Source: Thermodesulforhabdaceae bacterium (GTDB taxonomy: Bacteria; Desulfobacterota; Syntrophobacteria; Syntrophobacterales; Thermodesulforhabdaceae). From it: a DNA stretch of 64,000 nucleotides. A model generated the notes under the pieces. That model searched no databases. It worked only from the letters and a program-made list of their open reading frames with translations, and had not been told where the DNA came from. This document shows positions 1 through 64,000 of the stretch, piece after piece. The stretch covers positions 62,001 to 126,000 of the forward strand of contig JBBFKT010000004.1 of assembly GCA_037482015.1 (NCBI GenBank), written 5' to 3'. How positions within the stretch are numbered: the stretch's first letter is position 1; each line of letters begins with the position of its first letter. Made by a program: the position numbers and the translations under genes.

Positions 1-435
1 CTTTTGGCTGACGGGGTGCGAGAGCTTGTTGATGCCATCGTAGAAATACTCCCGGAGGGTCCTCGCTACTTCCCCGAAGACCAAATTACGGATCTTACAG
101 AACGTTTCATTGTTGCCGAACTCATAAGAGAGCAGATCTTCCACCTCACGCGCGATGAAGTTCCATACTCAGTTCATGTCTCTATAGATCGTTTCCAGGA
201 CAATCCGGAAAAAGATATGACCACGATAGAAGCAACCATTCATGTTGAAAAGGACTCCCAGAAAGGGATCATCATAGGGAAAGGTGGAAGAATGCTCAAA
301 GAAATAGGAAGACTTTCTCGAATAAACATAGAACAGTTCCTTGGTAGAAAGGTTTACTTACAGCTTTATGTGAGAGTCCAGGAGAAATGGCGTAGAAACA
401 GGCGAGTTCTTGCCGAATGGGGATTTCGTTTATAA
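1..435 (+). CDS. era: GTPase Era, C-terminal part (gene runs off the left edge)
   Basis: Era is a GTPase that binds the 3' end of 16S rRNA and acts in 30S ribosome assembly. Only the last ~144 codons are present; the reading frame is open to the window edge, so the GTPase domain lies outside. What is visible is the linker (LPEGPRYFPEDQITD) and the type II KH RNA-binding domain with its GxxG loop in the segment IIIGKGGRMLKEIG, ending in RVQEKWRRN, all typical of Era. No start codon should be assigned inside the window; the TTG at position 4 is an internal codon. Confidence 0.95.
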   Translation, partial: LLADGVRELVDAIVEILPEGPRYFPEDQITDLTERFIVAELIREQIFHLTRDEVPYSVHVSIDRFQDNPEKDMTTIEATIHVEKDSQKGIIIGKGGRMLKEIGRLSRINIEQFLGRKVYLQLYVRVQEKWRRNRRVLAEWGFRL

Positions 436-459
436 GATGATTACCCACCCGGTCATTCT

Positions 460-1707
460 TTGAGTCTTATCATGATTCGTTTTTACGCCACTAATATGAT
501 TGCTCAAACCCTGGGTAGATCATTTTCTATTGTGGCCCAGGTTCTCGTTTTTGTGTTGATAGCCAGGCGATTTGGAGCTGAAGCTCTTGGTCAATATGCT
601 TACTTTCTTACTTTCGTAAACGTCTGCGCCACCTTTGCGGATTTCGGCTCAACCGTTACGATGGCTAAAGATCTTCCGCGATTTGAAGGTGAAAAACGGG
701 AACTTTATCTGGGGAATGTGATCATAATTCGCGGCGTTCTTGCTTTTCTTGTCATGATTTTCGCCTTGGCAGTTGTGCCTTTTTTGGGGCGAGATCTGCT
801 ATACATTCTTATAATAGGCGTAATAACGATACCGTTTGCTGCATCTCGATTTTTCGATCCGGTCTTCCAGATATTAGAAAAACCCTGGTATGCCAGCATA
901 TCAACGGGTTTGTATGGGATAAGTTTTGTACTTTTTTCAATTCCGCTTATTTTATTTGACAGTCCTTTATGGACGCTTTGTGTTGCTTACCTGGTTGCTC
1001 AAATATTTTACCTTGTGCTTGCCTGGTTACTTACTAGAAGTCTTATTAAACCGCGTTTTGTGTTCAATAGGGATCTTTGTATTACACACCTTAAGATAGC
1101 AATTCCTATCGGAATTTCTTTTATATTTACGGCTATTAACAGTCGTGCTGATACATTTTTGCTGGAGTGGATGCGAGGAGTTCGAGATGTGGGCATGTAT
1201 AACGCTGTTTATAAGGTAGTGGACACGGCTGCTTTGTTTGCCGTTCTTACGACTAACCCCCTTATACCCATATTGTCTCAGAAGAAACAGCAAGGAATGG
1301 ATCACTTTACAAAAACGTTATTTCTTGTAGCTGGGCTGTTTGTGGGATTTCTTATTCCGATCGCTCTTGCTACCCCGTTATTTTCTGAATGGTTTGTTGC
1401 TTTGGTTTATGGGGAATCTTTTCGCGAAGCTGCTCAGGCTCTGAATGTGCTTTCCTGGGTTTGTATGCTGATTTTTGTTGGTCTCCTTGCAAGTACCGCC
1501 TGTCTTGTAATGGATGTGGTTCATTTTGAATGGTGGAATGCTGCTGTCGCTGCCGCTTTGAATATTACTATCAATCTTTTTCTTATACCGGTTTACGGCT
1601 ACCTGGGTTCTGCCTGGGCAACTCTTGCATCTGAAATCTGGATCGTCAGCGTAACAATCTTTTTCATGATTAGAGCCATAGGCAAAGTCAAAATTAGACT
1701 ATTATGA
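460..1707 (+). CDS. Polysaccharide/lipid-linked oligosaccharide flippase (MATE-like, Wzx type)
   Basis: This is an integral membrane protein of about 415 residues with roughly a dozen hydrophobic segments along its whole length. Its N-terminal region (LGRSFSIVAQVLVFVLIARRFG, split by charged turns) resembles oligosaccharide flippases of the MOP superfamily, which move lipid-linked glycans across the inner membrane. The start is uncertain: TTG at 460 or ATG at 472, neither with a clear ribosome binding site. The gene lies 24 bases after era. It stops at 1707 and recognisable IS1634-derived sequence begins only a few bases later, so the extreme C-terminus may have been cut or replaced by the element. 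The glycan substrate cannot be told from the sequence. Confidence 0.75.
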   Translation: MSLIMIRFYATNMIAQTLGRSFSIVAQVLVFVLIARRFGAEALGQYAYFLTFVNVCATFADFGSTVTMAKDLPRFEGEKRELYLGNVIIIRGVLAFLVMIFALAVVPFLGRDLLYILIIGVITIPFAASRFFDPVFQILEKPWYASISTGLYGISFVLFSIPLILFDSPLWTLCVAYLVAQIFYLVLAWLLTRSLIKPRFVFNRDLCITHLKIAIPIGISFIFTAINSRADTFLLEWMRGVRDVGMYNAVYKVVDTAALFAVLTTNPLIPILSQKKQQGMDHFTKTLFLVAGLFVGFLIPIALATPLFSEWFVALVYGESFREAAQALNVLSWVCMLIFVGLLASTACLVMDVVHFEWWNAAVAAALNITINLFLIPVYGYLGSAWATLASEIWIVSVTIFFMIRAIGKVKIRLL

Positions 1708-1712
1708 ATTTC

Positions 1713-2486
1713 AGACTCATTTATCCAGGGAGTGAACAAGAAGTCCATGGATGATTTCAGTCCCGAAGCGCCTGGAAGAGATAATCGAAATAAATGCCAG
1801 GGATGTTTCCTTTGTCAGTCTCTACTGCACCTGTGATAGCCTTATTGAGCGTAAAGAATTCATTTTTTGAAGAAATCCTGTAGTTTCTGAAGCAAAGCAT
1901 GGTGTGTCAAAAGAAAAGCGCAAAAATCGACCTTTTTGCCAAATGGAACAAGTTTTTCTAGGAAATGTTTCCGAGCCTGCCACACTAAAGACCGTCTTGG
2001 ACGGAATGCTCCTTCATTGTCCCCGGCAAATGTCTATCATGGGAAAAAGAGCCACAGTGTTTTTCGATGCTGGTATAGCTACGAAAGATAATATGAAGAT
2101 GGTGAAAACGAGGGGGGTTGAACTATGTCTGTATGCTCACCCATCTAGAAGCTTCCCTTCAAAGCCTTAAAGATGGGTTCTCTTTTCGTTCAGTCTATCA
2201 CCGACTCTCTCGAAGAATTCAAGATCATGTATTTTTGACAGTTATAGCCTATCATCTGGTATATGTTATTCAAAGGGCATTACACAAAAAAGGTATTTGC
2301 CATCACTGGAACACTCTCCGGAATTATCTCAATGGTAAGGTTCAAGTTACGACCACGATGATCAATGACAAAGAGCAGGTCATTCGCATTCGGCACACTT
2401 CCGAGTCTGAGCCCATTCATGTAAACATATACCAGACTCTTGGGCTTTCACTGAAACCACTCAAAACTGTGAGAAAAATCGAATGA
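1713..2486 (+). pseudogene. IS1634-family transposase pseudogene (frameshifts, stops, internal deletion)
   Basis: Translated pieces in different frames follow the order of an IS1634-type (DDE) transposase. From 1713 the frame reads RLIYPGSEQEVHG and then a stop. From about 1902 comes a stretch containing SKEKRKNRPF and FFDAGIATKDN, the region of a catalytic Asp. From about 2150 another frame reads KDGFSFRSVYHR, IAYHLVYVIQRALHKKG and YQTLGLSLKPLKTVRK, the conserved C-terminal end. The YDLTNTYFEG block expected before SKEKR has been deleted. The gene cannot make an active enzyme. Confidence 0.8.
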
Positions 2487-2567
2487 GCTAAAATCCGTGG
2501 TATCGAATGAAAATCACTTATCAAGTAATCGCGGTAACTTACGCAGAAAAATGACAAACTTGAGTTA
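1713..2567 (+). mobile_element. Decayed IS1634-family insertion sequence, left part missing
   Basis: This segment is about 45 kb from a second cluster of the same element and shares sequence with it (for example around 1735-1870 and 47240-47380). It holds the middle and 3' part of a transposase gene, then a right end with the terminal repeat TGACAAACTTGAGTTA at 2552-2567. That matches the inverted repeat TAACCCAAGTTTGTCA found at 46365-46380 and 48000-48015. The stretch before the right end (about 2470-2550) is also clearly similar to the reverse complement of 47435-47515. The left end and the N-terminal coding region are absent; homology begins directly after the flippase stop codon. Confidence 0.8.
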
Positions 2568-2667
2568 AGATCATCCGCAACGCTAAATCTCGTTATAAGA
2601 CTTCCAGTGTAATACCCAATACCTTTCGTTTCCGGATGCTCTTCAGGATAAATTCTCCTTTCTTACT

Positions 2668-2731
2668 GGGGATTAGGGATTAGGAATCTAATTTCTAGTT
2701 CCTGGTCCCCAATCCCCAATTCCCAATTCCC
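2668..2731. repeat. Imperfect inverted repeat of GGGGATTAGGGATTAGG / CCCCAATTCCC units
   Basis: A left arm of repeated GGGATTA units (from 2668) faces a right arm of CCCAATT/CCCCAAT units (to 2731), which could fold into a long imperfect stem. It lies in the 400-base gap between the IS remnant and the DUF4198 gene. No gene was seen in that gap. The role is unknown; the composition is of low complexity. Confidence 0.5.
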
Positions 2732-2783
2732 GACACCCGTTCACTACCTCCTGACCTCTTTCTCAATAAAGTCAAAAATATAG

Positions 2784-2835
2784 GGCTTTCCTCCTTTCTT
2801 CTTGAGGGTTAGCAATATTCACCAGGAGGAAAGCC
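2784..2835 (-). terminator. Inverted repeat downstream of the DUF4198 gene, possible terminator
   Basis: A perfect 12-base inverted repeat, GGCTTTCCTCCT at 2784-2795 and AGGAGGAAAGCC at 2824-2835, is separated by 28 bases. It lies about 60 bases past the stop of the minus-strand gene ending at 2893. There is no strong T-run after it, so termination is an inference. Confidence 0.4.
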
Positions 2836-2892
2836 TCCTCTTACTCCCTAATGTTAACCAGACACAATTGATAAAACACCACCAGGCTTTGC

Positions 2893-3615
2893 TTATTGCT
2901 TAACTTCAAATACCAGCGTTGCGTTAAGATACATAATATCAGCATTAGGATCATTTTCTATCGGTACTTTTGTTTTCGCACTGACAAGATTTAATCCTGT
3001 TTTTTCTACAGCGACATTTACAAAACCATTTGTATCTGTTTTTGCTTTTTCATCGTGTGACCAATTTATAGTAATAGAAACATCTGAAACAGGTCTTCCA
3101 TTATAAACAACTTTTATGGGCAAAGTATCCCCTATTTTCAAATTAAGAGGATTTTTTAGCGGGATTACTTCCATTTCTGTTCCAAGAGGTCTCTTAAATG
3201 TATCAGACCATTTTTCAATATATTTAGAAAATTTAAAAGATCTTCCTGATTCAATAACGTTTAAAGATTCTTTTAGCGCATCAACCTTACCTATATTCTT
3301 CCATCCATCTGTAGTTTTTACCCAATATTTATTGTCAAAAGTAACAGTAACAGCATAAGCCTGTTTCTTGGGAACAAAGAAAAATCCGTTCTCATTTACA
3401 TTGGTTTTAACAGGAATAACTTTCCCATTAACTCCAAAGGCTTTTACCTCGATCACTCTTGATGGATCATATTCTTCAGGTTTTCCATCGTGTCCATGTA
3501 TTACCCAAAAATTTCCATTCTTTTTTTCAATCCAAAAATCGTGCGTTTGAGCTACCTTAGGAGCAAGGATCAAGGCAAAGCTAACCAAGAATAAAACAAA
3601 ACCTTTTCTTAACAT
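2893..3615 (-). CDS. DUF4198-domain periplasmic protein, probable metal-uptake accessory
   Basis: A 240-residue secreted protein. Residues 1-24 form a signal peptide (hydrophobic LFLVSFALILAP, cleavage near AQTHD), followed by the HDFWIE start that is typical of mature DUF4198 proteins. The rest is a β-rich, Ig-like domain with a late NGFVNVAVEKTGLNLVSA segment. DUF4198 proteins are commonly found beside nickel/cobalt transporters and TonB receptors (NikK-like). The early histidines (H25, and H40 and H42 in IHGHDG) could bind metal, but that is inference. It follows the TonB receptor gene by 15 bases on the same strand, so the two form an operon. Both genes are visibly AT-rich compared with most of the window. 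Confidence 0.75.
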   Translation of the reverse strand: MLRKGFVLFLVSFALILAPKVAQTHDFWIEKKNGNFWVIHGHDGKPEEYDPSRVIEVKAFGVNGKVIPVKTNVNENGFFFVPKKQAYAVTVTFDNKYWVKTTDGWKNIGKVDALKESLNVIESGRSFKFSKYIEKWSDTFKRPLGTEMEVIPLKNPLNLKIGDTLPIKVVYNGRPVSDVSITINWSHDEKAKTDTNGFVNVAVEKTGLNLVSAKTKVPIENDPNADIMYLNATLVFEVKQ

Positions 3616-3630
3616 AACATACCTCCTTTC

Positions 3631-5667
3631 TTAAAACTCATATTTTAATCCAACAGTAAAATTCCACAAGGGTTGTGGATTTAACATTATTTCGTTTCCA
3701 TTTAGCCAGGTAACTTCGGATGAATATTTTCTGGGTGTATAAGTTGCGGATAAAAAATAACCGAGTTTTTTCATTTTGTAATTAAGATTTAAAGTGTATT
3801 TATCAAATACAGGCCCTTTAACAGGTGATGTTGATTTGCCTATATAATAATATTTACCTGATGTGTAGTAGTAACCTAAGTCTCCATAAAATTTTTCATC
3901 TTCACTGAATGACTTAATAAATTCAAAACCAAGTTTAATTATATCTTCTGGAACATCAATAACTTTATCTTGCCCTGGATTTATCGGGTTTTTTACTTCT
4001 GCATTTACCCATGAATAACTTGAATAAACCGCAAACTCTGGAAGGATATAAAATTTAAGATCTATCTCTACCCCTTTTCTGCTTGAATCTCCAATGTTTA
4101 CAGGTTCATTATTAATAATTGCTACTTCTCTCTTAAGATCCGTTTGATAATAATCTACAGAAAATTTAAGCCTGTCAAAAAGAAAGCTGCTAAAGCCTGT
4201 GTCCCATGAAGATATATATGCAGGTTCAAGATCAAAGTTTTTCCTTTGCGACGAACTTGAAGGAGATAACTCATTTATGTAAGGTGCTCTTGCGCCCTTA
4301 GACCAGTTTGCAAAAATATCAAAATTTCTAAAAGGCGAGATAACTATTCCTACTTTGGGACTCAATACATATGAATCTCCTTCACCAGAATTATCAGGAA
4401 CAACATGGTTTGTTATGTCATATGCAAACCCATCATACCTGATTCCACCTACAAATTTCAAAAATTCCACAGGTTTTATTTGTCCCTGAACAAACATAGA
4501 ATATTGTGTGTATCTTGCATCCCAGTATTGAGCACATTCCCCAGATTTGGTTCTTTTTTGGGTAGGGTATCTCTGATAATAGCCATCATCATATCTAAAC
4601 TCAAATCCTGGGGTAAGCATTATTTCTTTAGCAACAAAGAAATTATAGTATGTCTTAATTCCCGCGGTATCTGTGTTAAATATTCTCGCCTGCTGTGCAA
4701 TTGGAGACGTGCTGTATATTGGAAAAGCGACATATCTATTTAGTTCAACATCGCTGTAGTATGTTGTAATATACAATCCTTCTTCTTTACTGTCAGGAGT
4801 ATAATTAACAACAAAGAAGACTGCTTCGCTGTCTCCTCCATCATCAGGCGTAAGAGTAGATTTTCTACTAACAATATCTTTTTCTAGCTCAGTTTTTGAT
4901 ATGTATCCCGGAGCATCCCAATCAGCCTTATAGTAATTAAATCTCAATGCAATACTACTATCACCAATAGGATAAGAAACCTTTGTAAAAAAATTGTATC
5001 TTTCATAATCAGAGTTGTCCCTAAATCCATCCGTTCTGTGATACTCTCCCAAAACTAAAGGAGTAAATTTTAGTTTATCATAACTGAAAGTAGGTAAAAC
5101 TCTAAAACTACCGTAACTACCCCCCGAAGTCACAACACTTGAAGGGGATGTTGTCGGTGTAGTTATATTAATACAACCACCAACAGAGTTATCACCGCAT
5201 AATACTGAAAATGGTCCCTTTATAACATCTATTCTCTCAATCATTTCAGGCATAAGCCAGGAAATAAGATGATCACCAAAATAGATAGGATAATTCTGCG
5301 GCACTCCATCAATATAGGTTGCTATATATCTTTTTCCACCACCACCTCCTCCTAACCCTCTCATAGTTAGAGCAGAGCCAATATCCCCCTGTCCATAACT
5401 CTCCACGTATAGACCTGGTATTTTTCTGAAAATTTCTTCATGTTTCGAAGTAACAATGTTACTTAATTCATCCTTTGTTACAACATTTACATTGGCGGGA
5501 ATAGATTCATTGGCAATAGAAATTGATGACTTCTCTTTTATAATTTTCTTTTCTTTAACAATAATCTCTTCAAGTTGTATATCATCTGTCTTTTGTGGTT
5601 CTGGTTCTGCATAGATAGGGCAAATTGGGAATAGTAAGAAAAACATTAAAACTAGAATCATTTCCAC
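3631..5667 (-). CDS. TonB-dependent outer-membrane receptor
   Basis: A 678-residue outer-membrane receptor that imports a ligand using energy from TonB. It has a short signal peptide (residues 1-20, ending CPIYA), a possible TonB box (EEIIVKEKK, about residue 33), and a plug domain (about 50-180) with GLGGGGGGKRY, the DGVPQ segment, IERIDVIKGPFSVLCG and GGCINITTP. A 22-strand barrel follows and ends in a C-terminal aromatic residue (LKYEF). The start ATG is preceded by AAAAGGAGCG. No TonB/ExbBD or inner-membrane permease is in the window. The partner DUF4198 gene suggests a metal or metal-chelate substrate, but the ligand is unknown. The gene is AT-rich and may have been acquired by transfer. 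Confidence 0.9.
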   Translation of the reverse strand: MEMILVLMFFLLFPICPIYAEPEPQKTDDIQLEEIIVKEKKIIKEKSSISIANESIPANVNVVTKDELSNIVTSKHEEIFRKIPGLYVESYGQGDIGSALTMRGLGGGGGGKRYIATYIDGVPQNYPIYFGDHLISWLMPEMIERIDVIKGPFSVLCGDNSVGGCINITTPTTSPSSVVTSGGSYGSFRVLPTFSYDKLKFTPLVLGEYHRTDGFRDNSDYERYNFFTKVSYPIGDSSIALRFNYYKADWDAPGYISKTELEKDIVSRKSTLTPDDGGDSEAVFFVVNYTPDSKEEGLYITTYYSDVELNRYVAFPIYSTSPIAQQARIFNTDTAGIKTYYNFFVAKEIMLTPGFEFRYDDGYYQRYPTQKRTKSGECAQYWDARYTQYSMFVQGQIKPVEFLKFVGGIRYDGFAYDITNHVVPDNSGEGDSYVLSPKVGIVISPFRNFDIFANWSKGARAPYINELSPSSSSQRKNFDLEPAYISSWDTGFSSFLFDRLKFSVDYYQTDLKREVAIINNEPVNIGDSSRKGVEIDLKFYILPEFAVYSSYSWVNAEVKNPINPGQDKVIDVPEDIIKLGFEFIKSFSEDEKFYGDLGYYYTSGKYYYIGKSTSPVKGPVFDKYTLNLNYKMKKLGYFLSATYTPRKYSSEVTWLNGNEIMLNPQPLWNFTVGLKYEF

Positions 5668-5715
5668 GCTCCTTTTCTGAGAAATATATAAACTTTATAT
5701 TAAGACTGATTTGAT

Positions 5716-5756
5716 ATAAAAAAAGGCCGTGCAAGGCTAACACCTCACACGGCCTT
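5716..5756 (-). terminator. Rho-independent terminator hairpin in the leader of the TonB receptor gene
   Basis: Read on the minus strand, the stem AAGGCCGTG/CACGGCCTT (5748-5756 with 5723-5731) is followed by a run of seven to nine T. The hairpin ends only about 50 bases before the start codon of the TonB receptor. It may end an upstream transcript, or act as an attenuator in the receptor's own leader. Confidence 0.75.
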
Positions 5757-5765
5757 CTTGACCTT

Positions 5766-5798
5766 ATTTACCTTTCTTAGGCATTTACCTTTCTTAGG
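5766..5798. repeat. Two perfect 16-base direct repeats upstream of the leader terminator
   Basis: ATTTACCTTTCTTAGG occurs at 5766-5781 and again at 5783-5798 (period 17). Each copy holds ACCT and AGG separated by a few bases, so each can form a small hairpin or serve as half of an operator. The pair sits just upstream (minus-strand sense) of the terminator hairpin, which makes a regulatory role for the TonB/DUF4198 operon plausible. Confidence 0.55.
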
Positions 5799-5844
5799 TA
5801 GCGAACTTTTAACTCAAAAAAAAGATATTGTCAAGTCCAGTTAA

Positions 5845-6075
5845 AAGGGTGTTCGAAAACTTCTCCTATGGGCTGGTAAAGTAACATAAACCGCAGAAAA
5901 CGCAAGGATGGAACTTAACTTAGAAGACCTTTCCAGATATAGGTAGCTAGGAAAAGACTCAATAAGTGATCTACCAGATAATTGCAGGGGCGACGCATAC
6001 GTCGCCCTTACAATTCTATGCCTGTGAGCCTATTGCCAGGACAACCCTGCATGGAAAGAATTTTCGAACATTCTC
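5845..6075. mobile_element. MITE-like element, copy 1
   Basis: A 231-base non-coding element. The left end AAGGGTGTTCGAAAACTT and the right end GAATTTTCGAACATTCTC are inverted repeats of each other. The interior matches the element at 46492-46697 over most of its length, including a nearly perfect 28-base palindrome at 5984-6011 (GGGGCGACGC/GCGTCGCCC type). There is no reading frame for a transposase, so it would have to move with an enzyme encoded elsewhere. No clear target duplication was seen at this copy. Confidence 0.7.
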
Positions 6076-6122
6076 GTTATATTTTGTCTTTACATAATAA
6101 AATAGCTGTTTAAGAAACAGCC

Positions 6123-6169
6123 AACAGCCAGTAGCCGATAGGATTCCGACTATTTGGCTACTGACTGTT
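6123..6169. repeat. Inverted repeat after the acyl-CoA degradation operon
   Basis: AACAGCCAGTAGCC (6123-6136) faces GGCTACTGACTGTT (6156-6169), a 14-base stem with one imperfect pair and a 19-base loop. It lies about 75 bases beyond the stop codon of the last gene of the minus-strand operon. It could slow or end transcription, although no T-run follows. Confidence 0.4.
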
Positions 6170-6242
6170 ACCAGAGCATTGGCTTGCAAAGCACGACATA
6201 CCCATCGGAAATCCACCGCCGTTTGTCTATCACTTTTCGCGC

Positions 6243-7433
6243 TTAGACAACTCCCTGGGCTTTTAATGATGCAATATCAGAGCTACCCATACCCAGTTCC
6301 TGCGCGAGGATTTCTTCTGTGTGTTCTCCAAGTTCCGGTGCATGAGTTCTTACAGCTGCCTGAACTTTCTCGCAGCGAAGAACAGTCCCTAGCTGGCGGT
6401 ATGCTCCGTAATGTTCGTGAACCATTTTAACCACAAGCCCGCGAGCTATAAATTCTTCGTCATTTATAACTTCATCCAGGTTCCTTACCGGCTCGCAACA
6501 GCAATCCACTTGACTGAAGAATTCTATCCATTCTACTTGGGTGCGTTCCAGAAAAATATCCGTGATAGCTTTTATAAGATCTTTTTGATGTGAACCAGGT
6601 TCAAAATAAGCCGGCGTGACCCACTCCGGATGTCCCACAGCCTGGCAGAAAGCCTTCCAGAACTGAGGTTCCAGAGCTCCAAGACTCATGTAGCGTCCAT
6701 CCCTGGTTGGATAAATGTTGTAACAGGCCAACCCGTGGTTCAACATGTCGTCCCCGGGCCTGGGTATTTTGCCGTCGGCTAGGAATTTCCCCCACCGTAG
6801 AGCATGGAAAAGCAACAGTCCATCGGTCATTGAAACATCGACGAAATCTCCTTCGCCAGTTTTTTCCCGGTGATATAAGGCGGTCAAAATGCCGAAGGCT
6901 GCAAGTAGAGCTCCACCTCCGATATCTCCAATCTGAACTCCCGGAAGCACCGGCTCGCCGTTCTTCCCCGAATAAGAAAGCACACCACTTATAGCTAGGT
7001 AATTTATATCGTGTCCTGCTCGATGCGCTCTTAATCCTTCCCGCCCATAGCCCGTAATGGAACAGTAAACAAGCCGTGGATTCTCTTTTCGAAGTGTTTC
7101 ATATCCCACACCAAGCCGATCCATCACTCCAGGCCTGAAACTTTCCAGCACCACATCGGCATTTCTTACGAGTTTAAGAAAAATATCTCGCCCTCTGGGA
7201 TCTTTCAGATTAAGTGTAAGAGAGCGTTTATTACGATTGAGAACAACATGAAAACCGCTGGACTTTCCTAAAAATGGAGGCCACTGGCGAATATAGTCCC
7301 CACCTTTGGGATCTTCTATTTTGATAACATCCGCCCCAAAATCGGCAAAAAGCATTGAACAAAGCGGACCGGGGAGAAGTCTTGATAAATCAAGTATTCT
7401 AAGCCCATGAAAGGGCAAATTCGATTCTTTCAT
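6243..7433 (-). CDS. α-Methylacyl-CoA racemase-like enzyme (CoA-transferase family III)
   Basis: A 396-residue protein of the CaiB/BaiF family. The family includes formyl-CoA/carnitine CoA transferases and α-methylacyl-CoA racemase (AMACR), which inverts the 2-methyl centre so that the acyl-CoA can enter β-oxidation. The details favour the racemase group: AGHDINYLAISGVLS at about 140-154 (candidate catalytic H141), QIGDIGGG (D170) and GALEPQFW (E255). These three residues correspond to the His/Asp/Glu of mycobacterial MCR. It is the last gene of an eight-gene operon, 15 bases after the dehydrogenase. A CoA-transferase role cannot be excluded without assay. Confidence 0.85.
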   Translation of the reverse strand: MKESNLPFHGLRILDLSRLLPGPLCSMLFADFGADVIKIEDPKGGDYIRQWPPFLGKSSGFHVVLNRNKRSLTLNLKDPRGRDIFLKLVRNADVVLESFRPGVMDRLGVGYETLRKENPRLVYCSITGYGREGLRAHRAGHDINYLAISGVLSYSGKNGEPVLPGVQIGDIGGGALLAAFGILTALYHREKTGEGDFVDVSMTDGLLLFHALRWGKFLADGKIPRPGDDMLNHGLACYNIYPTRDGRYMSLGALEPQFWKAFCQAVGHPEWVTPAYFEPGSHQKDLIKAITDIFLERTQVEWIEFFSQVDCCCEPVRNLDEVINDEEFIARGLVVKMVHEHYGAYRQLGTVLRCEKVQAAVRTHAPELGEHTEEILAQELGMGSSDIASLKAQGVV

Positions 7434-7448
7434 GGTTGCGTCCCCTTT

Positions 7449-8585
7449 CTACGAAGACAATCCAAGCCTTTTTGCCACAATAAGCCGCATTATTTCGTTT
7501 GTTCCTGCAAAGATGGGAATTACTCGCACATCTCGATAAAATCTCGCTATGGGATATTCTTCCATATAACCGTAGCCTCCATGAAGCTGCACACATTGAT
7601 AGGCTATTCGATTAGCCATTTCCGAAAGCCAGGTTTTACCCATGGAGACATCCACAACCACATCCTGTCCTTTCATATGACGCATAATGAGTTTTTCTAA
7701 AAAGGCTCGCCCCACGGCGATTTCTGTAGCCATATCCACAAGTTTGAAAGCATTGTGCTGGAATGTGCCTATAGGACGGCCGAAGGCTGTGCGTTCCCTG
7801 GCGTAGGTAAGAGTCATATCAAACATGGCTTCCGCCATAGCTTGAGCCATGATGCAGGCAAGAAGCCTTTCCTGCTGAAGATGTTCCATCATGTAGTAAA
7901 AACCTTTGTTTTCTTCCCCTAGAAGATTTTCTGCTGGCACTCTGCAGTCTTCGAAGATAAGTTCTGCGGTATCCTGCCCGTGTAAACCCATTTTTTTCAA
8001 ACGCCGTCCTCTCGAAAATCCTTCAGCGTCTCGCTCTACAACTATAAGACTTATGCCCCTGGCTCCTGAGTCTTTCGAACCCGTGCGACACGCTACAACC
8101 ATCAGATCGGCATGAATACCGTTTGAAATAAAGGTCTTCTGACCGTTAATAACCCACCAATCTCCATGCCTTTCGGCTCTGGTTGTGATAGAAGCAAGGT
8201 CTGACCCGGCGTTTGGTTCCGTCATGGCAATGGCAAGCACATATTCCCCTGATGCACACTTTGGAAGCCACCGTTTCTTCTGCTCTTCTGTCCCAAGATG
8301 ATAAATGTATGGCGCTACTATGTCGCTATGTAGTGGTGCCATGAGACTTATGGCTCCAGCTCTGGCAAGTTCTTCTGTGATAATTACGGAATAGAGAAAA
8401 TCAGCTCCGCTTCCTCCATATTCTTCCGGGAGCCAGGGGCAGAGAAAACCATGTTCACCAAGTTTATTCCATATTTCACGGTCAACCATGCCCTGTTCTT
8501 CCCATCTGGGAACATGAGGCACAACTTCGTGCTCTAAGAAACGACGAAAAGATTCGCGAAAGATCACATGTTCTTCCTTATACAT
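7449..8585 (-). CDS. Acyl-CoA dehydrogenase, long-chain/branched-chain (LCAD/IVD) type
   Basis: A 378-residue FAD enzyme that makes the 2,3-double bond of acyl-CoAs. The start at 8585 is chosen because GGAGGT lies nine bases upstream; a longer frame to 8666 adds an unlike sequence. Visible motifs are AMTEPNAGSDL (flavin/substrate loop, about 120-130), YQCVQLHGGYGYMEEYP and IFAGTNEIMR at the C-terminus. The catalytic Glu used by short/medium-chain enzymes (the E of YEGT) is Ala here. The alternative base of LCAD and isovaleryl-CoA dehydrogenase is present as E239 in QQERLLA. That points to long or branched substrates. No ETF genes are in the window. Confidence 0.92.
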   Translation of the reverse strand: MYKEEHVIFRESFRRFLEHEVVPHVPRWEEQGMVDREIWNKLGEHGFLCPWLPEEYGGSGADFLYSVIITEELARAGAISLMAPLHSDIVAPYIYHLGTEEQKKRWLPKCASGEYVLAIAMTEPNAGSDLASITTRAERHGDWWVINGQKTFISNGIHADLMVVACRTGSKDSGARGISLIVVERDAEGFSRGRRLKKMGLHGQDTAELIFEDCRVPAENLLGEENKGFYYMMEHLQQERLLACIMAQAMAEAMFDMTLTYARERTAFGRPIGTFQHNAFKLVDMATEIAVGRAFLEKLIMRHMKGQDVVVDVSMGKTWLSEMANRIAYQCVQLHGGYGYMEEYPIARFYRDVRVIPIFAGTNEIMRLIVAKRLGLSS

Positions 8586-8695
8586 GAGAAAACACCTCCG
8601 CGTGAGAATACAGTGAAGAATAAAGCTGTTATTCTGGAACTCTGCGGTAATCGTCGAAGAGATCACCGCAGAGTCCCATCATGTTGCGTCTTTAT

Positions 8696-10360
8696 CTACT
8701 TTTTCATGTAAAAGTCTTTGTATAGATCTCTGGCTACTCGCTTTGCAAATTTACCCACGCTGGTCTTGGGGATTTCATTAACGAAGAGCACTTCATCGGG
8801 AAGTTGCCATTTGGCAAACTTGGGGCGTATAAAGTCCAGGATGTCTTCCTTTGAGACTTTTCCTTCGTAGTCTTTACGAAGTATAACCAGCGCCAGAGGA
8901 CGTTCTTCCCACTTGGGATGAGGAATGCCTATGACTGTTGCTTCCAGCACGGCGGGGTGAGCCATAATAGCATTTTCTAGATCCACCGATGATATCCATT
9001 CTCCACCGCTTTTTATAAGATCTTTGAAACGGTCGGTGATCTTAAGGTAGCCGTATTCGTCTATGGTCCCAGCATCGCCACTTCGCCAGTAACCATCTTC
9101 CGTGAAGGCTTCCTGAGAGCGTGGATCGTTATAGTAAGATCCTGTGATCCAGGGACCTCGAATGATAACTTCCCCAACGCTTTTTCCATCGTGAGGAAGT
9201 GGATTGCCGTCAGGTCCCAGAATGTCCACATCAAGACCCATAACGGGGAGTCCCTGTTTTTTCTTGAGTTCCCATTTTGCGTCTTCATCCAGGAATTTCA
9301 GAGACGGTTTAAGATAATTGATTGTTACAAGTGGGGTTGTCTCTGTAGCACCGTAAGCATGTATTACCTGCGCTTTTCCTAAATCCCAGTAGCCTTTCAT
9401 CATAGCAAGCGGCGGCTCAGTTGCTCCAGATATCATCCTGAGTCCTGCCAGATCGGGCTTGGGATCCATAGCCCTTATACATTCCAGCATGGGCATGAAA
9501 ACTGCCGGTGCTCCGCATGTGGCAGAAACTTTCTCCTGAAGGATCAAATCTACTATTGGCTTCATATTGTCAACGGCATAACGACCCGGAAATACAAGTT
9601 TTGCGCCCACCATTGGAGCTGCAAAAAAGACGCCCCAACCCTGAGCATGAAACATAGGAACAAGTTGAAGCACTACGTCATCATGAGTGAGTCTCATGGC
9701 GTGAGCAATTGCCCATGTGTGAAGGTAAAGGGCTCGGTGAGACTGGTAAACCCCCTTCGGTTTGCCCGTTGTTCCCGATGTGTAGCAGGCAACAGCCGCC
9801 GACCTTTCATCCACCATGGGCCAGTCGTAAATGGGAGGTTGAGCCTGTAAAAGGGTTTCATAGTCCTGAGCATAAGAGGGGAGGGGCTTTGATGAATCGT
9901 CTCGCAGAATGATCACAGCTTTTATGCCGGGTAGATTGGGAAGAGATGGTTCAATAAGCGGGAGCATGGTTTCGCTAACAACCAGAAAACTTGCTTCGCT
10001 GTGTTGTAATACGTAAGTTCTTTCTTCATGAGATATTCTCGGGTTGACCTCAAGAAGCACAGCGCCTATGCCGGATACGGCAAAATACAGCTCACAAAAC
10101 CTGTGAGTGTTCCATTCCATAACGCCGACTCTATCCCCCGGTTTTACTCCAAGGGCTTCCAAGGCGTTAGCAAGCTGCTGAACCCGGCGGTAGGTATAAG
10201 CATAGTTTGATCGATAAAGAGATCCATCCAGGTTTCTCGAGACAACCTCCTGTTCTGGATAGACCTTTGCAGCAAATTTAAGGAAATTTATAAGGTTTAG
10301 CTGATAATCATCTTGCGACGTTGACGGGAAGCCTTTAATAATCTTCCATTTTGAATTCAT
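8696..10360 (-). CDS. Fatty-acid/acyl-CoA ligase (AMP-forming)
   Basis: A 554-residue member of the ANL superfamily that activates a carboxylic acid to its CoA thioester with ATP. The P-loop CYTSGTTGKPKGV lies near residue 205, then GATETTP in the middle, the GYWRSGD segment, and the C-terminal lid with ITDRFKDLIKSGGEWIS and the catalytic Lys in KTSVGKFAKR. It most resembles medium/long-chain ligases of the AlkK/FadD type. It is the sixth gene of the operon (transcribed from 16541 down to 6243), 32 bases after the hydratase gene. A second, different ligase is encoded two genes upstream of that hydratase gene, suggesting two kinds of acid or two stages of activation. Confidence 0.93.
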   Translation of the reverse strand: MNSKWKIIKGFPSTSQDDYQLNLINFLKFAAKVYPEQEVVSRNLDGSLYRSNYAYTYRRVQQLANALEALGVKPGDRVGVMEWNTHRFCELYFAVSGIGAVLLEVNPRISHEERTYVLQHSEASFLVVSETMLPLIEPSLPNLPGIKAVIILRDDSSKPLPSYAQDYETLLQAQPPIYDWPMVDERSAAVACYTSGTTGKPKGVYQSHRALYLHTWAIAHAMRLTHDDVVLQLVPMFHAQGWGVFFAAPMVGAKLVFPGRYAVDNMKPIVDLILQEKVSATCGAPAVFMPMLECIRAMDPKPDLAGLRMISGATEPPLAMMKGYWDLGKAQVIHAYGATETTPLVTINYLKPSLKFLDEDAKWELKKKQGLPVMGLDVDILGPDGNPLPHDGKSVGEVIIRGPWITGSYYNDPRSQEAFTEDGYWRSGDAGTIDEYGYLKITDRFKDLIKSGGEWISSVDLENAIMAHPAVLEATVIGIPHPKWEERPLALVILRKDYEGKVSKEDILDFIRPKFAKWQLPDEVLFVNEIPKTSVGKFAKRVARDLYKDFYMKK

Positions 10361-10392
10361 AATTTCCCTCCCCTGTCTTCTTCTGCTCTGTC

Positions 10393-11235
10393 CTATTTTT
10401 CCTCTATCTCTGCTCTTACTCCCGACAGAGCATCACCCCTTTCTGTGGTAACCTGCAGGTGGTATATCCCCGGTTCCATTTTCCAGCCAGAGATCGTTAA
10501 GCTGTCTCCAGGGTAAACGACACTTGAAAATCTGCAACCAAAGGATTTCAGCCGTTCAACTTTTCCTTCACAGACCTGGTCGATGAGAGTGCGAACGGCG
10601 AAGCCAAAGGTGCAAAGTCCATGAAGAATTGGCTGAGGAAGCCCCGCAGCTTTTGCAAAATCAGGATCTATGTGAAGGGGGTTATAATCGCCGGAAAGTC
10701 TATAAAGAGCCGCCTGATTTTCCGATATTTTTTCGGTTACATTAAAGTCCGGTGGTCTGTCTTTGGGGTAATCATAAACCGGTTTCTTGGGTCCAGGATC
10801 TCCTCCCCAACCACCTAATCCTCGGCAGAAAAGAGTCATGCTCGTTTCAAAGAGCTTCTTACCGGCTTCGTCTTTTGACGTGCTTTCAAGTTCCACCAAT
10901 GCGGCTTTTGCTTTGTCATAAATACCAACAATTTTCACTTCCGTAAATATTTTTCCCTGAGATGGAATAGGTTCGAAAAGCCTTATAAATTCCTCCCCGT
11001 GAAGGACAGTTTTAAGGTCTATGTTTAGTTTTTCCAGGATTGGGAAAAGGGGTCCGTAGGTTGTGATGGTGGCAAAGGATGGGCAGACTTTTAGACCTCC
11101 TTTGGCTCGCTCGTAAACGTAATGAAGATCCGTTGCTCTGGCTCCTATGCCCAGATTGTAAAGAATCACATCCCGCCAGGTGTAAGACATTTCATATGGT
11201 CCAAAGCTTTTTCCCACAAGATCAAGGTTTATCAT
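10393..11235 (-). CDS. MaoC-family enoyl-CoA hydratase 2 (double hot-dog, MFE-2 type)
   Basis: A 280-residue protein with an N-terminal degenerate hot-dog domain (about 1-140) and a C-terminal catalytic one. The hydratase 2 motif YRLSGDYNPLHIDP is at about 178-191, with the catalytic pair D183 and H188, followed by PILHGLCTFG. Both halves read like the hydratase 2 unit of peroxisomal multifunctional enzyme 2, including LYNLGIGA near the start and LHGEEFIRL. It should form (3R)-hydroxyacyl-CoA from trans-2-enoyl-CoA, and the SDR just upstream would then oxidise it. The start has GGAGG about 10 bases upstream. Confidence 0.92.
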   Translation of the reverse strand: MINLDLVGKSFGPYEMSYTWRDVILYNLGIGARATDLHYVYERAKGGLKVCPSFATITTYGPLFPILEKLNIDLKTVLHGEEFIRLFEPIPSQGKIFTEVKIVGIYDKAKAALVELESTSKDEAGKKLFETSMTLFCRGLGGWGGDPGPKKPVYDYPKDRPPDFNVTEKISENQAALYRLSGDYNPLHIDPDFAKAAGLPQPILHGLCTFGFAVRTLIDQVCEGKVERLKSFGCRFSSVVYPGDSLTISGWKMEPGIYHLQVTTERGDALSGVRAEIEEK

Positions 11236-11305
11236 GGGGTTATCCTCCTTTTTGTGCTACCCACAGTGCTGGAATGCACCGTGGGAAATAGCCACGATGG
11301 TAGTT

Positions 11306-12130
11306 TTACCAGCCTCCTGTTACTTTAATGACCTGCCCGGATACGTAGTCAGAAAGAGGCGATGCAAGGAAGAGAATTACTCGAGCGGCTTCATCCGGAG
11401 TGCCGGGACGTCCCAGAGGGATCATCAGTCTGAAGACATCAAGATGTTCTTTTGGGACACCGATAGGAATCTTTTTGCCGTTTTTTTCCAGCACAGTATC
11501 TTCCTTTTTGGGTTGAGTAAGCCTTGTTTCTATCCAGCCAAAAGCTACAGCGTTTACGTTAACGTTGAGTTGTCCCCATTCTTTGGCTAGAGTTTTCGTA
11601 AAGCCGATAATACCTGCTTTAGCCGTTGAGTAGTTTGCCTGTCCGGCGTTTCCATCGGTGCCGGCAATTGAAGTTACGTTAACGATTTTTCTCATAACAA
11701 CTCGCCCTTCGGCTTTCTCCTTTTTGGCGTTTTCTCTGATGTAGGGTGCGGCAGCTCGAATGATTCTGAAAGGAGCCGTGCAATGAACCTTCAGCATGGC
11801 TTCCCATTGCTCATCTGCCATCTTGTGAACCACGCCGTCCCATGTATAACCGGCATTGTTGACTATGACATGAATGTCAGGTCCGAAAGCTTCGACCGAA
11901 GTTTTCACAAACCTTTCGGCAAAATCATCAGCCGTTACATCTCCCGTTATTCCTACAACTTCCCCGCCCTGATTTTTAATCTGGGTCATGACCTCTTCCA
12001 GCGGTTCTCGATCCAGATCGCTCAAAACCAGCCTGGCTCCTTCAGAAGCAAACAATAGAGCTGTTGCTCTTCCTATACCTCTTCCCGCTCCCGTGATTAA
12101 ACAGATTCTTCCATCAAGCATCTTTTCCAT
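11306..12130 (-). CDS. Short-chain dehydrogenase/reductase, probable 3-hydroxyacyl-CoA dehydrogenase
   Basis: A 274-residue SDR of the FabG-like classical group. It has the cofactor loop TGAGRGIGRA at about 14-23, NNAG near residue 90, and the catalytic Ser (VTSIAG) with YSTAK (Tyr/Lys). D38-like SDLD after strand 2 suggests NAD(H). The longer C-terminus has an insert between the active site and the closing GGW. It sits directly upstream of the hydratase 2 gene, mirroring the SDR plus hydratase 2 fusion of peroxisomal MFE-2, so oxidation of (3R)-hydroxyacyl-CoA is the likely role (inference). AAAGGAGG precedes the ATG at 12130. Confidence 0.9.
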   Translation of the reverse strand: MEKMLDGRICLITGAGRGIGRATALLFASEGARLVLSDLDREPLEEVMTQIKNQGGEVVGITGDVTADDFAERFVKTSVEAFGPDIHVIVNNAGYTWDGVVHKMADEQWEAMLKVHCTAPFRIIRAAAPYIRENAKKEKAEGRVVMRKIVNVTSIAGTDGNAGQANYSTAKAGIIGFTKTLAKEWGQLNVNVNAVAFGWIETRLTQPKKEDTVLEKNGKKIPIGVPKEHLDVFRLMIPLGRPGTPDEAARVILFLASPLSDYVSGQVIKVTGGW

Positions 12131-12152
12131 TTTTTCTCTCCTCCTTTTAGGG

Positions 12153-13811
12153 CTAGTTCATTTCGAGTCTTTTTCGGATGTCTTTACGAAGTTCTTTCTT
12201 AAGGACTTTGCCTACGGGATTTCTCGGGATCGCTTCCACGATTTCAAGCCGTTCAGGTAGCTTATAGGTAGCGACTCCCTGTTCCTTCATGTATGCGATG
12301 ACGTCATCTAGCGTGACAGTTTTTTCCGGTTTGGGAACAACATAAACGCATACTCGCTCACCCAGGTTTTCATCAGGCATTCCCACAGCTGCCACATCCT
12401 GAATGGCGGGATAAGCAAGTAAGATATTTTCTATTTCTTGAGCGCTGATATTGTAGCCGCCTCGTATGATGATATCTTTGGCACGATCGAAAAACTTCAA
12501 GTATCGATCCCCAGCGATTGAGAAAAGATCTCCTGTGAGGAAGTATCCTTCTTCATCGAAAGCCGTTTCATTAAGGTCTGGTCTTTTGAAGTAACCAGGA
12601 ATGACGTTAGGACCTCGATATAAGAGCTCTCCCACGGCGCCATCTTCGTTGAGTTCGGAACCATCTGGAGCCACTACTTTGATTTGTATGAATTTAGCCA
12701 TTGGAGTGGACCATTCTACCCCTGGAACCCCATACCTGGGGAAGTGATCCACTCTGACCTTCATATCCGGCACATCCGCCACACTGGATACAATCGCTGT
12801 TCCTTCGTTTTGTCCCCATATGTTGCCAATATCTATGTTCCAGCGCTTTTTAAATTCCTCCATTGCCCAAAGGGAAGGTGGTGCGGATCCTACCGTGATA
12901 GTTCTTATAGAACTCAGGTCAAAGGTGTGAGATGCAGGATGTTTTAAAATCAGATTAACGACAGCAGGCACTAGCAGAGTATAATTAATGCGCTCTTCGA
13001 CCATCTGCTTCAGAAGTATCTGTGGGTCAAAAGGATGGTGTAGTATGACGGTTCCCCCGTAGCGTAACCATGGAATGAAGACCGTGCCAACCGATGCCAT
13101 ATTTACAAGAGGGCCCGCTGTGAGCATGATGTCGCTCGGTTTTACAACAGCTCCCGCTACGCCAGCCTGACATCGCCAATTATTGTGACTGAGCGGACAT
13201 CCTTTGGGTTGAGCCTCGGTTCCAGATGTCCAGCATATGGTGAAAATATCGTTTGGATCGGTGTGAATATTATCAAGATCAGGATCAGGCGATTCTTGCA
13301 TCATGAGTCGTATGTCTTCATAGGTAAAGATCTTCTTCAGGCCAGGAACCTGCTGGCTGACTTCCTCTGCCATAGATTTAAAGGGAAAGCCGTGGAATTC
13401 TTTAACTGTAATCATTGCTTTTGCTTCAGTTAGTTGAGCCACATAGCTTACTTCTCTAGACCGCCATTGCATTGGCATAGGAGATATGATTCCACCGGCA
13501 CGAGCAATTGCCAGATAGAGCATCCCTAACTCCCAGCAATTAGGGAGTTGAACCATAACGATGTCGTCTTTGCCTATTCCTTCAGCCTTTAGACTGGTGG
13601 CTACAGAATCGACGGCTTTAGCAAAATCTTTGTAGCTGATTCTTTCAGGTAGTGATCCCACAAGGGCTTCTTTGTTAGGTGGATCTACAAATGCAGTAGC
13701 TTCCGGCATCTTCAAAACGTGTTCTCTGAAATCGTCCAAAAGCGTTCTGCGAGTTTCCCAACAACCCTTTTGGGTGTATTCTTTTATTTTGTCGGGCGTT
13801 GCTAAGATCAT
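12153..13811 (-). CDS. Acyl-CoA ligase (AMP-forming), cyclohexanecarboxylate/dihydroxybenzoate-like
   Basis: A 552-residue ANL-family ligase. The N-terminal MILATPDKIKEYTQKGCWE and the P-loop ICWTSGTEAQPKGCPLSH resemble ligases annotated for cyclohexanecarboxylate or 2,3-dihydroxybenzoate more than fatty-acid ligases. The C-terminal lid (FDRAKDIIIRGGYNIS, RNPVGKVLKKELR) carries the usual catalytic Lys. AAGGAGGG precedes the ATG. It is the third gene of the operon, 47 bases after the thiolase. It differs clearly from the ligase at 8696-10360, so the operon may accept a cyclic or branched acid as well as a linear chain. The exact substrate cannot be read from the sequence. Confidence 0.9.
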   Translation of the reverse strand: MILATPDKIKEYTQKGCWETRRTLLDDFREHVLKMPEATAFVDPPNKEALVGSLPERISYKDFAKAVDSVATSLKAEGIGKDDIVMVQLPNCWELGMLYLAIARAGGIISPMPMQWRSREVSYVAQLTEAKAMITVKEFHGFPFKSMAEEVSQQVPGLKKIFTYEDIRLMMQESPDPDLDNIHTDPNDIFTICWTSGTEAQPKGCPLSHNNWRCQAGVAGAVVKPSDIMLTAGPLVNMASVGTVFIPWLRYGGTVILHHPFDPQILLKQMVEERINYTLLVPAVVNLILKHPASHTFDLSSIRTITVGSAPPSLWAMEEFKKRWNIDIGNIWGQNEGTAIVSSVADVPDMKVRVDHFPRYGVPGVEWSTPMAKFIQIKVVAPDGSELNEDGAVGELLYRGPNVIPGYFKRPDLNETAFDEEGYFLTGDLFSIAGDRYLKFFDRAKDIIIRGGYNISAQEIENILLAYPAIQDVAAVGMPDENLGERVCVYVVPKPEKTVTLDDVIAYMKEQGVATYKLPERLEIVEAIPRNPVGKVLKKELRKDIRKRLEMN

Positions 13812-13858
13812 GGCGCCCTCCTTGGAAGGTAAGGAAGGTTAGTTATAGTTAGGCTATT

Positions 13859-15055
13859 TTATGTGCCAAATATAGCCATACTGCACACACTGAAGGCTGG
13901 TATTCCGCCCAGGTTGTGAGTAAGTCCAAGTTTGGGATTTGGGATCTGACGGGGACCAGCTTTTCCCTGTAGTTGCTTATAAACTTCGTAAATCATTCTT
14001 AGACCTGACGCTCCGATGGGATGGCCAAAGCATTTAAGCCCGCCGTCAGACTGACAGGGAATCTTGCCGGTAAGTTCGAAAAGCCCGTCGTTTATATCGT
14101 GAATAGCTCGTCCTCTTTCGGAAATTTGCAGATCTTCGTAAGTTACCAGCTCAGTAATTGAAAAGCAGTCGTGCACTTCGAGAATGCTTATTTGTTCTCT
14201 CGGCTTCTGTATTCCTGCTTCTTTGTAGGCTCTGATGGCGGCTTCCGTTGTGGTTTTAAGGTATGTGCCGTCCCAGCGATTCGTGTAAAGTTCCTCTCCC
14301 GATGTTGCGGCTACCTGAAGAGCCTTAACAAAAATCGGATCTTTACGGATGGAACGAGCAATTTCCGGTGTGGTTACGATAGCTGCCGCCGCTCCATCGC
14401 TTACACCGCAGCAATCAAACAATCCGAGAGGCCAGGCAATAATGGGTGCCTTAAGGACTTGCTCCTCAGTTATCTCCTTTCTCAAGTGAGCCTTAGGGTT
14501 CAAAGCCCCGGCTCGATGGCTCTTGCATGATATTTTTGCTAGAGCTCGCTTTCCTTCCTCCGGGTTGATACCGTATTTGGCAAAATAACGGGTAGCCATG
14601 AGAGCAAAACCGCCGGGAGCGGTAAAGTTTGGCAGGATGAACCGATTGAGAGTGCCCATAACCGCCCCAAAATCGGGAAGCCCGCCGTATCCTGTGTCCT
14701 TGAGTTTTTCCACACCCAGAGCCAGCGCGATCTTGACTGCTCCGGAAGCAACAGCGTAACAGGCACCCCTGAAAGCCTCTGTTCCCGTTGCACAAAAGTT
14801 TTCTACTCGGGTTACAGGAATGTTCTGAAGCTTTAACGTCTGGGCCAGTGGAATGGCGCTTTTTCCAACATTTACTTCATCGAAGCAGATTCCAAGCCAT
14901 GCGGCTTCAATTTCCTTTTTTTCTATCCCGGCGTCTTCGAGTGCCTCCTGAAAGGCTTCAACCATTAGATCTTCGGCTCCAGCATCCCATCTTTCTCCGA
15001 ATCTCGTGCATCCCATGCCTATGATGGCAACTTTATCTTTTATTCCCGAAGCCAT
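13859..15055 (-). CDS. SCP2/lipid-transfer-type thiolase
   Basis: A 398-residue thiolase-fold enzyme for the last step of β-oxidation. The nucleophilic Cys is present (C88 in VENFCATGTEA), as is the C-terminal GHPIGASG loop. The end reads THNLGGIPAFSV rather than the CxGGG of classical thiolases, which places it with the SCP2/archaeal acetoacetyl-CoA thiolase group that works with DUF35 proteins. Its neighbour upstream, 28 bases away, carries a DUF35 domain. In archaea, thiolase, DUF35 and HMG-CoA synthase form a complex, so a physical partnership here is a reasonable inference. Confidence 0.9.
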   Translation of the reverse strand: MASGIKDKVAIIGMGCTRFGERWDAGAEDLMVEAFQEALEDAGIEKKEIEAAWLGICFDEVNVGKSAIPLAQTLKLQNIPVTRVENFCATGTEAFRGACYAVASGAVKIALALGVEKLKDTGYGGLPDFGAVMGTLNRFILPNFTAPGGFALMATRYFAKYGINPEEGKRALAKISCKSHRAGALNPKAHLRKEITEEQVLKAPIIAWPLGLFDCCGVSDGAAAAIVTTPEIARSIRKDPIFVKALQVAATSGEELYTNRWDGTYLKTTTEAAIRAYKEAGIQKPREQISILEVHDCFSITELVTYEDLQISERGRAIHDINDGLFELTGKIPCQSDGGLKCFGHPIGASGLRMIYEVYKQLQGKAGPRQIPNPKLGLTHNLGGIPAFSVCSMAIFGT

Positions 15056-15083
15056 GTTTAGCCTCCTTTTTTCTGGAAAATTG

Positions 15084-16541
15084 TTAGCGCTTTACTATAG
15101 GCACCGCTTTCCAAAAGTAGGTGTGAACACCGCGGTGACGGTCGTGGTATTTACGACGGAAAGAAAGTTCTACTTCCATCCCAACCTGAAGTTCGCCAAG
15201 ATTACAGTCGGTAAAATCAAGCATCATCCTTCCGCCTTCTTCAAAGTCGATGATGCCGTAGATTTGAGGGGGATCGTAGGAAAAGGCGAGATTGTCTCCC
15301 GTATAACTGAATATATGAGCCTTTTTCCGGGAAAAGCTGTATGGTTCCATTTTATTCACCGCCTGACATTCGCTTACAACACAGATACGCTGCGGAGGAA
15401 ACTGCGGTGTGCCACATTGAATGCATCGAGAGCCCACTAGACCAAGAAGAGCCTTACGGTTACGCCAGACTACAGACAGCGGACTTTCAGCCTGAAATTC
15501 TCCTCTAAGCCCTGTCTCTACTTCCAGGACTTCCCTGAAGGCGAGAAATTTTTGATAGGCTATGGGGGCTTTCCGGTTTAGCATTTCTTCAAAGGATTTC
15601 GCTGACTTTACTGAGCCTATGAGTTCTGTTGCCTCGAAATGAAGTAAATCCACACCGCTTCCGTAACCTATAAGCAGAATCTGGTCTCCAGGTTGGCACT
15701 GTTCAAGAGCCTGGCTAAGCAGAATTAGAGGGTGAGCAGAACCCGTATCCCCCACATTAAGAAAAAGTGGATTAAAGATTTGTTCATCAGAAAAACCAGC
15801 CATTTTCCCGATAAGTGAGTGTTCTCTAGGATAGGGGCATGGGTAAATTATAAATCGAAATTTATCTGGAGATAGGGACTTCTGAGCAAGATAAGTTTTG
15901 ACGGCGTGAGGGATGAACTTCGTAAAACCCTCATCTCGCATCCATCGTTCTTCCCATACTCTTGGAAACGACCTGGATGGTTCTCTAAGAGGTGATGGAA
16001 AATCGGCAGAGAAGGAGAGACTTCCTCTAAAAGCGGCAATAACTCGATCTTTTCCCACCAAAACTGCTGCTCCCCCGTCACCCTGTAGGAATTCATCCGA
16101 ACTCCCAGGCTTGGTCTTTCTGACTTCGCTGGCTGTTACGATGCCCCAGGAGACATCTCCTGCTTGAAGACGTTCGAGAGCAGAAAGGAGAGCCGTTGTT
16201 CCGGATCTGGTGCTTCCTGAAAAATCCGCCGTGGATACAAAATCGGCGCATTCCAGAGCTTCGGCGATGATGGCTGAGTTAAGCCTTTCTGAATATGGAA
16301 AGCTTGTTGATGCGGCGTGAAGTAAACCCTTTGATTTATGAACTGGCGAAGGATCGATTATGGCATTTCTTGAAGCCGCTACAGCCAGAGTGATGGCATC
16401 CTCATCGTAGTTTGCTACCGTGCGTTCTCCGGAAGCTAGCCCCAAGGTTGTGGCATTGATCCACGATATTGCTTTTGCCATTTCTTTTCGATCTAAGCGG
16501 TATCTTGGTAGATAAGCCCCGAAACCTGTGATTCCAACCAT
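15084..16541 (-). CDS. HMG-CoA-synthase-like protein fused to a DUF35 (Zn-ribbon/OB) domain, catalytic residues lost
   Basis: A 485-residue fusion. Residues 1-345 have the HMG-CoA synthase/KAS III fold (start MVGITGFGAYLPRYRL as in archaeal enzymes; DGGAAVLVG near 155). Residues 355-485 are DUF35, with a rubredoxin-like Zn ribbon (C373, C376, C387, C392) and an OB fold. Aligned by eye to HMG-CoA synthase, the catalytic Glu, Cys and His are replaced: T79 (AASTSFP), T111 (GSTRSGT) and P234 (IIYPCP). It is therefore unlikely to be a normal synthase; it may be a CoA-binding scaffold or an aldolase-like enzyme for the adjacent thiolase. It is the first gene of the operon. Confidence 0.88.
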   Translation of the reverse strand: MVGITGFGAYLPRYRLDRKEMAKAISWINATTLGLASGERTVANYDEDAITLAVAASRNAIIDPSPVHKSKGLLHAASTSFPYSERLNSAIIAEALECADFVSTADFSGSTRSGTTALLSALERLQAGDVSWGIVTASEVRKTKPGSSDEFLQGDGGAAVLVGKDRVIAAFRGSLSFSADFPSPLREPSRSFPRVWEERWMRDEGFTKFIPHAVKTYLAQKSLSPDKFRFIIYPCPYPREHSLIGKMAGFSDEQIFNPLFLNVGDTGSAHPLILLSQALEQCQPGDQILLIGYGSGVDLLHFEATELIGSVKSAKSFEEMLNRKAPIAYQKFLAFREVLEVETGLRGEFQAESPLSVVWRNRKALLGLVGSRCIQCGTPQFPPQRICVVSECQAVNKMEPYSFSRKKAHIFSYTGDNLAFSYDPPQIYGIIDFEEGGRMMLDFTDCNLGELQVGMEVELSFRRKYHDRHRGVHTYFWKAVPIVKR

Positions 16542-16580
16542 GACTCTGACCTCCCGTGGGTCAAGGGTTTAAGTTTGCTT

Positions 16581-16599
16581 TTAACTGACCGACCGTTAA
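16581..16599. promoter_or_regulatory. Candidate TetR-type operator upstream of the acyl-CoA operon
   Basis: TTAACTGACCGACCGTTAA is a partial palindrome (TTAAC and GTTAA arms around TGACCGACC) lying 40 bases upstream of the first gene of the operon. GACCGACC cores are common in operators of TetR-family regulators of fatty-acid degradation. A related GACCGTTCCGGT lies about 50 bases further on. No regulator gene is nearby. The 258-base gap up to the OmpA gene holds nothing else that I could support. Confidence 0.45.
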
Positions 16600-16800
16600 G
16601 TTTAAGCCTACAAAACTATTATAAGCCTGTCAATATGAAACTTTTGACCGTTCCGGTTTATTTTCCAACCCCTGACAATATCTTCGTTTGAAACTTGCCC
16701 TTAGCTAAAACTCTTTACGCTGTTTCGAAGCTATTGTAACTTAACAAATACATGGTTATGCAGGCAGGGTAGAAAAATTGGAAAGGGAGGGCAAAGCCGT

Positions 16801-17475
16801 ATGAAAATGAAAAAAATCGGGATCTTAATTATTGTGGTTGTGATGCTCCTTGGTGGTTGTGCTACTCAACCAGGTTATCCACCTCCAAGTAGAGCTCAGC
16901 AGGGAGCTTTGACTGGTGCTGGTATTGGTGCCGCTACCGGAGCAATTCTGGGTGCGGCTATCGGTGGAAGCGGTAAAGCTGCTCTGCTCGGCGCTGCCGG
17001 TGGAGCCGTTGCCGGTGGAATTGCTGGTGGGATGATCGGAAGCTACATGGATAGACAGGAACAGGAACTTCGTCAGGCTTTTGCAAACGTAGAAGGGGCA
17101 AGTATTCAGCGGGAACAGAATATTCTTGCGGTTACTCTCAAATCTGATGTGCTGTTCGACACCAATTCTTATGTTCTGAAACCTGGGGCATACGATGAGA
17201 TTGATAGAGTAGCAAGAGTGCTGGTTACTTATCCTCAAACTCGCGTCCGAGTGGAAGGGCATACAGATTCTAGAGGTTCTGAACAATACAATCAGATGCT
17301 TTCTGAACGGCGTGCCATGTCTGTTCGGGACGCTCTTGTGCAAAGGGGAGTTGACCCGAGACGCATTGAAGTGGTCGGCTATGGAGCAACCCGACCTGTT
17401 GCAACAAATGCCACCGAGTCTGGTCGCCAGATGAACCGCCGCGTGACTGTTGTTATTATTCCCGAACAGGGATAG
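16801..17475 (+). CDS. OmpA-family lipoprotein with glycine zipper (YiaD/Pal-like)
   Basis: A 224-residue outer-membrane lipoprotein. The signal peptide ends in the lipobox LLGGC, so the mature protein begins at C20. Residues ~35-80 are a Gly/Ala-rich glycine zipper (GAGIGAATGAILGAAIGG), which probably inserts in a membrane. Residues ~110-222 are an OmpA domain that binds peptidoglycan (LFDTNSYVL, VEGHTDSRG, NQMLSERRA, GYGATRPVA, NRRVTVVI). GGGAGGG precedes the ATG. It tethers the outer membrane to the cell wall. It converges with the SpoU gene, and the two stops overlap by about 20 bases. Confidence 0.93.
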   Translation: MKMKKIGILIIVVVMLLGGCATQPGYPPPSRAQQGALTGAGIGAATGAILGAAIGGSGKAALLGAAGGAVAGGIAGGMIGSYMDRQEQELRQAFANVEGASIQREQNILAVTLKSDVLFDTNSYVLKPGAYDEIDRVARVLVTYPQTRVRVEGHTDSRGSEQYNQMLSERRAMSVRDALVQRGVDPRRIEVVGYGATRPVATNATESGRQMNRRVTVVIIPEQG

Positions 17476-18253
17476 ATCGTGACCATATGTAAAGGGCAAT
17501 AGAAAGAGCAACAGAGCCGTTGAGAGATTCTACTGCATTGGTTATTGGAATCCTCACGGCTCTAGTTTTCCATCGATCTGGAAGTCCTGGTCCTTCAATA
17601 CCGGGAAGAATTCCAAAGGTTTTTGGAAATCTTACATCTTCGATCTGTTTTATGCCCGAAGCATCAAGCGGGATAATAGGAAGTGAATCCGGCAGTTCTT
17701 CAATAGATGGTCCAGAATGAACCCTAATTCGAAAAACCGCTCCTGCGGATGCTCGAACTGCTTTAGGATGAAATGGGTGAGCCCCCTCTTTGAGAATGAT
17801 CACATTATGAACGCCAAAGGCGGCTGCTGATCGAATGGCTGAACCGATGTTTTCAGGATCCTGAAAGGGAAGTAGAATCCAGCATCCTTTATACGGAAAT
17901 CCTTCGGTCGGATTCCATTTGGGAATTAGGGGAATGTTGCATAGAGCGAAGGGATAGCCGGTATTGAACATATCGAGTTCGGCAAAGAGAGGTTTTGTGA
18001 GAACATACCAATGTCGAATTGATTCGAGAAAGGCATCATAAGGTGATGCTAAAAAACTGGCGGGGGCGATGATGGCTTTTACTAGGTCTGGTTTTGTAGA
18101 GAGAATTTCTTTTAGGATTTTTTTTCCGAATACAAGGGTTTCACCCGCTTTTTTGACTCCTCGCCCGGAAAGAAGGCTTAGCAGATGGCGAAATGTTTCG
18201 TTCCTGGTGGATTGAATGGTAGTGATTTGGATCGAAGAAAGTTCTTTTTTCAT
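17456..18253 (-). CDS. SpoU/TrmH-family RNA 2'-O-methyltransferase
   Basis: A protein of about 265 residues that methylates the 2'-OH of a nucleotide in rRNA or tRNA using SAM. The C-terminal SPOUT knot is clear: motif 1 as FQDPENIGSAIRSAAAFG, motif 2 around GILPGIEGPGLP, and motif 3 as ITNAVESLNGSVALSIALY. The N-terminal part is a substrate-binding domain. The start is uncertain: ATG at 18253 (AGGAAGG too close to it) or GTG at 18286. With either start the 5' end overlaps the divergent pseudouridine synthase gene, an unusual arrangement. The target nucleotide is unknown. Confidence 0.85.
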   Translation of the reverse strand: MKKELSSIQITTIQSTRNETFRHLLSLLSGRGVKKAGETLVFGKKILKEILSTKPDLVKAIIAPASFLASPYDAFLESIRHWYVLTKPLFAELDMFNTGYPFALCNIPLIPKWNPTEGFPYKGCWILLPFQDPENIGSAIRSAAAFGVHNVIILKEGAHPFHPKAVRASAGAVFRIRVHSGPSIEELPDSLPIIPLDASGIKQIEDVRFPKTFGILPGIEGPGLPDRWKTRAVRIPITNAVESLNGSVALSIALYIWSRSIPVRE

Positions 18254-18985
18254 CCTTCCTGGCCTATTTTTTACGAAGACAACCACTTGCTCGCTCTCTA
18301 TAAACCTTCAGGACTTTTAACTCAAGAAGATAGTTCTGAAGAACTCAGTCTTTATAGTCTGGCTAAGTTGTGGATCAAGGAGACTTACGCAAAGCCTGGT
18401 AATGTTTTTCTTGGTTTGGTTCAAAGACTTGATCGTGCTGCCGCAGGAATTATAGTTTTTGCCAAAACATCGAAGGCTGCTTCCCGTCTTGCAAAGCAGT
18501 TTCGGGATCATGTGGTAGAGAAGGTATATCTTGCTGTGGTAGAAGGACTTGTGGAAAAGGATACGGATACGCTGATTCATTACGTAGAACCCGGCAGAAC
18601 CAAAACCTTGATTACCCAATTTCCAGGTCGTGAAGCCAAATTGACCTACAAAGTGCTTGCCCGTTCTTATCGGCTTAAAAGAACTCTTCTTGAAGTAAAT
18701 CTTTATACCGGAAGGAAGCATCAAATAAGAGTTCAGCTAAGTTCCATTGGTCACCCTTTGCTTGGGGATTATCTGTATGGATCATCGTTTAAGTTCCCAA
18801 AAGGGGCTTTGGCTTTACTAGCTTATCGTATAACCTTTTTACACCCAACACAGAAAATCCCGATAACTCTTACTTCTCCCGTGCCGACATCTTGGCCATG
18901 GGAGGGAAATCTTTCTAAATCCAAAAGTCTATTCTGGTTGTGGGATGAAATCAAAGACCATTTAGATTTACCTGCCGGTATGTGA
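18185..18985 (+). CDS. RluA-family pseudouridine synthase
   Basis: A 266-residue enzyme that converts uridine to pseudouridine in rRNA or tRNA. Motifs: FYEDNHLLALYKPSGLLTQ (about 29-47), the catalytic QRLDRAAAG with D83, KVYLAVVEG, and GRKHQIRVQLSSIGHPLLGD, all typical of the RluA/RluD group. There is no S4 domain at the N-terminus, so it is a short member. The ATG at 18185 has GAAGG eight bases upstream. It overlaps the 5' end of the divergent SpoU methylase gene, so both are RNA-modification genes transcribed apart from a shared region. The substrate site is unknown. Confidence 0.9.
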   Translation: MAKCFVPGGLNGSDLDRRKFFFHPSWPIFYEDNHLLALYKPSGLLTQEDSSEELSLYSLAKLWIKETYAKPGNVFLGLVQRLDRAAAGIIVFAKTSKAASRLAKQFRDHVVEKVYLAVVEGLVEKDTDTLIHYVEPGRTKTLITQFPGREAKLTYKVLARSYRLKRTLLEVNLYTGRKHQIRVQLSSIGHPLLGDYLYGSSFKFPKGALALLAYRITFLHPTQKIPITLTSPVPTSWPWEGNLSKSKSLFWLWDEIKDHLDLPAGM

Positions 18986-19005
18986 CTATAATATTCACTA
19001 CGATC

Positions 19006-19046
19006 CCGTAAAGACGATCTGCTACAGACCGCCTTTACGGATTTTT
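19006..19046 (+). terminator. Rho-independent terminator after the pseudouridine synthase gene
   Basis: CCGTAAAG (19006-19013) pairs with CTTTACGG (19033-19040) and is followed by ATTTTT. It lies 20 bases past the plus-strand stop and just before the convergent stop of the 19059-21059 gene. Confidence 0.75.
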
Positions 19047-19058
19047 ATCGTGATTTAA

Positions 19059-21059
19059 CTAAATCGTTCTACCGGCGTCGAATCCGCCATGTATAGCATC
19101 AAAGGCTTTGCCGATTTTCGATGCATCGCCCACAATGTGGTAGGGTATGTTCAGTTCCTGAAGAACTGTTTCAATTTCCCGATTTGGTCTAGCACCTGTT
19201 GCCACTACTACCGTGTCAGCTTTTATTAACCTTTTACCTTCCGATGTTTCGACTACAACACCTTCGGAAGTGATTTCCAATACCTTCGATGAAGTTAACA
19301 CATTTACACCGTGTATCTGCAAATCCTGCATAAAACACCATCTGGTCGATAGACCAATGTCTTTTCCTATTTCTGGGAGCATTTCAATTATAGTGATCTT
19401 TTTAGTGCCCTGTGTTGCCATTTGGAGAATCAGTTCAGAATCCTTTGCTTGATGAGTGAGAAGGAATTTAAGGGATTCGGCATCTATGGTTCCTTTTTCA
19501 GCGAGATACAGGGCGGTTTCGATCCCGACCGCGCCACCTCCGATTATCACTACATTTTTTCCCGTCCACACCTTTCCCATCAAGACATCCCAGGCATGAA
19601 CTACATGATCGCTTTTTATGCCGGGAATGGGAAGTTCGGTAGGTTCGGCACCGGTTGCCAGTATAACAACGTCCGGTTTCTCTCGCTCCAGAAGTTCTCG
19701 GGTAACTGGGGTATTAAGCATTACGGGAATACGGCGTGCAGATACCTGTTTGACGAGATCTGAAGCAAGTTGCAGAAATTCTTCCCGTCCTGGAGGCGCT
19801 CCAGCAAGAAGAAGCTGTCCACCAAGACGATTGCCTTTTTCATAAAGCGTTACATTGTGACCTCTATCGTGAGCAGTGATAGCTGCGCTCATGCCTGCTG
19901 CTCCACCGCCTACAATCATTACTTTCTTGGATTGTGGAGCTTTTTCAACTACTTTCTCTCGTTCGTGGCCAGCTCGAGGATTACAAAGACATTCTACAGA
20001 CTTCATTTTGAACAGGTTATCGAAACAACCCTGAGCGCAGGCAACACAGTGGACGATTTCATGTTCTCTTCCAGAGCGAGCTTTTTCGGGCAGGAAAGGA
20101 TCTGCTATAAGAGCTCGCCCCATTGCGACCATGTCGCAAAAATGGTTACCTATGAGTTCCCGGGCTGTATAAGGATCGTTTATACGATGACCAGCGATAA
20201 CCGGCACAGAGAACAATTCCTTGAAGTATCTAGCAAGATAAGCATAGGCTCCTCTTGGCACTTCAGCAATAATTTGTGGAACTCTAGCCTCATGCCATCC
20301 TACATTTACATTTATAGCATTAGCACCGACTTCTATAAGGCGTTTTACGTATTCTGTGAGTTCCTCTCGAGTTATTCCCCCCGGCATAAGATCATTTCCA
20401 TTGACACGAACAAGTATTGGAAAATCATCTCCCACAGCTTTCCGAACGGCTTGAATGACTTCGATACCAAACCGCATACGATTTTCTGGCGATCCACCAT
20501 ATTCGTCCGTGCGCTGATTTGTAAGGGGTGACAGAAATTCACTGATAAGGTAACCGGTTCCGCTCAAGATTTCTACAGCATCAAAGCCGGCTTTTTTTAC
20601 TCGCCTTGCAGCATCGGCAAATCTGGTGATGGTGGTCTTGATCTCTTCAAGGGTCATTTCTCTTGGGGTTTCTTTGGTCAATCGCGAAGGAATTGGCGAT
20701 GGAGCTACGGGTTGTTTTCCTCCAAGGAAAACGGAGAGATTGTATCTTCCAGCATGGTTAAGCTGAACTGCTGCACGTGCTCCGTGACGTTTTATGGTGG
20801 AAGCAAGATTCTTGAGTCCAGGAATGAATTCATCCTTATGGGCTCCAATGTGGCCTGGAGGTCCGGAATACTCATCTACCGTAGCGAAACCGACTGTAAT
20901 TAACCCAGCCCCTCCCCGAGCTCTTTCTTCGTAAAAATCTACGATCTGATCGGTCACAAAGAAGTTTTTTGCCATGTTTAAATGCATAGCAGGCATAAGA
21001 ATACGGTTTTTTACTTCAAGATTGTGGATGAAAATTGGTTCAAAAAGCGGATCTTTCAT
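19059..21059 (-). CDS. NADH:flavin oxidoreductase, 2,4-dienoyl-CoA reductase-like (FadH/enoate reductase type)
   Basis: A 666-residue three-cofactor enzyme, close in size to E. coli FadH. Residues ~1-330 are an old-yellow-enzyme TIM barrel for FMN (QLNHAGR, the CDMVAMGRALIADP segment). Cysteines spaced C-x2-C-x3-C-x11-C near 335-355 bind a 4Fe-4S cluster. The rest is an FAD/NAD(P) Rossmann module (MIVGGGAAGMSAA; VVIIGGGAVGIETA). FadH reduces 2,4-dienoyl-CoA, clearing double bonds during β-oxidation, which fits the nearby acyl-CoA operon. Other 2-enoate reductases share this layout. AGGGAGGGGG precedes the ATG. Confidence 0.9.
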   Translation of the reverse strand: MKDPLFEPIFIHNLEVKNRILMPAMHLNMAKNFFVTDQIVDFYEERARGGAGLITVGFATVDEYSGPPGHIGAHKDEFIPGLKNLASTIKRHGARAAVQLNHAGRYNLSVFLGGKQPVAPSPIPSRLTKETPREMTLEEIKTTITRFADAARRVKKAGFDAVEILSGTGYLISEFLSPLTNQRTDEYGGSPENRMRFGIEVIQAVRKAVGDDFPILVRVNGNDLMPGGITREELTEYVKRLIEVGANAINVNVGWHEARVPQIIAEVPRGAYAYLARYFKELFSVPVIAGHRINDPYTARELIGNHFCDMVAMGRALIADPFLPEKARSGREHEIVHCVACAQGCFDNLFKMKSVECLCNPRAGHEREKVVEKAPQSKKVMIVGGGAAGMSAAITAHDRGHNVTLYEKGNRLGGQLLLAGAPPGREEFLQLASDLVKQVSARRIPVMLNTPVTRELLEREKPDVVILATGAEPTELPIPGIKSDHVVHAWDVLMGKVWTGKNVVIIGGGAVGIETALYLAEKGTIDAESLKFLLTHQAKDSELILQMATQGTKKITIIEMLPEIGKDIGLSTRWCFMQDLQIHGVNVLTSSKVLEITSEGVVVETSEGKRLIKADTVVVATGARPNREIETVLQELNIPYHIVGDASKIGKAFDAIHGGFDAGRTI

Positions 21060-21150
21060 TTCCCCCTCCCTTATTCGCCTTTATAGTTCTTCCAGAGCAA
21101 TGCTGGACTATTTTAACCAAGGTCAAGGCAAGATTCAAAGTGAAAACCCC

Positions 21151-22425
21151 TTATAAACGGTTAAAAAGCATTATAAATTCGGCAACGGCAAGGGTTATGA
21201 GCGTAACCGGTATGCCTAGCTTTGCGTGATCCTTCCATGATATTGATATGCCTGACTTTGTGGCTTGATCCACAACGATAATGTTTGCAATGCTTCCTCC
21301 AATTAAAAGGTTACCCGCAAAGGTGCTGGCTATAGCCAGAAGATAACCGGTTTCTGGATGTTTTACCCAGGGAAGTAGAAGCATTACGGCTGGCACGTTG
21401 GACACTATGTTGCTAAGAATCACAGAAATTCCGAAAATCATGTCGGGATGATGTAGATTTATTCCAAATTTTCCGAGTTCTATTATTGTGCTTTGTGGGA
21501 GTCTGGTTTTGTAGAGAGCGTGGTTTATCACGAAAAGGCTTATAAAAAGGACCAAGAGTTGCCAGTCAACAAGGCTTAGAATCTCACGAGAACGGAAACG
21601 TCTGCTTGTTAGCAAAATTCCCGCAGCAGTAATGGCGCATAGTTCCCGGGGCCACCATTCACCTAGAAAAATAATCATAAGTAAAGTGGCTACCGTAAGC
21701 CCTTTAATGGTTTCCCATCGATCAAAGGGATTAAAATGCGAGTCGTCAATGGTTACAGATGGATCTTCTGGAAGAAGCCATTTTCCTTTCCATCGGCTTG
21801 CTATGATTGCCCATCCTGCGATGAGGGATATAGTTACCACAGGGAAAGCTCTGGCTATGTATTTAGAAAAGGAAAGATGTAAGGTTTGAGCAATTAGTAT
21901 ATTTTGAGGATTTCCTATAAGAGTTAGTGCTGATCCTATGTTTGCTGCACAGGCAAGACCAAGCAAATAGGGTAGGGGATTGATGCCTCTCCTGCGACAT
22001 ATACCTATAATCACGGGAGTTGTTGCAAGGCAAATCACGTCGTTAGTGAAAATAGCCGAAAGAAATCCCATAGTGACCATCATGCAAAGTAGCAGAAAGG
22101 ATGGAGATAGACGCAATCTTGCGAAAGCAATTGTGATTTTGGTGTAGAATCCGCCAAGGCGTAGTTGAACTGATACAACCATAAGCCCGAATAGCAGGAC
22201 AAGAGTCGGAATATCAAGGGCTTTGAGAGCTTCATTTTCGGAAAGGGCTCTGCTACCCATAAGAAGAATAGCACATAGTAAAGCTATGCCTGTTCTGTCC
22301 AGTTTCAGTCTGGGGAATCTACCAAGGATCATCCCTATATAGCATAGAGAAAAAGCCGTAATTGTGACGGCTTCCTTTGCGTGGTTGTTAATTTCCTTTC
22401 CAATGTGAGAAAGAACGATCCACAT
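21151..22425 (-). CDS. SLC13/ArsB/NhaD-superfamily anion or Na+ transporter
   Basis: A 424-residue integral membrane protein with about 11-12 hydrophobic segments. It carries the ion-transporter superfamily pattern AIFTNDVICLATTPVI and SALTLIGNPQNILIA in the first half and an inverted equivalent (NIVSNVPAVMLLLPW, GSIANIIVVDQA) in the second. Members carry dicarboxylates, sulfate, arsenite or Na+/H+; the sequence does not settle which. GGAGG lies about 14 bases before the ATG, so the true start may be slightly different. The gene sits 91 bases upstream of the FadH-like gene on the same strand and is divergent from 22508. Confidence 0.85.
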   Translation of the reverse strand: MWIVLSHIGKEINNHAKEAVTITAFSLCYIGMILGRFPRLKLDRTGIALLCAILLMGSRALSENEALKALDIPTLVLLFGLMVVSVQLRLGGFYTKITIAFARLRLSPSFLLLCMMVTMGFLSAIFTNDVICLATTPVIIGICRRRGINPLPYLLGLACAANIGSALTLIGNPQNILIAQTLHLSFSKYIARAFPVVTISLIAGWAIIASRWKGKWLLPEDPSVTIDDSHFNPFDRWETIKGLTVATLLMIIFLGEWWPRELCAITAAGILLTSRRFRSREILSLVDWQLLVLFISLFVINHALYKTRLPQSTIIELGKFGINLHHPDMIFGISVILSNIVSNVPAVMLLLPWVKHPETGYLLAIASTFAGNLLIGGSIANIIVVDQATKSGISISWKDHAKLGIPVTLITLAVAEFIMLFNRL

Positions 22426-22507
22426 TTAGGATCTGTGCTACCTCCTTTAGATTTATGAGCTTTTTCTATTATAGAAGGTCGCCCAATCTAAATCTTTTGA
22501 ATCTACA

Positions 22508-22978
22508 ATGCAAGACGTGATAAAAAGATTAGCGAAGCATAAAAATTTTCGTAGATTTTTGCGAGAGGTATTTGCCATGGCTCGAGAAGGTGAAGTGGTT
22601 CTTGTCTATGTAGAAAATCAACCGGCTTTTTTTGCCCGCATTGAATCCATTACGCCGGATGTTAAACCCGGCTGGTTTCAGGTAAGAATGCTTGTTCTAC
22701 AGCTTCCCATGATTGTCGTTACCTGGATTTTGAGAGAAGCTTACATCAACGGCGACGAATTCACCATGGGAGGGCGTCCTATAAGGATTACGCCGGTTGT
22801 GGCACCGCCTGCCGAATTGTGGGATGAAGAAGATGAAAAGGAGGAAAGAGAAATCGAAGAAGTAGAAACTGAGAAGGATGAGATTATGGAGTCAGAAAAT
22901 ACGGGCGATAAGGGAGAAAAGGGTAAAACAAGAAAAGTTATTTCTCTTGCCGATAGAAAAAAGAAAAAAACAACGTAG
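22508..22978 (+). CDS. Conserved-looking hypothetical protein with acidic tail
   Basis: I do not recognise this 156-residue protein. Residues 1-105 look folded (FFARIESITPDVKPGWFQVRMLVLQLPMIVVTWILREAYI, given here only to show alternating hydrophobic strands and turns). After residue 110 comes a low-complexity acidic stretch rich in Glu and Asp, then a basic Lys/Arg end (SLADRKKKKTT). There is no signal peptide. The layout suggests a small nucleic-acid- or protein-binding factor, but no function can be claimed. It lies between a transporter gene and an MFS gene, with no strong ribosome binding site. Confidence 0.6.
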   Translation: MQDVIKRLAKHKNFRRFLREVFAMAREGEVVLVYVENQPAFFARIESITPDVKPGWFQVRMLVLQLPMIVVTWILREAYINGDEFTMGGRPIRITPVVAPPAELWDEEDEKEEREIEEVETEKDEIMESENTGDKGEKGKTRKVISLADRKKKKTT

Positions 22979-23134
22979 GTTGCCACAATTTGATCCTTTT
23001 TATGTCATTTGGTTTTTCTAATTTTTGAGCAGTTTATTTGATTTTTGATGGTTTCCCAATGATCAGGGGAAAAGATGTCTTCTATCTTTTGTTGCTAAAA
23101 CGTTTGATCATATTACGATTAGGTCAAATATCTC

Positions 23135-24343
23135 ATGAAGACAGATGTATTTGCGCTATTTTCCAAAGGATTATTGACGTCGATCAGAGAATCTAGAGAA
23201 GTAGCACCTATTGCTCTATCTCAGTTTGGATTGGCTTTTTGCTTCAATGTCGTCATGTCTTTCATGCCTTTCTACATTATTCATGTTAGCCCCTACAGTT
23301 ACTCCCAAACCATTGTCTGGATTGGACTTATCATGGGGCTCAACTCCTTTCTAGCCGCCATTGCCGCCCCCTTTTGGGGAAGCCTTACGTCTAAAATTAA
23401 GCCAAAGTTGCTTTTTCAGATGGCTTTTTGCTGTAATGCAATTGTCTTCATTTTGATAGGTTTTGCCACCAACCTTCCAACAATACTGGCCCTACGCCTT
23501 ATGCAGGGAATTCTTGGAGGAGCATCAACTATCGGGCTGTTCATGATATCCAGAATCTCGCCCAGGGAACGCCTTTTACAAAACTTGGGATTGTATCAAA
23601 TTTCTATTACATCTGGACAATTGTTGGGACCTCCAGTGGGAGCCTATCTAGCAGCTCACCTGGGTTATAAAAGTCCCTTTGTTTTCTCCTTTTTGCTTAT
23701 AATGGTGTCTGTTATTCTGTGTCAAATTACAGTTCCAGACCTGAAAATAGATGGGTTTTCCCATGTTGATTCTGCCAAAAATAAGTCAGGAACTTACAAA
23801 GTTGTTATATGGGGATGGGGACTTATTCTGATTGCAACCGTTCATCTGACCTTTTTGCCAAGTATCCTTCCTTACATACTTAAAAGCTTTGGAATTTCAG
23901 GCCAGAAAGCCATCAAAATAGCCGGTTTTATAATGATGAGCTACACCGCGGCGGCTATTATTGGAAATTATACAATCAGCAATCTCATGGCTGGAAAAAA
24001 GCTGAGTTTAAGTATTGGATTTGTTTCCTTAGCTGCTGCCTTGTTCCAGATACTTCTTATATTTGCTAAGGGGCCTCTAAGCTTTACCATAATTCGGGTT
24101 TTTCAAACAGGTGTGGTTGCAGCTACTATGCCCCTTGTAATGACTCGATTTGCTATAGCCTTAGGCGGAACCGGAATCGGCTTTCTCAATTCCGCTAGAT
24201 TTGCGGGAAACGCCTTAGGGCCTCTTATTGCTACCTCCGTTCTTGCTCATTCGAACCTTCTTGTTCTTTATGTTTTGATTTCCGCTTTGACTATTTTCAT
24301 TTTTCTGGGTTTTTTCATAGCAGATCGTTTTAAGTCATCCTAG
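23135..24343 (+). CDS. Major facilitator superfamily transporter
   Basis: A 402-residue membrane protein with about 12 predicted transmembrane segments in two halves. The A-motif-like loop GLNSFLAAIAAPFWGSLTSKI after TM2 and LRLMQGILGGAS in TM4 are MFS features. It resembles multidrug/sugar efflux members (MdtG/TetA-like), with GQLLGPPVGAYLA in TM5 corresponding to the antiporter motif C. The substrate is unknown. It stands alone; no regulator or partner is adjacent. Confidence 0.85.
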   Translation: MKTDVFALFSKGLLTSIRESREVAPIALSQFGLAFCFNVVMSFMPFYIIHVSPYSYSQTIVWIGLIMGLNSFLAAIAAPFWGSLTSKIKPKLLFQMAFCCNAIVFILIGFATNLPTILALRLMQGILGGASTIGLFMISRISPRERLLQNLGLYQISITSGQLLGPPVGAYLAAHLGYKSPFVFSFLLIMVSVILCQITVPDLKIDGFSHVDSAKNKSGTYKVVIWGWGLILIATVHLTFLPSILPYILKSFGISGQKAIKIAGFIMMSYTAAAIIGNYTISNLMAGKKLSLSIGFVSLAAALFQILLIFAKGPLSFTIIRVFQTGVVAATMPLVMTRFAIALGGTGIGFLNSARFAGNALGPLIATSVLAHSNLLVLYVLISALTIFIFLGFFIADRFKSS

Positions 24344-24449
24344 TCTATTGTTCTTTTGAAAATAGTTTTTTACCTGTTTTTGAGCCAAAGGAATAGGGCC
24401 TGTATCTGGGATGTTTTATCTTGATTGTGCGCACAACAATTTCATTGCA

Positions 24450-24542
24450 TTAAGACGCCAGAGCAGGATTATAAAATCGAAAATTCTCTGCTGTTTCACC
24501 GAGATGGTAGCCATATACGGTGTGTTTTTGATTGAAAAGCAT
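24450..24542 (-). CDS. Possible small ORF of 30 codons with a strong ribosome binding site
   Basis: An ATG at 24542 is preceded by GGGAGG with seven bases spacing. The frame encodes a 30-residue peptide (starts MLFNQKHTVYGYHLG, ends YNPALAS) and a TAA stop. No similarity is recognised and it has no membrane segment. It could be a real small protein, the start of a decayed gene, or chance. Confidence 0.25.
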   Translation of the reverse strand: MLFNQKHTVYGYHLGETAENFRFYNPALAS

Positions 24543-24839
24543 GTTTGTGCCTCCCTACGGAATCTGTTTAGAGCAGCCTGCGGGTAGAGATAGGTGAGCC
24601 ATCTTTTTCTGAAATTCCCATGCAAAACTTTAGCTCGTGTTTCCAAAAAAGATCCACACCTGGATTTTCTAGCTAATAGGAACTCCTTTTTCTATTTTCA
24701 GCATTGACTTATGGGAACGTAAAGTTCCTGACTTTAAAAAAATGAAACAGAGAGTTTTTCCGATAGTCTTATTTTTCAAGGTTTTAAGAAAGGGATGGTT
24801 ACCTGGCATGATCTGTGCTTTAACATAATGGCGACGGTA

Positions 24840-24871
24840 GCGGTAAGGTTGATCGTTAGATCAATCACCGC
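24840..24871 (+). promoter_or_regulatory. Leader hairpin upstream of the small periplasmic protein gene
   Basis: GCGGT/ACCGC and GGTTGATC/GATCAATC arms around a GTTA loop form a stable stem (one G·T pair) ending 40 bases before the ATG at 24912. There is no T-run, so it is not a terminator. It could stabilise the mRNA. Confidence 0.4.
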
Positions 24872-24911
24872 ACCGATAGAGATAAAACTCATAAATGGAG
24901 GATGAAACTTT

Positions 24912-25262
24912 ATGAAGAAACAAGCTTTGATGGGTCTTGTCACAGCAGTTGCGGTAGGTCTCACTTTTTCACTTGCTCAGGCTGCCGATGAAGCTAAAAA
25001 ACCAGCTCCAGCTCCAGCCGCTCAAACTCAAGCTGCTCCTGAGAAGAAAGAGGCCGCTGGTGAGCAGATGACAGTTAAAGGCAAAGTCGAAGCTGCTGGC
25101 GATCAGTTCGTGATCAAGACCGAGGACAAGAAAGAATTCAAGCTGGACGGAAAAGATCTCAAGAATTACGCAGGGAAGGATGTTGAAGTTAAGGGTCAGC
25201 TTGATAAGGCGACCAATACAATCAAAGTAATGGAAATTAAAGAAGCTAAGCCTGCAAAGTAG
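24912..25262 (+). CDS. Small secreted protein, Ala/Pro/Lys-rich linker plus OB-like domain
   Basis: A 116-residue protein with a clear signal peptide (residues 1-24, ending in LAQA). A low-complexity linker rich in Ala, Pro and Lys follows (25-50), then a short β domain (MTVKGKVEAAGDQFVIKT ... GKDVEVKGQL ... IKVMEIKEA). The pattern of short strands resembles bacterial OB-fold (DUF5666/BOF-like) periplasmic proteins; this is by eye. TGGAGG precedes the ATG. It is probably exported to the periplasm; no function is known. A strong terminator follows. Confidence 0.7.
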   Translation: MKKQALMGLVTAVAVGLTFSLAQAADEAKKPAPAPAAQTQAAPEKKEAAGEQMTVKGKVEAAGDQFVIKTEDKKEFKLDGKDLKNYAGKDVEVKGQLDKATNTIKVMEIKEAKPAK

Positions 25263-25320
25263 TAAGATAGTGTAGCTAATAATTAAAATGGGGGCACGTG
25301 AAAGGTGCCTCCGTAAAACA

Positions 25321-25346
25321 AAAGGGGCTGTGAACCAGCCCCTTTT
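25321..25346. terminator. Bidirectional rho-independent terminator
   Basis: AAAGGGGCTG and CAGCCCCTTT pair across four bases and are followed by TTTT (plus strand), with an A-run on the other side. It separates the convergent genes ending at 25262 and 25374. A second small hairpin (GGGGCAC/GTGCCTC, about 25291-25312) lies just before it. Confidence 0.85.
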
Positions 25347-25373
25347 GAATTTTAAAGCCTAAGAAGAAGGTCT

Positions 25374-25931
25374 TTAACGACCGTATTTACCGCTTATAGT
25401 TGCAGAATCCAGCACCTTGCCTTCAATAGCTCTTTTGAAATCTGTGAGAGAAGCTTCCAGTGGCAGATCAAGTTGTTCTACCTTGAGCGCGTAAATGGTA
25501 ATTACATAAGTATGTTCTCCTGTTCCAGGAGGTGGTTGAGGTCCTCCGTAACCCATGTCCCCCCAAGAATTCTTAAGTTCTTTAGCCCCAGGTGGCATGG
25601 CTCTTTTGGATGCTCCTTCTGGAAGAGTGTTTACATTTGCCGGAATATTTATTACTAGCCAGTGAACCCAGCTTTTGGCTACCGGATGAATATCAACAAT
25701 GGACAATGCGAAAGATTTGGTTTCAAGAGGAGCATTTTTCCATACTAGCGGTATAGAAATGTTTTTTCCTCCGGCAGGGGGCATTACATACTGGATTGGA
25801 ATCTTGCCGCCGTCTTCAAAAGCGGGACTCGACAATTCCATGGCCTTCGCTGTTGATGCTCCATAAAGGACAAGCATCAGACCGGCCCCTGCCAAACTTA
25901 ATAAAGCTAAGAGTCTCTTTCGCCGTTTCAT
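25374..25931 (-). CDS. YbhB/YbcL-family (PEBP-like) secreted protein
   Basis: A protein of about 185 residues of the phosphatidylethanolamine-binding/Raf-kinase-inhibitor-like family. A basic N-terminus and hydrophobic stretch (LLALLSLAGAGLMLVLYG) end in STAKA, a signal peptide. The mature part has the family features SPAFEDGGKIP, SWVHWLVINIP and YGGPQPPPGTGEHTYVITIYAL. The start at 25931 is preferred because GGAGG lies nine bases upstream; the ATG at 25958 has none. Bacterial members bind small anions in a conserved pocket, but their role is unsettled. It follows glmS in the same direction. Confidence 0.9.
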   Translation of the reverse strand: MKRRKRLLALLSLAGAGLMLVLYGASTAKAMELSSPAFEDGGKIPIQYVMPPAGGKNISIPLVWKNAPLETKSFALSIVDIHPVAKSWVHWLVINIPANVNTLPEGASKRAMPPGAKELKNSWGDMGYGGPQPPPGTGEHTYVITIYALKVEQLDLPLEASLTDFKRAIEGKVLDSATISGKYGR

Positions 25932-25966
25932 AGCTTTTTTCCTCCATGGCCCTGCCAATGTTTAGA

Positions 25967-27799
25967 TTATTCTACTGTTACACTTTTTGCCAAATTCCTA
26001 GGCTGATCCACATCTGTTCCTTTTTCCAGGGCAACGTAATAAGCCAGGAGTTGTAAAGGTATAACAAACAGAAATGGGCTTAGAAGCTCATGGGTTGAAG
26101 GAACAAAAAAGCTGGCGTGACCAAGCTCGCTGATTTCTCTCCTTAATGTTTCTTCCGCGATAATGTAAACTTTCCCGCCTCTAGCTTTTACTTCCTCTAT
26201 GTTGCTCTTCATTTTTTCGAAAAACACTCCCCTCTGGACTAGACACACAACAGGGACTCTTTCGTCAATGAGAGCTATGGGACCATGTTTCATTTCACCT
26301 GCAGGATAACCTTCGGCATGAATATAGGAGATTTCCTTAAGCTTCAAAGCCCCTTCAAGAGCAATGGGAAATAGAATGTTTCGTCCGAGATATAAAACGG
26401 TTTGAGCTGTTGCTATGGAGCGTGCCCATGCTTCAATTTCTGAAGCTTGCCTTAGCACTTGAGATACCTTAGATGGAATTTCTAACAAGGCTGTAGCAAT
26501 TTCCTTGTTTGCCGAAATTCCATGTCGGATTTTAACTCCGAGCATTGCCATCATAACCAGCGCAGCCAGCTGTGCTGTGAAAGCCTTTGTTGAAGCGACT
26601 CCGATTTCGGGACCGGCGTGAGTATAAATAACCGCATCGGTCATCCGGGAAAGGCTACTTCCTAAAACATTTACAATGGAGCAGGATGGAACTCCCGCTT
26701 CAATCGCGATTTTTACAGCTCCTTTGGTATCCGCTGTCTCCCCGGATTGGCTTATGGCAACCAGAAGCGTATGGCGATTGAGCAAAGTTGGACGGTAACG
26801 AAATTCTGAAGCGATATCAGCTTCACAGGGCACCTTTAGGATGGTTTCAAAAAGATACTTACCGATAAGACTAGCGTGATAAGATGTCCCGCAAGCAACC
26901 AAAACGATTCTTTCGACATCTTTAAGAATCTTTTCGAGATTAGATGCATGGGGCAGAAAAACTCCCCCTGTTTCAACGTGAAGGTAGGGTTTAATTGTAT
27001 CTGATATTGCTCTGGGTTGTTCAAAGATCTCTTTTTGCATAAAGTGCTTGTAGCCACTTTTTTCCGCAAGGGCGGGAGACCAACTGATGATCTCGACGGA
27101 ACGGTCTATTTTAGATCCATCCGATTTGTAGATGGTTACAGTATCGGCTTTGATTTCACCAATGTCTCCATCCTCAAGAAATATAACTTTCCGAGTGAAG
27201 GGGAGCAGAGCGGGAATATCGGATGCTATGTAATTTCCATCTTCTCCAATTCCAATAACTAAAGGGCTTTCGTGTTTAGCTATGAAAATTCGATCCGGGA
27301 GATGTTCACACATAATTGCCAAAGCGTAAGCTCCTTTAATGCAACTTATTGTTTTTAGAAAAGCTTTCCATTCATTTAATCCCTGTTGCCAGAATAAATC
27401 CATCAACTTGACGATAATTTCTGTATCAGTTTCGGAGGTGAATTCATGTCCGGCTTCTTGTAGGGTTTTCTTTAATTCGTGGTAATTTTCTATAATTCCA
27501 TTGTGGACAACAACAAAAGGACCTGAACGGTGGGGATGGGCGTTATTTTCGTTTGGAATTCCGTGAGTAGCCCATCGAGTATGTCCGATACCTATAGTGG
27601 CATCTACACAAAGGTTCTGTAACTTTTTTTCCAAGTCACATATTTTGCCTGCCGATCTTACGCGAATTATGTTAAGGCTTTTTGGTTCAAAGCATGCTAT
27701 GCCTGCACTGTCATATCCTCTATACTCAAGACGTTTTAGCCCTTCTATAAGAATGGGAACGACTAACCGGTTACCCACGTAACCTATAATGCCGCACAT
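25967..27799 (-). CDS. glmS: Glutamine-fructose-6-phosphate aminotransferase (isomerizing)
   Basis: A 610-residue enzyme that makes glucosamine-6-phosphate from fructose-6-phosphate and glutamine, the first step to UDP-GlcNAc for peptidoglycan and lipopolysaccharide. The N-terminal glutaminase domain begins with MCGIIGYVG (Cys2 is the nucleophile after Met removal) and has RWATHG and HNGIIENY. Two SIS isomerase domains follow (ACGTSYHA, ISQSGETADT, LKEISYIHAEGY), ending in PRNLAKSVTVE. Length and motifs are normal. No glmS ribozyme core was recognised in the 220 bases upstream. Confidence 0.98.
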   Translation of the reverse strand: MCGIIGYVGNRLVVPILIEGLKRLEYRGYDSAGIACFEPKSLNIIRVRSAGKICDLEKKLQNLCVDATIGIGHTRWATHGIPNENNAHPHRSGPFVVVHNGIIENYHELKKTLQEAGHEFTSETDTEIIVKLMDLFWQQGLNEWKAFLKTISCIKGAYALAIMCEHLPDRIFIAKHESPLVIGIGEDGNYIASDIPALLPFTRKVIFLEDGDIGEIKADTVTIYKSDGSKIDRSVEIISWSPALAEKSGYKHFMQKEIFEQPRAISDTIKPYLHVETGGVFLPHASNLEKILKDVERIVLVACGTSYHASLIGKYLFETILKVPCEADIASEFRYRPTLLNRHTLLVAISQSGETADTKGAVKIAIEAGVPSCSIVNVLGSSLSRMTDAVIYTHAGPEIGVASTKAFTAQLAALVMMAMLGVKIRHGISANKEIATALLEIPSKVSQVLRQASEIEAWARSIATAQTVLYLGRNILFPIALEGALKLKEISYIHAEGYPAGEMKHGPIALIDERVPVVCLVQRGVFFEKMKSNIEEVKARGGKVYIIAEETLRREISELGHASFFVPSTHELLSPFLFVIPLQLLAYYVALEKGTDVDQPRNLAKSVTVE

Positions 27800-27858
27800 A
27801 ACGAAATCCTTTCCTGCTTTGGAAATTTGATTGAAATTAAAGGCTCGATCTACAGATG

Positions 27859-27883
27859 TTTTAATAGCTCGAAGCTATTAAAA
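27859..27883. terminator. AT-rich perfect inverted repeat upstream of glmS
   Basis: TTTTAATAGCT and AGCTATTAAAA (11-base arms, three-base loop) lie 60 bases upstream of glmS. It could act as a weak terminator or a regulatory hairpin; there is no GC-rich stem. Confidence 0.35.
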
Positions 27884-27964
27884 AATCTAACCCAAAATTG
27901 CTATTAGGCAATGAAATGATTTGCGTGGGGATACAAATCGGGGATGACGGGGGCACATTGTAAA

Positions 27965-28002
27965 AAAACACCCTCCCTGCTTTATTAAGGGGAGGGTGTT
28001 TT
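27965..28002 (-). terminator. Rho-independent terminator of the ATP synthase operon
   Basis: AAAACACCCTCCC and GGGAGGGTGTTTT form a 13-base stem around a 12-base loop. On the minus strand it is followed by a run of T, about 22 bases after the atpC stop. It can also act on the plus strand. Confidence 0.9.
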
Positions 28003-28023
28003 AGGTGTAGAAATATCTCTGAA

Positions 28024-28443
28024 CTACCTGGGTCTTCCTATTCCTCGTTCTGCCACTTTCAGTCGTGCCAAAGCACGCTGAAGGGCTGCCTGAGCTCTCG
28101 CGAACTCCAACTTATCTCTTGCTTCTCTTAAGCGCCGCTCCGCTCGCTCTTTTGCTGCTCGAGCTCTTATTACATCAATATCGGTTGCCTCTTCGGCGGC
28201 CGAAGCTAAAATCGTTACCCGATCAGGAAGGACCTCCGCATACCCTCCCATGATCGCAACGTAACGTTCAACTCCATCTTTTTTGAATCTCAATTCCCCG
28301 ATTTTTAGTTTGGTCAGGAAGGGAACGTGGCGAACCAGGGCACCAAACTCTCCTAGCTCTCCCGGCGCCACCACAATGTCCACTTCTTCACTGACCACCT
28401 TTCTTTCGGGTGTGACTATTTCCAACAGAAGTTTGTCAGCCAT
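28024..28443 (-). CDS. atpC: ATP synthase epsilon subunit
   Basis: A 139-residue subunit of the F1 central stalk that couples γ rotation to catalysis and can inhibit ATP hydrolysis. The N-terminal β sandwich carries TPERKVVSEEVD, APGELGEFG and AIMGGYAEVLPD; the C-terminal helical hairpin (about 90-135) is rich in Ala, Arg and Glu. It is the last gene of a seven-gene operon (F', F, H, A, G, D, C) and is followed by a strong terminator. Confidence 0.97.
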   Translation of the reverse strand: MADKLLLEIVTPERKVVSEEVDIVVAPGELGEFGALVRHVPFLTKLKIGELRFKKDGVERYVAIMGGYAEVLPDRVTILASAAEEATDIDVIRARAAKERAERRLREARDKLEFARAQAALQRALARLKVAERGIGRPR

Positions 28444-28472
28444 ATTATCCCCGCTTCATCTGTTTCTTTCAT

Positions 28473-29897
<1,425 letters not shown>

Positions 29898-29934
29898 TTA
29901 CATGAGTCAAGGCATTTTTTATGCCTTTACTTTT

Positions 29935-30810
29935 CTATTTTTTCCTCAGAGCTTCTGCACCGCCGACGATGTCCATCAGTTCCTTAGTAATTGATGCTTG
30001 TCGAGTCTTGTTGTAAACCAGCGTCAGGCTTTTCACCATATCTTTACAGTTGTTTGTAGCATTATCCATTGCCGTCATTCTTGCTGCGTGTTCACTCACA
30101 GCAGTTTGGTAGAAACATTCGAGAATCTGGACATAGACGTAGTTTGGAAGTATGTCAGTTAAGATCTCATCATGAGACGGTTCAAAGAGATATTCAGGCA
30201 TTCCTTCTGTTACGGCTGCTGGTTCTGGTTCTACAGGAAGTAGCTTTACGAGAGTCGGAACCTGACGGAGCATCGTTACAAAGCGAGAGTAGATTATATA
30301 TACTTCATCCGCTTCCCCATTCTGAAACAGCTCTATTAGTTCATTTCCCAGCCGGAAAGCGTCATCATAGTTCGGCTTATTCAGAAGCCCTGTTAAAGCT
30401 TTTCTAAGAGGATATTTTCGCTTTCTAAAATATTCATTCCCCTTACGTCCTGCAGCAATAAGGCTTACCTGTTTTCCTTCAGCTACCCTTTCGTTGAGGA
30501 AGCGCTCTGCCAGCATTATAAGATTATTGTTAAAGCTGCCGCACAGACCTCTATCGGCTGTCAGAAGCACCAGCTCAACTTTCTTTACCTCAGCTCTGGG
30601 GGTGATCAACTCGAAACTGGAGCTTTTGTCCACCCTTGCCACAAGCCTTCCAATTACTTCGCGGAACTTGTTGGCATAAGGGTGGAAACGCTCCATATTC
30701 ATCTGAGCGCCCCTGAGCTTTGCCGCAGCCACCATGTTCATGGCACGGGTAATTTGAGCCGTTTTCTTGACGGCATCAATCTTTCTTCGGATATCCCTTA
30801 ATGTGGCCAT
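29935..30810 (-). CDS. atpG: ATP synthase gamma subunit
   Basis: A 291-residue rotor shaft of F1. It has the usual conserved ends: MATLRDIRRKIDAVKKTAQITRAM at the start (coiled-coil helix, partly quoted) and NATNNCKDMVKSLTLVYNK with RQASITKEL at the end. LLTADRGLCGSFN in the middle is the family's best-conserved block. The order atpA-atpG-atpD is standard. Confidence 0.98.
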   Translation of the reverse strand: MATLRDIRRKIDAVKKTAQITRAMNMVAAAKLRGAQMNMERFHPYANKFREVIGRLVARVDKSSSFELITPRAEVKKVELVLLTADRGLCGSFNNNLIMLAERFLNERVAEGKQVSLIAAGRKGNEYFRKRKYPLRKALTGLLNKPNYDDAFRLGNELIELFQNGEADEVYIIYSRFVTMLRQVPTLVKLLPVEPEPAAVTEGMPEYLFEPSHDEILTDILPNYVYVQILECFYQTAVSEHAARMTAMDNATNNCKDMVKSLTLVYNKTRQASITKELMDIVGGAEALRKK

Positions 30811-30851
30811 AGGCTCACTCTCTTCCTTCCGCTTGAAGTTTTCTTAAGTCC

Positions 30852-32372
30852 TTAAGCCGCCTGGAAAATTTGGGCGAATTCCTCAAGGGCTTTTTTAATC
30901 TTTTCATCGAGATCCGGCGTAAGTTCCTTCTTTTCCTTGATTTCTCTAAGGATTTCCGGATGTTTGGTTTCCATAAACTCGTGCATCTGCTTTTCGTATT
31001 CTGTGACTTTTTCTACAGGAATCGGATCTAAGAACCCACGAGTGCCCGCATAAAGTGACACAATCTGCTTTTCAGCTGGCATTGGCTGATACTGAGGCTG
31101 TTTGAGCAGTTCCACGAGTCGCATACCGCGGTTAATCTGAGCAAGAGTGGCTTTATCGAGGTCACTTCCAAACTTTGCAAAAGCTTCAAGTTCTCGATAC
31201 TGAGCAAGGTCCAGACGAAGTCTTCCCGCTACCTGTTTCATTGCTTTTATCTGAGCGGCACCACCGACTCGAGAAACCGAAAGACCTACGTTAATTGCTG
31301 GACGAACACCAGCAAAGAATAGACCGGCTTCCAGGTATATCTGTCCGTCTGTAATGGAGATTACGTTAGTGGGGATGTATGCTGACACGTCACCAGCTTG
31401 AGTTTCGATGATTGGGAGTGCGGTTAGAGAGCCACCGCCAAGCTCATCATTAAGTTTTGCAGCTCGCTCAAGAAGTCGGGAATGGCAGTAGAAAATGTCG
31501 CCCGGGTAAGCTTCGCGAGCAGGTGGTCGGCGCAACAGAAGCGATACCTGACGGTAAGCCGCTGCCTGCTTGGAAAGGTCGTCATAAATGATCAGAGCAT
31601 GTTCGCCCTTATCTCTGAAATACTCTCCCATAGCACATCCGGCATAGGGAGCAATGTATTGAAGTGGCGCCGGATCGCTAGCACATGCCGCGACAACCGT
31701 TGTGTATTCTATTGCACCGTAACGGCGAAGTGTTTCAACAACCTGAGCAACCGTAGATTTTTTCTGGCCTACAGCGACATAAATACACTTAATGCCGCTA
31801 TCTTTTTGGTTGATGATTGCGTCAACCGCTATTGCCGTTTTACCAAGCTGGCGGTCACCAATGATAAGCTCACGCTGGCCGCGGCCGATTGGGGTCATCG
31901 CATCGATCGCTTTAAGACCCGTATACATTGGCTCATTAACGGGTCTGCGGGCAATAACACCAGGAGCAAGCACTTCGATACGTCTGAATTCTTTTGCTTC
32001 AATGGGACCTTTGCCATCTAAGGGATTACCAACGGGATCAACCACTCGGCCAAGAACCGATTCGCCAACAGGAACCTGGGCAATTCGACCTGTTCTCTTG
32101 ACGATTTGCCCTTCCTTGATGTGAATGTCTTCTCCAAGGATTGCGACACCCACGTTGTCTTCTTCAAGGTTAAGGGCGAGTCCATAGATTGGACCGTGAT
32201 CGGTCGGGAACTCAAGCAATTCCATGGCCATGCATTTTTCTACGCCGTAAACACGGGCGATACCGTCACCGACGGAAAGAACGCGGCCAGTTTCGCTGAG
32301 CTCTACCGACTTTTCATAATCTTTAATCTGTTCTTTAATAATTTGGCTGATTTCTGCGGCTCTGATCTGCAT
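30852..32372 (-). CDS. atpA: ATP synthase alpha subunit
   Basis: A 506-residue non-catalytic nucleotide-binding subunit of F1. It has GDRQLGKTA as Walker A (about 169-177), the [12 protein letters not shown] Walker B region and the [17 protein letters not shown] block. The initiation codon overlaps the atpH stop codon (TAATG), so translation is probably coupled. Length is normal. Confidence 0.99.
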
Positions 32373-32923
32373 TAACTCAACTCACCTCTCTTCAATGTTT
32401 CTTTAATATTCATCAACTGCGTCCTCACACTACCATCCAATACCAAATCGCCAACTTTAGCTATCACCCCACCAATCAGGTTGGGATCTTTTTTAAATTC
32501 GACAATCACGGTCTTTCCGACCTTTTCTTTTAGAGAAGTAGCGATTTTCTCTATTACTTTTTCATCAAGATCTGTTGCCGCGATAACTTCAGCTCTTACG
32601 ATGCCGTTGTATTCATCGTAAAGCTTTTCGTAAACTCGAACGATGTCACGGAAATAGTCTATCCTTCTCTTTTCTACAAGTAATTCCAGGAACCTAGAAA
32701 GAAGAGGGGAAAGTTCAGTTTGATCTTTTACGCTTCTAAGAACCTGCTTTTTTACCTCCTCAGGGTATAAAGGACTTTTTAACACCTGTTCAAATTCTGG
32801 CACCTCATCTAGGAGGCGCTCCAGAGCCTTCAACTCATCCATGCACCCTTCAAGCCTTCCCTCATCTCGGGCTAACTCAAAGAGTGCCTTTGCGTATCTT
32901 CTGGCAACAACTTGACTTTTCAC
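32372..32923 (-). CDS. atpH: ATP synthase delta subunit
   Basis: A 183-residue peripheral-stalk subunit that joins F1 to the b/b' dimer. Its N-terminal six-helix domain starts [16 protein letters not shown], and the C-terminal end has [21 protein letters not shown], the usual signature. It overlaps atpF by four bases upstream and atpA by one base downstream. Confidence 0.97.
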
Positions 32924-33519
32924 TTCGCCTCCACCACCTTTACTAGGAATTCTTCAATTAATCTTTCCTGATCCCCCATGTCCATTCTTTGCCTTAATAT
33001 ATCTTCAGCCGCCTTTACGGTTAGCTCGGCGACTTCTTCTCTAAGCTCATCTTTTGCTGCCTTCACTTCTTGCTGGATTGCTAGGCGAGCTTGCTGCTTA
33101 ATGTAGTTCGCCTGGCGCTCGGCAGCTTCCAGTATCTTGGCTTTTTCCCTTTCAGCCTGGGCAATGTATTCTTGGAGAATTTTTTCGGCTTCCTTGTCCA
33201 GCATGGCAAGCTTAGCTTTGTATTCTGCACACTTACGCTCTGCTTCGTCTCTTTTTTGCTCCATGTCACGAAGAAGCTGCTCTATGTTTTCTCGCCTTGT
33301 TTTGAAATATGTTACGATTGGTTTCTTGAGAAGCTTATAAAGCACTGCAAAGAGAATAGCTGTATTTACAAGTCTTAACAAGAAATCAGTCCAATTAAGG
33401 CCGTGATGTCCTTCTGCTCCTTCAGAAGCCCAAGCAAACCCTGCACTGACTGTAATAACAATGGCCACCCCTAACAAATTAAGAATATTTGCTATTTTCT
33501 TCTCTCTCATGGGATTCAC
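32920..33519 (-). CDS. atpF: ATP synthase b subunit
   Basis: A 199-residue peripheral-stalk subunit. It has an extra N-terminal hydrophobic segment (about 8-30, ending in FAWASEG), which looks like a signal sequence and is seen in many deltaproteobacterial b subunits, then the membrane anchor near 45-65 (LLRLVNTAILFAVLYKLL). A long charged coiled coil fills the rest. It overlaps atpH by four bases and lies 10 bases after the b' gene. Confidence 0.95.
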   Translation of the reverse strand: MNPMREKKIANILNLLGVAIVITVSAGFAWASEGAEGHHGLNWTDFLLRLVNTAILFAVLYKLLKKPIVTYFKTRRENIEQLLRDMEQKRDEAERKCAEYKAKLAMLDKEAEKILQEYIAQAEREKAKILEAAERQANYIKQQARLAIQQEVKAAKDELREEVAELTVKAAEDILRQRMDMGDQERLIEEFLVKVVEAK

Positions 33520-33529
33520 CTCGATTTTT

Positions 33530-33955
33530 CTATAAACTTCGCCCTAATATCTTGCTGGCAACCTCAAGCGAAAACATCTGAATTTGTTCTCTCAGTTCTT
33601 TTAGAGCCGTTTCTTTTTCTTTCTGAATCTCAGCTCTAACTCGAGCAAGCTCTTCTGATGCCTCCTGATAAGCCTTCTGGAGCATCTCCTTTTCTTGCTT
33701 TCTAGCTTGCTCTTTCTGTTCTTCCACTTTCAAACGGCCTGTAATCCTGGAGTTTTTAATGGTTTCCTCAAACTCCTTTACTGCATCCTCTGCTTCCTTG
33801 TTCGCCTGGTCTATAGCTTCCTTTTGATCTAGTATGAGTTTATTCCTTCTAGCAACCATCTGGCGAACAGGTCTGTAAAGCAAGATGTTCATAATAAACA
33901 GAAAAATCAGGAAACTTAACATCTGCACCCATAGGGTTACGTCAATAGCAATCAT
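33530..33955 (-). CDS. atpF': ATP synthase b' subunit (second b-type subunit)
   Basis: A 141-residue protein with one N-terminal membrane helix (VQMLSFLIFLFIMNILLY) and a long coiled coil rich in Glu, Lys and Gln. It forms a heterodimeric stalk with the following b subunit, as in deltaproteobacteria, cyanobacteria and α-proteobacteria. It is the first gene of the operon. The a and c subunit genes (atpB, atpE) are not in this window. The promoter probably lies in the 200 bases before it, but I could not pick out convincing boxes. Confidence 0.93.
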   Translation of the reverse strand: MIAIDVTLWVQMLSFLIFLFIMNILLYRPVRQMVARRNKLILDQKEAIDQANKEAEDAVKEFEETIKNSRITGRLKVEEQKEQARKQEKEMLQKAYQEASEELARVRAEIQKEKETALKELREQIQMFSLEVASKILGRSL

Positions 33956-34155
33956 GGCAAACCCCTCTTTCTGTAAATATTGAGATAAAAATCACAATAC
34001 TCTAAATACTACTCACCTTTTCTGGAACTGACATAGAACAAATTGCTAAAAGCCTGCTCTTACTATGAATCTCAGGATCGCTCAAACCTCTACCACAAGA
34101 AAAAAAACATTGCAAGCGAAAAGTGTAACAAGATGCCTGATCTCTTATGAGCTTT

Positions 34156-35286
34156 CTACTTCCTGAAACCAAAGCGTCTCATCGATACATTTTGAATCAG
34201 TCCAATAGATATTAAGCACCGTAAAAGAGCAGATCCTCCATAGCTTATAAAAGGAAGAGGGACACCAACCACCGGAAAGAAACCAAGAACCATGCCTATA
34301 TTTATAATGGTCTCCCAGGCAATGTTAGCGCTTAAACCAATTACGAGAAGACTTCCAAAGCGATCTTTAGCAAGAAAGGATATCTGAAAACAGAAATATA
34401 TGAGCAAACCGAAGAGAAAGAGAAGAACACTTCCCCCAGCAAATCCCCATTCCTCTGTCCATACAGCAAAAGCAAAATCTGTATGGCGTTCGGGCAAAAA
34501 TCGCAGTTTACTTTGAGTTCCCTGAAGATATCCTTTTCCCCACAACATACCAGAACCAATGGCAATTCTAGCTTGTCTAATGTGGTAACCCCTCTTTTGG
34601 GGATCTCGATCTGGATCAATTGCTGTCCTGATACGATCTCGCTGGTATTCCTTTAAGCCATAGTGCCACAAGGGATAAGAAATAAGGACCCCAACAACGA
34701 TCATTGCTAATATAATCCGCCACCGAATACCTAGACAAAAAAGAGTCGTGCATGACGTTATAAGTAGAATCATGGCCGTGCCAAGGTCGGGTTCTAGGAA
34801 TATCAGCAAAAAGGGGGGAAGGATTATTAAAATAAAAACCCCAATCTGCCATAAAGAAGGATATAGTTTAACTCGATCCGATGCACCCCAAGCAGCCACT
34901 GCAATAATGAGAAAAATTTTTTCAAATTCTGACGGCTGAACTTGTATCGGTCCAATTTTCAACCATCGAACTGCTCCATGACTTTCTTCACCTGCAACCA
35001 ACACGAGAGCTAACAGAAAAATTCCCACCATATAAAGAACAGGTGCAATTGTCTGGAGTCGGCGATAATCAAAAAATGTGGCTCCGATCATAGCTACAAA
35101 ACCGAGAATCATCCACACCAGTTGTTTTAGGAAAATAGGACTACACCAGCTTGTTATATTATTGCTTTGGGAAATTTTAATTGTATAAGTTGAGCTGTAT
35201 AAATTTACGAAACCACAAGTGATTAAAAATAAAACCGTAAGAAAAAGCGGCCAATGAAAATGGGTCAGAAGCCTTCTGTCTATCAT
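34156..35286 (-). CDS. rodA: Rod-shape SEDS peptidoglycan polymerase RodA
   Basis: A 376-residue inner-membrane protein with ten hydrophobic segments. RodA polymerises glycan strands from lipid II during elongation, together with PBP2. It shows the SEDS features WLKIGPIQVQPSEFEKI, LEPDLGTAMIL, GKGYLQGTQSKLRFLPERHTDFAFAV (two parts of it) and PFISYGGSAL near the C-terminus. The ATG overlaps the end of the PBP2 gene by four bases. It is the last gene of the mre operon. Confidence 0.97.
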   Translation of the reverse strand: MIDRRLLTHFHWPLFLTVLFLITCGFVNLYSSTYTIKISQSNNITSWCSPIFLKQLVWMILGFVAMIGATFFDYRRLQTIAPVLYMVGIFLLALVLVAGEESHGAVRWLKIGPIQVQPSEFEKIFLIIAVAAWGASDRVKLYPSLWQIGVFILIILPPFLLIFLEPDLGTAMILLITSCTTLFCLGIRWRIILAMIVVGVLISYPLWHYGLKEYQRDRIRTAIDPDRDPQKRGYHIRQARIAIGSGMLWGKGYLQGTQSKLRFLPERHTDFAFAVWTEEWGFAGGSVLLFLFGLLIYFCFQISFLAKDRFGSLLVIGLSANIAWETIINIGMVLGFFPVVGVPLPFISYGGSALLRCLISIGLIQNVSMRRFGFRK

Positions 35287-37130
35287 TGAGCACTCTTATC
35301 TCTGGACGTTAAAAAGTATTCTTCAATTACGGATGCCACAATAGGAGCAGCCGCTGAACCACCATGTCCCCCATGTTCAACAATAGCAACAACCACAATT
35401 TCAGGATCTGATGTGGGAGCGTATCCGGCAAACCATGCATGGTCTCGAAATTGTTTGGGTATTTTTGACTCGTTTTCTACACGTTCGGCAAACTTAATAA
35501 CCTGAGCTGTTCCGGTTTTACCAGCTATAGGTAAAGATTCTTTCCAAATTCTGTGAGCGGTTCCTCTTTGGTCCTTTACCACTCCTTCAAGCCCCATTTT
35601 GACTAGCTTAAAATAATCGGATTTAATAGGAATTTTTTTACTTTCTCCCGAAACACCTTTACTTTTTCCTTCTCCTTCAATTTTTTCTACTAGGAATGGT
35701 TTTTTAAGCACTCCATCACTTGCTATAGCCGCATAGGCTACAGCAAGCTGAATGGGTGTAACGGACAGATAACCCTGACCGATTGATACTGAAATTGTTT
35801 CTCCTTTATGCCATGGTTGTCGTAGAAATCTAAGTTTCCATTCGGGATCTGGAACGATGCCTGACTTTTCTACTGGAAGATCTATCCCTGTAGGGCTTCC
35901 CAAATTGAACATTTTAAAATATATGCTAAGTTTGGTTATACCTAATCTATTTCCCAGATTGTAGAAATAAACGTCGCAAGATTCAGTAATGGCTCTATAT
36001 AAATCTACTCCTCCATGTCCTCCCTTTTTCCAGCATCGGTAGTCTCGATTACCGAAACGGAAAAAACCGGGACAGTTGACACTGTCTGACTTTCCTATGA
36101 GTCCTTCCTGTAATCCTGCAAGAGCGATAAACGGTTTTATGGTCGATCCTGGTGGATAGGCTGATTGAATGGCTCTGTTTAAAAGAGGGTGACGTGGATC
36201 GGAGTTAAGCATCTTCCAATCCTCTGGCTTTATCCCTTTTACAAAGAGATTTTCATCGAAAGATGGGCTACTAACCATGGCAATTACTGCACCTGTTTTC
36301 ACATCTACTGCGACTACTACTCCTTCAACATTTTTCATAATTTCTTCAGCTTTATATTGGACCTGGGCATCAATAGTAAGCCAAATGTCGTGTCCAGGGA
36401 TTGGATCTTTCTCATCCAGCACTCTCAGCTTTCTCCCCAGGGCGTCCACTTCAACCTCTCGAACTCCTCTTGTTCCTCTGAGGACTTTTTCGTAAACCTT
36501 TTCTATACCTGTTTTTCCAATGTCATCACCACTGCTGTAGTCTGAATATTCAGGTTTTGCCAATTCATCTTCAGTAATTTCACCCAAGTATCCCAATATA
36601 TGGGAAGCCATACTGGGAAAACGATAATTTCTTACAGGTTCTATTTCTACATATATACCAGGCAGCCGATAATTGTTAGCTTCTATTTTTGCAAGGCAAT
36701 CCCAGCTTATGTCATTCATGATACGAATAGGTTTAAAAAGAGGTGTTCGACGGTTTTTTTCAATCGCCGCTATTAGATTTTCTTCCGGAATATTGCACAA
36801 AAAGGAAACTTTCTGAATCACATCTTGAACGTTTACTTTTTCCCTGACAAGATAAACGTGGTATGCAGGTCTATTATCTACCAGAACTGACCCCCTACGA
36901 TCGTATATGGTGCCTCGAGGGGCAGATACCGACTCTGTCCGCGTTCTATTATTTTCTGCTTGGTTAAAGAAAATTTCGCCTTTTATTATCTGCAAGTAAT
37001 ACAGCCTGAACCCATAGAGAGTAAGAAGGCCCAAAAAGAACCCCATCAATATGAATACATTTACTTTTACGTATTTGTCTCCGTTTTTCACTGTAAGATG
37101 ATATTTCAACTTCATTACTGTAAGCCCCAT
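35283..37130 (-). CDS. mrdA: Penicillin-binding protein 2 (elongation transpeptidase)
   Basis: A 615-residue class B PBP that cross-links peptidoglycan during rod elongation. It has one N-terminal membrane anchor (about 25-45, VFILMGFFLGLLTLYGF), a pedestal domain with RGTIYDRRG, and a C-terminal transpeptidase. The active-site motifs are YPPGSTIKP (Ser, Lys), TESCDVYFYN (SxD) and GKTGTAQ. The start at 37130 could move to the ATG at 37115. It lies between mreD and rodA in one operon. Confidence 0.97.
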   Translation of the reverse strand: MGLTVMKLKYHLTVKNGDKYVKVNVFILMGFFLGLLTLYGFRLYYLQIIKGEIFFNQAENNRTRTESVSAPRGTIYDRRGSVLVDNRPAYHVYLVREKVNVQDVIQKVSFLCNIPEENLIAAIEKNRRTPLFKPIRIMNDISWDCLAKIEANNYRLPGIYVEIEPVRNYRFPSMASHILGYLGEITEDELAKPEYSDYSSGDDIGKTGIEKVYEKVLRGTRGVREVEVDALGRKLRVLDEKDPIPGHDIWLTIDAQVQYKAEEIMKNVEGVVVAVDVKTGAVIAMVSSPSFDENLFVKGIKPEDWKMLNSDPRHPLLNRAIQSAYPPGSTIKPFIALAGLQEGLIGKSDSVNCPGFFRFGNRDYRCWKKGGHGGVDLYRAITESCDVYFYNLGNRLGITKLSIYFKMFNLGSPTGIDLPVEKSGIVPDPEWKLRFLRQPWHKGETISVSIGQGYLSVTPIQLAVAYAAIASDGVLKKPFLVEKIEGEGKSKGVSGESKKIPIKSDYFKLVKMGLEGVVKDQRGTAHRIWKESLPIAGKTGTAQVIKFAERVENESKIPKQFRDHAWFAGYAPTSDPEIVVVAIVEHGGHGGSAAAPIVASVIEEYFLTSRDKSAQ

Positions 37131-37146
37131 TGATGGAAGATTACCT

Positions 37147-37668
37147 TCACTCAGACCCTCCAGTAAGCCAGGATGAAATGGGTATCAGAAGCAGAATGGC
37201 AACGGCTACTGTTAGCCCAAAGCGGGGGATAAGAACTGACAATGTGAATTCTGCTAAGTTGTAGAAATATTCGTAGGAATTTACCACGTAAACAATGATG
37301 AATAATTCCTGAAGAGCAGCACATAGGGCTGTTAAAACGATTTGATAAGGTAGAGATTTCATTTCCATTTCATCTGCTGTTAGATGAACGAGAGCTACAG
37401 CACATACGTAGGTTGCAATATGAAATCCCCACAAACGACCGGATAAAGCATCTAGGAGATACCCTATTGCGACGGCGAAAAACATATGATGTATGGGTTT
37501 AAAAATGGGAGCTACGCCTACTATCAGATAAAGAAATAGATCTACTCTGGCGTATAAAGGTAAAGCTAAGTATGCCATAAGCCACTGGCAGAATAGCAGT
37601 ATTATTATAATGGCCATCAGACGTGGTAGGATGTATCGATATTCAATACGGGACTTTCTCGGCATCAT
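37147..37668 (-). CDS. mreD: Rod-shape-determining protein MreD
   Basis: A 173-residue membrane protein with about five transmembrane segments. MreD links MreC to the elongation complex. Family similarity is weak, as usual for MreD, so the call rests on size, hydrophobic profile and position between mreC (overlapping by four bases) and the PBP2 gene. Confidence 0.9.
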   Translation of the reverse strand: MMPRKSRIEYRYILPRLMAIIIILLFCQWLMAYLALPLYARVDLFLYLIVGVAPIFKPIHHMFFAVAIGYLLDALSGRLWGFHIATYVCAVALVHLTADEMEMKSLPYQIVLTALCAALQELFIIVYVVNSYEYFYNLAEFTLSVLIPRFGLTVAVAILLLIPISSWLTGGSE

Positions 37669-38510
37669 TTTTTGTTGTCCAGTTCCTGTTTGGGGAATTC
37701 CGAAGGGATAAGAACAAGCACCTCTTCAATGTGAGCTAGTCTGGCAACAGGGGTAACTTCTACCTGCTGAAAGATTTTTAGAGGGTCTTTGTAATTTACT
37801 TTGACGATTCCCACTTTAAGTCCTTCCGGGAAAATACCGTCTTTTCCTGATGTCACCAGCAGGTCGCCAGGTTTTATATCTACGTCGTTTCGGACATATT
37901 TAAGAGCACAACTCTGGAAATCCTTTCCCACAACGATGCCTCGAACTCTGTTGCGTTGCACATATACATCTAATGCACTCGCTGGATCTGTTATAAGCAT
38001 GACCCGAGAAAAACTTTTGCTTACATTAACGACTCGCCCGACCACTCCTTCATCATTAACTACGGGTGTATTTTCCACAACGCCGCTCTTGCTACCTCGG
38101 TTTATGATCACCGACTGAAAGAAACCGCTTAAATCATTTACCACCACCAGCGCCGGTATAGATTTCCACTCTATAGTAGTGCGAAATTCGAGAAGTCTCT
38201 TCAATCTCTGGTTTTCGATGTAGGCTTCTTTATATGCGAGAAGCTCATTTTCTAGGCGGATGATCTCTTTTCGCAACGCCTCGTTTTCTTCTTCAACGTG
38301 CACAAGCCAGACATATTTGGATATCAGTTCCTGAATGTTGTGGAAAACCTCCGTCCATGCAGAAAAAAGGGGCATGGTTAGGTTTAGCAGGGTTTGCTGG
38401 ATAGAATCCATTGTGTGGCGTTTGTAGTTAAGGGAAAATATATATAAAGTTATAATTAAAATAAACAAAACGAACAAAAAGCCCCTAATCTGTCTAAGAA
38501 AATTCCACAT
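37665..38510 (-). CDS. mreC: Rod-shape-determining protein MreC
   Basis: A 281-residue periplasmic protein anchored by one N-terminal helix (LFVLFILIITLYIFSL). A coiled coil follows (about 65-105, ENEALRKEIIRLENELLAYKE) and then two β-barrel domains with VVNDEGVVGRVV and PGDLLVTSGKDGIFPEGLKVG, which are MreC features. It connects cytoplasmic MreB with the PBPs. It lies 37 bases downstream of mreB. Confidence 0.96.
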   Translation of the reverse strand: MWNFLRQIRGFLFVLFILIITLYIFSLNYKRHTMDSIQQTLLNLTMPLFSAWTEVFHNIQELISKYVWLVHVEEENEALRKEIIRLENELLAYKEAYIENQRLKRLLEFRTTIEWKSIPALVVVNDLSGFFQSVIINRGSKSGVVENTPVVNDEGVVGRVVNVSKSFSRVMLITDPASALDVYVQRNRVRGIVVGKDFQSCALKYVRNDVDIKPGDLLVTSGKDGIFPEGLKVGIVKVNYKDPLKIFQQVEVTPVARLAHIEEVLVLIPSEFPKQELDNKK

Positions 38511-38546
38511 AAAGGTTCGTCCCGCAAAGTATAGCTAAAGAACTAT

Positions 38547-39922
<1,376 letters not shown>

Positions 39923-40010
39923 TGGTGCCTGGGGCGGGACTCGAACCCGCACGGAGACTAGCTCCAAAGGATTTTAAATCCTTTGTGTCTGCCTGTTCCA
40001 CCACCCAGGC
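39923..40010 (-). tRNA. tRNA-Leu (anticodon UAA)
   Basis: An 88-base gene including an encoded CCA. The acceptor stem is GCCTGGG/CCCAGGC with discriminator A. The anticodon arm AAAGGA-TTTAAAA-TCCTTT places TAA at the anticodon. A long variable arm (GGAGCTAGTCTCC) and the T arm GCGGGTTCGAGTCCCGC are typical of a class II tRNA-Leu. Confidence 0.97.
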
Positions 40011-40027
40011 TCTGGACTTTTTTCAAA

Positions 40028-40056
40028 ATACTAGTCAATTTTGCTTCAAAACTCAA
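40028..40056 (-). promoter_or_regulatory. Sigma-70-type promoter of tRNA-Leu(UAA)
   Basis: On the minus strand TTGAGT (40051-40056) and TAGTAT (40028-40033) are 17 bases apart. The -10 box ends 17 bases before the tRNA 5' end, so the transcript would start just upstream of it. Confidence 0.6.
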
Positions 40057-40498
40057 GCCTTAATCAAGGATATACAAAAAATTTTATGTAGAAATGGGGT
40101 TGTGAGCCTTTTGGAAACACGTATTTTCTTGGCGAACCACAAAAATGGCAAAAATTTGTGCGGGATATACATGGAGTTTTTGAACGCCATAGATCGAGAC
40201 TGAGAGTTTTTCGGTGAATTTTTATATCTTGATAGTATACTCTAAACAGAAGCTGTGGTGGTTATATTCATGCATTGTTCCCAAGGCATGATAAGTTTAT
40301 GGTTTGATAAAGTTCGAAGATTATGAGCATCCACGGATGGTTGTTTATGCTTTTTCGTTTTGTTCTTTCTTGAAAGCTAGTTATGTGGAAGTAGATACTA
40401 GCTGGCCATCTCTAAAGCTCTTCTTCTAGCTCTTTGTAAAATCGCTAGAAATGTTAGTTTGAAAAGTGTAAATCTGCTAGCGATCAATATAAGTTCAT
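40057..40498. other. Gene-free, AT-rich region
   Basis: I see no gene, RNA or clear repeat in these roughly 440 bases. They separate the tRNA promoter from the stop of the exonuclease gene and mark a change to more AT-rich sequence. Confidence 0.5.
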
Positions 40499-41101
40499 TT
40501 ACACAAAGCAACTTGCCTTACATAGTCTCATATTTTTGATTATATTAAATAGCTGCTTTGTAGTCCTGATTTTGTTCCTCACTATTTGAATTTGAAAAAT
40601 CTGGGCAGCGATGAAGGCATCTGATAAAGCATTATGACGGAAACTGCATTTTATTCCATAGCTATGAGCAATAGTGTCTAAGTCAAGTTTTAATGAGTGA
40701 TTTTTCGAGCACTTTAGGTAAGCTAGAGCCGTTTCCAATTCAGCGATATCAATATATTTTCTACGAAAATCCTTTGATAGTTTTTTAAAATATCTTTGTA
40801 AGAATAGATAGTCGAATTGTATAGAATGTCCTACAAGAATTCCGTCTAGTATGTTTAAAAGGGCAGGAGCTATCTCTTCAAAAGAAGGGGCATTAGACAA
40901 GTCTTTTAGCAGTATTCCATGGTACTTTACCGTATCATATTTATAAATTTCTGGTTTAATCAAGGTAAAAAAAGCTTTTTTCATCAGGATCTTCATGTCC
41001 TTAATAGGTATAGCTGCAATTGATATTATATGGTCTCTTTCAATATCTAAGCCGGTAGTTTCCAAATCAAGGGCAATGAAGGTTGATGTATTTATGTCCA
41101 T
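40499..41101 (-). CDS. DEDDh 3'-5' exonuclease (DnaQ-like)
   Basis: A 200-residue exonuclease of the DnaQ superfamily. The metal-binding motifs are all there: DLETTG (Exo I, about 12-17), VGHSIQFDYLFL (Exo II) and RHNALSDAFIAA (Exo III, with the DEDDh His). There is no polymerase or helicase domain, so it is a stand-alone enzyme acting on single-stranded DNA or RNA. Its ATG overlaps the stop of the DUF294 gene (TAATG), meaning the two are translated together. Such a pair next to an acetate-type symporter recurs in other bacteria, but its purpose is unclear. Confidence 0.88.
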   Translation of the reverse strand: MDINTSTFIALDLETTGLDIERDHIISIAAIPIKDMKILMKKAFFTLIKPEIYKYDTVKYHGILLKDLSNAPSFEEIAPALLNILDGILVGHSIQFDYLFLQRYFKKLSKDFRRKYIDIAELETALAYLKCSKNHSLKLDLDTIAHSYGIKCSFRHNALSDAFIAAQIFQIQIVRNKIRTTKQLFNIIKNMRLCKASCFV

Positions 41102-42909
41102 TAGAGACCTCTCTCTATATTATAGCGAGATTTTAACATTTTCTGGAATGAAGCAGTGATTTTTAGAGATTCCTTGAGAATTATTATGTCTAGTGTATCA
41201 AGTTCCTTTGCGCTTATGTTGTTGTCTGCTGGTTTGCCATATTTTATTGCCTTTGATTGATGTCTTAAACGCAAAGTCTGCATGAAATCAAATGCTTCTT
41301 TGAGATCTTCCGACATTTGGATTCCTATGGCTTTAATATCTCTTAAGGCTTGAATTCTTTCTATGGTATTAGTTATTTCTAATATCTTATTATCTAATGA
41401 AAGAACTCTGATACCATTGACAATAGGATATATAGCATACTTTTTTAGATCTATACCTTGTTTTAGTCCTTTTATACCCCATATGCCGATAGGCGGATTT
41501 AATACAGTTGCGTCGTAGGCTAATAGTCGTATGGACTGATTGGTCGAGGATTTATATATGTGGTCTAGCAATTCCTTTAATGGTTCTGGGTCACCGTAGA
41601 TAGGACGCATATCAAGAAAAACTGTTAGGTACCTTAAATGATCAGATGTTGGCTCTTCAAACCAACGTCTAAATAATTCCTTCCAACCTTCAAGCGAAAG
41701 GTGCCAGTTCTTATTAGAAGCCATATAATTGGCCGAGCATTTTGGTATGTCGATCTTTTCTAATGCATCGTTAATGCGTGACGCAAGTTCCAAAAAAGTA
41801 TTAGATGATAAAAGGATTATGGCGTTATCTTGATCTGTAGTAATAACCTGCTCTTTTCTACCAGAACTACCCATATGTATCCATACAAAATCTTGATCAT
41901 AAACCTCTGAACTTAGTAACCTTATGACCTGATTTGTAATTGTGTCATATACAGAAGTAATCATTCTTGATAGCCTATGGAAACTCAAGCCTTTAATGCT
42001 CATATCAGCAATAGCAATTTTAAGTAGTCTAAAAATATTTCCTATAGTTTCAATATTTGTAGCTTTAATAATCTTTCGATAGAGAGTTAAAATTGAGAAA
42101 AAAGGAACCAGATGAGTGAAAATATCTTTACTCGTAATAACCCCTACAACTCTCTCTTCGTTATCGACAATAATTAGATGATCAATTCCATGATTAAGCA
42201 TCTTGGTATAGGCTTCTATAATAGGGGTTTGTTTATCGACATATATAGGTGGAGAACTCATAAGTTTGCTGATTCTAACGTTCTGGAGTCCTTCAAGTAG
42301 CGCTCGTCTAAGATCTTTATTTGTTATAATACCAACTGCTTTCGTGTTGTCTAATACAACAATGGAACCCACTTTTTCTCTTTCCATTAATTGTACAGCT
42401 TCTGTAATTGTATTTGTAATATTACAAGTTACAGGAGATCTAGAAATAATAGTTCCCACTTCAGCCATCCCAAAATCTTCTGGTAAAGGCTTTTCGTCTT
42501 GAGCCATTTGACAAAAAAGACTAAATCGCCTTTCTGCTAAGGATTTGAAAAAGGAAGCAAAATTTGGATTTTGTTCATAGACTTTTACAAAAGTGGAAGC
42601 TTCAAAAGCATAGCAAATTGTTTCTTGAAGTGTTTTAGCTTCGTAGAGAGATGGTGTGGAATTAACCACCGACCAGAGGCCAAAAATTTCTCCTTTAGAT
42701 ACAATATCTACTATTTCTGTATTGCCATAAAGTCCGACCAGACCTGAATAAACCATGTAAACTGCTGGGCTAAAATCTCCTTGATGATATATTGAAATAT
42801 TTTCAGGAAACATGACTACTTCCATTGAATTGACTAGCCTGTCTAGATGAGCTTCACTTAGGAAGGAAAATGGTTTTATCTTTTTCAAAAATTCTTTCGG
42901 GGGAGTCAT
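41101..42909 (-). CDS. cNMP-binding/CBS/DUF294 nucleotidyltransferase-like signalling protein
   Basis: A 602-residue cytoplasmic protein of four modules. Residues ~10-130 are a cyclic-nucleotide-binding domain (ISIYHQGDFSPAVYMVYSG). Residues ~155-275 are a pair of CBS domains (MEREKVGSIVVLD; YTKMLNHGIDHLIIVD) that sense adenine nucleotides. Residues ~300-440 are the DUF294 nucleotidyltransferase with GSSGRKEQ and TTDQDNAIIL, as in GlnD. The last ~150 residues are DUF294_C. It may modify or control a partner in response to energy state; this is inference. It lies in an operon with a sodium/organic-acid symporter. Confidence 0.88.
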   Translation of the reverse strand: MTPPKEFLKKIKPFSFLSEAHLDRLVNSMEVVMFPENISIYHQGDFSPAVYMVYSGLVGLYGNTEIVDIVSKGEIFGLWSVVNSTPSLYEAKTLQETICYAFEASTFVKVYEQNPNFASFFKSLAERRFSLFCQMAQDEKPLPEDFGMAEVGTIISRSPVTCNITNTITEAVQLMEREKVGSIVVLDNTKAVGIITNKDLRRALLEGLQNVRISKLMSSPPIYVDKQTPIIEAYTKMLNHGIDHLIIVDNEERVVGVITSKDIFTHLVPFFSILTLYRKIIKATNIETIGNIFRLLKIAIADMSIKGLSFHRLSRMITSVYDTITNQVIRLLSSEVYDQDFVWIHMGSSGRKEQVITTDQDNAIILLSSNTFLELASRINDALEKIDIPKCSANYMASNKNWHLSLEGWKELFRRWFEEPTSDHLRYLTVFLDMRPIYGDPEPLKELLDHIYKSSTNQSIRLLAYDATVLNPPIGIWGIKGLKQGIDLKKYAIYPIVNGIRVLSLDNKILEITNTIERIQALRDIKAIGIQMSEDLKEAFDFMQTLRLRHQSKAIKYGKPADNNISAKELDTLDIIILKESLKITASFQKMLKSRYNIERGL

Positions 42910-42962
42910 ATCTTATGCTCCGGTAACGTTAATTAAAGAAGAAGCTAGGCGATATCACATAT

Positions 42963-43856
42963 TCATTTAATGAAGATTTCTCTAAAATCTTGCGGGATTG
43001 TTTTCATTTCTTCTGGTATTTCCTCAATGACGTTTTCCAAAGTGATTATTTCTTTTTTGATTAATTTTGATATTTCTTTTTTTTCCTGTTTGTCCTGATA
43101 TATGTATTTTGCATATAGCTCAGATAGAATTTTTACTGGATAACCTTCAAGTTGATTGAGGCTTTCTCTTAAAGGTTCCAGAGATTCATTCCAATATTCA
43201 AGTACTGAAGAAAGATTGCCCAGTCTTGCCGTGTCTATACCAAGTTGTTCTGCTAGAATTTTTTCGGATTCAAGTTTTTCAGAAAGACCGGGCACCTGAT
43301 TAGATAAATATAGCAATTGATTTATTTCCGTTATGCTAGAAGATTGCTTTTTTTGGTCATATGTTTCCAAAAGGAGCACCACCTTAAATTGTTGGCATTG
43401 GTAATTCCCTATTTGATGTATGCCAGGAAGCTTAGAGATAGTTATTACCGGTTTTTTTACTTCAAAACGCTCTGAAGATGGTCTTGACATTAAATCAGTT
43501 GCAGGAACAATAGAACCTTGTAGCCAAGAGAGATTTTTAATATTTTCTAAAGGATATACTAAGATTTTGTTAATATCCCAAGATATTTCTCTTACTTCTC
43601 TTTTGTCAAGCAAGAAGATTGTAGTATGTCTATCCTGTTTTTCTTTTCCATAAAAACGACGCATCCACTCGCCAGTATAAGTTTTTTGTACATCAAATAT
43701 TATATACTTGTTATCGTAAGCTGCTTTTGTTGTACCAGTTTCTTGTCCAGTTAAAAAGTGAATCCTTTCGAAGTTATGAACATATAATACGTCGGCATTC
43801 ACTGTTTTAGGGATTAGAATCAGCAATATCATTAAATACTTAACTGCTATATTCAT
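42963..43856 (-). CDS. Secreted hypothetical protein with coiled C-terminal half
   Basis: I do not recognise this 297-residue protein. Residues 1-21 form a signal peptide (LMILLILIPKTVNA). The first half (to about 180) is β-rich and predicted to be extracytoplasmic. The second half is helical and charged (SKLIKKEIITLENVIEEIPEEMK). There is no lipobox and one Cys in the mature part. It lies between a small membrane protein (three bases upstream) and the DUF294 gene, so it belongs to the symporter operon and may act in the periplasm with it. Base composition is AT-rich like its neighbours. Confidence 0.6.
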   Translation of the reverse strand: MNIAVKYLMILLILIPKTVNADVLYVHNFERIHFLTGQETGTTKAAYDNKYIIFDVQKTYTGEWMRRFYGKEKQDRHTTIFLLDKREVREISWDINKILVYPLENIKNLSWLQGSIVPATDLMSRPSSERFEVKKPVITISKLPGIHQIGNYQCQQFKVVLLLETYDQKKQSSSITEINQLLYLSNQVPGLSEKLESEKILAEQLGIDTARLGNLSSVLEYWNESLEPLRESLNQLEGYPVKILSELYAKYIYQDKQEKKEISKLIKKEIITLENVIEEIPEEMKTIPQDFREIFIK

Positions 43857-43859
43857 ACT

Positions 43860-44090
43860 TCATAGACCCCACAATCTTCTATGGATTATGCCTCCAAGAA
43901 ACATGGTACATATAGGGACTCCAATTCCGAAAAGACATCCCAAGAACAGACTACGACCGGGATCAAAACCATACGGCTTTGTAAAATAGAGAATAAAATT
44001 AAAGCCAACTCCCAGATAAAAATAGAGAAGATACCATTTTCTCCAATTTCGTTCCCAGTGCTTTTGACGTCTCAACTTTTTTTCATCCAT
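43860..44090 (-). CDS. Small two-helix membrane protein of the symporter operon
   Basis: A 76-residue protein with a basic N-terminus (KKLRRQKHWERNWRKW) and two hydrophobic segments (LLYFYLGVGFNFILYF; LFLGCLFGIGVPICTMFLGG). The N-terminus would lie in the cytoplasm. I do not recognise the family. It follows the symporter by 61 bases with GGAG before the ATG, and may be an accessory subunit. The distance to the next gene is three bases. Confidence 0.6.
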   Translation of the reverse strand: MDEKKLRRQKHWERNWRKWYLLYFYLGVGFNFILYFTKPYGFDPGRSLFLGCLFGIGVPICTMFLGGIIHRRLWGL

Positions 44091-44151
44091 ATAGCTCCTC
44101 CAATTTTGACTTTAAAGGTTGGGGGATCACCCCCAACCGATTACAATAAAA

Positions 44152-45747
44152 CTATTCCTCCGGACGTAAATCGTAGGAATATTTTTTAATGACCTCTTCT
44201 CTGTTAGGTTTAGTAATTAAACTCAAAATTATAAAGAAAACAAATCCCACAAAGACCCAATAAAATTGATGGGGTGTCACTATACCTCCTTTTTCTCCAA
44301 GGAAAAACCAATGGGGGCTTCCCAGTTTTGAGTTTGCATACATCCAAGAGAAGGTTGATAATACCGTCATTACCAGAATATTGATTATCGCAGCGGTTGT
44401 GTTTGCTCTATGCCACCAGATGCCAAGTATAAGTGGTGGTCCTACAGAGCAAAGAATAACTATAAAAGCCGCTCCTGATATATCCAGTACTAGAGCTGGG
44501 GGATTAAAAGCAACTATTGTACATATGATTGTAACAATTGTTGTCATCAACCTGGTTACTTGGACTGGCTTTTCTTCTGGCCATTTGCTACCAAAGACCT
44601 TACCTATCAGGTCTCTTCCCATCAGAACGTTAAGCACCATAACCCATCCGGCCGCGGTAGACATAGCTATAGCCAATCCACCGGCACAAATCACAGCCAA
44701 CAGGAATGGGCTCTTTAGGCTTTCCATTGCAGCTATCATTGAATAATCTGTAACTGCTGCGCCGCCAACGCCATATACTTGCTTCATATGTTTGAGAACA
44801 TCCATGGCGCTTTTGATACCCTCGATTTGCATGAAAGGATGAAGAGTCTCAATGAGTGTTCGAGCAGCTGTTCCTATTATGACTAGGCCTACGTACATTG
44901 ATCCTCCGAAAAATACAGCCCAAAAGATACTACGCCGTGCCGATTTAATATCTTGAGCTGTAAAAAATCGCACGACTGTATAAGGCATGGCTGCAAAACC
45001 AAAATGCCAAGTATAGTAGAACCCTACTATACCAGTCCACATACCCATCAAAGCATGGCTTGGCTTTGCGTGAGCGTATGGTGTATTAAAGAAATTAGGT
45101 GATGTAGCAAGTACCGCCTCCGTCATTGCATTGATACCACCGAAATGAGCTATGGTATAGATAGCACCAATAACTGCTGCTAGCGACATCGCAATTCCCT
45201 GAAAAGCTGCAGACCATGTGGTTGCTACCATACCACCCCAATAAACGTATATGAAAACGACAAGAGCACCAATTACCACAGATACATTGAAATTGACTTT
45301 TAAGATTGCTAGCATGAATAGAGCAGTTCCCACTATTGACAATGTAACATAGGCAAAACCTGCAATTATGGTAGGAATACCTGCTACCAATCGAAGCCAT
45401 TTGCTATCATAACGATCAGCATAATAATCGGTAAATGAGGTAGGAGCATACTTTCGTAATGGAGCGGCCGTAAGTAATGTTGCTATCGGCATGCCACCGA
45501 TTATTCCCACGAGAGCCCACCAGAATGGATAGCCTAGTAAGAATATGAATGCTGGAAGCCCAAGAAAACTTGCAGGACTTAAGTAAGTTGATGCAAGCGC
45601 TGCTCCATTAATAAAGGATCCAACTTTACGACCAGCTACGTAATAATCAGATGCATTTAACGCCGCTTTCCTGGAATACCAGCCTATAGCTATCATAACG
45701 GCAAAATACAAAACTGCCCCTAAAATTACCACCGGATTGGCTCCCAT
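44152..45747 (-). CDS. Sodium:solute symporter (acetate/monocarboxylate type, ActP-like)
   Basis: A 531-residue SSS-family transporter with about 13 transmembrane segments. It has the family's early SDYYVAGRKVGSFINGAALASTYLSPASFLG (quoted in part: DYYVAGR, ASTYLSPASFLG), KYAPTSFTDYYADRY, and AGGLAIAMSTAAGWVM in the later core. It is likely to take up acetate, propionate or another short acid with Na+. GAGGTAAAAATG marks the start. A small membrane partner gene lies 25 bases upstream; downstream in the same operon are a signalling protein and an exonuclease. Confidence 0.92.
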   Translation of the reverse strand: MGANPVVILGAVLYFAVMIAIGWYSRKAALNASDYYVAGRKVGSFINGAALASTYLSPASFLGLPAFIFLLGYPFWWALVGIIGGMPIATLLTAAPLRKYAPTSFTDYYADRYDSKWLRLVAGIPTIIAGFAYVTLSIVGTALFMLAILKVNFNVSVVIGALVVFIYVYWGGMVATTWSAAFQGIAMSLAAVIGAIYTIAHFGGINAMTEAVLATSPNFFNTPYAHAKPSHALMGMWTGIVGFYYTWHFGFAAMPYTVVRFFTAQDIKSARRSIFWAVFFGGSMYVGLVIIGTAARTLIETLHPFMQIEGIKSAMDVLKHMKQVYGVGGAAVTDYSMIAAMESLKSPFLLAVICAGGLAIAMSTAAGWVMVLNVLMGRDLIGKVFGSKWPEEKPVQVTRLMTTIVTIICTIVAFNPPALVLDISGAAFIVILCSVGPPLILGIWWHRANTTAAIINILVMTVLSTFSWMYANSKLGSPHWFFLGEKGGIVTPHQFYWVFVGFVFFIILSLITKPNREEVIKKYSYDLRPEE

Positions 45748-45772
45748 TTTTACCTCCTCAGTTTATCATCTT

Positions 45773-46009
45773 TTATTTGGTTTGCTTACGTTCTTCACGC
45801 TTTTCTTCAGCTTTGTAAAATAGTACAGCTACCAACATGTTCAAAATCCAGAGACCAATTAACCAGTTGTAAATATAACAAAAAGGTATTCCTAAAAATT
45901 TCATTAAAGGAAATCCCGGAATTGATGTTTCAAGAATAAAAAAAAGAAAAAACCAACCATAAAGTATCAGCATCCCTAACCAAAATACTTTCGGTAATCT
46001 CTTAAACAT
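45773..46009 (-). CDS. DUF3311-like small membrane subunit of the symporter
   Basis: A 78-residue protein with two hydrophobic segments (VFWLGMLILYGWFFLFF; FCYIYNWLIGLWILNMLVAVLFY) and a charged tail (KAEEKREERKQ). The GIPFCYIYNW segment resembles DUF3311, a small protein encoded next to SSS-family symporters. The start at 46009 is chosen because GGAGGG lies eight bases upstream. It is the first gene of the six-gene operon and probably part of the transporter. Confidence 0.7.
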   Translation of the reverse strand: MFKRLPKVFWLGMLILYGWFFLFFILETSIPGFPLMKFLGIPFCYIYNWLIGLWILNMLVAVLFYKAEEKREERKQTK

Positions 46010-46364
46010 GGGCCAACCCTCCATCTTAACTGCGGTTTAGATTTAACTTTCCCTTAAATTAATACAGTATGATTAAACTACTAGCTCCATGACTGAAGAC
46101 TATCACCCCCTTTATTCAAATGGATTAAATGGGGCATTTCTAAAATCTGTTTATCTCAGGGTTTCGATAATACGTAGTTTCCAGCCCGAACTAGCATTGT
46201 GTTAGCCCACTAATTGGTTTTTTTGAAAGATCAGGTTGGATTATCTGTTTGACTAAAACCGCCTCAGAAAACCAACTACAATAAAAAGATTCTTTGTGTC
46301 AGGGAAAAAAACAAAGTTTGATATTGAAGAACTTGCTTGTTAAGTGACTGAAAACTGTAAATTC
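46010..46364. other. Upstream region of the symporter operon
   Basis: These 355 bases hold no gene. The operon promoter must lie here, but I could not find convincing -35/-10 or -24/-12 boxes. The right edge is the terminal repeat of a mobile-element remnant. Confidence 0.5.
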
Positions 46365-46491
46365 TAGCCCAAGTTTGTCACTCTTTAGGTCAAAAGCGAC
46401 ATTTTGTTCCTTCTGGAAATTCTAAGTCATTGAAAATATTAAGCTCAAAGTAAGAGTGTCGATGTAGTGTTATGTTGAGCATATTTAGTCT

Positions 46492-46697
46492 AAGAGCGTT
46501 CTAAAATTTCCCTTATGGAGTGGCGAAACATAGAAAAAGCAGGAACGAAATTCGGTTTGGAAGACTTTCCCAAACTCAGGTAGCTAAAAACGACCTCAAT
46601 ATATGATTCACCACATAACTGTAGGGGCAACGCATGCGTCGCCCCTACAATTCTATTACGGAATTTTTTAGATTACGGAGTTTTTTAGAACACCCTC
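46492..46697. mobile_element. MITE-like element, copy 2, with 10-bp target duplication
   Basis: A 206-base element with inverted ends AAGAGCGTTCTAAAA and TTTTAGAACACCCTC. It is flanked on both sides by TATTTAGTCT (46482-46491 and 46698-46707), a 10-base target-site duplication that shows real insertion. The interior matches 5845-6075, including a 28-base palindrome at 46621-46648. It codes for nothing. Confidence 0.8.
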
Positions 46698-46745
46698 TAT
46701 TTAGTCTTGGCAAGACCATTCTCGTGAAGTATCATTATTTTTACT

Positions 46746-47400
46746 ATGTTTGTTCGAAAAGCTAGAAAAATAAACTGAACTACAAAAACTAAATATATCT
46801 ATCACCAGCTGGTTGAGGCCCACCGGACTCCCAATGGTTCCAGACAAATAATCTTGCTCAATGTGGGACGCCTTGATCTGGATTCTCAGTAGTACAAGAT
46901 CCTGGCTAAACGTATTGAGGGGATTCTCGAAGGAAAAGGCTGTCGTGTCCTTGAAGTTTTAACAGAAATCGAAAACCTTGTTCGTCACTTTGCTTCGATA
47001 CTTCGAAAGTAAAGACCTGATATAAAGAGAGTGGAATCTCGAAAGTCTAAGGAGTTCTTGGGAAAAATTGGATCTTGATATGGTGTCTGTTCAGGATGTG
47101 CGCATTATGGGGACAGAAGCGTTGATAGCATACATAGGCTTTTGAGCCTATTGGTATGGGAAAGATTATTCAGGATGCGGGGCCAGGAGAGAAAGACATT
47201 GCCCGAGCAAAGGTGTTGATCTCCGGTAAGCTCATACATGGAGTAAACAATAGATTCATAAATGGTTTCAGTCCCGAAGTGCCCTGGAAGAGATAATCAG
47301 GATAGATGCCAGGGGCGTTTCCCTTAACAGCCTATTCCGCGCCTACGATGGCCTTATTGATCGTAAAAAATTCATTGAAAGAGCTTTAACCCAAGGGGAG
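46746..47400 (+). pseudogene. IS1634-family transposase, N-terminal half, inactivated
   Basis: From the ATG at 46746 the frame reads MFVRKARKIN, a stop, then TKYIYHQLVEAHRTPNGSRQ and LLNVGRLDLDSQ, again a stop, then YKILAKRIEGILEGKG. Further on, ARAKVLISGKLIHGVNN and SLNSLFRAYDGLIDRKKFIE match the next parts of IS1634 transposases in shifting frames. At least three stops or frameshifts make it non-functional. The part from about 47240 is close in sequence to 1717-1870. Confidence 0.8.
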
Positions 47401-47503
47401 CTTACACTTTTGGGTATTGGCCCGATTTTGTCATTGTTTTGCGTAATTTACTGCGATTACTCTTGATAAGTCATTTTGATTCGATACTACGGATTTTGGC
47501 TTA

Positions 47504-47875
47504 TTAGGTTTTTCTCACAGTTTTGAGTGATCTTCGCGAAAGTCCAAAAGTCTGGCAAATGAGTTGACTCAGACTCGGATGTGTGTCGAATGTGAATGAC
47601 CTTAGACCATTGTGGTCATAATCCTGGCTTGACCGCTCAGATGACTCAAAGTGTATTCCAGTGATTATAAATGCCTTTTCGTGTAATGCCCTTTGAATAA
47701 CAAACAACACTGGAAAAAACTTACTCCATTTGGCAAGACCATTTTCATCTATAACCAAAGCCAGTATTACTAAAGGCCGATCCCTGCGCTTTTCTTTCGA
47801 TGCACTATGCTTTGTTTCAAAAGCTACAGGGTTTCCTTCAAAATATGTGTATGTGTTGGTAAGATCAAATAACAT
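47504..47875 (-). pseudogene. IS1634-family transposase with the middle deleted
   Basis: An open frame of 123 codons that joins two separated parts of the transposase. It has the hallmark FDLTNTYTYFEGNP and SKEKRRDRPLVILALVIDENGLAKWSKFF, then jumps to VIQRALHEKAFIITG and the C-terminal TFGLSRRSLKTVRK. The catalytic core between them is missing. It is not a functional enzyme although the frame is open. Confidence 0.75.
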
Positions 47876-47889
47876 GATCTTTCCTCCAC

Positions 47890-48015
47890 CCCAAGTTTGT
47901 CACTTTTTATTGTGGAAATAGCCCACGTTCACTAGAAGAGATAGAAAAACAGATCGATGCCAGGCTCTTAGGTTCTTGCTTCGACCACTTACGTGAAAAT
48001 GACAAACTTGGGTTA
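47890..48015. repeat. 126-bp mini-element bounded by IS1634-type terminal repeats
   Basis: CCCCAAGTTTGTCA at 47890-47903 and TGACAAACTTGGG at 48000-48012 face each other as near-identical inverted ends with about 96 non-coding bases between. It may be a minimal derivative that the parental transposase could move, or a product of nested deletions. Confidence 0.5.
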
Positions 48016-48154
48016 GAACCTAACCGCTTAAATGCCCAATTTTAAAACACTCTTTGAAGAGCGTGATTAAGATTTTTTTTCTGATTGCAGATTTGATTCT
48101 ACTTGTGATAAGCATAGGCGGCTCAAGGGTCTGGTTTAAAAATACAAATACGCA

Positions 48155-48208
48155 CACTCCCGAAATCCTTGGGTGTCCACGTATGAGTGGATGCAAAATG
48201 GGGGAGTG
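48155..48208 (+). promoter_or_regulatory. Structured leader of rpsB
   Basis: CACTCCC (48155-48161) pairs with GGGAGTG (48202-48208), and inside it TCCAC (48176-48180) pairs with GTGGA (48187-48191). The two stacked stems end 27 bases before the rpsB start codon. S2 operons are often autoregulated through leader RNA, so this may be the S2 binding site (inference). Confidence 0.45.
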
Positions 48209-48235
48209 GAGGCAAAACCAAAGGAGGGAAGTCTG

Positions 48236-49096
48236 ATGGCAGTTGTAACAATGAAAGAGCTTTTAGAAGCCGGGGTTCATTTTGGTCACCAAACAAGGCG
48301 TTGGAATCCCAAAATGAAGCCCTACATCTTTGGGTCAAGAAATGGAATTTACATTATTGATCTCCAGAAAACCGTAAAGCTTTTTCAGGAAGCTCACCAG
48401 TTTGTGGTTCAAGCAACTAGTTCTGGAGAAACGGTTCTTTTTGTTGGCACCAAGCCTCAAGCGGCTGACATTATTCGCGAAGAAGCTCAAAGATGTGGCA
48501 TGTATTACGTAAACCATAGATGGCTTGGTGGCATGTTGACCAATTTCAAAACTATTCGACTCCGTATCGAACGCCTTAAAGAGCTTGAGGCTATGTTTGA
48601 AGATGGTTCGGTTTCTCGTTTTCCTAAAAAGGAAGTTCTCAGACTGGCTAGAGAACGAGATAAGCTTCAGAAGAACCTAAACGGGATCAAAGAAATGTCC
48701 CACCTTCCTGGCGTCCTGTTTGTGGTTGATACCCAGAAGGAAAGAATCGCTGTAGCCGAAGCTAATCGTCTTGGAATTCCTGTTGTGGCAATTGTTGATA
48801 CCAATTGTGATCCTGATCCCATTGATTACCCTGTTCCTGGAAACGATGATGCTATAAGGGCTGTCAGGTTGATTACGTCGCGTATCGCCGATGCTTGTAT
48901 TGAGGGGCGTCAGAAATATGAGGAATCTCTCCAGGCTGAAACCGATAAAATAGCTATGACAGAAGAGCTTACTGTTGGGACAGGTCGTGGAGAAGAAAAA
49001 GGACCTGTTGTGGAAATTATCAATCCTGTTTCTTCCAGAAGTGAAGATGTAAACCAGGATGACAGTGAATACGACAACGATCTATATGAGGATTAA
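48236..49096 (+). CDS. rpsB: 30S ribosomal protein S2
   Basis: A 286-residue protein of the small ribosomal subunit. The start at 48236 follows AAGGAGGGAAGTCTG and gives the family's usual N-terminus ([23 protein letters not shown], quoted here in part: [17 protein letters not shown]). [26 protein letters not shown] and [22 protein letters not shown] are S2 signatures. The C-terminus has an acidic extension of about 50 residues. It is first in the order rpsB-tsf-pyrH-frr. Confidence 0.99.
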
Positions 49097-49111
49097 AAAG
49101 GAGGGATAGCT

Positions 49112-49714
49112 TTGGCAACAATTACTTCGGAACAGGTCAAGGAATTAAGAGCTAGAACAAACGCCGGCATGATGGATTGTAAAAAGGCTTTGGAAGAAAC
49201 CGGCGGTGATATGGAAAAAGCTATTGATCTTCTCAGGAAAAAAGGACTTGCCACCTCTATGAAGCGAGCTGGTAAAGTTGCAAAAGAGGGCGTGGTTCAG
49301 GCTTACATTCATGGAGGGGGCAGGATTGGAGTCCTTGTTGAGATTAATTGCGAGACTGATTTTGCCGCTAGAAGTGATGCCTTCCAAGAATTTGCGAAGA
49401 ACATTGCTATGCAAATTGCTGCAACCAACCCGTTGGGAATTACCCCTGAAGACATTCCTCAGGAAATTATTGATCGAGAAAAGGCTATTTACGAATCTCA
49501 AGCAAAAGAAACGGGTAAGCCTCCTCAAGTTATAGAAAAGATTGTGGAAGGGAAAATGAAAAAGTTTTTTGAAGAATCTGCCCTCTTAGAGCAGGATTTC
49601 ATTAGAGATACTGATAAAAAGGTTAAAGATTACCTTAATGAATTGGTTGCTCAGATAGGAGAAAAGGTTGTCATAAGAAGATTTGTTCGCTTCCAGTTGG
49701 GAGAAGATTTGTAA
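49112..49714 (+). CDS. tsf: Translation elongation factor Ts (short form)
   Basis: A 200-residue guanine-nucleotide exchange factor for EF-Tu. It uses a TTG start with GGAGGG upstream. The first 60 residues carry the UBA-like domain and the signature LRARTNAGMMDCKKAL. GVLVEINCETDFAARSD follows. It is shorter than E. coli EF-Ts (283), as in thermophiles and many other bacteria that have one core subdomain. Confidence 0.98.
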   Translation: MATITSEQVKELRARTNAGMMDCKKALEETGGDMEKAIDLLRKKGLATSMKRAGKVAKEGVVQAYIHGGGRIGVLVEINCETDFAARSDAFQEFAKNIAMQIAATNPLGITPEDIPQEIIDREKAIYESQAKETGKPPQVIEKIVEGKMKKFFEESALLEQDFIRDTDKKVKDYLNELVAQIGEKVVIRRFVRFQLGEDL

Positions 49715-49738
49715 AGAGCGTTAGGCTAGCAAATTTGT

Positions 49739-49771
49739 GGAGGGAATGTCCTTTTAAGGGCGTTTTCCTCC
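49739..49771 (+). terminator. Hairpin between tsf and pyrH
   Basis: GGAGGGAA (49739-49746) pairs with TTTCCTCC (49764-49771), with a smaller inner stem. There is no T-run after it, so it may be a processing or pausing site and not a full terminator. Confidence 0.35.
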
Positions 49772-49792
49772 ATTGTATTGTCTTAGGGTGTT

Positions 49793-50530
49793 ATGGAAAG
49801 GATCGAAGTGGAAAGAGTTCCTATATACAAGAGAGTGCTTATAAAGCTTAGTGGTGAAGCCCTCATGGGTGATAGGAACTACGGCATAGACCCCAACACC
49901 ATTGATCGAATTGCACAAGAGATTGTCCAGGTTCATAAGCTGGGGGTCCAGATTGCTCTTGTCATTGGTGGAGGAAATATCTTCCGTGGAGTTTCCGGTG
50001 CTGCTCAAGGTATGGATCGTGCCACAGCAGATTATATAGGTATGCTTGCTACAGTAATGAATGCTCTTGCCTTTCAGCAAGCAATAGAAAAATATGATGT
50101 TCCGACTCGAGTTCAGTCCGCTATTACTATGAGAGAAGTTGCCGAACCATACATAAGGCGTCGAGCCATTAGACATCTAGAGAAGGGACGTATTGTTATC
50201 TTTGCAGCCGGAACCGGTCTTCCCTTTTTTACAACAGACACTTCGGCAGCCCTAAGGGCTATTGAAGTTGGAGCAGAAGCCTTGTTAAAGGGCACTAAAG
50301 TTGACGGAGTTTACGATTCCGACCCCATCTTGAATTCTGATGCTAAAAGATTTACTAAACTTTCTTACGACGAAGTGCTTACTAGAAATTTGAAGGTTAT
50401 GGACGGGACGGCAATTTCCCTTGCAAGAGATCGAGCTTTGAAAATTATTGTGTTCAATGTGAGAATTCCTGGTAATATTGAAAGGGTCATAGTGGGAGAA
50501 GATGTGGGAACTGTAGTAGAAGGAGGATAG
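49793..50530 (+). CDS. pyrH: UMP kinase
   Basis: A 245-residue amino-acid-kinase-family enzyme that phosphorylates UMP to UDP. It has [12 protein letters not shown] at the start, [40 protein letters not shown] and [10 protein letters not shown], all family hallmarks. It lies 78 bases after tsf, in the conserved tsf-pyrH-frr order. Confidence 0.98.
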
Positions 50531-50534
50531 ATCT

Positions 50535-51092
50535 ATGCTCAATGAAATATTCGATGATGCGAAAGAACGAATGGATAAGACCTTAAAGACCCTTGAACAG
50601 GAATATAAGCGGCTTCGGACAGGGCGAGCTTCACCTTCGCTTCTGGAAGGGATTAAAGTTGAATATTATGGAACACCAACTCCTCTTAATCAGCTTGCCA
50701 CGATTACCGTTCCGGAACCCAGAACAATAATGGTTCAGCCCTGGGATCAAAGTGTTATTAGTGATGTAGAAAGAGCGATTCTTAAGTCTGATTTGGGATT
50801 GAATCCATCGAATGATGGAAAAATCATCCGAGTTCATATACCCCCTCTTACTCAAGAACGACGTCAGGAGCTTGTAAAACACATCAAAAAAATGGCAGAA
50901 GAAGCTAAGGTGGCTGTGAGAAACATACGGCGAGATGCCAACGAAATGCTTAAGGATCTAAAAAAGGAAAAGCAGATTTCAGAAGATGAGCAGTTTAAAG
51001 GTCAGGATCAAATTCAAAAACTTACGGACGATTACATAAAAAAAATAGATCAGCTTTTTGAGAAAAAAGAAAAAGAAATTATGGAATTTTGA
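50535..51092 (+). CDS. frr: Ribosome recycling factor
   Basis: A 185-residue protein that, with EF-G, splits the post-termination ribosome. The signatures are [48 protein letters not shown] and NIRRDAN. AGGAGG lies 12 bases before the ATG at 50535, at the end of pyrH (only four bases between them). Confidence 0.98.
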
Positions 51093-51107
51093 GGGAGATT
51101 AGGATCG

Positions 51108-51854
51108 GTGGACCTTACTAATATGCCTCGTCATGTAGCCATCATTATGGATGGCAATGGACGATGGGCTAAGAAGCGTTTGAAAAACAGAGTTTATGGA
51201 CATGAGGCGGGAATAGAATCGGTTCGTCAGTCCATATCCTGTTGCTTGAAATGGGGTATTCCTTATCTTACTCTCTATGCCTTTTCAAAGGAGAATTGGG
51301 CGCGCCCTCAATCCGAAATTAATGCTTTATGGCAACTTCTTATATCTTTTATCCATAAGGATTTGCCAAGCCTTGTAGAAAATGGAGTGCGTGTTGTTCA
51401 CTGGGGCGACAAGGATGGATTGCCGACAGATGTTTGTGATGCGATCGCGATGGCAGAGCGAGAAACATCGGCTGGAACAAAACTTCAGGTTCACGTGGCA
51501 TTGAATTACGGCGGAAGACACGAGATTGTTAGAGCTGCCCGGTTAATAGCCGAAGATGTTTGTCAGGGAAGACTCAAACCTGAGGATTTGACGCTAGATG
51601 TATTTGCTTCCTTTCTTTTTTCGAAAGACGTTCCCGATCCCGATCTGGTTATAAGGACAAGTGGAGAACACCGTATTAGCAATTTCTTACTTTGGCAGAT
51701 CGCCTATTCAGAAATATATGTTACCGATGTTTACTGGCCTGATTTCAGAGAAGAAGAATTTATAAAGGCCATAGAAAGTTACCAACAACGTGAGCGCCGT
51801 TTTGGTAAAACCAGTGAACAGGTTCAGCTTGAGCGGTGCGCATCAGTATTGTGA
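51108..51854 (+). CDS. uppS: Undecaprenyl diphosphate synthase
   Basis: A 248-residue cis-prenyltransferase that makes the C55 carrier for cell-wall synthesis. It has a GTG start, then HVAIIMDGNGRWAKKR with the catalytic Asp, YAFSKENWARP, ALNYGGRHEIVRA, and DLVIRTSGEHRISNFLLWQIAYSE at the C-terminal end (in parts). It overlaps cdsA by about 19 bases. Confidence 0.97.
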   Translation: MDLTNMPRHVAIIMDGNGRWAKKRLKNRVYGHEAGIESVRQSISCCLKWGIPYLTLYAFSKENWARPQSEINALWQLLISFIHKDLPSLVENGVRVVHWGDKDGLPTDVCDAIAMAERETSAGTKLQVHVALNYGGRHEIVRAARLIAEDVCQGRLKPEDLTLDVFASFLFSKDVPDPDLVIRTSGEHRISNFLLWQIAYSEIYVTDVYWPDFREEEFIKAIESYQQRERRFGKTSEQVQLERCASVL

Positions 51855-52675
51855 AGCACATGAATTCCGATGTAAAAACCAGATGGATTACTGCTCTCGT
51901 CATAGCCTTTCCGGTTGTTCTTTTGCTTTCCGTTGGAACTCGCTGGATGTGGTGCATAGCTATTGTGATTGCGACTTTTCTTTCTGCAAAGGAGTTTTCC
52001 CAGCTTTTCAGAGAACATTTAAATAATAAAAGTAGTGAAGCAGTTTTACTGCTCCTGGCATCTTCATTTCCCGTTGCGGCTTTTTTCTTCAAAACCGAAG
52101 GTCTTCACCTGGTTCTTTTTCTTGCCTTCCTAGGATTGATGGCTCACTGTTTATTTCTACACCCTTCTGATCGCTTACTTCCGGTTCGTCATGCCTTCAC
52201 TCTTCTTGGAGCTATCTACTCTGGTTATTTCTTGAGCTATGTTCTTTTGTTTACTCGCCCTGATAATTCGCTTGAGCGAGGTCTCCTTTTTTCTACGATT
52301 ATTACAGTTGTGGCTAGTGATGCGGGGGCTTTCTTTTGCGGTAGAAAGTGGGGAAGGCATTTGCTATGTCCTGGAGTAAGCCCTAAAAAAACTGTGGAAG
52401 GGCTTATAGGAGGAACTATAGTAGGTATTTTTCTTGGAACTTTATCTGCTATAGTCATTGCCGGGCAGAACTCACCTATTAAGGCACTTTTCTTCGCTCT
52501 AACTGTGACTATAGTTGCTCCTTTTGGAGATCTTATTGAATCGATGTTCAAGCGGTATTGGGGCGTTAAAGATTCGGGGAGCTTACTACCGGGTCATGGC
52601 GGCGTTCTTGATAGGCTCGACAGCTATATTATGGCTTTTCCAGCCGCGTATTTTTACAGGTGGTTAATATGGTAA
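51836..52675 (+). CDS. cdsA: Phosphatidate cytidylyltransferase (CDP-diacylglycerol synthase)
   Basis: A 279-residue membrane enzyme with about eight hydrophobic segments that makes CDP-diacylglycerol. The signature near the C-terminus, VKDSGSLLPGHGGVLDRLDS, is clear, and SPKKTVEGLIGG is present. The start (GTG 51836 or 51851, or ATG 51860) is uncertain since it lies in the end of uppS. The stop overlaps the dxr start. Confidence 0.95.
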   Translation: MRISIVKHMNSDVKTRWITALVIAFPVVLLLSVGTRWMWCIAIVIATFLSAKEFSQLFREHLNNKSSEAVLLLLASSFPVAAFFFKTEGLHLVLFLAFLGLMAHCLFLHPSDRLLPVRHAFTLLGAIYSGYFLSYVLLFTRPDNSLERGLLFSTIITVVASDAGAFFCGRKWGRHLLCPGVSPKKTVEGLIGGTIVGIFLGTLSAIVIAGQNSPIKALFFALTVTIVAPFGDLIESMFKRYWGVKDSGSLLPGHGGVLDRLDSYIMAFPAAYFYRWLIW

Positions 52676-53880
52676 CATCTGATAACGAATATCCCGCAGT
52701 AAAAAATATTGTCATTTTGGGATCAACAGGATCAATAGGGCGTAACACTTTAGATGTGGTGCGCCAATTCCCAAACCGTTTCAAAGTGATTGGTTTAGCT
52801 GCTGGTGAAAATCTCTCTCTCCTTCTAAAGCAAATACAGGAGTTTAATCCATCGGTAGTTTGCGTAAAGTCTTTTCATGAAGCCAGCAAACTGAGAGATA
52901 TGCTTGCAGATTTTCCCGATGATCGACATCCTGAGATTCTGTGGAGCGATAATGGCTATTGCGATATTGCATCTCTCCCCGAAGCTCATATAGTTGTCTC
53001 AGCTATTGTTGGAGCGGCTGGGCTTCTACCCACGATGTATGCTATTCGTGCTGGCAAGGATATTGCTTTAGCAAACAAGGAAACTTTGGTAATCGCCGGA
53101 TCTCTGGTGACGTCGGAAGTAGATCGAACTGGTGTAAGGCTTCTTCCTGTGGATAGTGAGCATAACGCTATATTTCAGGCTATGGAAGGGCACAAAAGAC
53201 TTCATGTTAGGAGAGTTCTTCTTACTGCATCGGGAGGACCTTTTCTACATTTTAGCCGCGAAGAACTGGAACATGTAACGCCTCAACAGGCTTTGAAACA
53301 TCCCAAATGGTCGATGGGTAAAAAAATCACTGTCGATTCGGCAACTCTCATGAATAAAGGCTTGGAACTGATTGAAGCTCATTGGCTTTTTAGACTACCA
53401 CCAGATCGTATAGACATTCATATCCACCCGGAAAGCATTGTGCATTCTATGGTTGAATACATAGATGGCTCGGTTTTGGCTCATCTTGCAGTTCCGGATA
53501 TGAGAATCCCAATAGCCTATGCCTTATCCTATCCTGATCGCCTTCCAATTCAGATCCCGAGATTGAATCTTTTTGAGGTCGGGAAGCTTACCTTTTTGCC
53601 ACCAGACGAAACCAGGTTCCCATGTCTTGGTCTAGCCAAGGATGTTTGCAGGCAAAAGGGCACCTTACCGGCAGTGCTCAACGCAGCAAATGAAGTAGCG
53701 GTTGAAGCTTTTCTGGAAGGTCGTATAAGTTTTTATGGTATTCCCAAACTGATAGAACATGTCATGAATGAACATCTAAAGCTTCATGGAAATATCGAGC
53801 CTACAAGTCTAGATGCGATTTTGCAAGTAGATGCATGGGCAAGAAATGAAGCCAGATCGTATGTGGCCAGGAAGTTTTAG
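52669..53880 (+). CDS. dxr: 1-Deoxy-D-xylulose 5-phosphate reductoisomerase
   Basis: A 403-residue enzyme of the MEP isoprenoid pathway (DXP to MEP with NADPH). GSTGSIGRNTLDVV binds the cofactor, and ANKETLVIAG, PVDSEHNAIFQ and the HPKWSMGKKITVDSATLMNKGLE region (in parts) form the active site. The ATG at 52669 overlaps the cdsA stop, with AGGTGG five bases upstream. Its presence means the cell makes isoprenoids without HMG-CoA, so the HMG-CoA-synthase-like gene at 15084 is not needed for that. Confidence 0.98.
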   Translation: MVTSDNEYPAVKNIVILGSTGSIGRNTLDVVRQFPNRFKVIGLAAGENLSLLLKQIQEFNPSVVCVKSFHEASKLRDMLADFPDDRHPEILWSDNGYCDIASLPEAHIVVSAIVGAAGLLPTMYAIRAGKDIALANKETLVIAGSLVTSEVDRTGVRLLPVDSEHNAIFQAMEGHKRLHVRRVLLTASGGPFLHFSREELEHVTPQQALKHPKWSMGKKITVDSATLMNKGLELIEAHWLFRLPPDRIDIHIHPESIVHSMVEYIDGSVLAHLAVPDMRIPIAYALSYPDRLPIQIPRLNLFEVGKLTFLPPDETRFPCLGLAKDVCRQKGTLPAVLNAANEVAVEAFLEGRISFYGIPKLIEHVMNEHLKLHGNIEPTSLDAILQVDAWARNEARSYVARKF

Positions 53881-53932
53881 TGATATGAACGTAATAGACG
53901 TTAAAGTTACTTATTAAAAGGGGTGGTTTTAA

Positions 53933-55045
53933 ATGATGGTAACAATTTTTTCCGCCATTGTAGTGATTGGCTTGTTAATATTGGTTCACGAACTTGGGCA
54001 TTTTATTGTGGCAAAGAGGACAGGAGTTCTCGTAGAACGCTTCTCTATAGGTTTTGGGCCCGTTCTATTTGCTGTCAAGCGAGGCGAGACGGAATATTGT
54101 ATTTCGGCTATTCCTTTTGGTGGTTACGTAAAGATGCTTGGGGAAGGAAATGTTGAAGAAGTCCATCCTTCCGAATATCACCGAAGCTTTGCTCACAAGC
54201 CCGTTTGGGTGCGTATGGCTATAGTAGCAGCGGGTCCCGTAGCTAACATTCTTTTAGCTTTTTTGTTTTTTTGGTGGGTTTATACAATTGCTGGTGTTCC
54301 TTACCTGCTTCCAGAAATTGGAGAAGTATCTCCTGGCTCCCCTGCCCAGCAGAGTGGAATCCAGAAGGGTGACTTGATACTTAAAGTCAACGGCAAAGAC
54401 GTGAAGATCTGGAACGATGTGGCTGATAAAATTCAGTCGTGGCGTGAGGGTGAAGAGCCAATCGAGTTCATAATTCAGCGTGGTGATGAGCTTATTGCAG
54501 TAAAGGTTACACCTAGAATTCAAGAAACCAGCAATCTGTTCGGAGAAAAGGTTCTTAAACCGATGATTGGTGTGATGGCATCTGGTCGAGTTAACATTGA
54601 AAAAATAGGACCGTTCAGAGCATTAGGAAAAAGCGTGGAACAGATTGCAAATGTGACCTGGCTTTTCTTTGTGACTCTTGGAAAGCTTATTCAAGGCATA
54701 TTGCCTTTTAATACCATAGGTGGTCCTATTCTTATCGCTCAAATGGCGGGACAACAGGCTCAGGCGGGACTTTTCCCCTTTCTTAACTTTATTGCTCTCC
54801 TCAGTCTTAACCTTGCTGTTATTAACTTGCTCCCATTCCCTGCTCTGGACGGAGGTTATATAGTGTTGTTCACGATTGAAGCCTTAATCAGGCGGAGAAT
54901 CCATGAGAAAGTTGTAGAACGCATTCAGAAAATCGGGTTTGCCCTGCTTATTGTGCTTATGGTAGCTGTGTTCTACAACGATATTGTAAGAATATTTCCC
55001 TGGATTCCGGGATTTTTGGGTTTTACCGGGGGACAACCTAAATGA
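53933..55045 (+). CDS. rseP: Site-2 intramembrane zinc metalloprotease RseP
   Basis: A 370-residue membrane protease that cuts anti-sigma factors and signal-peptide remnants. The zinc motif HELGH is in TM1 (LVHELGHFIVAKRTG, about 18-32). A PDZ domain lies near 125-200 (SPGSPAQQSGIQKGDLILKVNG). The second metal site NLLPFPALDGGYI is in the third membrane segment. It follows dxr, as in many bacteria, and its stop overlaps tsaB by four bases. Confidence 0.96.
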   Translation: MMVTIFSAIVVIGLLILVHELGHFIVAKRTGVLVERFSIGFGPVLFAVKRGETEYCISAIPFGGYVKMLGEGNVEEVHPSEYHRSFAHKPVWVRMAIVAAGPVANILLAFLFFWWVYTIAGVPYLLPEIGEVSPGSPAQQSGIQKGDLILKVNGKDVKIWNDVADKIQSWREGEEPIEFIIQRGDELIAVKVTPRIQETSNLFGEKVLKPMIGVMASGRVNIEKIGPFRALGKSVEQIANVTWLFFVTLGKLIQGILPFNTIGGPILIAQMAGQQAQAGLFPFLNFIALLSLNLAVINLLPFPALDGGYIVLFTIEALIRRRIHEKVVERIQKIGFALLIVLMVAVFYNDIVRIFPWIPGFLGFTGGQPK

Positions 55046-55746
55046 AGCTATTGGCAGTGGATACTTCCACATGGGTGGAAAGTGTGGCAGTGCTTGATAA
55101 TGGCGATCTCCTCGCAGAGAAAGTGGTGTTAGTTAGGGAAACTCATAACCGGCGGCTTCTTGAAACCATAGACAAAACAATTTCCGATGCTGGAATTTCT
55201 CTCAAAGATATTGATCTTTTTGCCGTCGGTGTTGGTCCCGGGAGTTTTACAGGTATCCGTATTGGTATAACCACGGTAAAAGCTCTGGCGTGGAGTCTAA
55301 ATAAGCCTATTATTGGTATTTCTTCACTTGATGCTCTCGCGACTCTCTTTAGTTTTGTCCAAGGTTACGTATGTCCTATGATAGATGCTCGTAAACGAGA
55401 AGTTTACTACGCCTTGTATGAAGCAGATGGATCAGGAAGACTTCGGAGGGAAAGTTTTTATAAAGTAGCAACCCCCAGGATCGTTGCACAGGAAATTACC
55501 GAAAAGGGCATAAAAAAGGTGTTTTTTTGCGGCGATGGATGGAGAATCTACAAAGATTATTTTCTCCAATTTCTGAATTGCACTATCATTGATCCACCTG
55601 GAGTTTTTAACTCCGTCAAGGCTTCTTTTATAGGGGCTTCTGCCTGGCAAAGTCTCGTATCTGGTGTTTCTCCCTCTTCTTCCTTTGAACTTGTTCCTAT
55701 TTATGTCAGACCATCTGAAGCAGAATTGAAAAGAGGGACTTCATAG
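55042..55746 (+). CDS. tsaB: tRNA N6-threonylcarbamoyladenosine synthesis protein TsaB
   Basis: A 234-residue protein that, with TsaD and TsaE, makes t6A in ANN-decoding tRNAs. The N-terminal part of the ASKHA fold is visible (LLAVDTSTWVESVAV, VGVGPGSFTGIRIGITTVKALAW), with VCPMIDARKREVYYALY in the middle. It lacks the metal-binding His residues of TsaD, as expected. Confidence 0.94.
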   Translation: MKLLAVDTSTWVESVAVLDNGDLLAEKVVLVRETHNRRLLETIDKTISDAGISLKDIDLFAVGVGPGSFTGIRIGITTVKALAWSLNKPIIGISSLDALATLFSFVQGYVCPMIDARKREVYYALYEADGSGRLRRESFYKVATPRIVAQEITEKGIKKVFFCGDGWRIYKDYFLQFLNCTIIDPPGVFNSVKASFIGASAWQSLVSGVSPSSSFELVPIYVRPSEAELKRGTS

Positions 55747-55758
55747 GGGAAATGATAG

Positions 55759-56361
55759 ATGTCAGATGTCCTTTCGCTGTGCACTCCTATTTTGAGGGAA
55801 TCTTCTGTAAGACGTTTTATCTTTAACCCTTTTTTTCCTCTGACTTTTTGGATTCTGAACCTACTTGAACTTGAAAAAAGGGGAGTTTTTGATAAAAAAC
55901 CTACTAACTGGACGAGAAGTTTCATTGAACATCATATTAAAACTCGCATTTCCTGTTTTGCTACCATTTATAGACGGTTACATCCCGTGCTTATTGGTAA
56001 GATCACCGAAGGTTTTTCTCTTGATGAAACCACCGGAGGATATTGTAACCACTGCGGACAGTGCTGCTTTTTCTTTGGAGGTCTAGGTAATTTCCCCGAA
56101 CCGTGGTTTTTTCCTAACCGGTGGAAACGGTTTTTTACAGATGGGCTTGGACGAAATCATCTATTTTGTGCTTTCCTATGGGAGTGGCGTCATACTGGAA
56201 AAAGTCTTTGCGCTATATACCCATGGCGTCCAATTGTATGCGACTTGTTTGGAAAAGAAGAATGTCAGTACTATCTGGAAGCACCGCATTTACCTTACGC
56301 CCACCTTGGCATAGCGAGGCATTACATCAGTTCCATACTCAGAGCCCACAGGTTTCATTGA
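55759..56361 (+). CDS. YkgJ-type cysteine-cluster protein (UPF0153-like)
   Basis: A 200-residue protein with CNHCGQCCFFFGG near residue 95 and later Cys in LCAIYPWRPIVCDLFG and EECQYY, a set that binds zinc or an iron-sulfur cluster in the YkgJ/CxxCxxCC family. There are no other known domains; the N-terminal 90 residues are not recognised. It lies 12 bases after tsaB. Its 3' end overlaps the convergent epimerase gene by 72 bases. The function is unknown. Confidence 0.8.
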   Translation: MSDVLSLCTPILRESSVRRFIFNPFFPLTFWILNLLELEKRGVFDKKPTNWTRSFIEHHIKTRISCFATIYRRLHPVLIGKITEGFSLDETTGGYCNHCGQCCFFFGGLGNFPEPWFFPNRWKRFFTDGLGRNHLFCAFLWEWRHTGKSLCAIYPWRPIVCDLFGKEECQYYLEAPHLPYAHLGIARHYISSILRAHRFH

Positions 56362-57339
56362 CTTTTCATACCACTCAATTAATGCTCGTATGCCTTTTTC
56401 TAATGGAGTATCGGGATTATAACCTAGAAGGCTAGCAGCTTTCTTTGTGTTTGCGAAAGTTTTTGGCATATCCGACAGAGGAGCTGGTGTTGGCTTTAAA
56501 TAAGCTTTTTTTCCTGTAATAGCCTCTACCATTTTGACGAAATCGAGAAGTAAGATGGGTTCTCCACGTCCAAGGTTTACTATTTCGTAAGAAAAATCAG
56601 CCTTAAGCGATGCTGCTACTCCTTTGGTAATGTCTTCTACATAAGTCCAGTCACGATACATCATCCCTGCGTTGTAAAGGGGAACTTCCATACCCTGGTA
56701 TATACTTTCAATAAGCTTATAAGCCATCATATCGGGGCGGTTTCTGGGGCCATAGACAGTAAAAAACCTTATTGCCAAAAAAGGAATGCCGTAAATATGG
56801 GAATATGTGTATCCGACTAGTTCAGAGCTTCGCTTTGAGGCAGGGTAGGGGGCAAGAGGAGTTGAACAGGGATCGTCTTCGATGAAAGGTATAATTGTCG
56901 TTTTTCCATAAACTGACGATGTGCTTGCAAAGATAAATTTTGGAGGTTTTGTCCTGGAGCGGGAAGAGCTGATTTTAGCGATTTCATCCAGCAATATGAG
57001 TGTTCCTCTCAAATTGACATCAAAGTATAATTCTGGCTGTTCAATAGATGTTCTGACACCAGGCATAGCTGCAAGATGAAAGATCGCTTCAAGATCATAG
57101 CTTGAAATAATATCCCTAACAAGATCTCGATCCCTTATGTCCCCTTCATAGATGTTAATATTGCTTCCGTAAGCAGATTGAAGCTCTTGAAGGTTTTTTC
57201 GCTTGATAAGCGGATCGTAATAGTCATTAAAGTTGTCAATGCCGACAACGAAATATTGACATTCGCAAAGCCGCTCAACCAATTGACTTCCGATGAAGCC
57301 TGCTGCTCCTGTTACTAGAATACACCGTTTAGCATTCAT
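56290..57339 (-). CDS. NAD-dependent nucleotide-sugar epimerase (UDP-glucuronate 4-epimerase-like)
   Basis: A 349-residue extended SDR. It has the NAD loop TGAAGFIGSQ (about 10-19), DNFNDYYDPLIKRKNL (as in UDP-glucuronate 4-epimerases), the catalytic Ser/Thr in ASTSSVYGK and YPASKRSSE (Tyr/Lys), and FFTVYGPRNRPDM. It should invert C4 of a UDP-sugar such as UDP-glucuronate for surface polysaccharide. Its last 72 bases overlap the convergent YkgJ-like gene. Confidence 0.9.
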   Translation of the reverse strand: MNAKRCILVTGAAGFIGSQLVERLCECQYFVVGIDNFNDYYDPLIKRKNLQELQSAYGSNINIYEGDIRDRDLVRDIISSYDLEAIFHLAAMPGVRTSIEQPELYFDVNLRGTLILLDEIAKISSSRSRTKPPKFIFASTSSVYGKTTIIPFIEDDPCSTPLAPYPASKRSSELVGYTYSHIYGIPFLAIRFFTVYGPRNRPDMMAYKLIESIYQGMEVPLYNAGMMYRDWTYVEDITKGVAASLKADFSYEIVNLGRGEPILLLDFVKMVEAITGKKAYLKPTPAPLSDMPKTFANTKKAASLLGYNPDTPLEKGIRALIEWYEKSMKPVGSEYGTDVMPRYAKVGVR

Positions 57340-57402
57340 TTCCGTTTTTCTCTAGAATTTGTTAGTCTAAGTAGATGTTCACTTTTTGATTACTCCCTTA
57401 AC

Positions 57403-59862
57403 CTAGCAAATTCTGTCAGTTACCACATTAGGTTCTTCCTTTGGTTCGTAAATTTGAGTTTTTTCTTCGTCACAAGAATCTGGCTTGGGGGCGAGTTGTT
57501 CCGGGGCAACGAGAGCGTGTTTTAGCACTTCTTCCATAATGGTTACAGGTTCTATATGAAGATCTTTTAGGATCTGATCCGGGATTTCCTTAAGATCCTT
57601 CACGTTTTCTTGAGGTATCAAAACGGTGGATATTTTTGCGCGATGCGCCGCAAGGATTTTTTCTTTTAGACCTCCGATAGGAAGGATTCTTCCACGGAGA
57701 GTGATTTCACCCGTCATAGCCACGTCATGTCTTACAGGAATGCCAGTGAGGGCAGATACTATAGCAGTTGCCATTGTTATGCCGGCTGAAGGCCCATCTT
57801 TTGGAATGGCTCCTTCTGGAACGTGGATATGAATGTCAAGATTTTCGTGGAAATCAGGGTTAATTCCAAAATCTCTAGATCTGGATCTGACATAGCTTAT
57901 TGCAGCGTGAGCGGATTCTTGCATAACTTCGCCAAGCTTTCCGGTGATCGTTATTTTCCCTTTACCTGGCATGGTTACAACTTCGATACCAAGGATTTCT
58001 CCACCAAACTCTGTCCAGGCGAGTCCCATTGCTAACCCGATTTCATCCTGTTCTTCTGCATGTCCATAACGGTATCTGGGGACTCCAAGGTATGTCTGGA
58101 TAAGTTCTCCATCCAGTTCAACTCTAACGGATCGTCCATTTTCTGCTACCTGTCGAGCAACTTTTCGGCATATTGAGGCTATCTCGCGTTCCAGGTTTCT
58201 AACGCCTGCTTCCTTTGTGTAGTGCCTTATGATGAAAAGTATTGCATCATCAGAAAAAACCACATTCTCCTCGGATATGCCGTGTTGAGCGCACTGCTTC
58301 TTTATTAGGAAATGACGAGCTATTTGTAGTTTTTCCCATTCGGTATAGCCTGGAATCCGAATGATTTCCATTCGATCCTGGAGTGGTAAAGGTATAGAGT
58401 GAAGCATATTGGCCGTGGTGATGAAAAAGACCTCGGATAAGTCGTAATCAAGGTCCAGGTAATGGTCATTGAAAGCGTAATTTTGTTCTGGGTCTAGCAC
58501 TTCCAGCAAAGCTGCAGATGGGTCGCCTCTAAAATCAGAACTCAATTTATCTACTTCATCGAGACACATTACGGGATTTTTGGTTTTTGCTCGCTTCATG
58601 CTCTGGATGATTTTTCCAGGGAGTGCACCTATGTATGTCCGACGGTGACCTCTAATTTCAGCTTCGTCACGAACGCCTCCCAATGAAAGGCGGACAAAAT
58701 TTCTGTTCATAGCTCGAGCTATAGATCGAGCAAGAGATGTTTTACCTACGCCGGGAGGTCCCACAAAGCACAAAATAGGCCCTTTCATTTTATCTACCAG
58801 AGCCTGAACAGCGAGATATTCCAGAATACGCTCTTTCGGTTTTTCCAGACCAAAATGGTCTTCCTCAAGCACCCTGGCCGCTTCCTTGATATCAACTTTA
58901 TCTCTGGTCTTTTCAAACCACGGGACCGAAAGAATCCAGTCAATATAGTTCCTCACCACTGTTGCTTCTGCGCTCATTGGTGACATGAATTTGAGTTTTT
59001 TGAATTCGGCTCTAACTTTAGCTGCTGCTTCTTTGGGCAGTCGTTTCTTTTTGATACGTTTTTCTAGCTCTTCCAGTTCCGATCTAAAGTCATCCTTTTC
59101 CCCCATCTCTTTCTGAATGGCTTTCATCTGCTCATTTAGATAGTATTCTCGCTGGGTCTTTTCCATCTGTTTTTTGATGCGGTTTTTGATTCGTTCTTCC
59201 GTCTTCGCAATCTCTATTTCAGCACGGATGTAGCCCAGCACCAGCTCAAGACATTTGAGCAGATTTGGAGCCTCCAGGATGCTTTGTTTTGATTCAAGCT
59301 TGAAGGGTAGATAAGTAGCTGCCATTTCAACGAGACGGTAGGGATCGTCAACCGATTTAATGGACTCCACTACATCATTTGTTATCTTTTTATTGTATTT
59401 GGCGTATTCTTCAACAGCTTCAAGAATTCCCCGATAGAGAGCCTCCACATCAACGGCTTTATCTTCCGGGATTTCCTCTTCTTCAATAAGTTTTACTTCT
59501 ACCATGAAACATTCTTGATCAGGTATGTATCTGGCAATCCGGCCTCTATACTCTCCTTCCACAAGCACCTTTACGGTTCCATCGGGAAGGCGAAGGATCT
59601 GCAGTATATTAGCCACCACACCCACTCTGTAGATGTCATCTTCCTTGGGAACATCGATCTTAGCTTGCTTTTGAGCCGCAAGAAAGATCTTTTTGTCCTT
59701 CCCGACAGCCCTTTCTAGTGCTCTTATGGATCGATCCCTACCCACGAAGAGAGGCATAGGAACGGAAGTAAAAACGACAATGTCTCTTAAAGGTAAAAGA
59801 GGCAGAGTCAGTGTTTGTGATTGTTCTTGGTCTCTCCCCTTGGGACGGATCAACTTAAACAT
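57403..59862 (-). CDS. lon: ATP-dependent protease La (Lon)
   Basis: An 819-residue LonA protease that degrades damaged and regulatory proteins. The N-terminal substrate domain (about 18-220) has [12 protein letters not shown]. The AAA+ domain has [15 protein letters not shown] (Walker A, about 368) and [11 protein letters not shown]. The C-terminal protease has [12 protein letters not shown] with the catalytic Ser and [13 protein letters not shown] with the catalytic Lys. The C-terminus has a short extra acidic tail. It follows clpX in the same direction (tig-clpP, clpX, lon), 22 bases away. Confidence 0.98.
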
Positions 59863-59884
59863 ATTTATTTCCCCTTTCTATTCC

Positions 59885-61144
59885 TTAGGCTATTTCTCTG
59901 CTTTGTCCTTCAAAGATAAGCATGGGTTTTTGAGCTCTCAAGACCACATCCTCATCCACAACGCATTCTTTTACGCCTCTAATGGATGGAATTTCATACA
60001 TGACATCAAGCATTATGCTTTCCATTATGGCTCTTAGACCCCTTGCGCCCGACTTCCTTCTGAGAGCTTCTTTGGAGATGGCTCTTAAAGCAGATTCGGT
60101 AAACCTTAACTTAACGTTTTCCATCTCAAAGAGCTTCTGATACTGCCTGACAAGAGCGTTTTTCGGTTCTACTAGGATTCGAACCATCTCGTCTTCGGTG
60201 AGTTCATCGAGAGTAGCAATAACTGGAAGACGCCCCACGAATTCTGGGATCATGCCAAATTTTATTAAATCTTCTGGCTGGACTTCAGCGAGAATTTCAC
60301 CAACTCGCCTTTCCTTTTTGCTGGTAACCTGTGCTCCAAATCCTAAACCTCGCACACCTATCCTTGCCTGGATGATATTTTCCAGATAATTGAAGGCTCC
60401 GCCACATATGAAGAGTATATTGGTGGTGTCTATCTTTATAAAATCCTGCTGGGGATGTTTACGTCCCCCCTTTGGTGGCACGTTAGAAATTGTCCCTTCT
60501 AGAATTTTGAGAAGAGCCTGTTGCACACCTTCACCTGAAACGTCTCGAGTGATTGACGGGCTGTCAGATTTCTTGGCGATTTTATCTATTTCGTCGATAT
60601 AGACGATGCCCTTGGAGGCCCGTTCAATGTCGTAATCGGCCGCCTGGATTAAGTTAACCAGGATATTTTCTACGTCTTCCCCCACGTAGCCTGCCTCGGT
60701 AAGCGTTGTGGCGTCGGCTATAGTGAAGGGGACGTTTAGCATCTTTGCAAGGGTTTGAGCCAGTAGAGTTTTACCGCTTCCGGTAGGACCAATCATAAGG
60801 ATGTTGCTTTTTTCAATCTCAACATCACCCTTGCGTTTGTCGATCTTGGTTTCAATGCGCTTATAGTGGTTGTAAACGGCCACAGAAAGAATCTTTTTGG
60901 CTGTTTCTTGACCAATTACATATTGATCGAGAAAGGCTTTAATTTCAGCTGGCTTAGGAAGTTTTGATGTTCGTTCTGCCTCTTCTTTTTCATTTTCTTC
61001 AGCAATGATGTCGTTACAGAGTTCAACGCATTCGTCGCAGATATACACTGCAGGTCCTGCGATGAGCTTCTTTACCTCATCCTGACTTTTTCCACAAAAC
61101 GAACATCTTAACTCTCCCATGCGATCGTCTCTTCTTCGTGCCAT
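59885..61144 (-). CDS. clpX: ATP-dependent Clp protease ATP-binding subunit ClpX
   Basis: A 419-residue AAA+ unfoldase that feeds substrates to ClpP. It has an N-terminal zinc domain (CSFCGKSQ and CDECVELC, about 15-45), Walker A GPTGSGKT (about 126), the pore-loop block [13 protein letters not shown], Walker [11 protein letters not shown], and sensor 2 GARGLRAI. All are present. It lies 280 bases after clpP; a terminator in between suggests its own promoter. Confidence 0.99.
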
Positions 61145-61347
61145 TACGAATTCCTCCTTCTATACTTGGCGTGGTGTTGTCACGCACGCCCTTTTACTCA
61201 AATTTAATGCCCTCCCTTAAAAACATCCACTAATTCTCATAAAGCACCTGTGGGAAGGCTGCTAATGTAGTATAACCATTTTACTTGATTAAATCCAGCA
61301 AGAGATATTGGCAATTAACAAATCTCCCGAATTTTAGGAATAAAATA

Positions 61348-61389
61348 AAGGAGAGATAGGGTTGTTAACACCGTCCGCTATCTCTCCTT
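61348..61389 (-). terminator. Rho-independent terminator after clpP
   Basis: AAGGAGAGATAG (61348-61359) pairs perfectly with CTATCTCTCCTT (61378-61389). On the minus strand it is followed by TATTTTATT, 37 bases past the clpP stop. It ends the tig-clpP transcript; the clpX promoter should lie in the remaining 200 bases. Confidence 0.85.
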
Positions 61390-61425
61390 GATTTATCTAA
61401 GGCGGGAAATTTCTTGGGTGGAAGG

Positions 61426-62055
61426 TTATACATTTGTATCGGGAGCAGGTTTTTTCTTGGGATCTCTGGAGTATATGACTTCGTCTATGATACCGTATTC
61501 CTTTGCTTGTTCTCCGCCCATGTAAAAGTCACGTTCTGTATCTTTTGCTATTTGTTCAAGTGGCCGTCCTGTGTGAATCATCAGTATCCGGTTTAATTCT
61601 TCTCGTAGGCGAAGAATCTCTCGTGCTTGAATCTCCACATCTGTTGCCTGTCCTTGGAAACCACCCATGGGCTGGTGTAAAAGTATTCGGGAATGGGGAA
61701 GGGCGTAGCGCTTTCCTTTGACCCCTGCAGCAAGTAGCACTGCTGCCATGCTTGCTGCCTGTCCCATGCACAGAGTTGATACATCAGGCTTTATATATTG
61801 CATGGTGTCGTAGATTGCTAAGCCTGCGGTTACCAATCCCCCCGGGGAGTTGATGTAAAAATATATGTCTTTGTCCGGGTCTTCTGATTCCAGAAAGAGC
61901 ATCTGTGCGATGATAACGTTAGCTACATCATCGGTTATGGGAGTTCCTAGAAAAATTATTCTATCCCGCAAAAGCCTGGAATAAATATCAAAAGCTCTCT
62001 CGCCTCGGCTGCTTTGTTCAATAACAATTGGTATTAGAGACGCCATAGGTTTCAA
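61426..62055 (-). CDS. clpP: ATP-dependent Clp protease proteolytic subunit
   Basis: A 209-residue serine protease. Catalytic Ser102 lies in [11 protein letters not shown] and His127 in LLHQPMGG; the NSPGG block is at about 69-73. Translation probably starts at TTG 62055 (GGAGGA six bases upstream) or ATG 62046, which gives the more usual [11 protein letters not shown]. It overlaps the tig stop by four bases, so tig-clpP is one transcript. Confidence 0.98.
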
Positions 62056-63398
62056 TTTGCTCCTTCCTCCTTTTGAATATTGTCTTCAGCTTTTTCTTCT
62101 GTGGCGGAACCCTGCGAATTTTCAACTATTACAGCATTATCTATAATCCATTTCATGGTTTTATCATAGAGTCTTGCTTCTTTAAGTTTTTCGAAATAAG
62201 GATGGTTTTGGATTTGTTCTCGCACGTTTTCTCCGGCATCTCCGAGCATTTTGACCATCGAATCAACAATTTCCTGCTCTTCTTCCTCCGATAGGCTAAT
62301 TCCTTCCTTTTGGGCAATTTTGTCCAGGATAAGATCTAGCTTTAGAGCCATTTCAGCTTCCGGCCTCATCCTTTCCTTGGATTCAGAAGTTCGAAAGACT
62401 CCATCGGGTAGTCGAATGCCCTGACGCTCAAATTGAAACCTCAGATTGGACAACTGTTCTTCAATTTTCCTTTGAATTGCCTTCTCAGGAAGTGGAAAAT
62501 TATGGAGTTCCAGAAGCTTTTTCTGCACCTGAGCTTCCATAAAATATCTACGGTTATCTTCACGCGTTTTTTCTATGCGATCCCGGATAGCCTGTTTCAG
62601 TTCTTCAAAGGAGGAATAACCCACAGCCTTTGCGAGATTATCGTCCAGGTCCGGCAATTTTTTCTCAAGCACTTCTTTAAGACGAATTTCCAACTTTACT
62701 GTTTGGTTGCGCCATGCTTCAAGGGGAGCATTATCGTCGAAAGAGAATTCCAAAATCCAGGTTTCTCCCGGCTTCATACCGATTATTTGTCGCTCAACGT
62801 TCAGATTGAACTTTCCGTTACCTATCTCTATTTCTATATCTCGAAAATCCTCTATTTGAGACTGTTCTTTTGGTACATCTAACCTTAATATATCACAGAT
62901 TGCAATCAAACCTTCTCTAAGGCTTTCATTTTTCAGAGATACAAACTCGGCTTGTTCGTGTCTGATAGTTTCTAATTGATCCTGTAAGGCTTCATCTATT
63001 GATCTAACTTCTTTGGGGGCTTCAAGTTCCATTCCCTTGTAACCGGTGACATCAAAGGATGGTGCCACCTCCACCACCGTCGTATATACAAGGCTACCGT
63101 CTTCAGTGTAATGAAAGTCCTCCAAATCAGCCTGTGAAAGTGGCTTGATCTGCTGTGATTCTACGGCTTCTTGAAAAGTTTCATTGATAAGATCCTGTGC
63201 AACTTCCCCTTCGATCGCCTTTCCGTAAAGGCTTTTGATCAAGCTAACCGGTGCCTTACCAGGTCGGAAACCCTTAATATGAGCTTTCCGTGCCACAGAT
63301 CGGTATCGTTTTTCAATCTCTGGTTGCACCTTACTAGCGGGAATTTCAACCGTTACCTTTTTTTGAGTCTCCGTCCAATCGCTGACCTGTACCCTCAT
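62052..63398 (-). CDS. tig: Trigger factor
   Basis: A 448-residue ribosome-bound chaperone and peptidyl-prolyl isomerase. The N-terminal ribosome-binding domain has the GFRPGKAP signature (about 40-47). The FKBP-like middle (about 155-245) has IGMKPGETW, and the C-terminal helical arms are present. A short acidic tail follows. It precedes clpP, as in most bacteria. Confidence 0.97.
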
Positions 63399-63519
63399 CT
63401 CTTCTATGACCTTTCCTAGTGAATAATTCCAATCTTTTTTATAACGTCCCCTCTAGAATTTGACTTCTGTGTGAACACCAAATTGCTAAATATTCACGCT
63501 CGTCCATTTCAGTAAACCG

Positions 63520-63602
63520 TGGTGCGAGAGGGGGGACTCGAACCCCCATGGTTTCCCACTGGATCCTAAGTCCAGCGCGTATGCCAATTTCGCCACTCTC
63601 GC
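63520..63602 (-). tRNA. tRNA-Leu (anticodon UAG)
   Basis: An 83-base gene including CCA. The acceptor stem is GCGAGAG/CTCTCGC with discriminator A. The anticodon arm CTGGA-CTTAGGA-TCCAG places TAG at the anticodon. The variable arm is TGGGAAACCA, and the T arm is GGGGG-TTCGAGT-CCCCC. Confidence 0.96.
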
Positions 63603-63631
63603 ACAAATCCTCGCCCTAAACGGTTGAAACC

Positions 63632-63658
63632 TTATTATTTTCAGGCTATCATTGTCAA
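63632..63658 (-). promoter_or_regulatory. Candidate promoter of tRNA-Leu(UAG)
   Basis: On the minus strand TTGACA (63653-63658) is followed after 15 bases by TAATAA (63632-63637), or after 17 bases by ATAAGG. The first -10 box lies about 30 bases upstream of the tRNA. The spacing is not ideal. Confidence 0.4.
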
Positions 63659-63690
63659 GAGTCAAAACCCGTTATCAGGAGTTTGCCTGA

Positions 63691-64000
63691 ATGTTATACC
63701 GAATTATTCGATCTGGCAAGTTCGAGTTTTTCTATTCACTTGCTTTGGTAGGTTACAGAGCAACAGGAAAAACCACAGTTGGGAAGATATTGGCCCATCG
63801 GCTGGGATGGAACTTTTTAGATATGGACGAACTGCTTGTAAAACGTTTTGGTATGACAATCAGTGATTGGGTAAGTCTTTACGGGTGGAATTCCTTTAGA
63901 GATGAAGAGATGAGACTCTTAAAAGATCTTGCTGTAGAAAAACAGGTAGTTTTAGCCACTGGTGGGGGAGTGGTAGAAAGAGCGGAAAATAGAGAACTTC
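63691..64000 (+). CDS. aroK: Shikimate kinase, N-terminal part (gene runs off the right edge)
   Basis: The first 103 codons of a shikimate kinase, which phosphorylates shikimate in aromatic amino-acid synthesis. The start ATG at 63691 has AGGAG nine bases upstream. The P-loop GYRATGKTTVGK lies near residue 21, the DMDELL segment (shikimate/Mg site) near 43, and ATGGGVV near 92. The first ~17 residues are an extension longer than in E. coli AroK. The stop is outside the window. Confidence 0.92.
   Translation, partial: MLYRIIRSGKFEFFYSLALVGYRATGKTTVGKILAHRLGWNFLDMDELLVKRFGMTISDWVSLYGWNSFRDEEMRLLKDLAVEKQVVLATGGGVVERAENREL

Follow-up and report, generated by a model that had tools for sequence, protein, structure and literature searches.

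A triad-less HMG-CoA synthase-like/DUF35 fusion protein as the probable scaffold subunit of a bacterial thiolase

The first gene of a predicted beta-oxidation operon in the window (the whole stretch of 64,000 nucleotides that was analysed) encodes a domain resembling HMG-CoA synthase (HMGCS) fused to a DUF35 domain. The HMGCS-like half has kept its fold and lost its catalytic Glu, Cys and His, and the gene is tightly paired with that of an SCP2-type thiolase with intact active-site residues. We propose, with a probability of roughly 0.8, that the fusion is a non-catalytic scaffold or pocket subunit of a heteromeric CoA-dependent thiolase, comparable to PhlA and PhlB joined in one chain. The original prediction had proposed a CoA-binding scaffold. 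The scaffold role for its thiolase neighbour, with the archaeal thiolase-DUF35-HMGCS complex as a parallel, is supported, and a contribution to CoA binding is possible. The fusion gene, its domains and the relevant codons are:

15084..16541, minus strand (16541→15084): HMGCS-like/DUF35 fusion gene, 485 aa, ATG start, first gene of the operon
15522..16541, minus strand: HMGCS-like domain, residues 1-340, triad replaced; aligns over 1-340 with 6ESQ_I
15087..15467, minus strand: DUF35 domain, residues 359-485 (zinc ribbon and OB fold); PF12172, PF01796, 6ESQ_E
15366..15425, minus strand: zinc ribbon, C373-x2-C376 ... C387-x4-C392, invariant in the 75-sequence alignment
16305..16307, minus strand: codon of T79 at the catalytic Glu position (Glu82 of the 6ESQ HMGCS); Thr in 70/76 family members
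16209..16211, minus strand: codon of T111 at the catalytic Cys position (Cys114 of the 6ESQ HMGCS); variable, Cys in 0/76 members
15840..15842, minus strand: codon of P234 at the catalytic His position, from the alignment to 6ESQ_I; Pro in 50/76
15837-15839, minus strand: codon of C235, directly after the lost His; Cys in 59/76

The plus strand across 15084-16541 is full of stops, and a GGGAGG-type ribosome-binding site precedes the ATG of the fusion gene. Two HMGCS models match residues 1-340, both under their curated cut-offs (NF003274, E 3.8e-63, 213.6 vs 244 bits; TIGR00748, E 1.9e-49, 168.8 vs 353.35 bits). The two DUF35 Pfam models, zf-ChsH2 and OB_ChsH2_C, match residues 368-462 and pass their gathering scores (24.5 vs 23.2 and 40.1 vs 27.1 bits), and 6ESQ_E aligns by sequence with residues 359-483 of this half (E 1.7e-15). 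A GDGGAA block occupies residues 154-159; G154 and D155 as well as C373, C376, C387 and C392 are invariant among 75 homologues. The second zinc-ribbon Cys pair is C-x4-C (C387-C392) in the subfamily of the window and C-x2-C in a more distant subfamily (L062, L064, L071-L078).

AlphaFold2 modelled the fusion from the 75-sequence alignment with a pLDDT of 92.8 and a pTM of 0.94. The best PDB match of the model is 6ESQ_I (Z 46.1, rmsd 1.7, 334 residues, 28% identity; Foldseek and VIA-align), so that the structural alignment to HMG-CoA synthase suggested earlier finds the HMGCS fold present. In the VIA-align ranking, which covers Foldseek's own matches while the DUF35 half was compared by sequence, the HMGCS chains of 6ESQ and 6ET9 (Z 46) come before those of PhlABC (5M3K, 5MG5) and 9SKH (Z ~44) and of MucABC (9VBO, 9VBT; Z ~40), and the HMGCS-like chains of all three complexes outrank ordinary HMGCS (Z up to 38.6) and FabH. 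The fold, the DGGAA block, the four-Cys zinc ribbon and the OB domain named in the original prediction are borne out by these domain and fold matches and by the conserved residues.

The HMGCS-like half is supported by sequence as a catalytically dead HMGCS fold. In the phmmer alignment with the HMGCS of Methanothermococcus (6ESQ_I, E 2.9e-40), which is ungapped at all three catalytic sites, SESHPY corresponds to STSFPY in the fusion at the Glu site, FACKAGT to GSTRSGT at the Cys site and VFHQPN to IYPCPY at the His site. Glu82 and Cys114 are the catalytic residues of the 6ESQ enzyme (PMC6392133). The assignment of T79, T111 and P234 to the catalytic Glu, Cys and His, previously made by hand, is thereby confirmed. 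Not one of 100 complete fusions has Glu or Asp, Cys or His at the three sites, whereas Glu, Cys and His are all present in 16/16 unfused archaeal-type HMGCS; the loss of the triad is therefore not a matter of chance. At the Cys site the 76 distinct fusions carry Leu (34), Thr (13), Gln (12), Ile (8) and others (Val, Ser, Ala, Phe). A KSQ-type decarboxylase, for which the Gln at this position in 12/76 was considered, was rejected, as the His is lost too and the Gln is not general.

The 100 complete fusions comprise 76 distinct ones, most of which came from a single phylum-wide search and a contig scan with narrow peptide patterns (12 loci), 10 from plasmids of Sphingomonas, Azoarcus, Variovorax, Sphingobium, Tistrella, Rhodococcus, Streptomyces and haloarchaea, and 14 from a search of Chloroflexota, the phylum of the Anaerolineae locus L013; L107 and L112 are incomplete and were excluded from the counts. 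The 16 unfused HMGCS are 14 from the Chloroflexota search, 6ESQ and L013. Both kinds occur in Chloroflexota and are perfectly segregated, the fusions lacking the triad and the 14 unfused HMGCS all carrying Glu, Cys and His. In a FastTree phylogeny of the HMGCS-like domain, which has no outgroup and gives a midpoint view only, the 100 fusions stand apart from all other sequences (SH-like support 0.992), the unfused active HMGCS form a group (0.996), and PhlA, MucABC and a Priestia homologue form a separate clade (1.0); 6ESQ, PhlA and MucABC entered the alignments as the segments aligned in the phmmer output rather than as full chains. The simplest reading of this unrooted tree would be two separate losses of the triad, one in the fusions and one in PhlA/MucABC. 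Since these losses appear separate, conversion of the archaeal-type channelling complex into a thiolase scaffold seems to have happened on more than one occasion.

The triad-less fusion is thus the rule of a large family and not peculiar to this genome. Haloarchaeal plasmids (L101, L102) carry a thiolase followed by a triad-less HMGCS-DUF35 fusion on a long branch, by all appearances the same solution in archaea. The Natrialba copy adjoins 3-hydroxyacyl-CoA and acyl-CoA dehydrogenases. We found no study of the HMGCS-DUF35 fusion in the open-access library searched, where absence is no proof of absence, and the family is apparently uncharacterised. Annotated homologues are labelled OB-fold domain-containing protein, 3-oxoacyl-ACP synthase III C-terminal domain-containing protein or, wrongly, hydroxymethylglutaryl-CoA synthase. 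The last label is borne at least by WP_279338249.1 of Streptomyces cathayae (L100, 4896-6281), which is a triad-less fusion, and such misannotation may be systematic.

Downstream of the fusion gene, the operon continues with:

13859..15055, minus strand: SCP2-type thiolase, 398 aa, active-site residues C88, HDCF (295-298) and GHP (H345) all intact; separated from the fusion gene by 28 bp
12153..13811, minus strand: acyl-CoA ligase, from family matches
11306..12130, minus strand: SDR, probable (3R)-hydroxyacyl-CoA dehydrogenase, from family matches; YSTAK in close relatives
10393..11235, minus strand: enoyl-CoA hydratase of the MaoC / MFE-2 hydratase-2 family (PF22622, PF01575)
8696..10360, minus strand: second acyl-CoA ligase, from family matches
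7449..8666, minus strand: acyl-CoA dehydrogenase, from family matches
6243..7433, minus strand: CaiB-type CoA transferase, closing the operon; named from its sequence

The thiolase gene lies immediately downstream on the same strand in all 79 fusion genes with enough flanking sequence (79/79). This adjacency extends to Alpha- and Betaproteobacteria, Rhodococcus and Streptomyces; in haloarchaea the gene order is reversed. Among 74 paired thiolases the nucleophilic Cys is present in 73 (one gap), the Cys of the HD-C-F motif in 73 and GHP in all 74; for each of C88, H295, C297 and H345, conservation is 73/74 or better. The thiolase and the DUF35 domain have one match each in the genome, both inside the operon. 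By sequence, the thiolase matches 6ESQ_A, 5M3K_C, 9SKH_I and 9VBO_E, chains of all three complexes. Each of the three parts of the proposed assembly thus matches the archaeal complex, and two of them, the HMGCS-like part and the thiolase, match PhlACB and MucABC as well. A shared fold is no proof of function, but that the parts agree on a single kind of assembly is strong circumstantial evidence. A thiolase fused to the scaffold (a Rosetta stone) was not seen among the relatives, whose long frames are SDR(-SCP2) fusions.

All operon genes lie on the minus strand, 15 to 70 bp apart, and judging by their family assignments they make up a complete beta-oxidation set including activation. The same gene set recurs beside fusion homologues in distant bacteria, and the operon is also present in Desulfacinum, a relative that can be cultivated. 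A role of the fusion in mevalonate synthesis was rejected, in agreement with the earlier caution that such synthesis is not implied: in the genome there is no match to HMG-CoA reductase, for which the same search was positive in control genomes, and no HMGCS scoring over the cut-off. A dxr gene, recognised from its ORF translation only, lies at about 52660-53880 of the window. Upstream of the fusion gene on the minus strand (16581-16633), a TTGACA hexamer at 16628-16633 is followed ~30 bp further on by TTAACGGTCGGTCAGTTAA at 16581-16599. Palindromes of the AACGAGCGCTCGGTT type occur at the matching site in the relatives L004, L005, L006 and L007 and in degenerate form in L002; these palindromes resemble a TetR-family operator that would control the operon. 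A BaiCD-like or mycofactocin-type OYE flavoenzyme is encoded near the operon (19059-21059, minus strand) and has relatives near homologous operons (L002 5551-7554, 81% identity; L049; L052). It is possibly an enoyl-CoA reductase for the operon's pathway.

In 18 sampled relatives the fusion extends into an SDR, mostly followed by a C-terminal SCP2 domain as judged by length and two Pfam scans; these relatives were chosen for their long open frames, and their number is not a frequency. The gene beside them usually encodes MaoC-SDR(-SCP2) (L043-L060), the parts list of peroxisomal MFE-2, and the YxxxK motif is kept in both SDR types. Judged from their domains, these fused forms would tether to the thiolase scaffold the very type of dehydrogenase that would make the thiolase substrate, and they point independently to beta-oxidation. 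HMGCS-DUF35-SDR(-SCP2) proteins beside MaoC-SDR(-SCP2) polyproteins amount to an MFE-2-like beta-oxidation architecture in bacteria, and the combination of ligase, acyl-CoA dehydrogenase, hydratase-2, SDR and thiolase with the scaffold module, sometimes with SCP2, resembles peroxisomal D-specific beta-oxidation.

From these observations we infer a physical complex and a part for the fusion in its acyl/CoA pocket, as well as which way the reaction runs and on what substrate. With Glu, Cys and His gone, the HMGCS-like half would no longer be able to synthesise HMG-CoA. The DUF35 half, with its zinc ribbon and OB fold, would dock the fusion onto the SCP2-type thiolase, the product of the next gene. 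If the archaeal complex and PhlACB are a guide, the dead half would lie against the thiolase active site, where its emptied pocket may line or close the acyl/CoA pocket, contributing to both the CoA-binding site and the acyl-chain pocket. In the archaeal complex, CoA sits at the interface of all three proteins, and PhlACB has one continuous cavity lined by PhlA, PhlB and PhlC (PMC6392133). The chemistry would be left to the thiolase alone (C88, H295, C297, H345), the reaction probably being the CoA-dependent cleavage of the 3-oxoacyl-CoA delivered by the SDR of the operon, the last step of beta-oxidation.

Conservation within the family could also mean that a new active site, formed by C235 or by R141, D155 and E197, has arisen in the HMGCS-like half and catalyses another acyl-CoA reaction, such as hydrolysis, decarboxylation or acyl transfer, alongside the thiolase. 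R141 (78/86), D155 (82/86) and E197 (83/86) are conserved specifically in this family, which differs from 6ESQ, PhlA and MucABC at these positions, and C235 stands right beside the lost His. However, the 17 of 76 fusions without Cys at residue 235 have Ala, Gly, Val, Pro, Asn or Ser there, and the old nucleophile position drifts freely among the eight residues listed above, as expected of a site without chemistry. Moreover, the FabH fold often contains GDGA-type motifs, which need not take part in catalysis. We therefore regard a new active site as unlikely. Rather improbable, too, is its more specific form, in which R141, D155 and E197, with or without C235, would support a second acyl-CoA reaction whose product is passed to or from the thiolase via a shared CoA site; if true, the complex would be a channelled two-step enzyme that kept the archaeal architecture and changed the chemistry of one half.

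A complex that forms C-C bonds by Claisen condensation or C-acylation, like the archaeal thiolase/HMGCS or PhlACB, would agree with the solved relatives of the whole assembly, which work in the synthetic direction or are acyl transferases (PDB entry titles; PMC6392133). Yet acyl-CoA dehydrogenase, hydratase, SDR, CoA ligases and CoA transferase form a degradation module that recurs in distant bacteria, and no biosynthetic gene was seen adjoining the operon, which makes the biosynthetic direction very unlikely. The original prediction had also considered a retro-aldol partner, comparable with the Ltp2-DUF35 aldolase, in a complex that would cleave 3-hydroxyacyl-CoA as Ltp2-ChsH2 and Sal-Shy do. 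DUF35 domains indeed couple hydratases to the Ltp2 and Sal aldolases of the same superfamily (PMC12329534, PMC11321319). Aldolases of the thiolase fold carry YDHF (Ltp2) or YDCY (Sal, with Gly at the nucleophile position), whereas SCP2 thiolases carry HDCF (PMC12329534); because C88, HDCF and GHP are kept, the partner is by its residues a thiolase rather than an aldolase. The SDR of the operon would furthermore supply a 3-oxo substrate suited to a thiolase, and DUF35 is fused here to an HMGCS-like domain instead of a hydratase. Taken together, this comparison is not supported, and retro-aldol cleavage is the least probable of the readings considered.

A non-catalytic scaffold of the thiolase accordingly remains our preferred reading. 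It comes with a simple rule: an HMGCS fused to DUF35 is a dead synthase, a free-standing one is alive. The rule covers a widespread family without established function in many bacteria and some archaea, where an HMGCS annotation of the triad-less fusion would wrongly suggest a mevalonate pathway. The conserved beta-oxidation module is a tractable target for finding the substrate.

PhlACB and MucABC, absent from the original prediction, are the closest precedents. PhlACB of Pseudomonas (5M3K, 5MG5; relative 9SKH) likewise combines a dead HMGCS-like PhlA, a DUF35 protein PhlB and a thiolase-type PhlC with an active Cys. Structures establish PhlA, which lacks the catalytic Cys and Glu, as a subunit; the acyl-transfer residues are confined to PhlC, which alone touches the substrate, and the complex is needed for activity, as individually expressed subunits are inactive when mixed (PMC6392133). 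Unlike the present fusion, which unites the HMGCS-like and DUF35 parts in one chain and belongs to a beta-oxidation operon, PhlACB consists of three separate chains and transfers acetyl groups between phenolics without CoA, and PhlA stands apart from the fusions in the tree. MucABC of Streptococcus macacae (9VBO, 9VBT) is also a thiolase-type acyltransferase complex with a triad-less HMGCS-like subunit, which has Cys, Glu and Gln aligned with the Glu, Cys and His positions; its chains are separate, however, it belongs to the secondary-metabolite cluster muc (PMC9112991), and it groups with PhlA and not with the fusions. The archaeal acetoacetyl-CoA thiolase/HMGCS/DUF35 complex (6ESQ, 6ET9) has the same three parts and gives the best fold match, but its HMGCS is active (Glu, Cys, His), it serves the mevalonate pathway and its DUF35 protein is a separate chain. 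The benzoylsuccinyl-CoA thiolase BbsAB (7PXP), which completes an anaerobic beta-oxidation, also pairs its thiolase with a DUF35/zinc-finger subunit, yet it lacks an HMGCS-like domain and its thiolase is more distant (7PXP_C, E 7.6e-45; BbsB model far under its cut-off). Finally, the steroid aldolases Ltp2-ChsH2 and Sal-Shy also bind a thiolase fold to DUF35, itself fused with a further enzyme of the pathway, but they carry YDHF or YDCY in place of the C88, HDCF and GHP found here, and their DUF35 is fused to MaoC.
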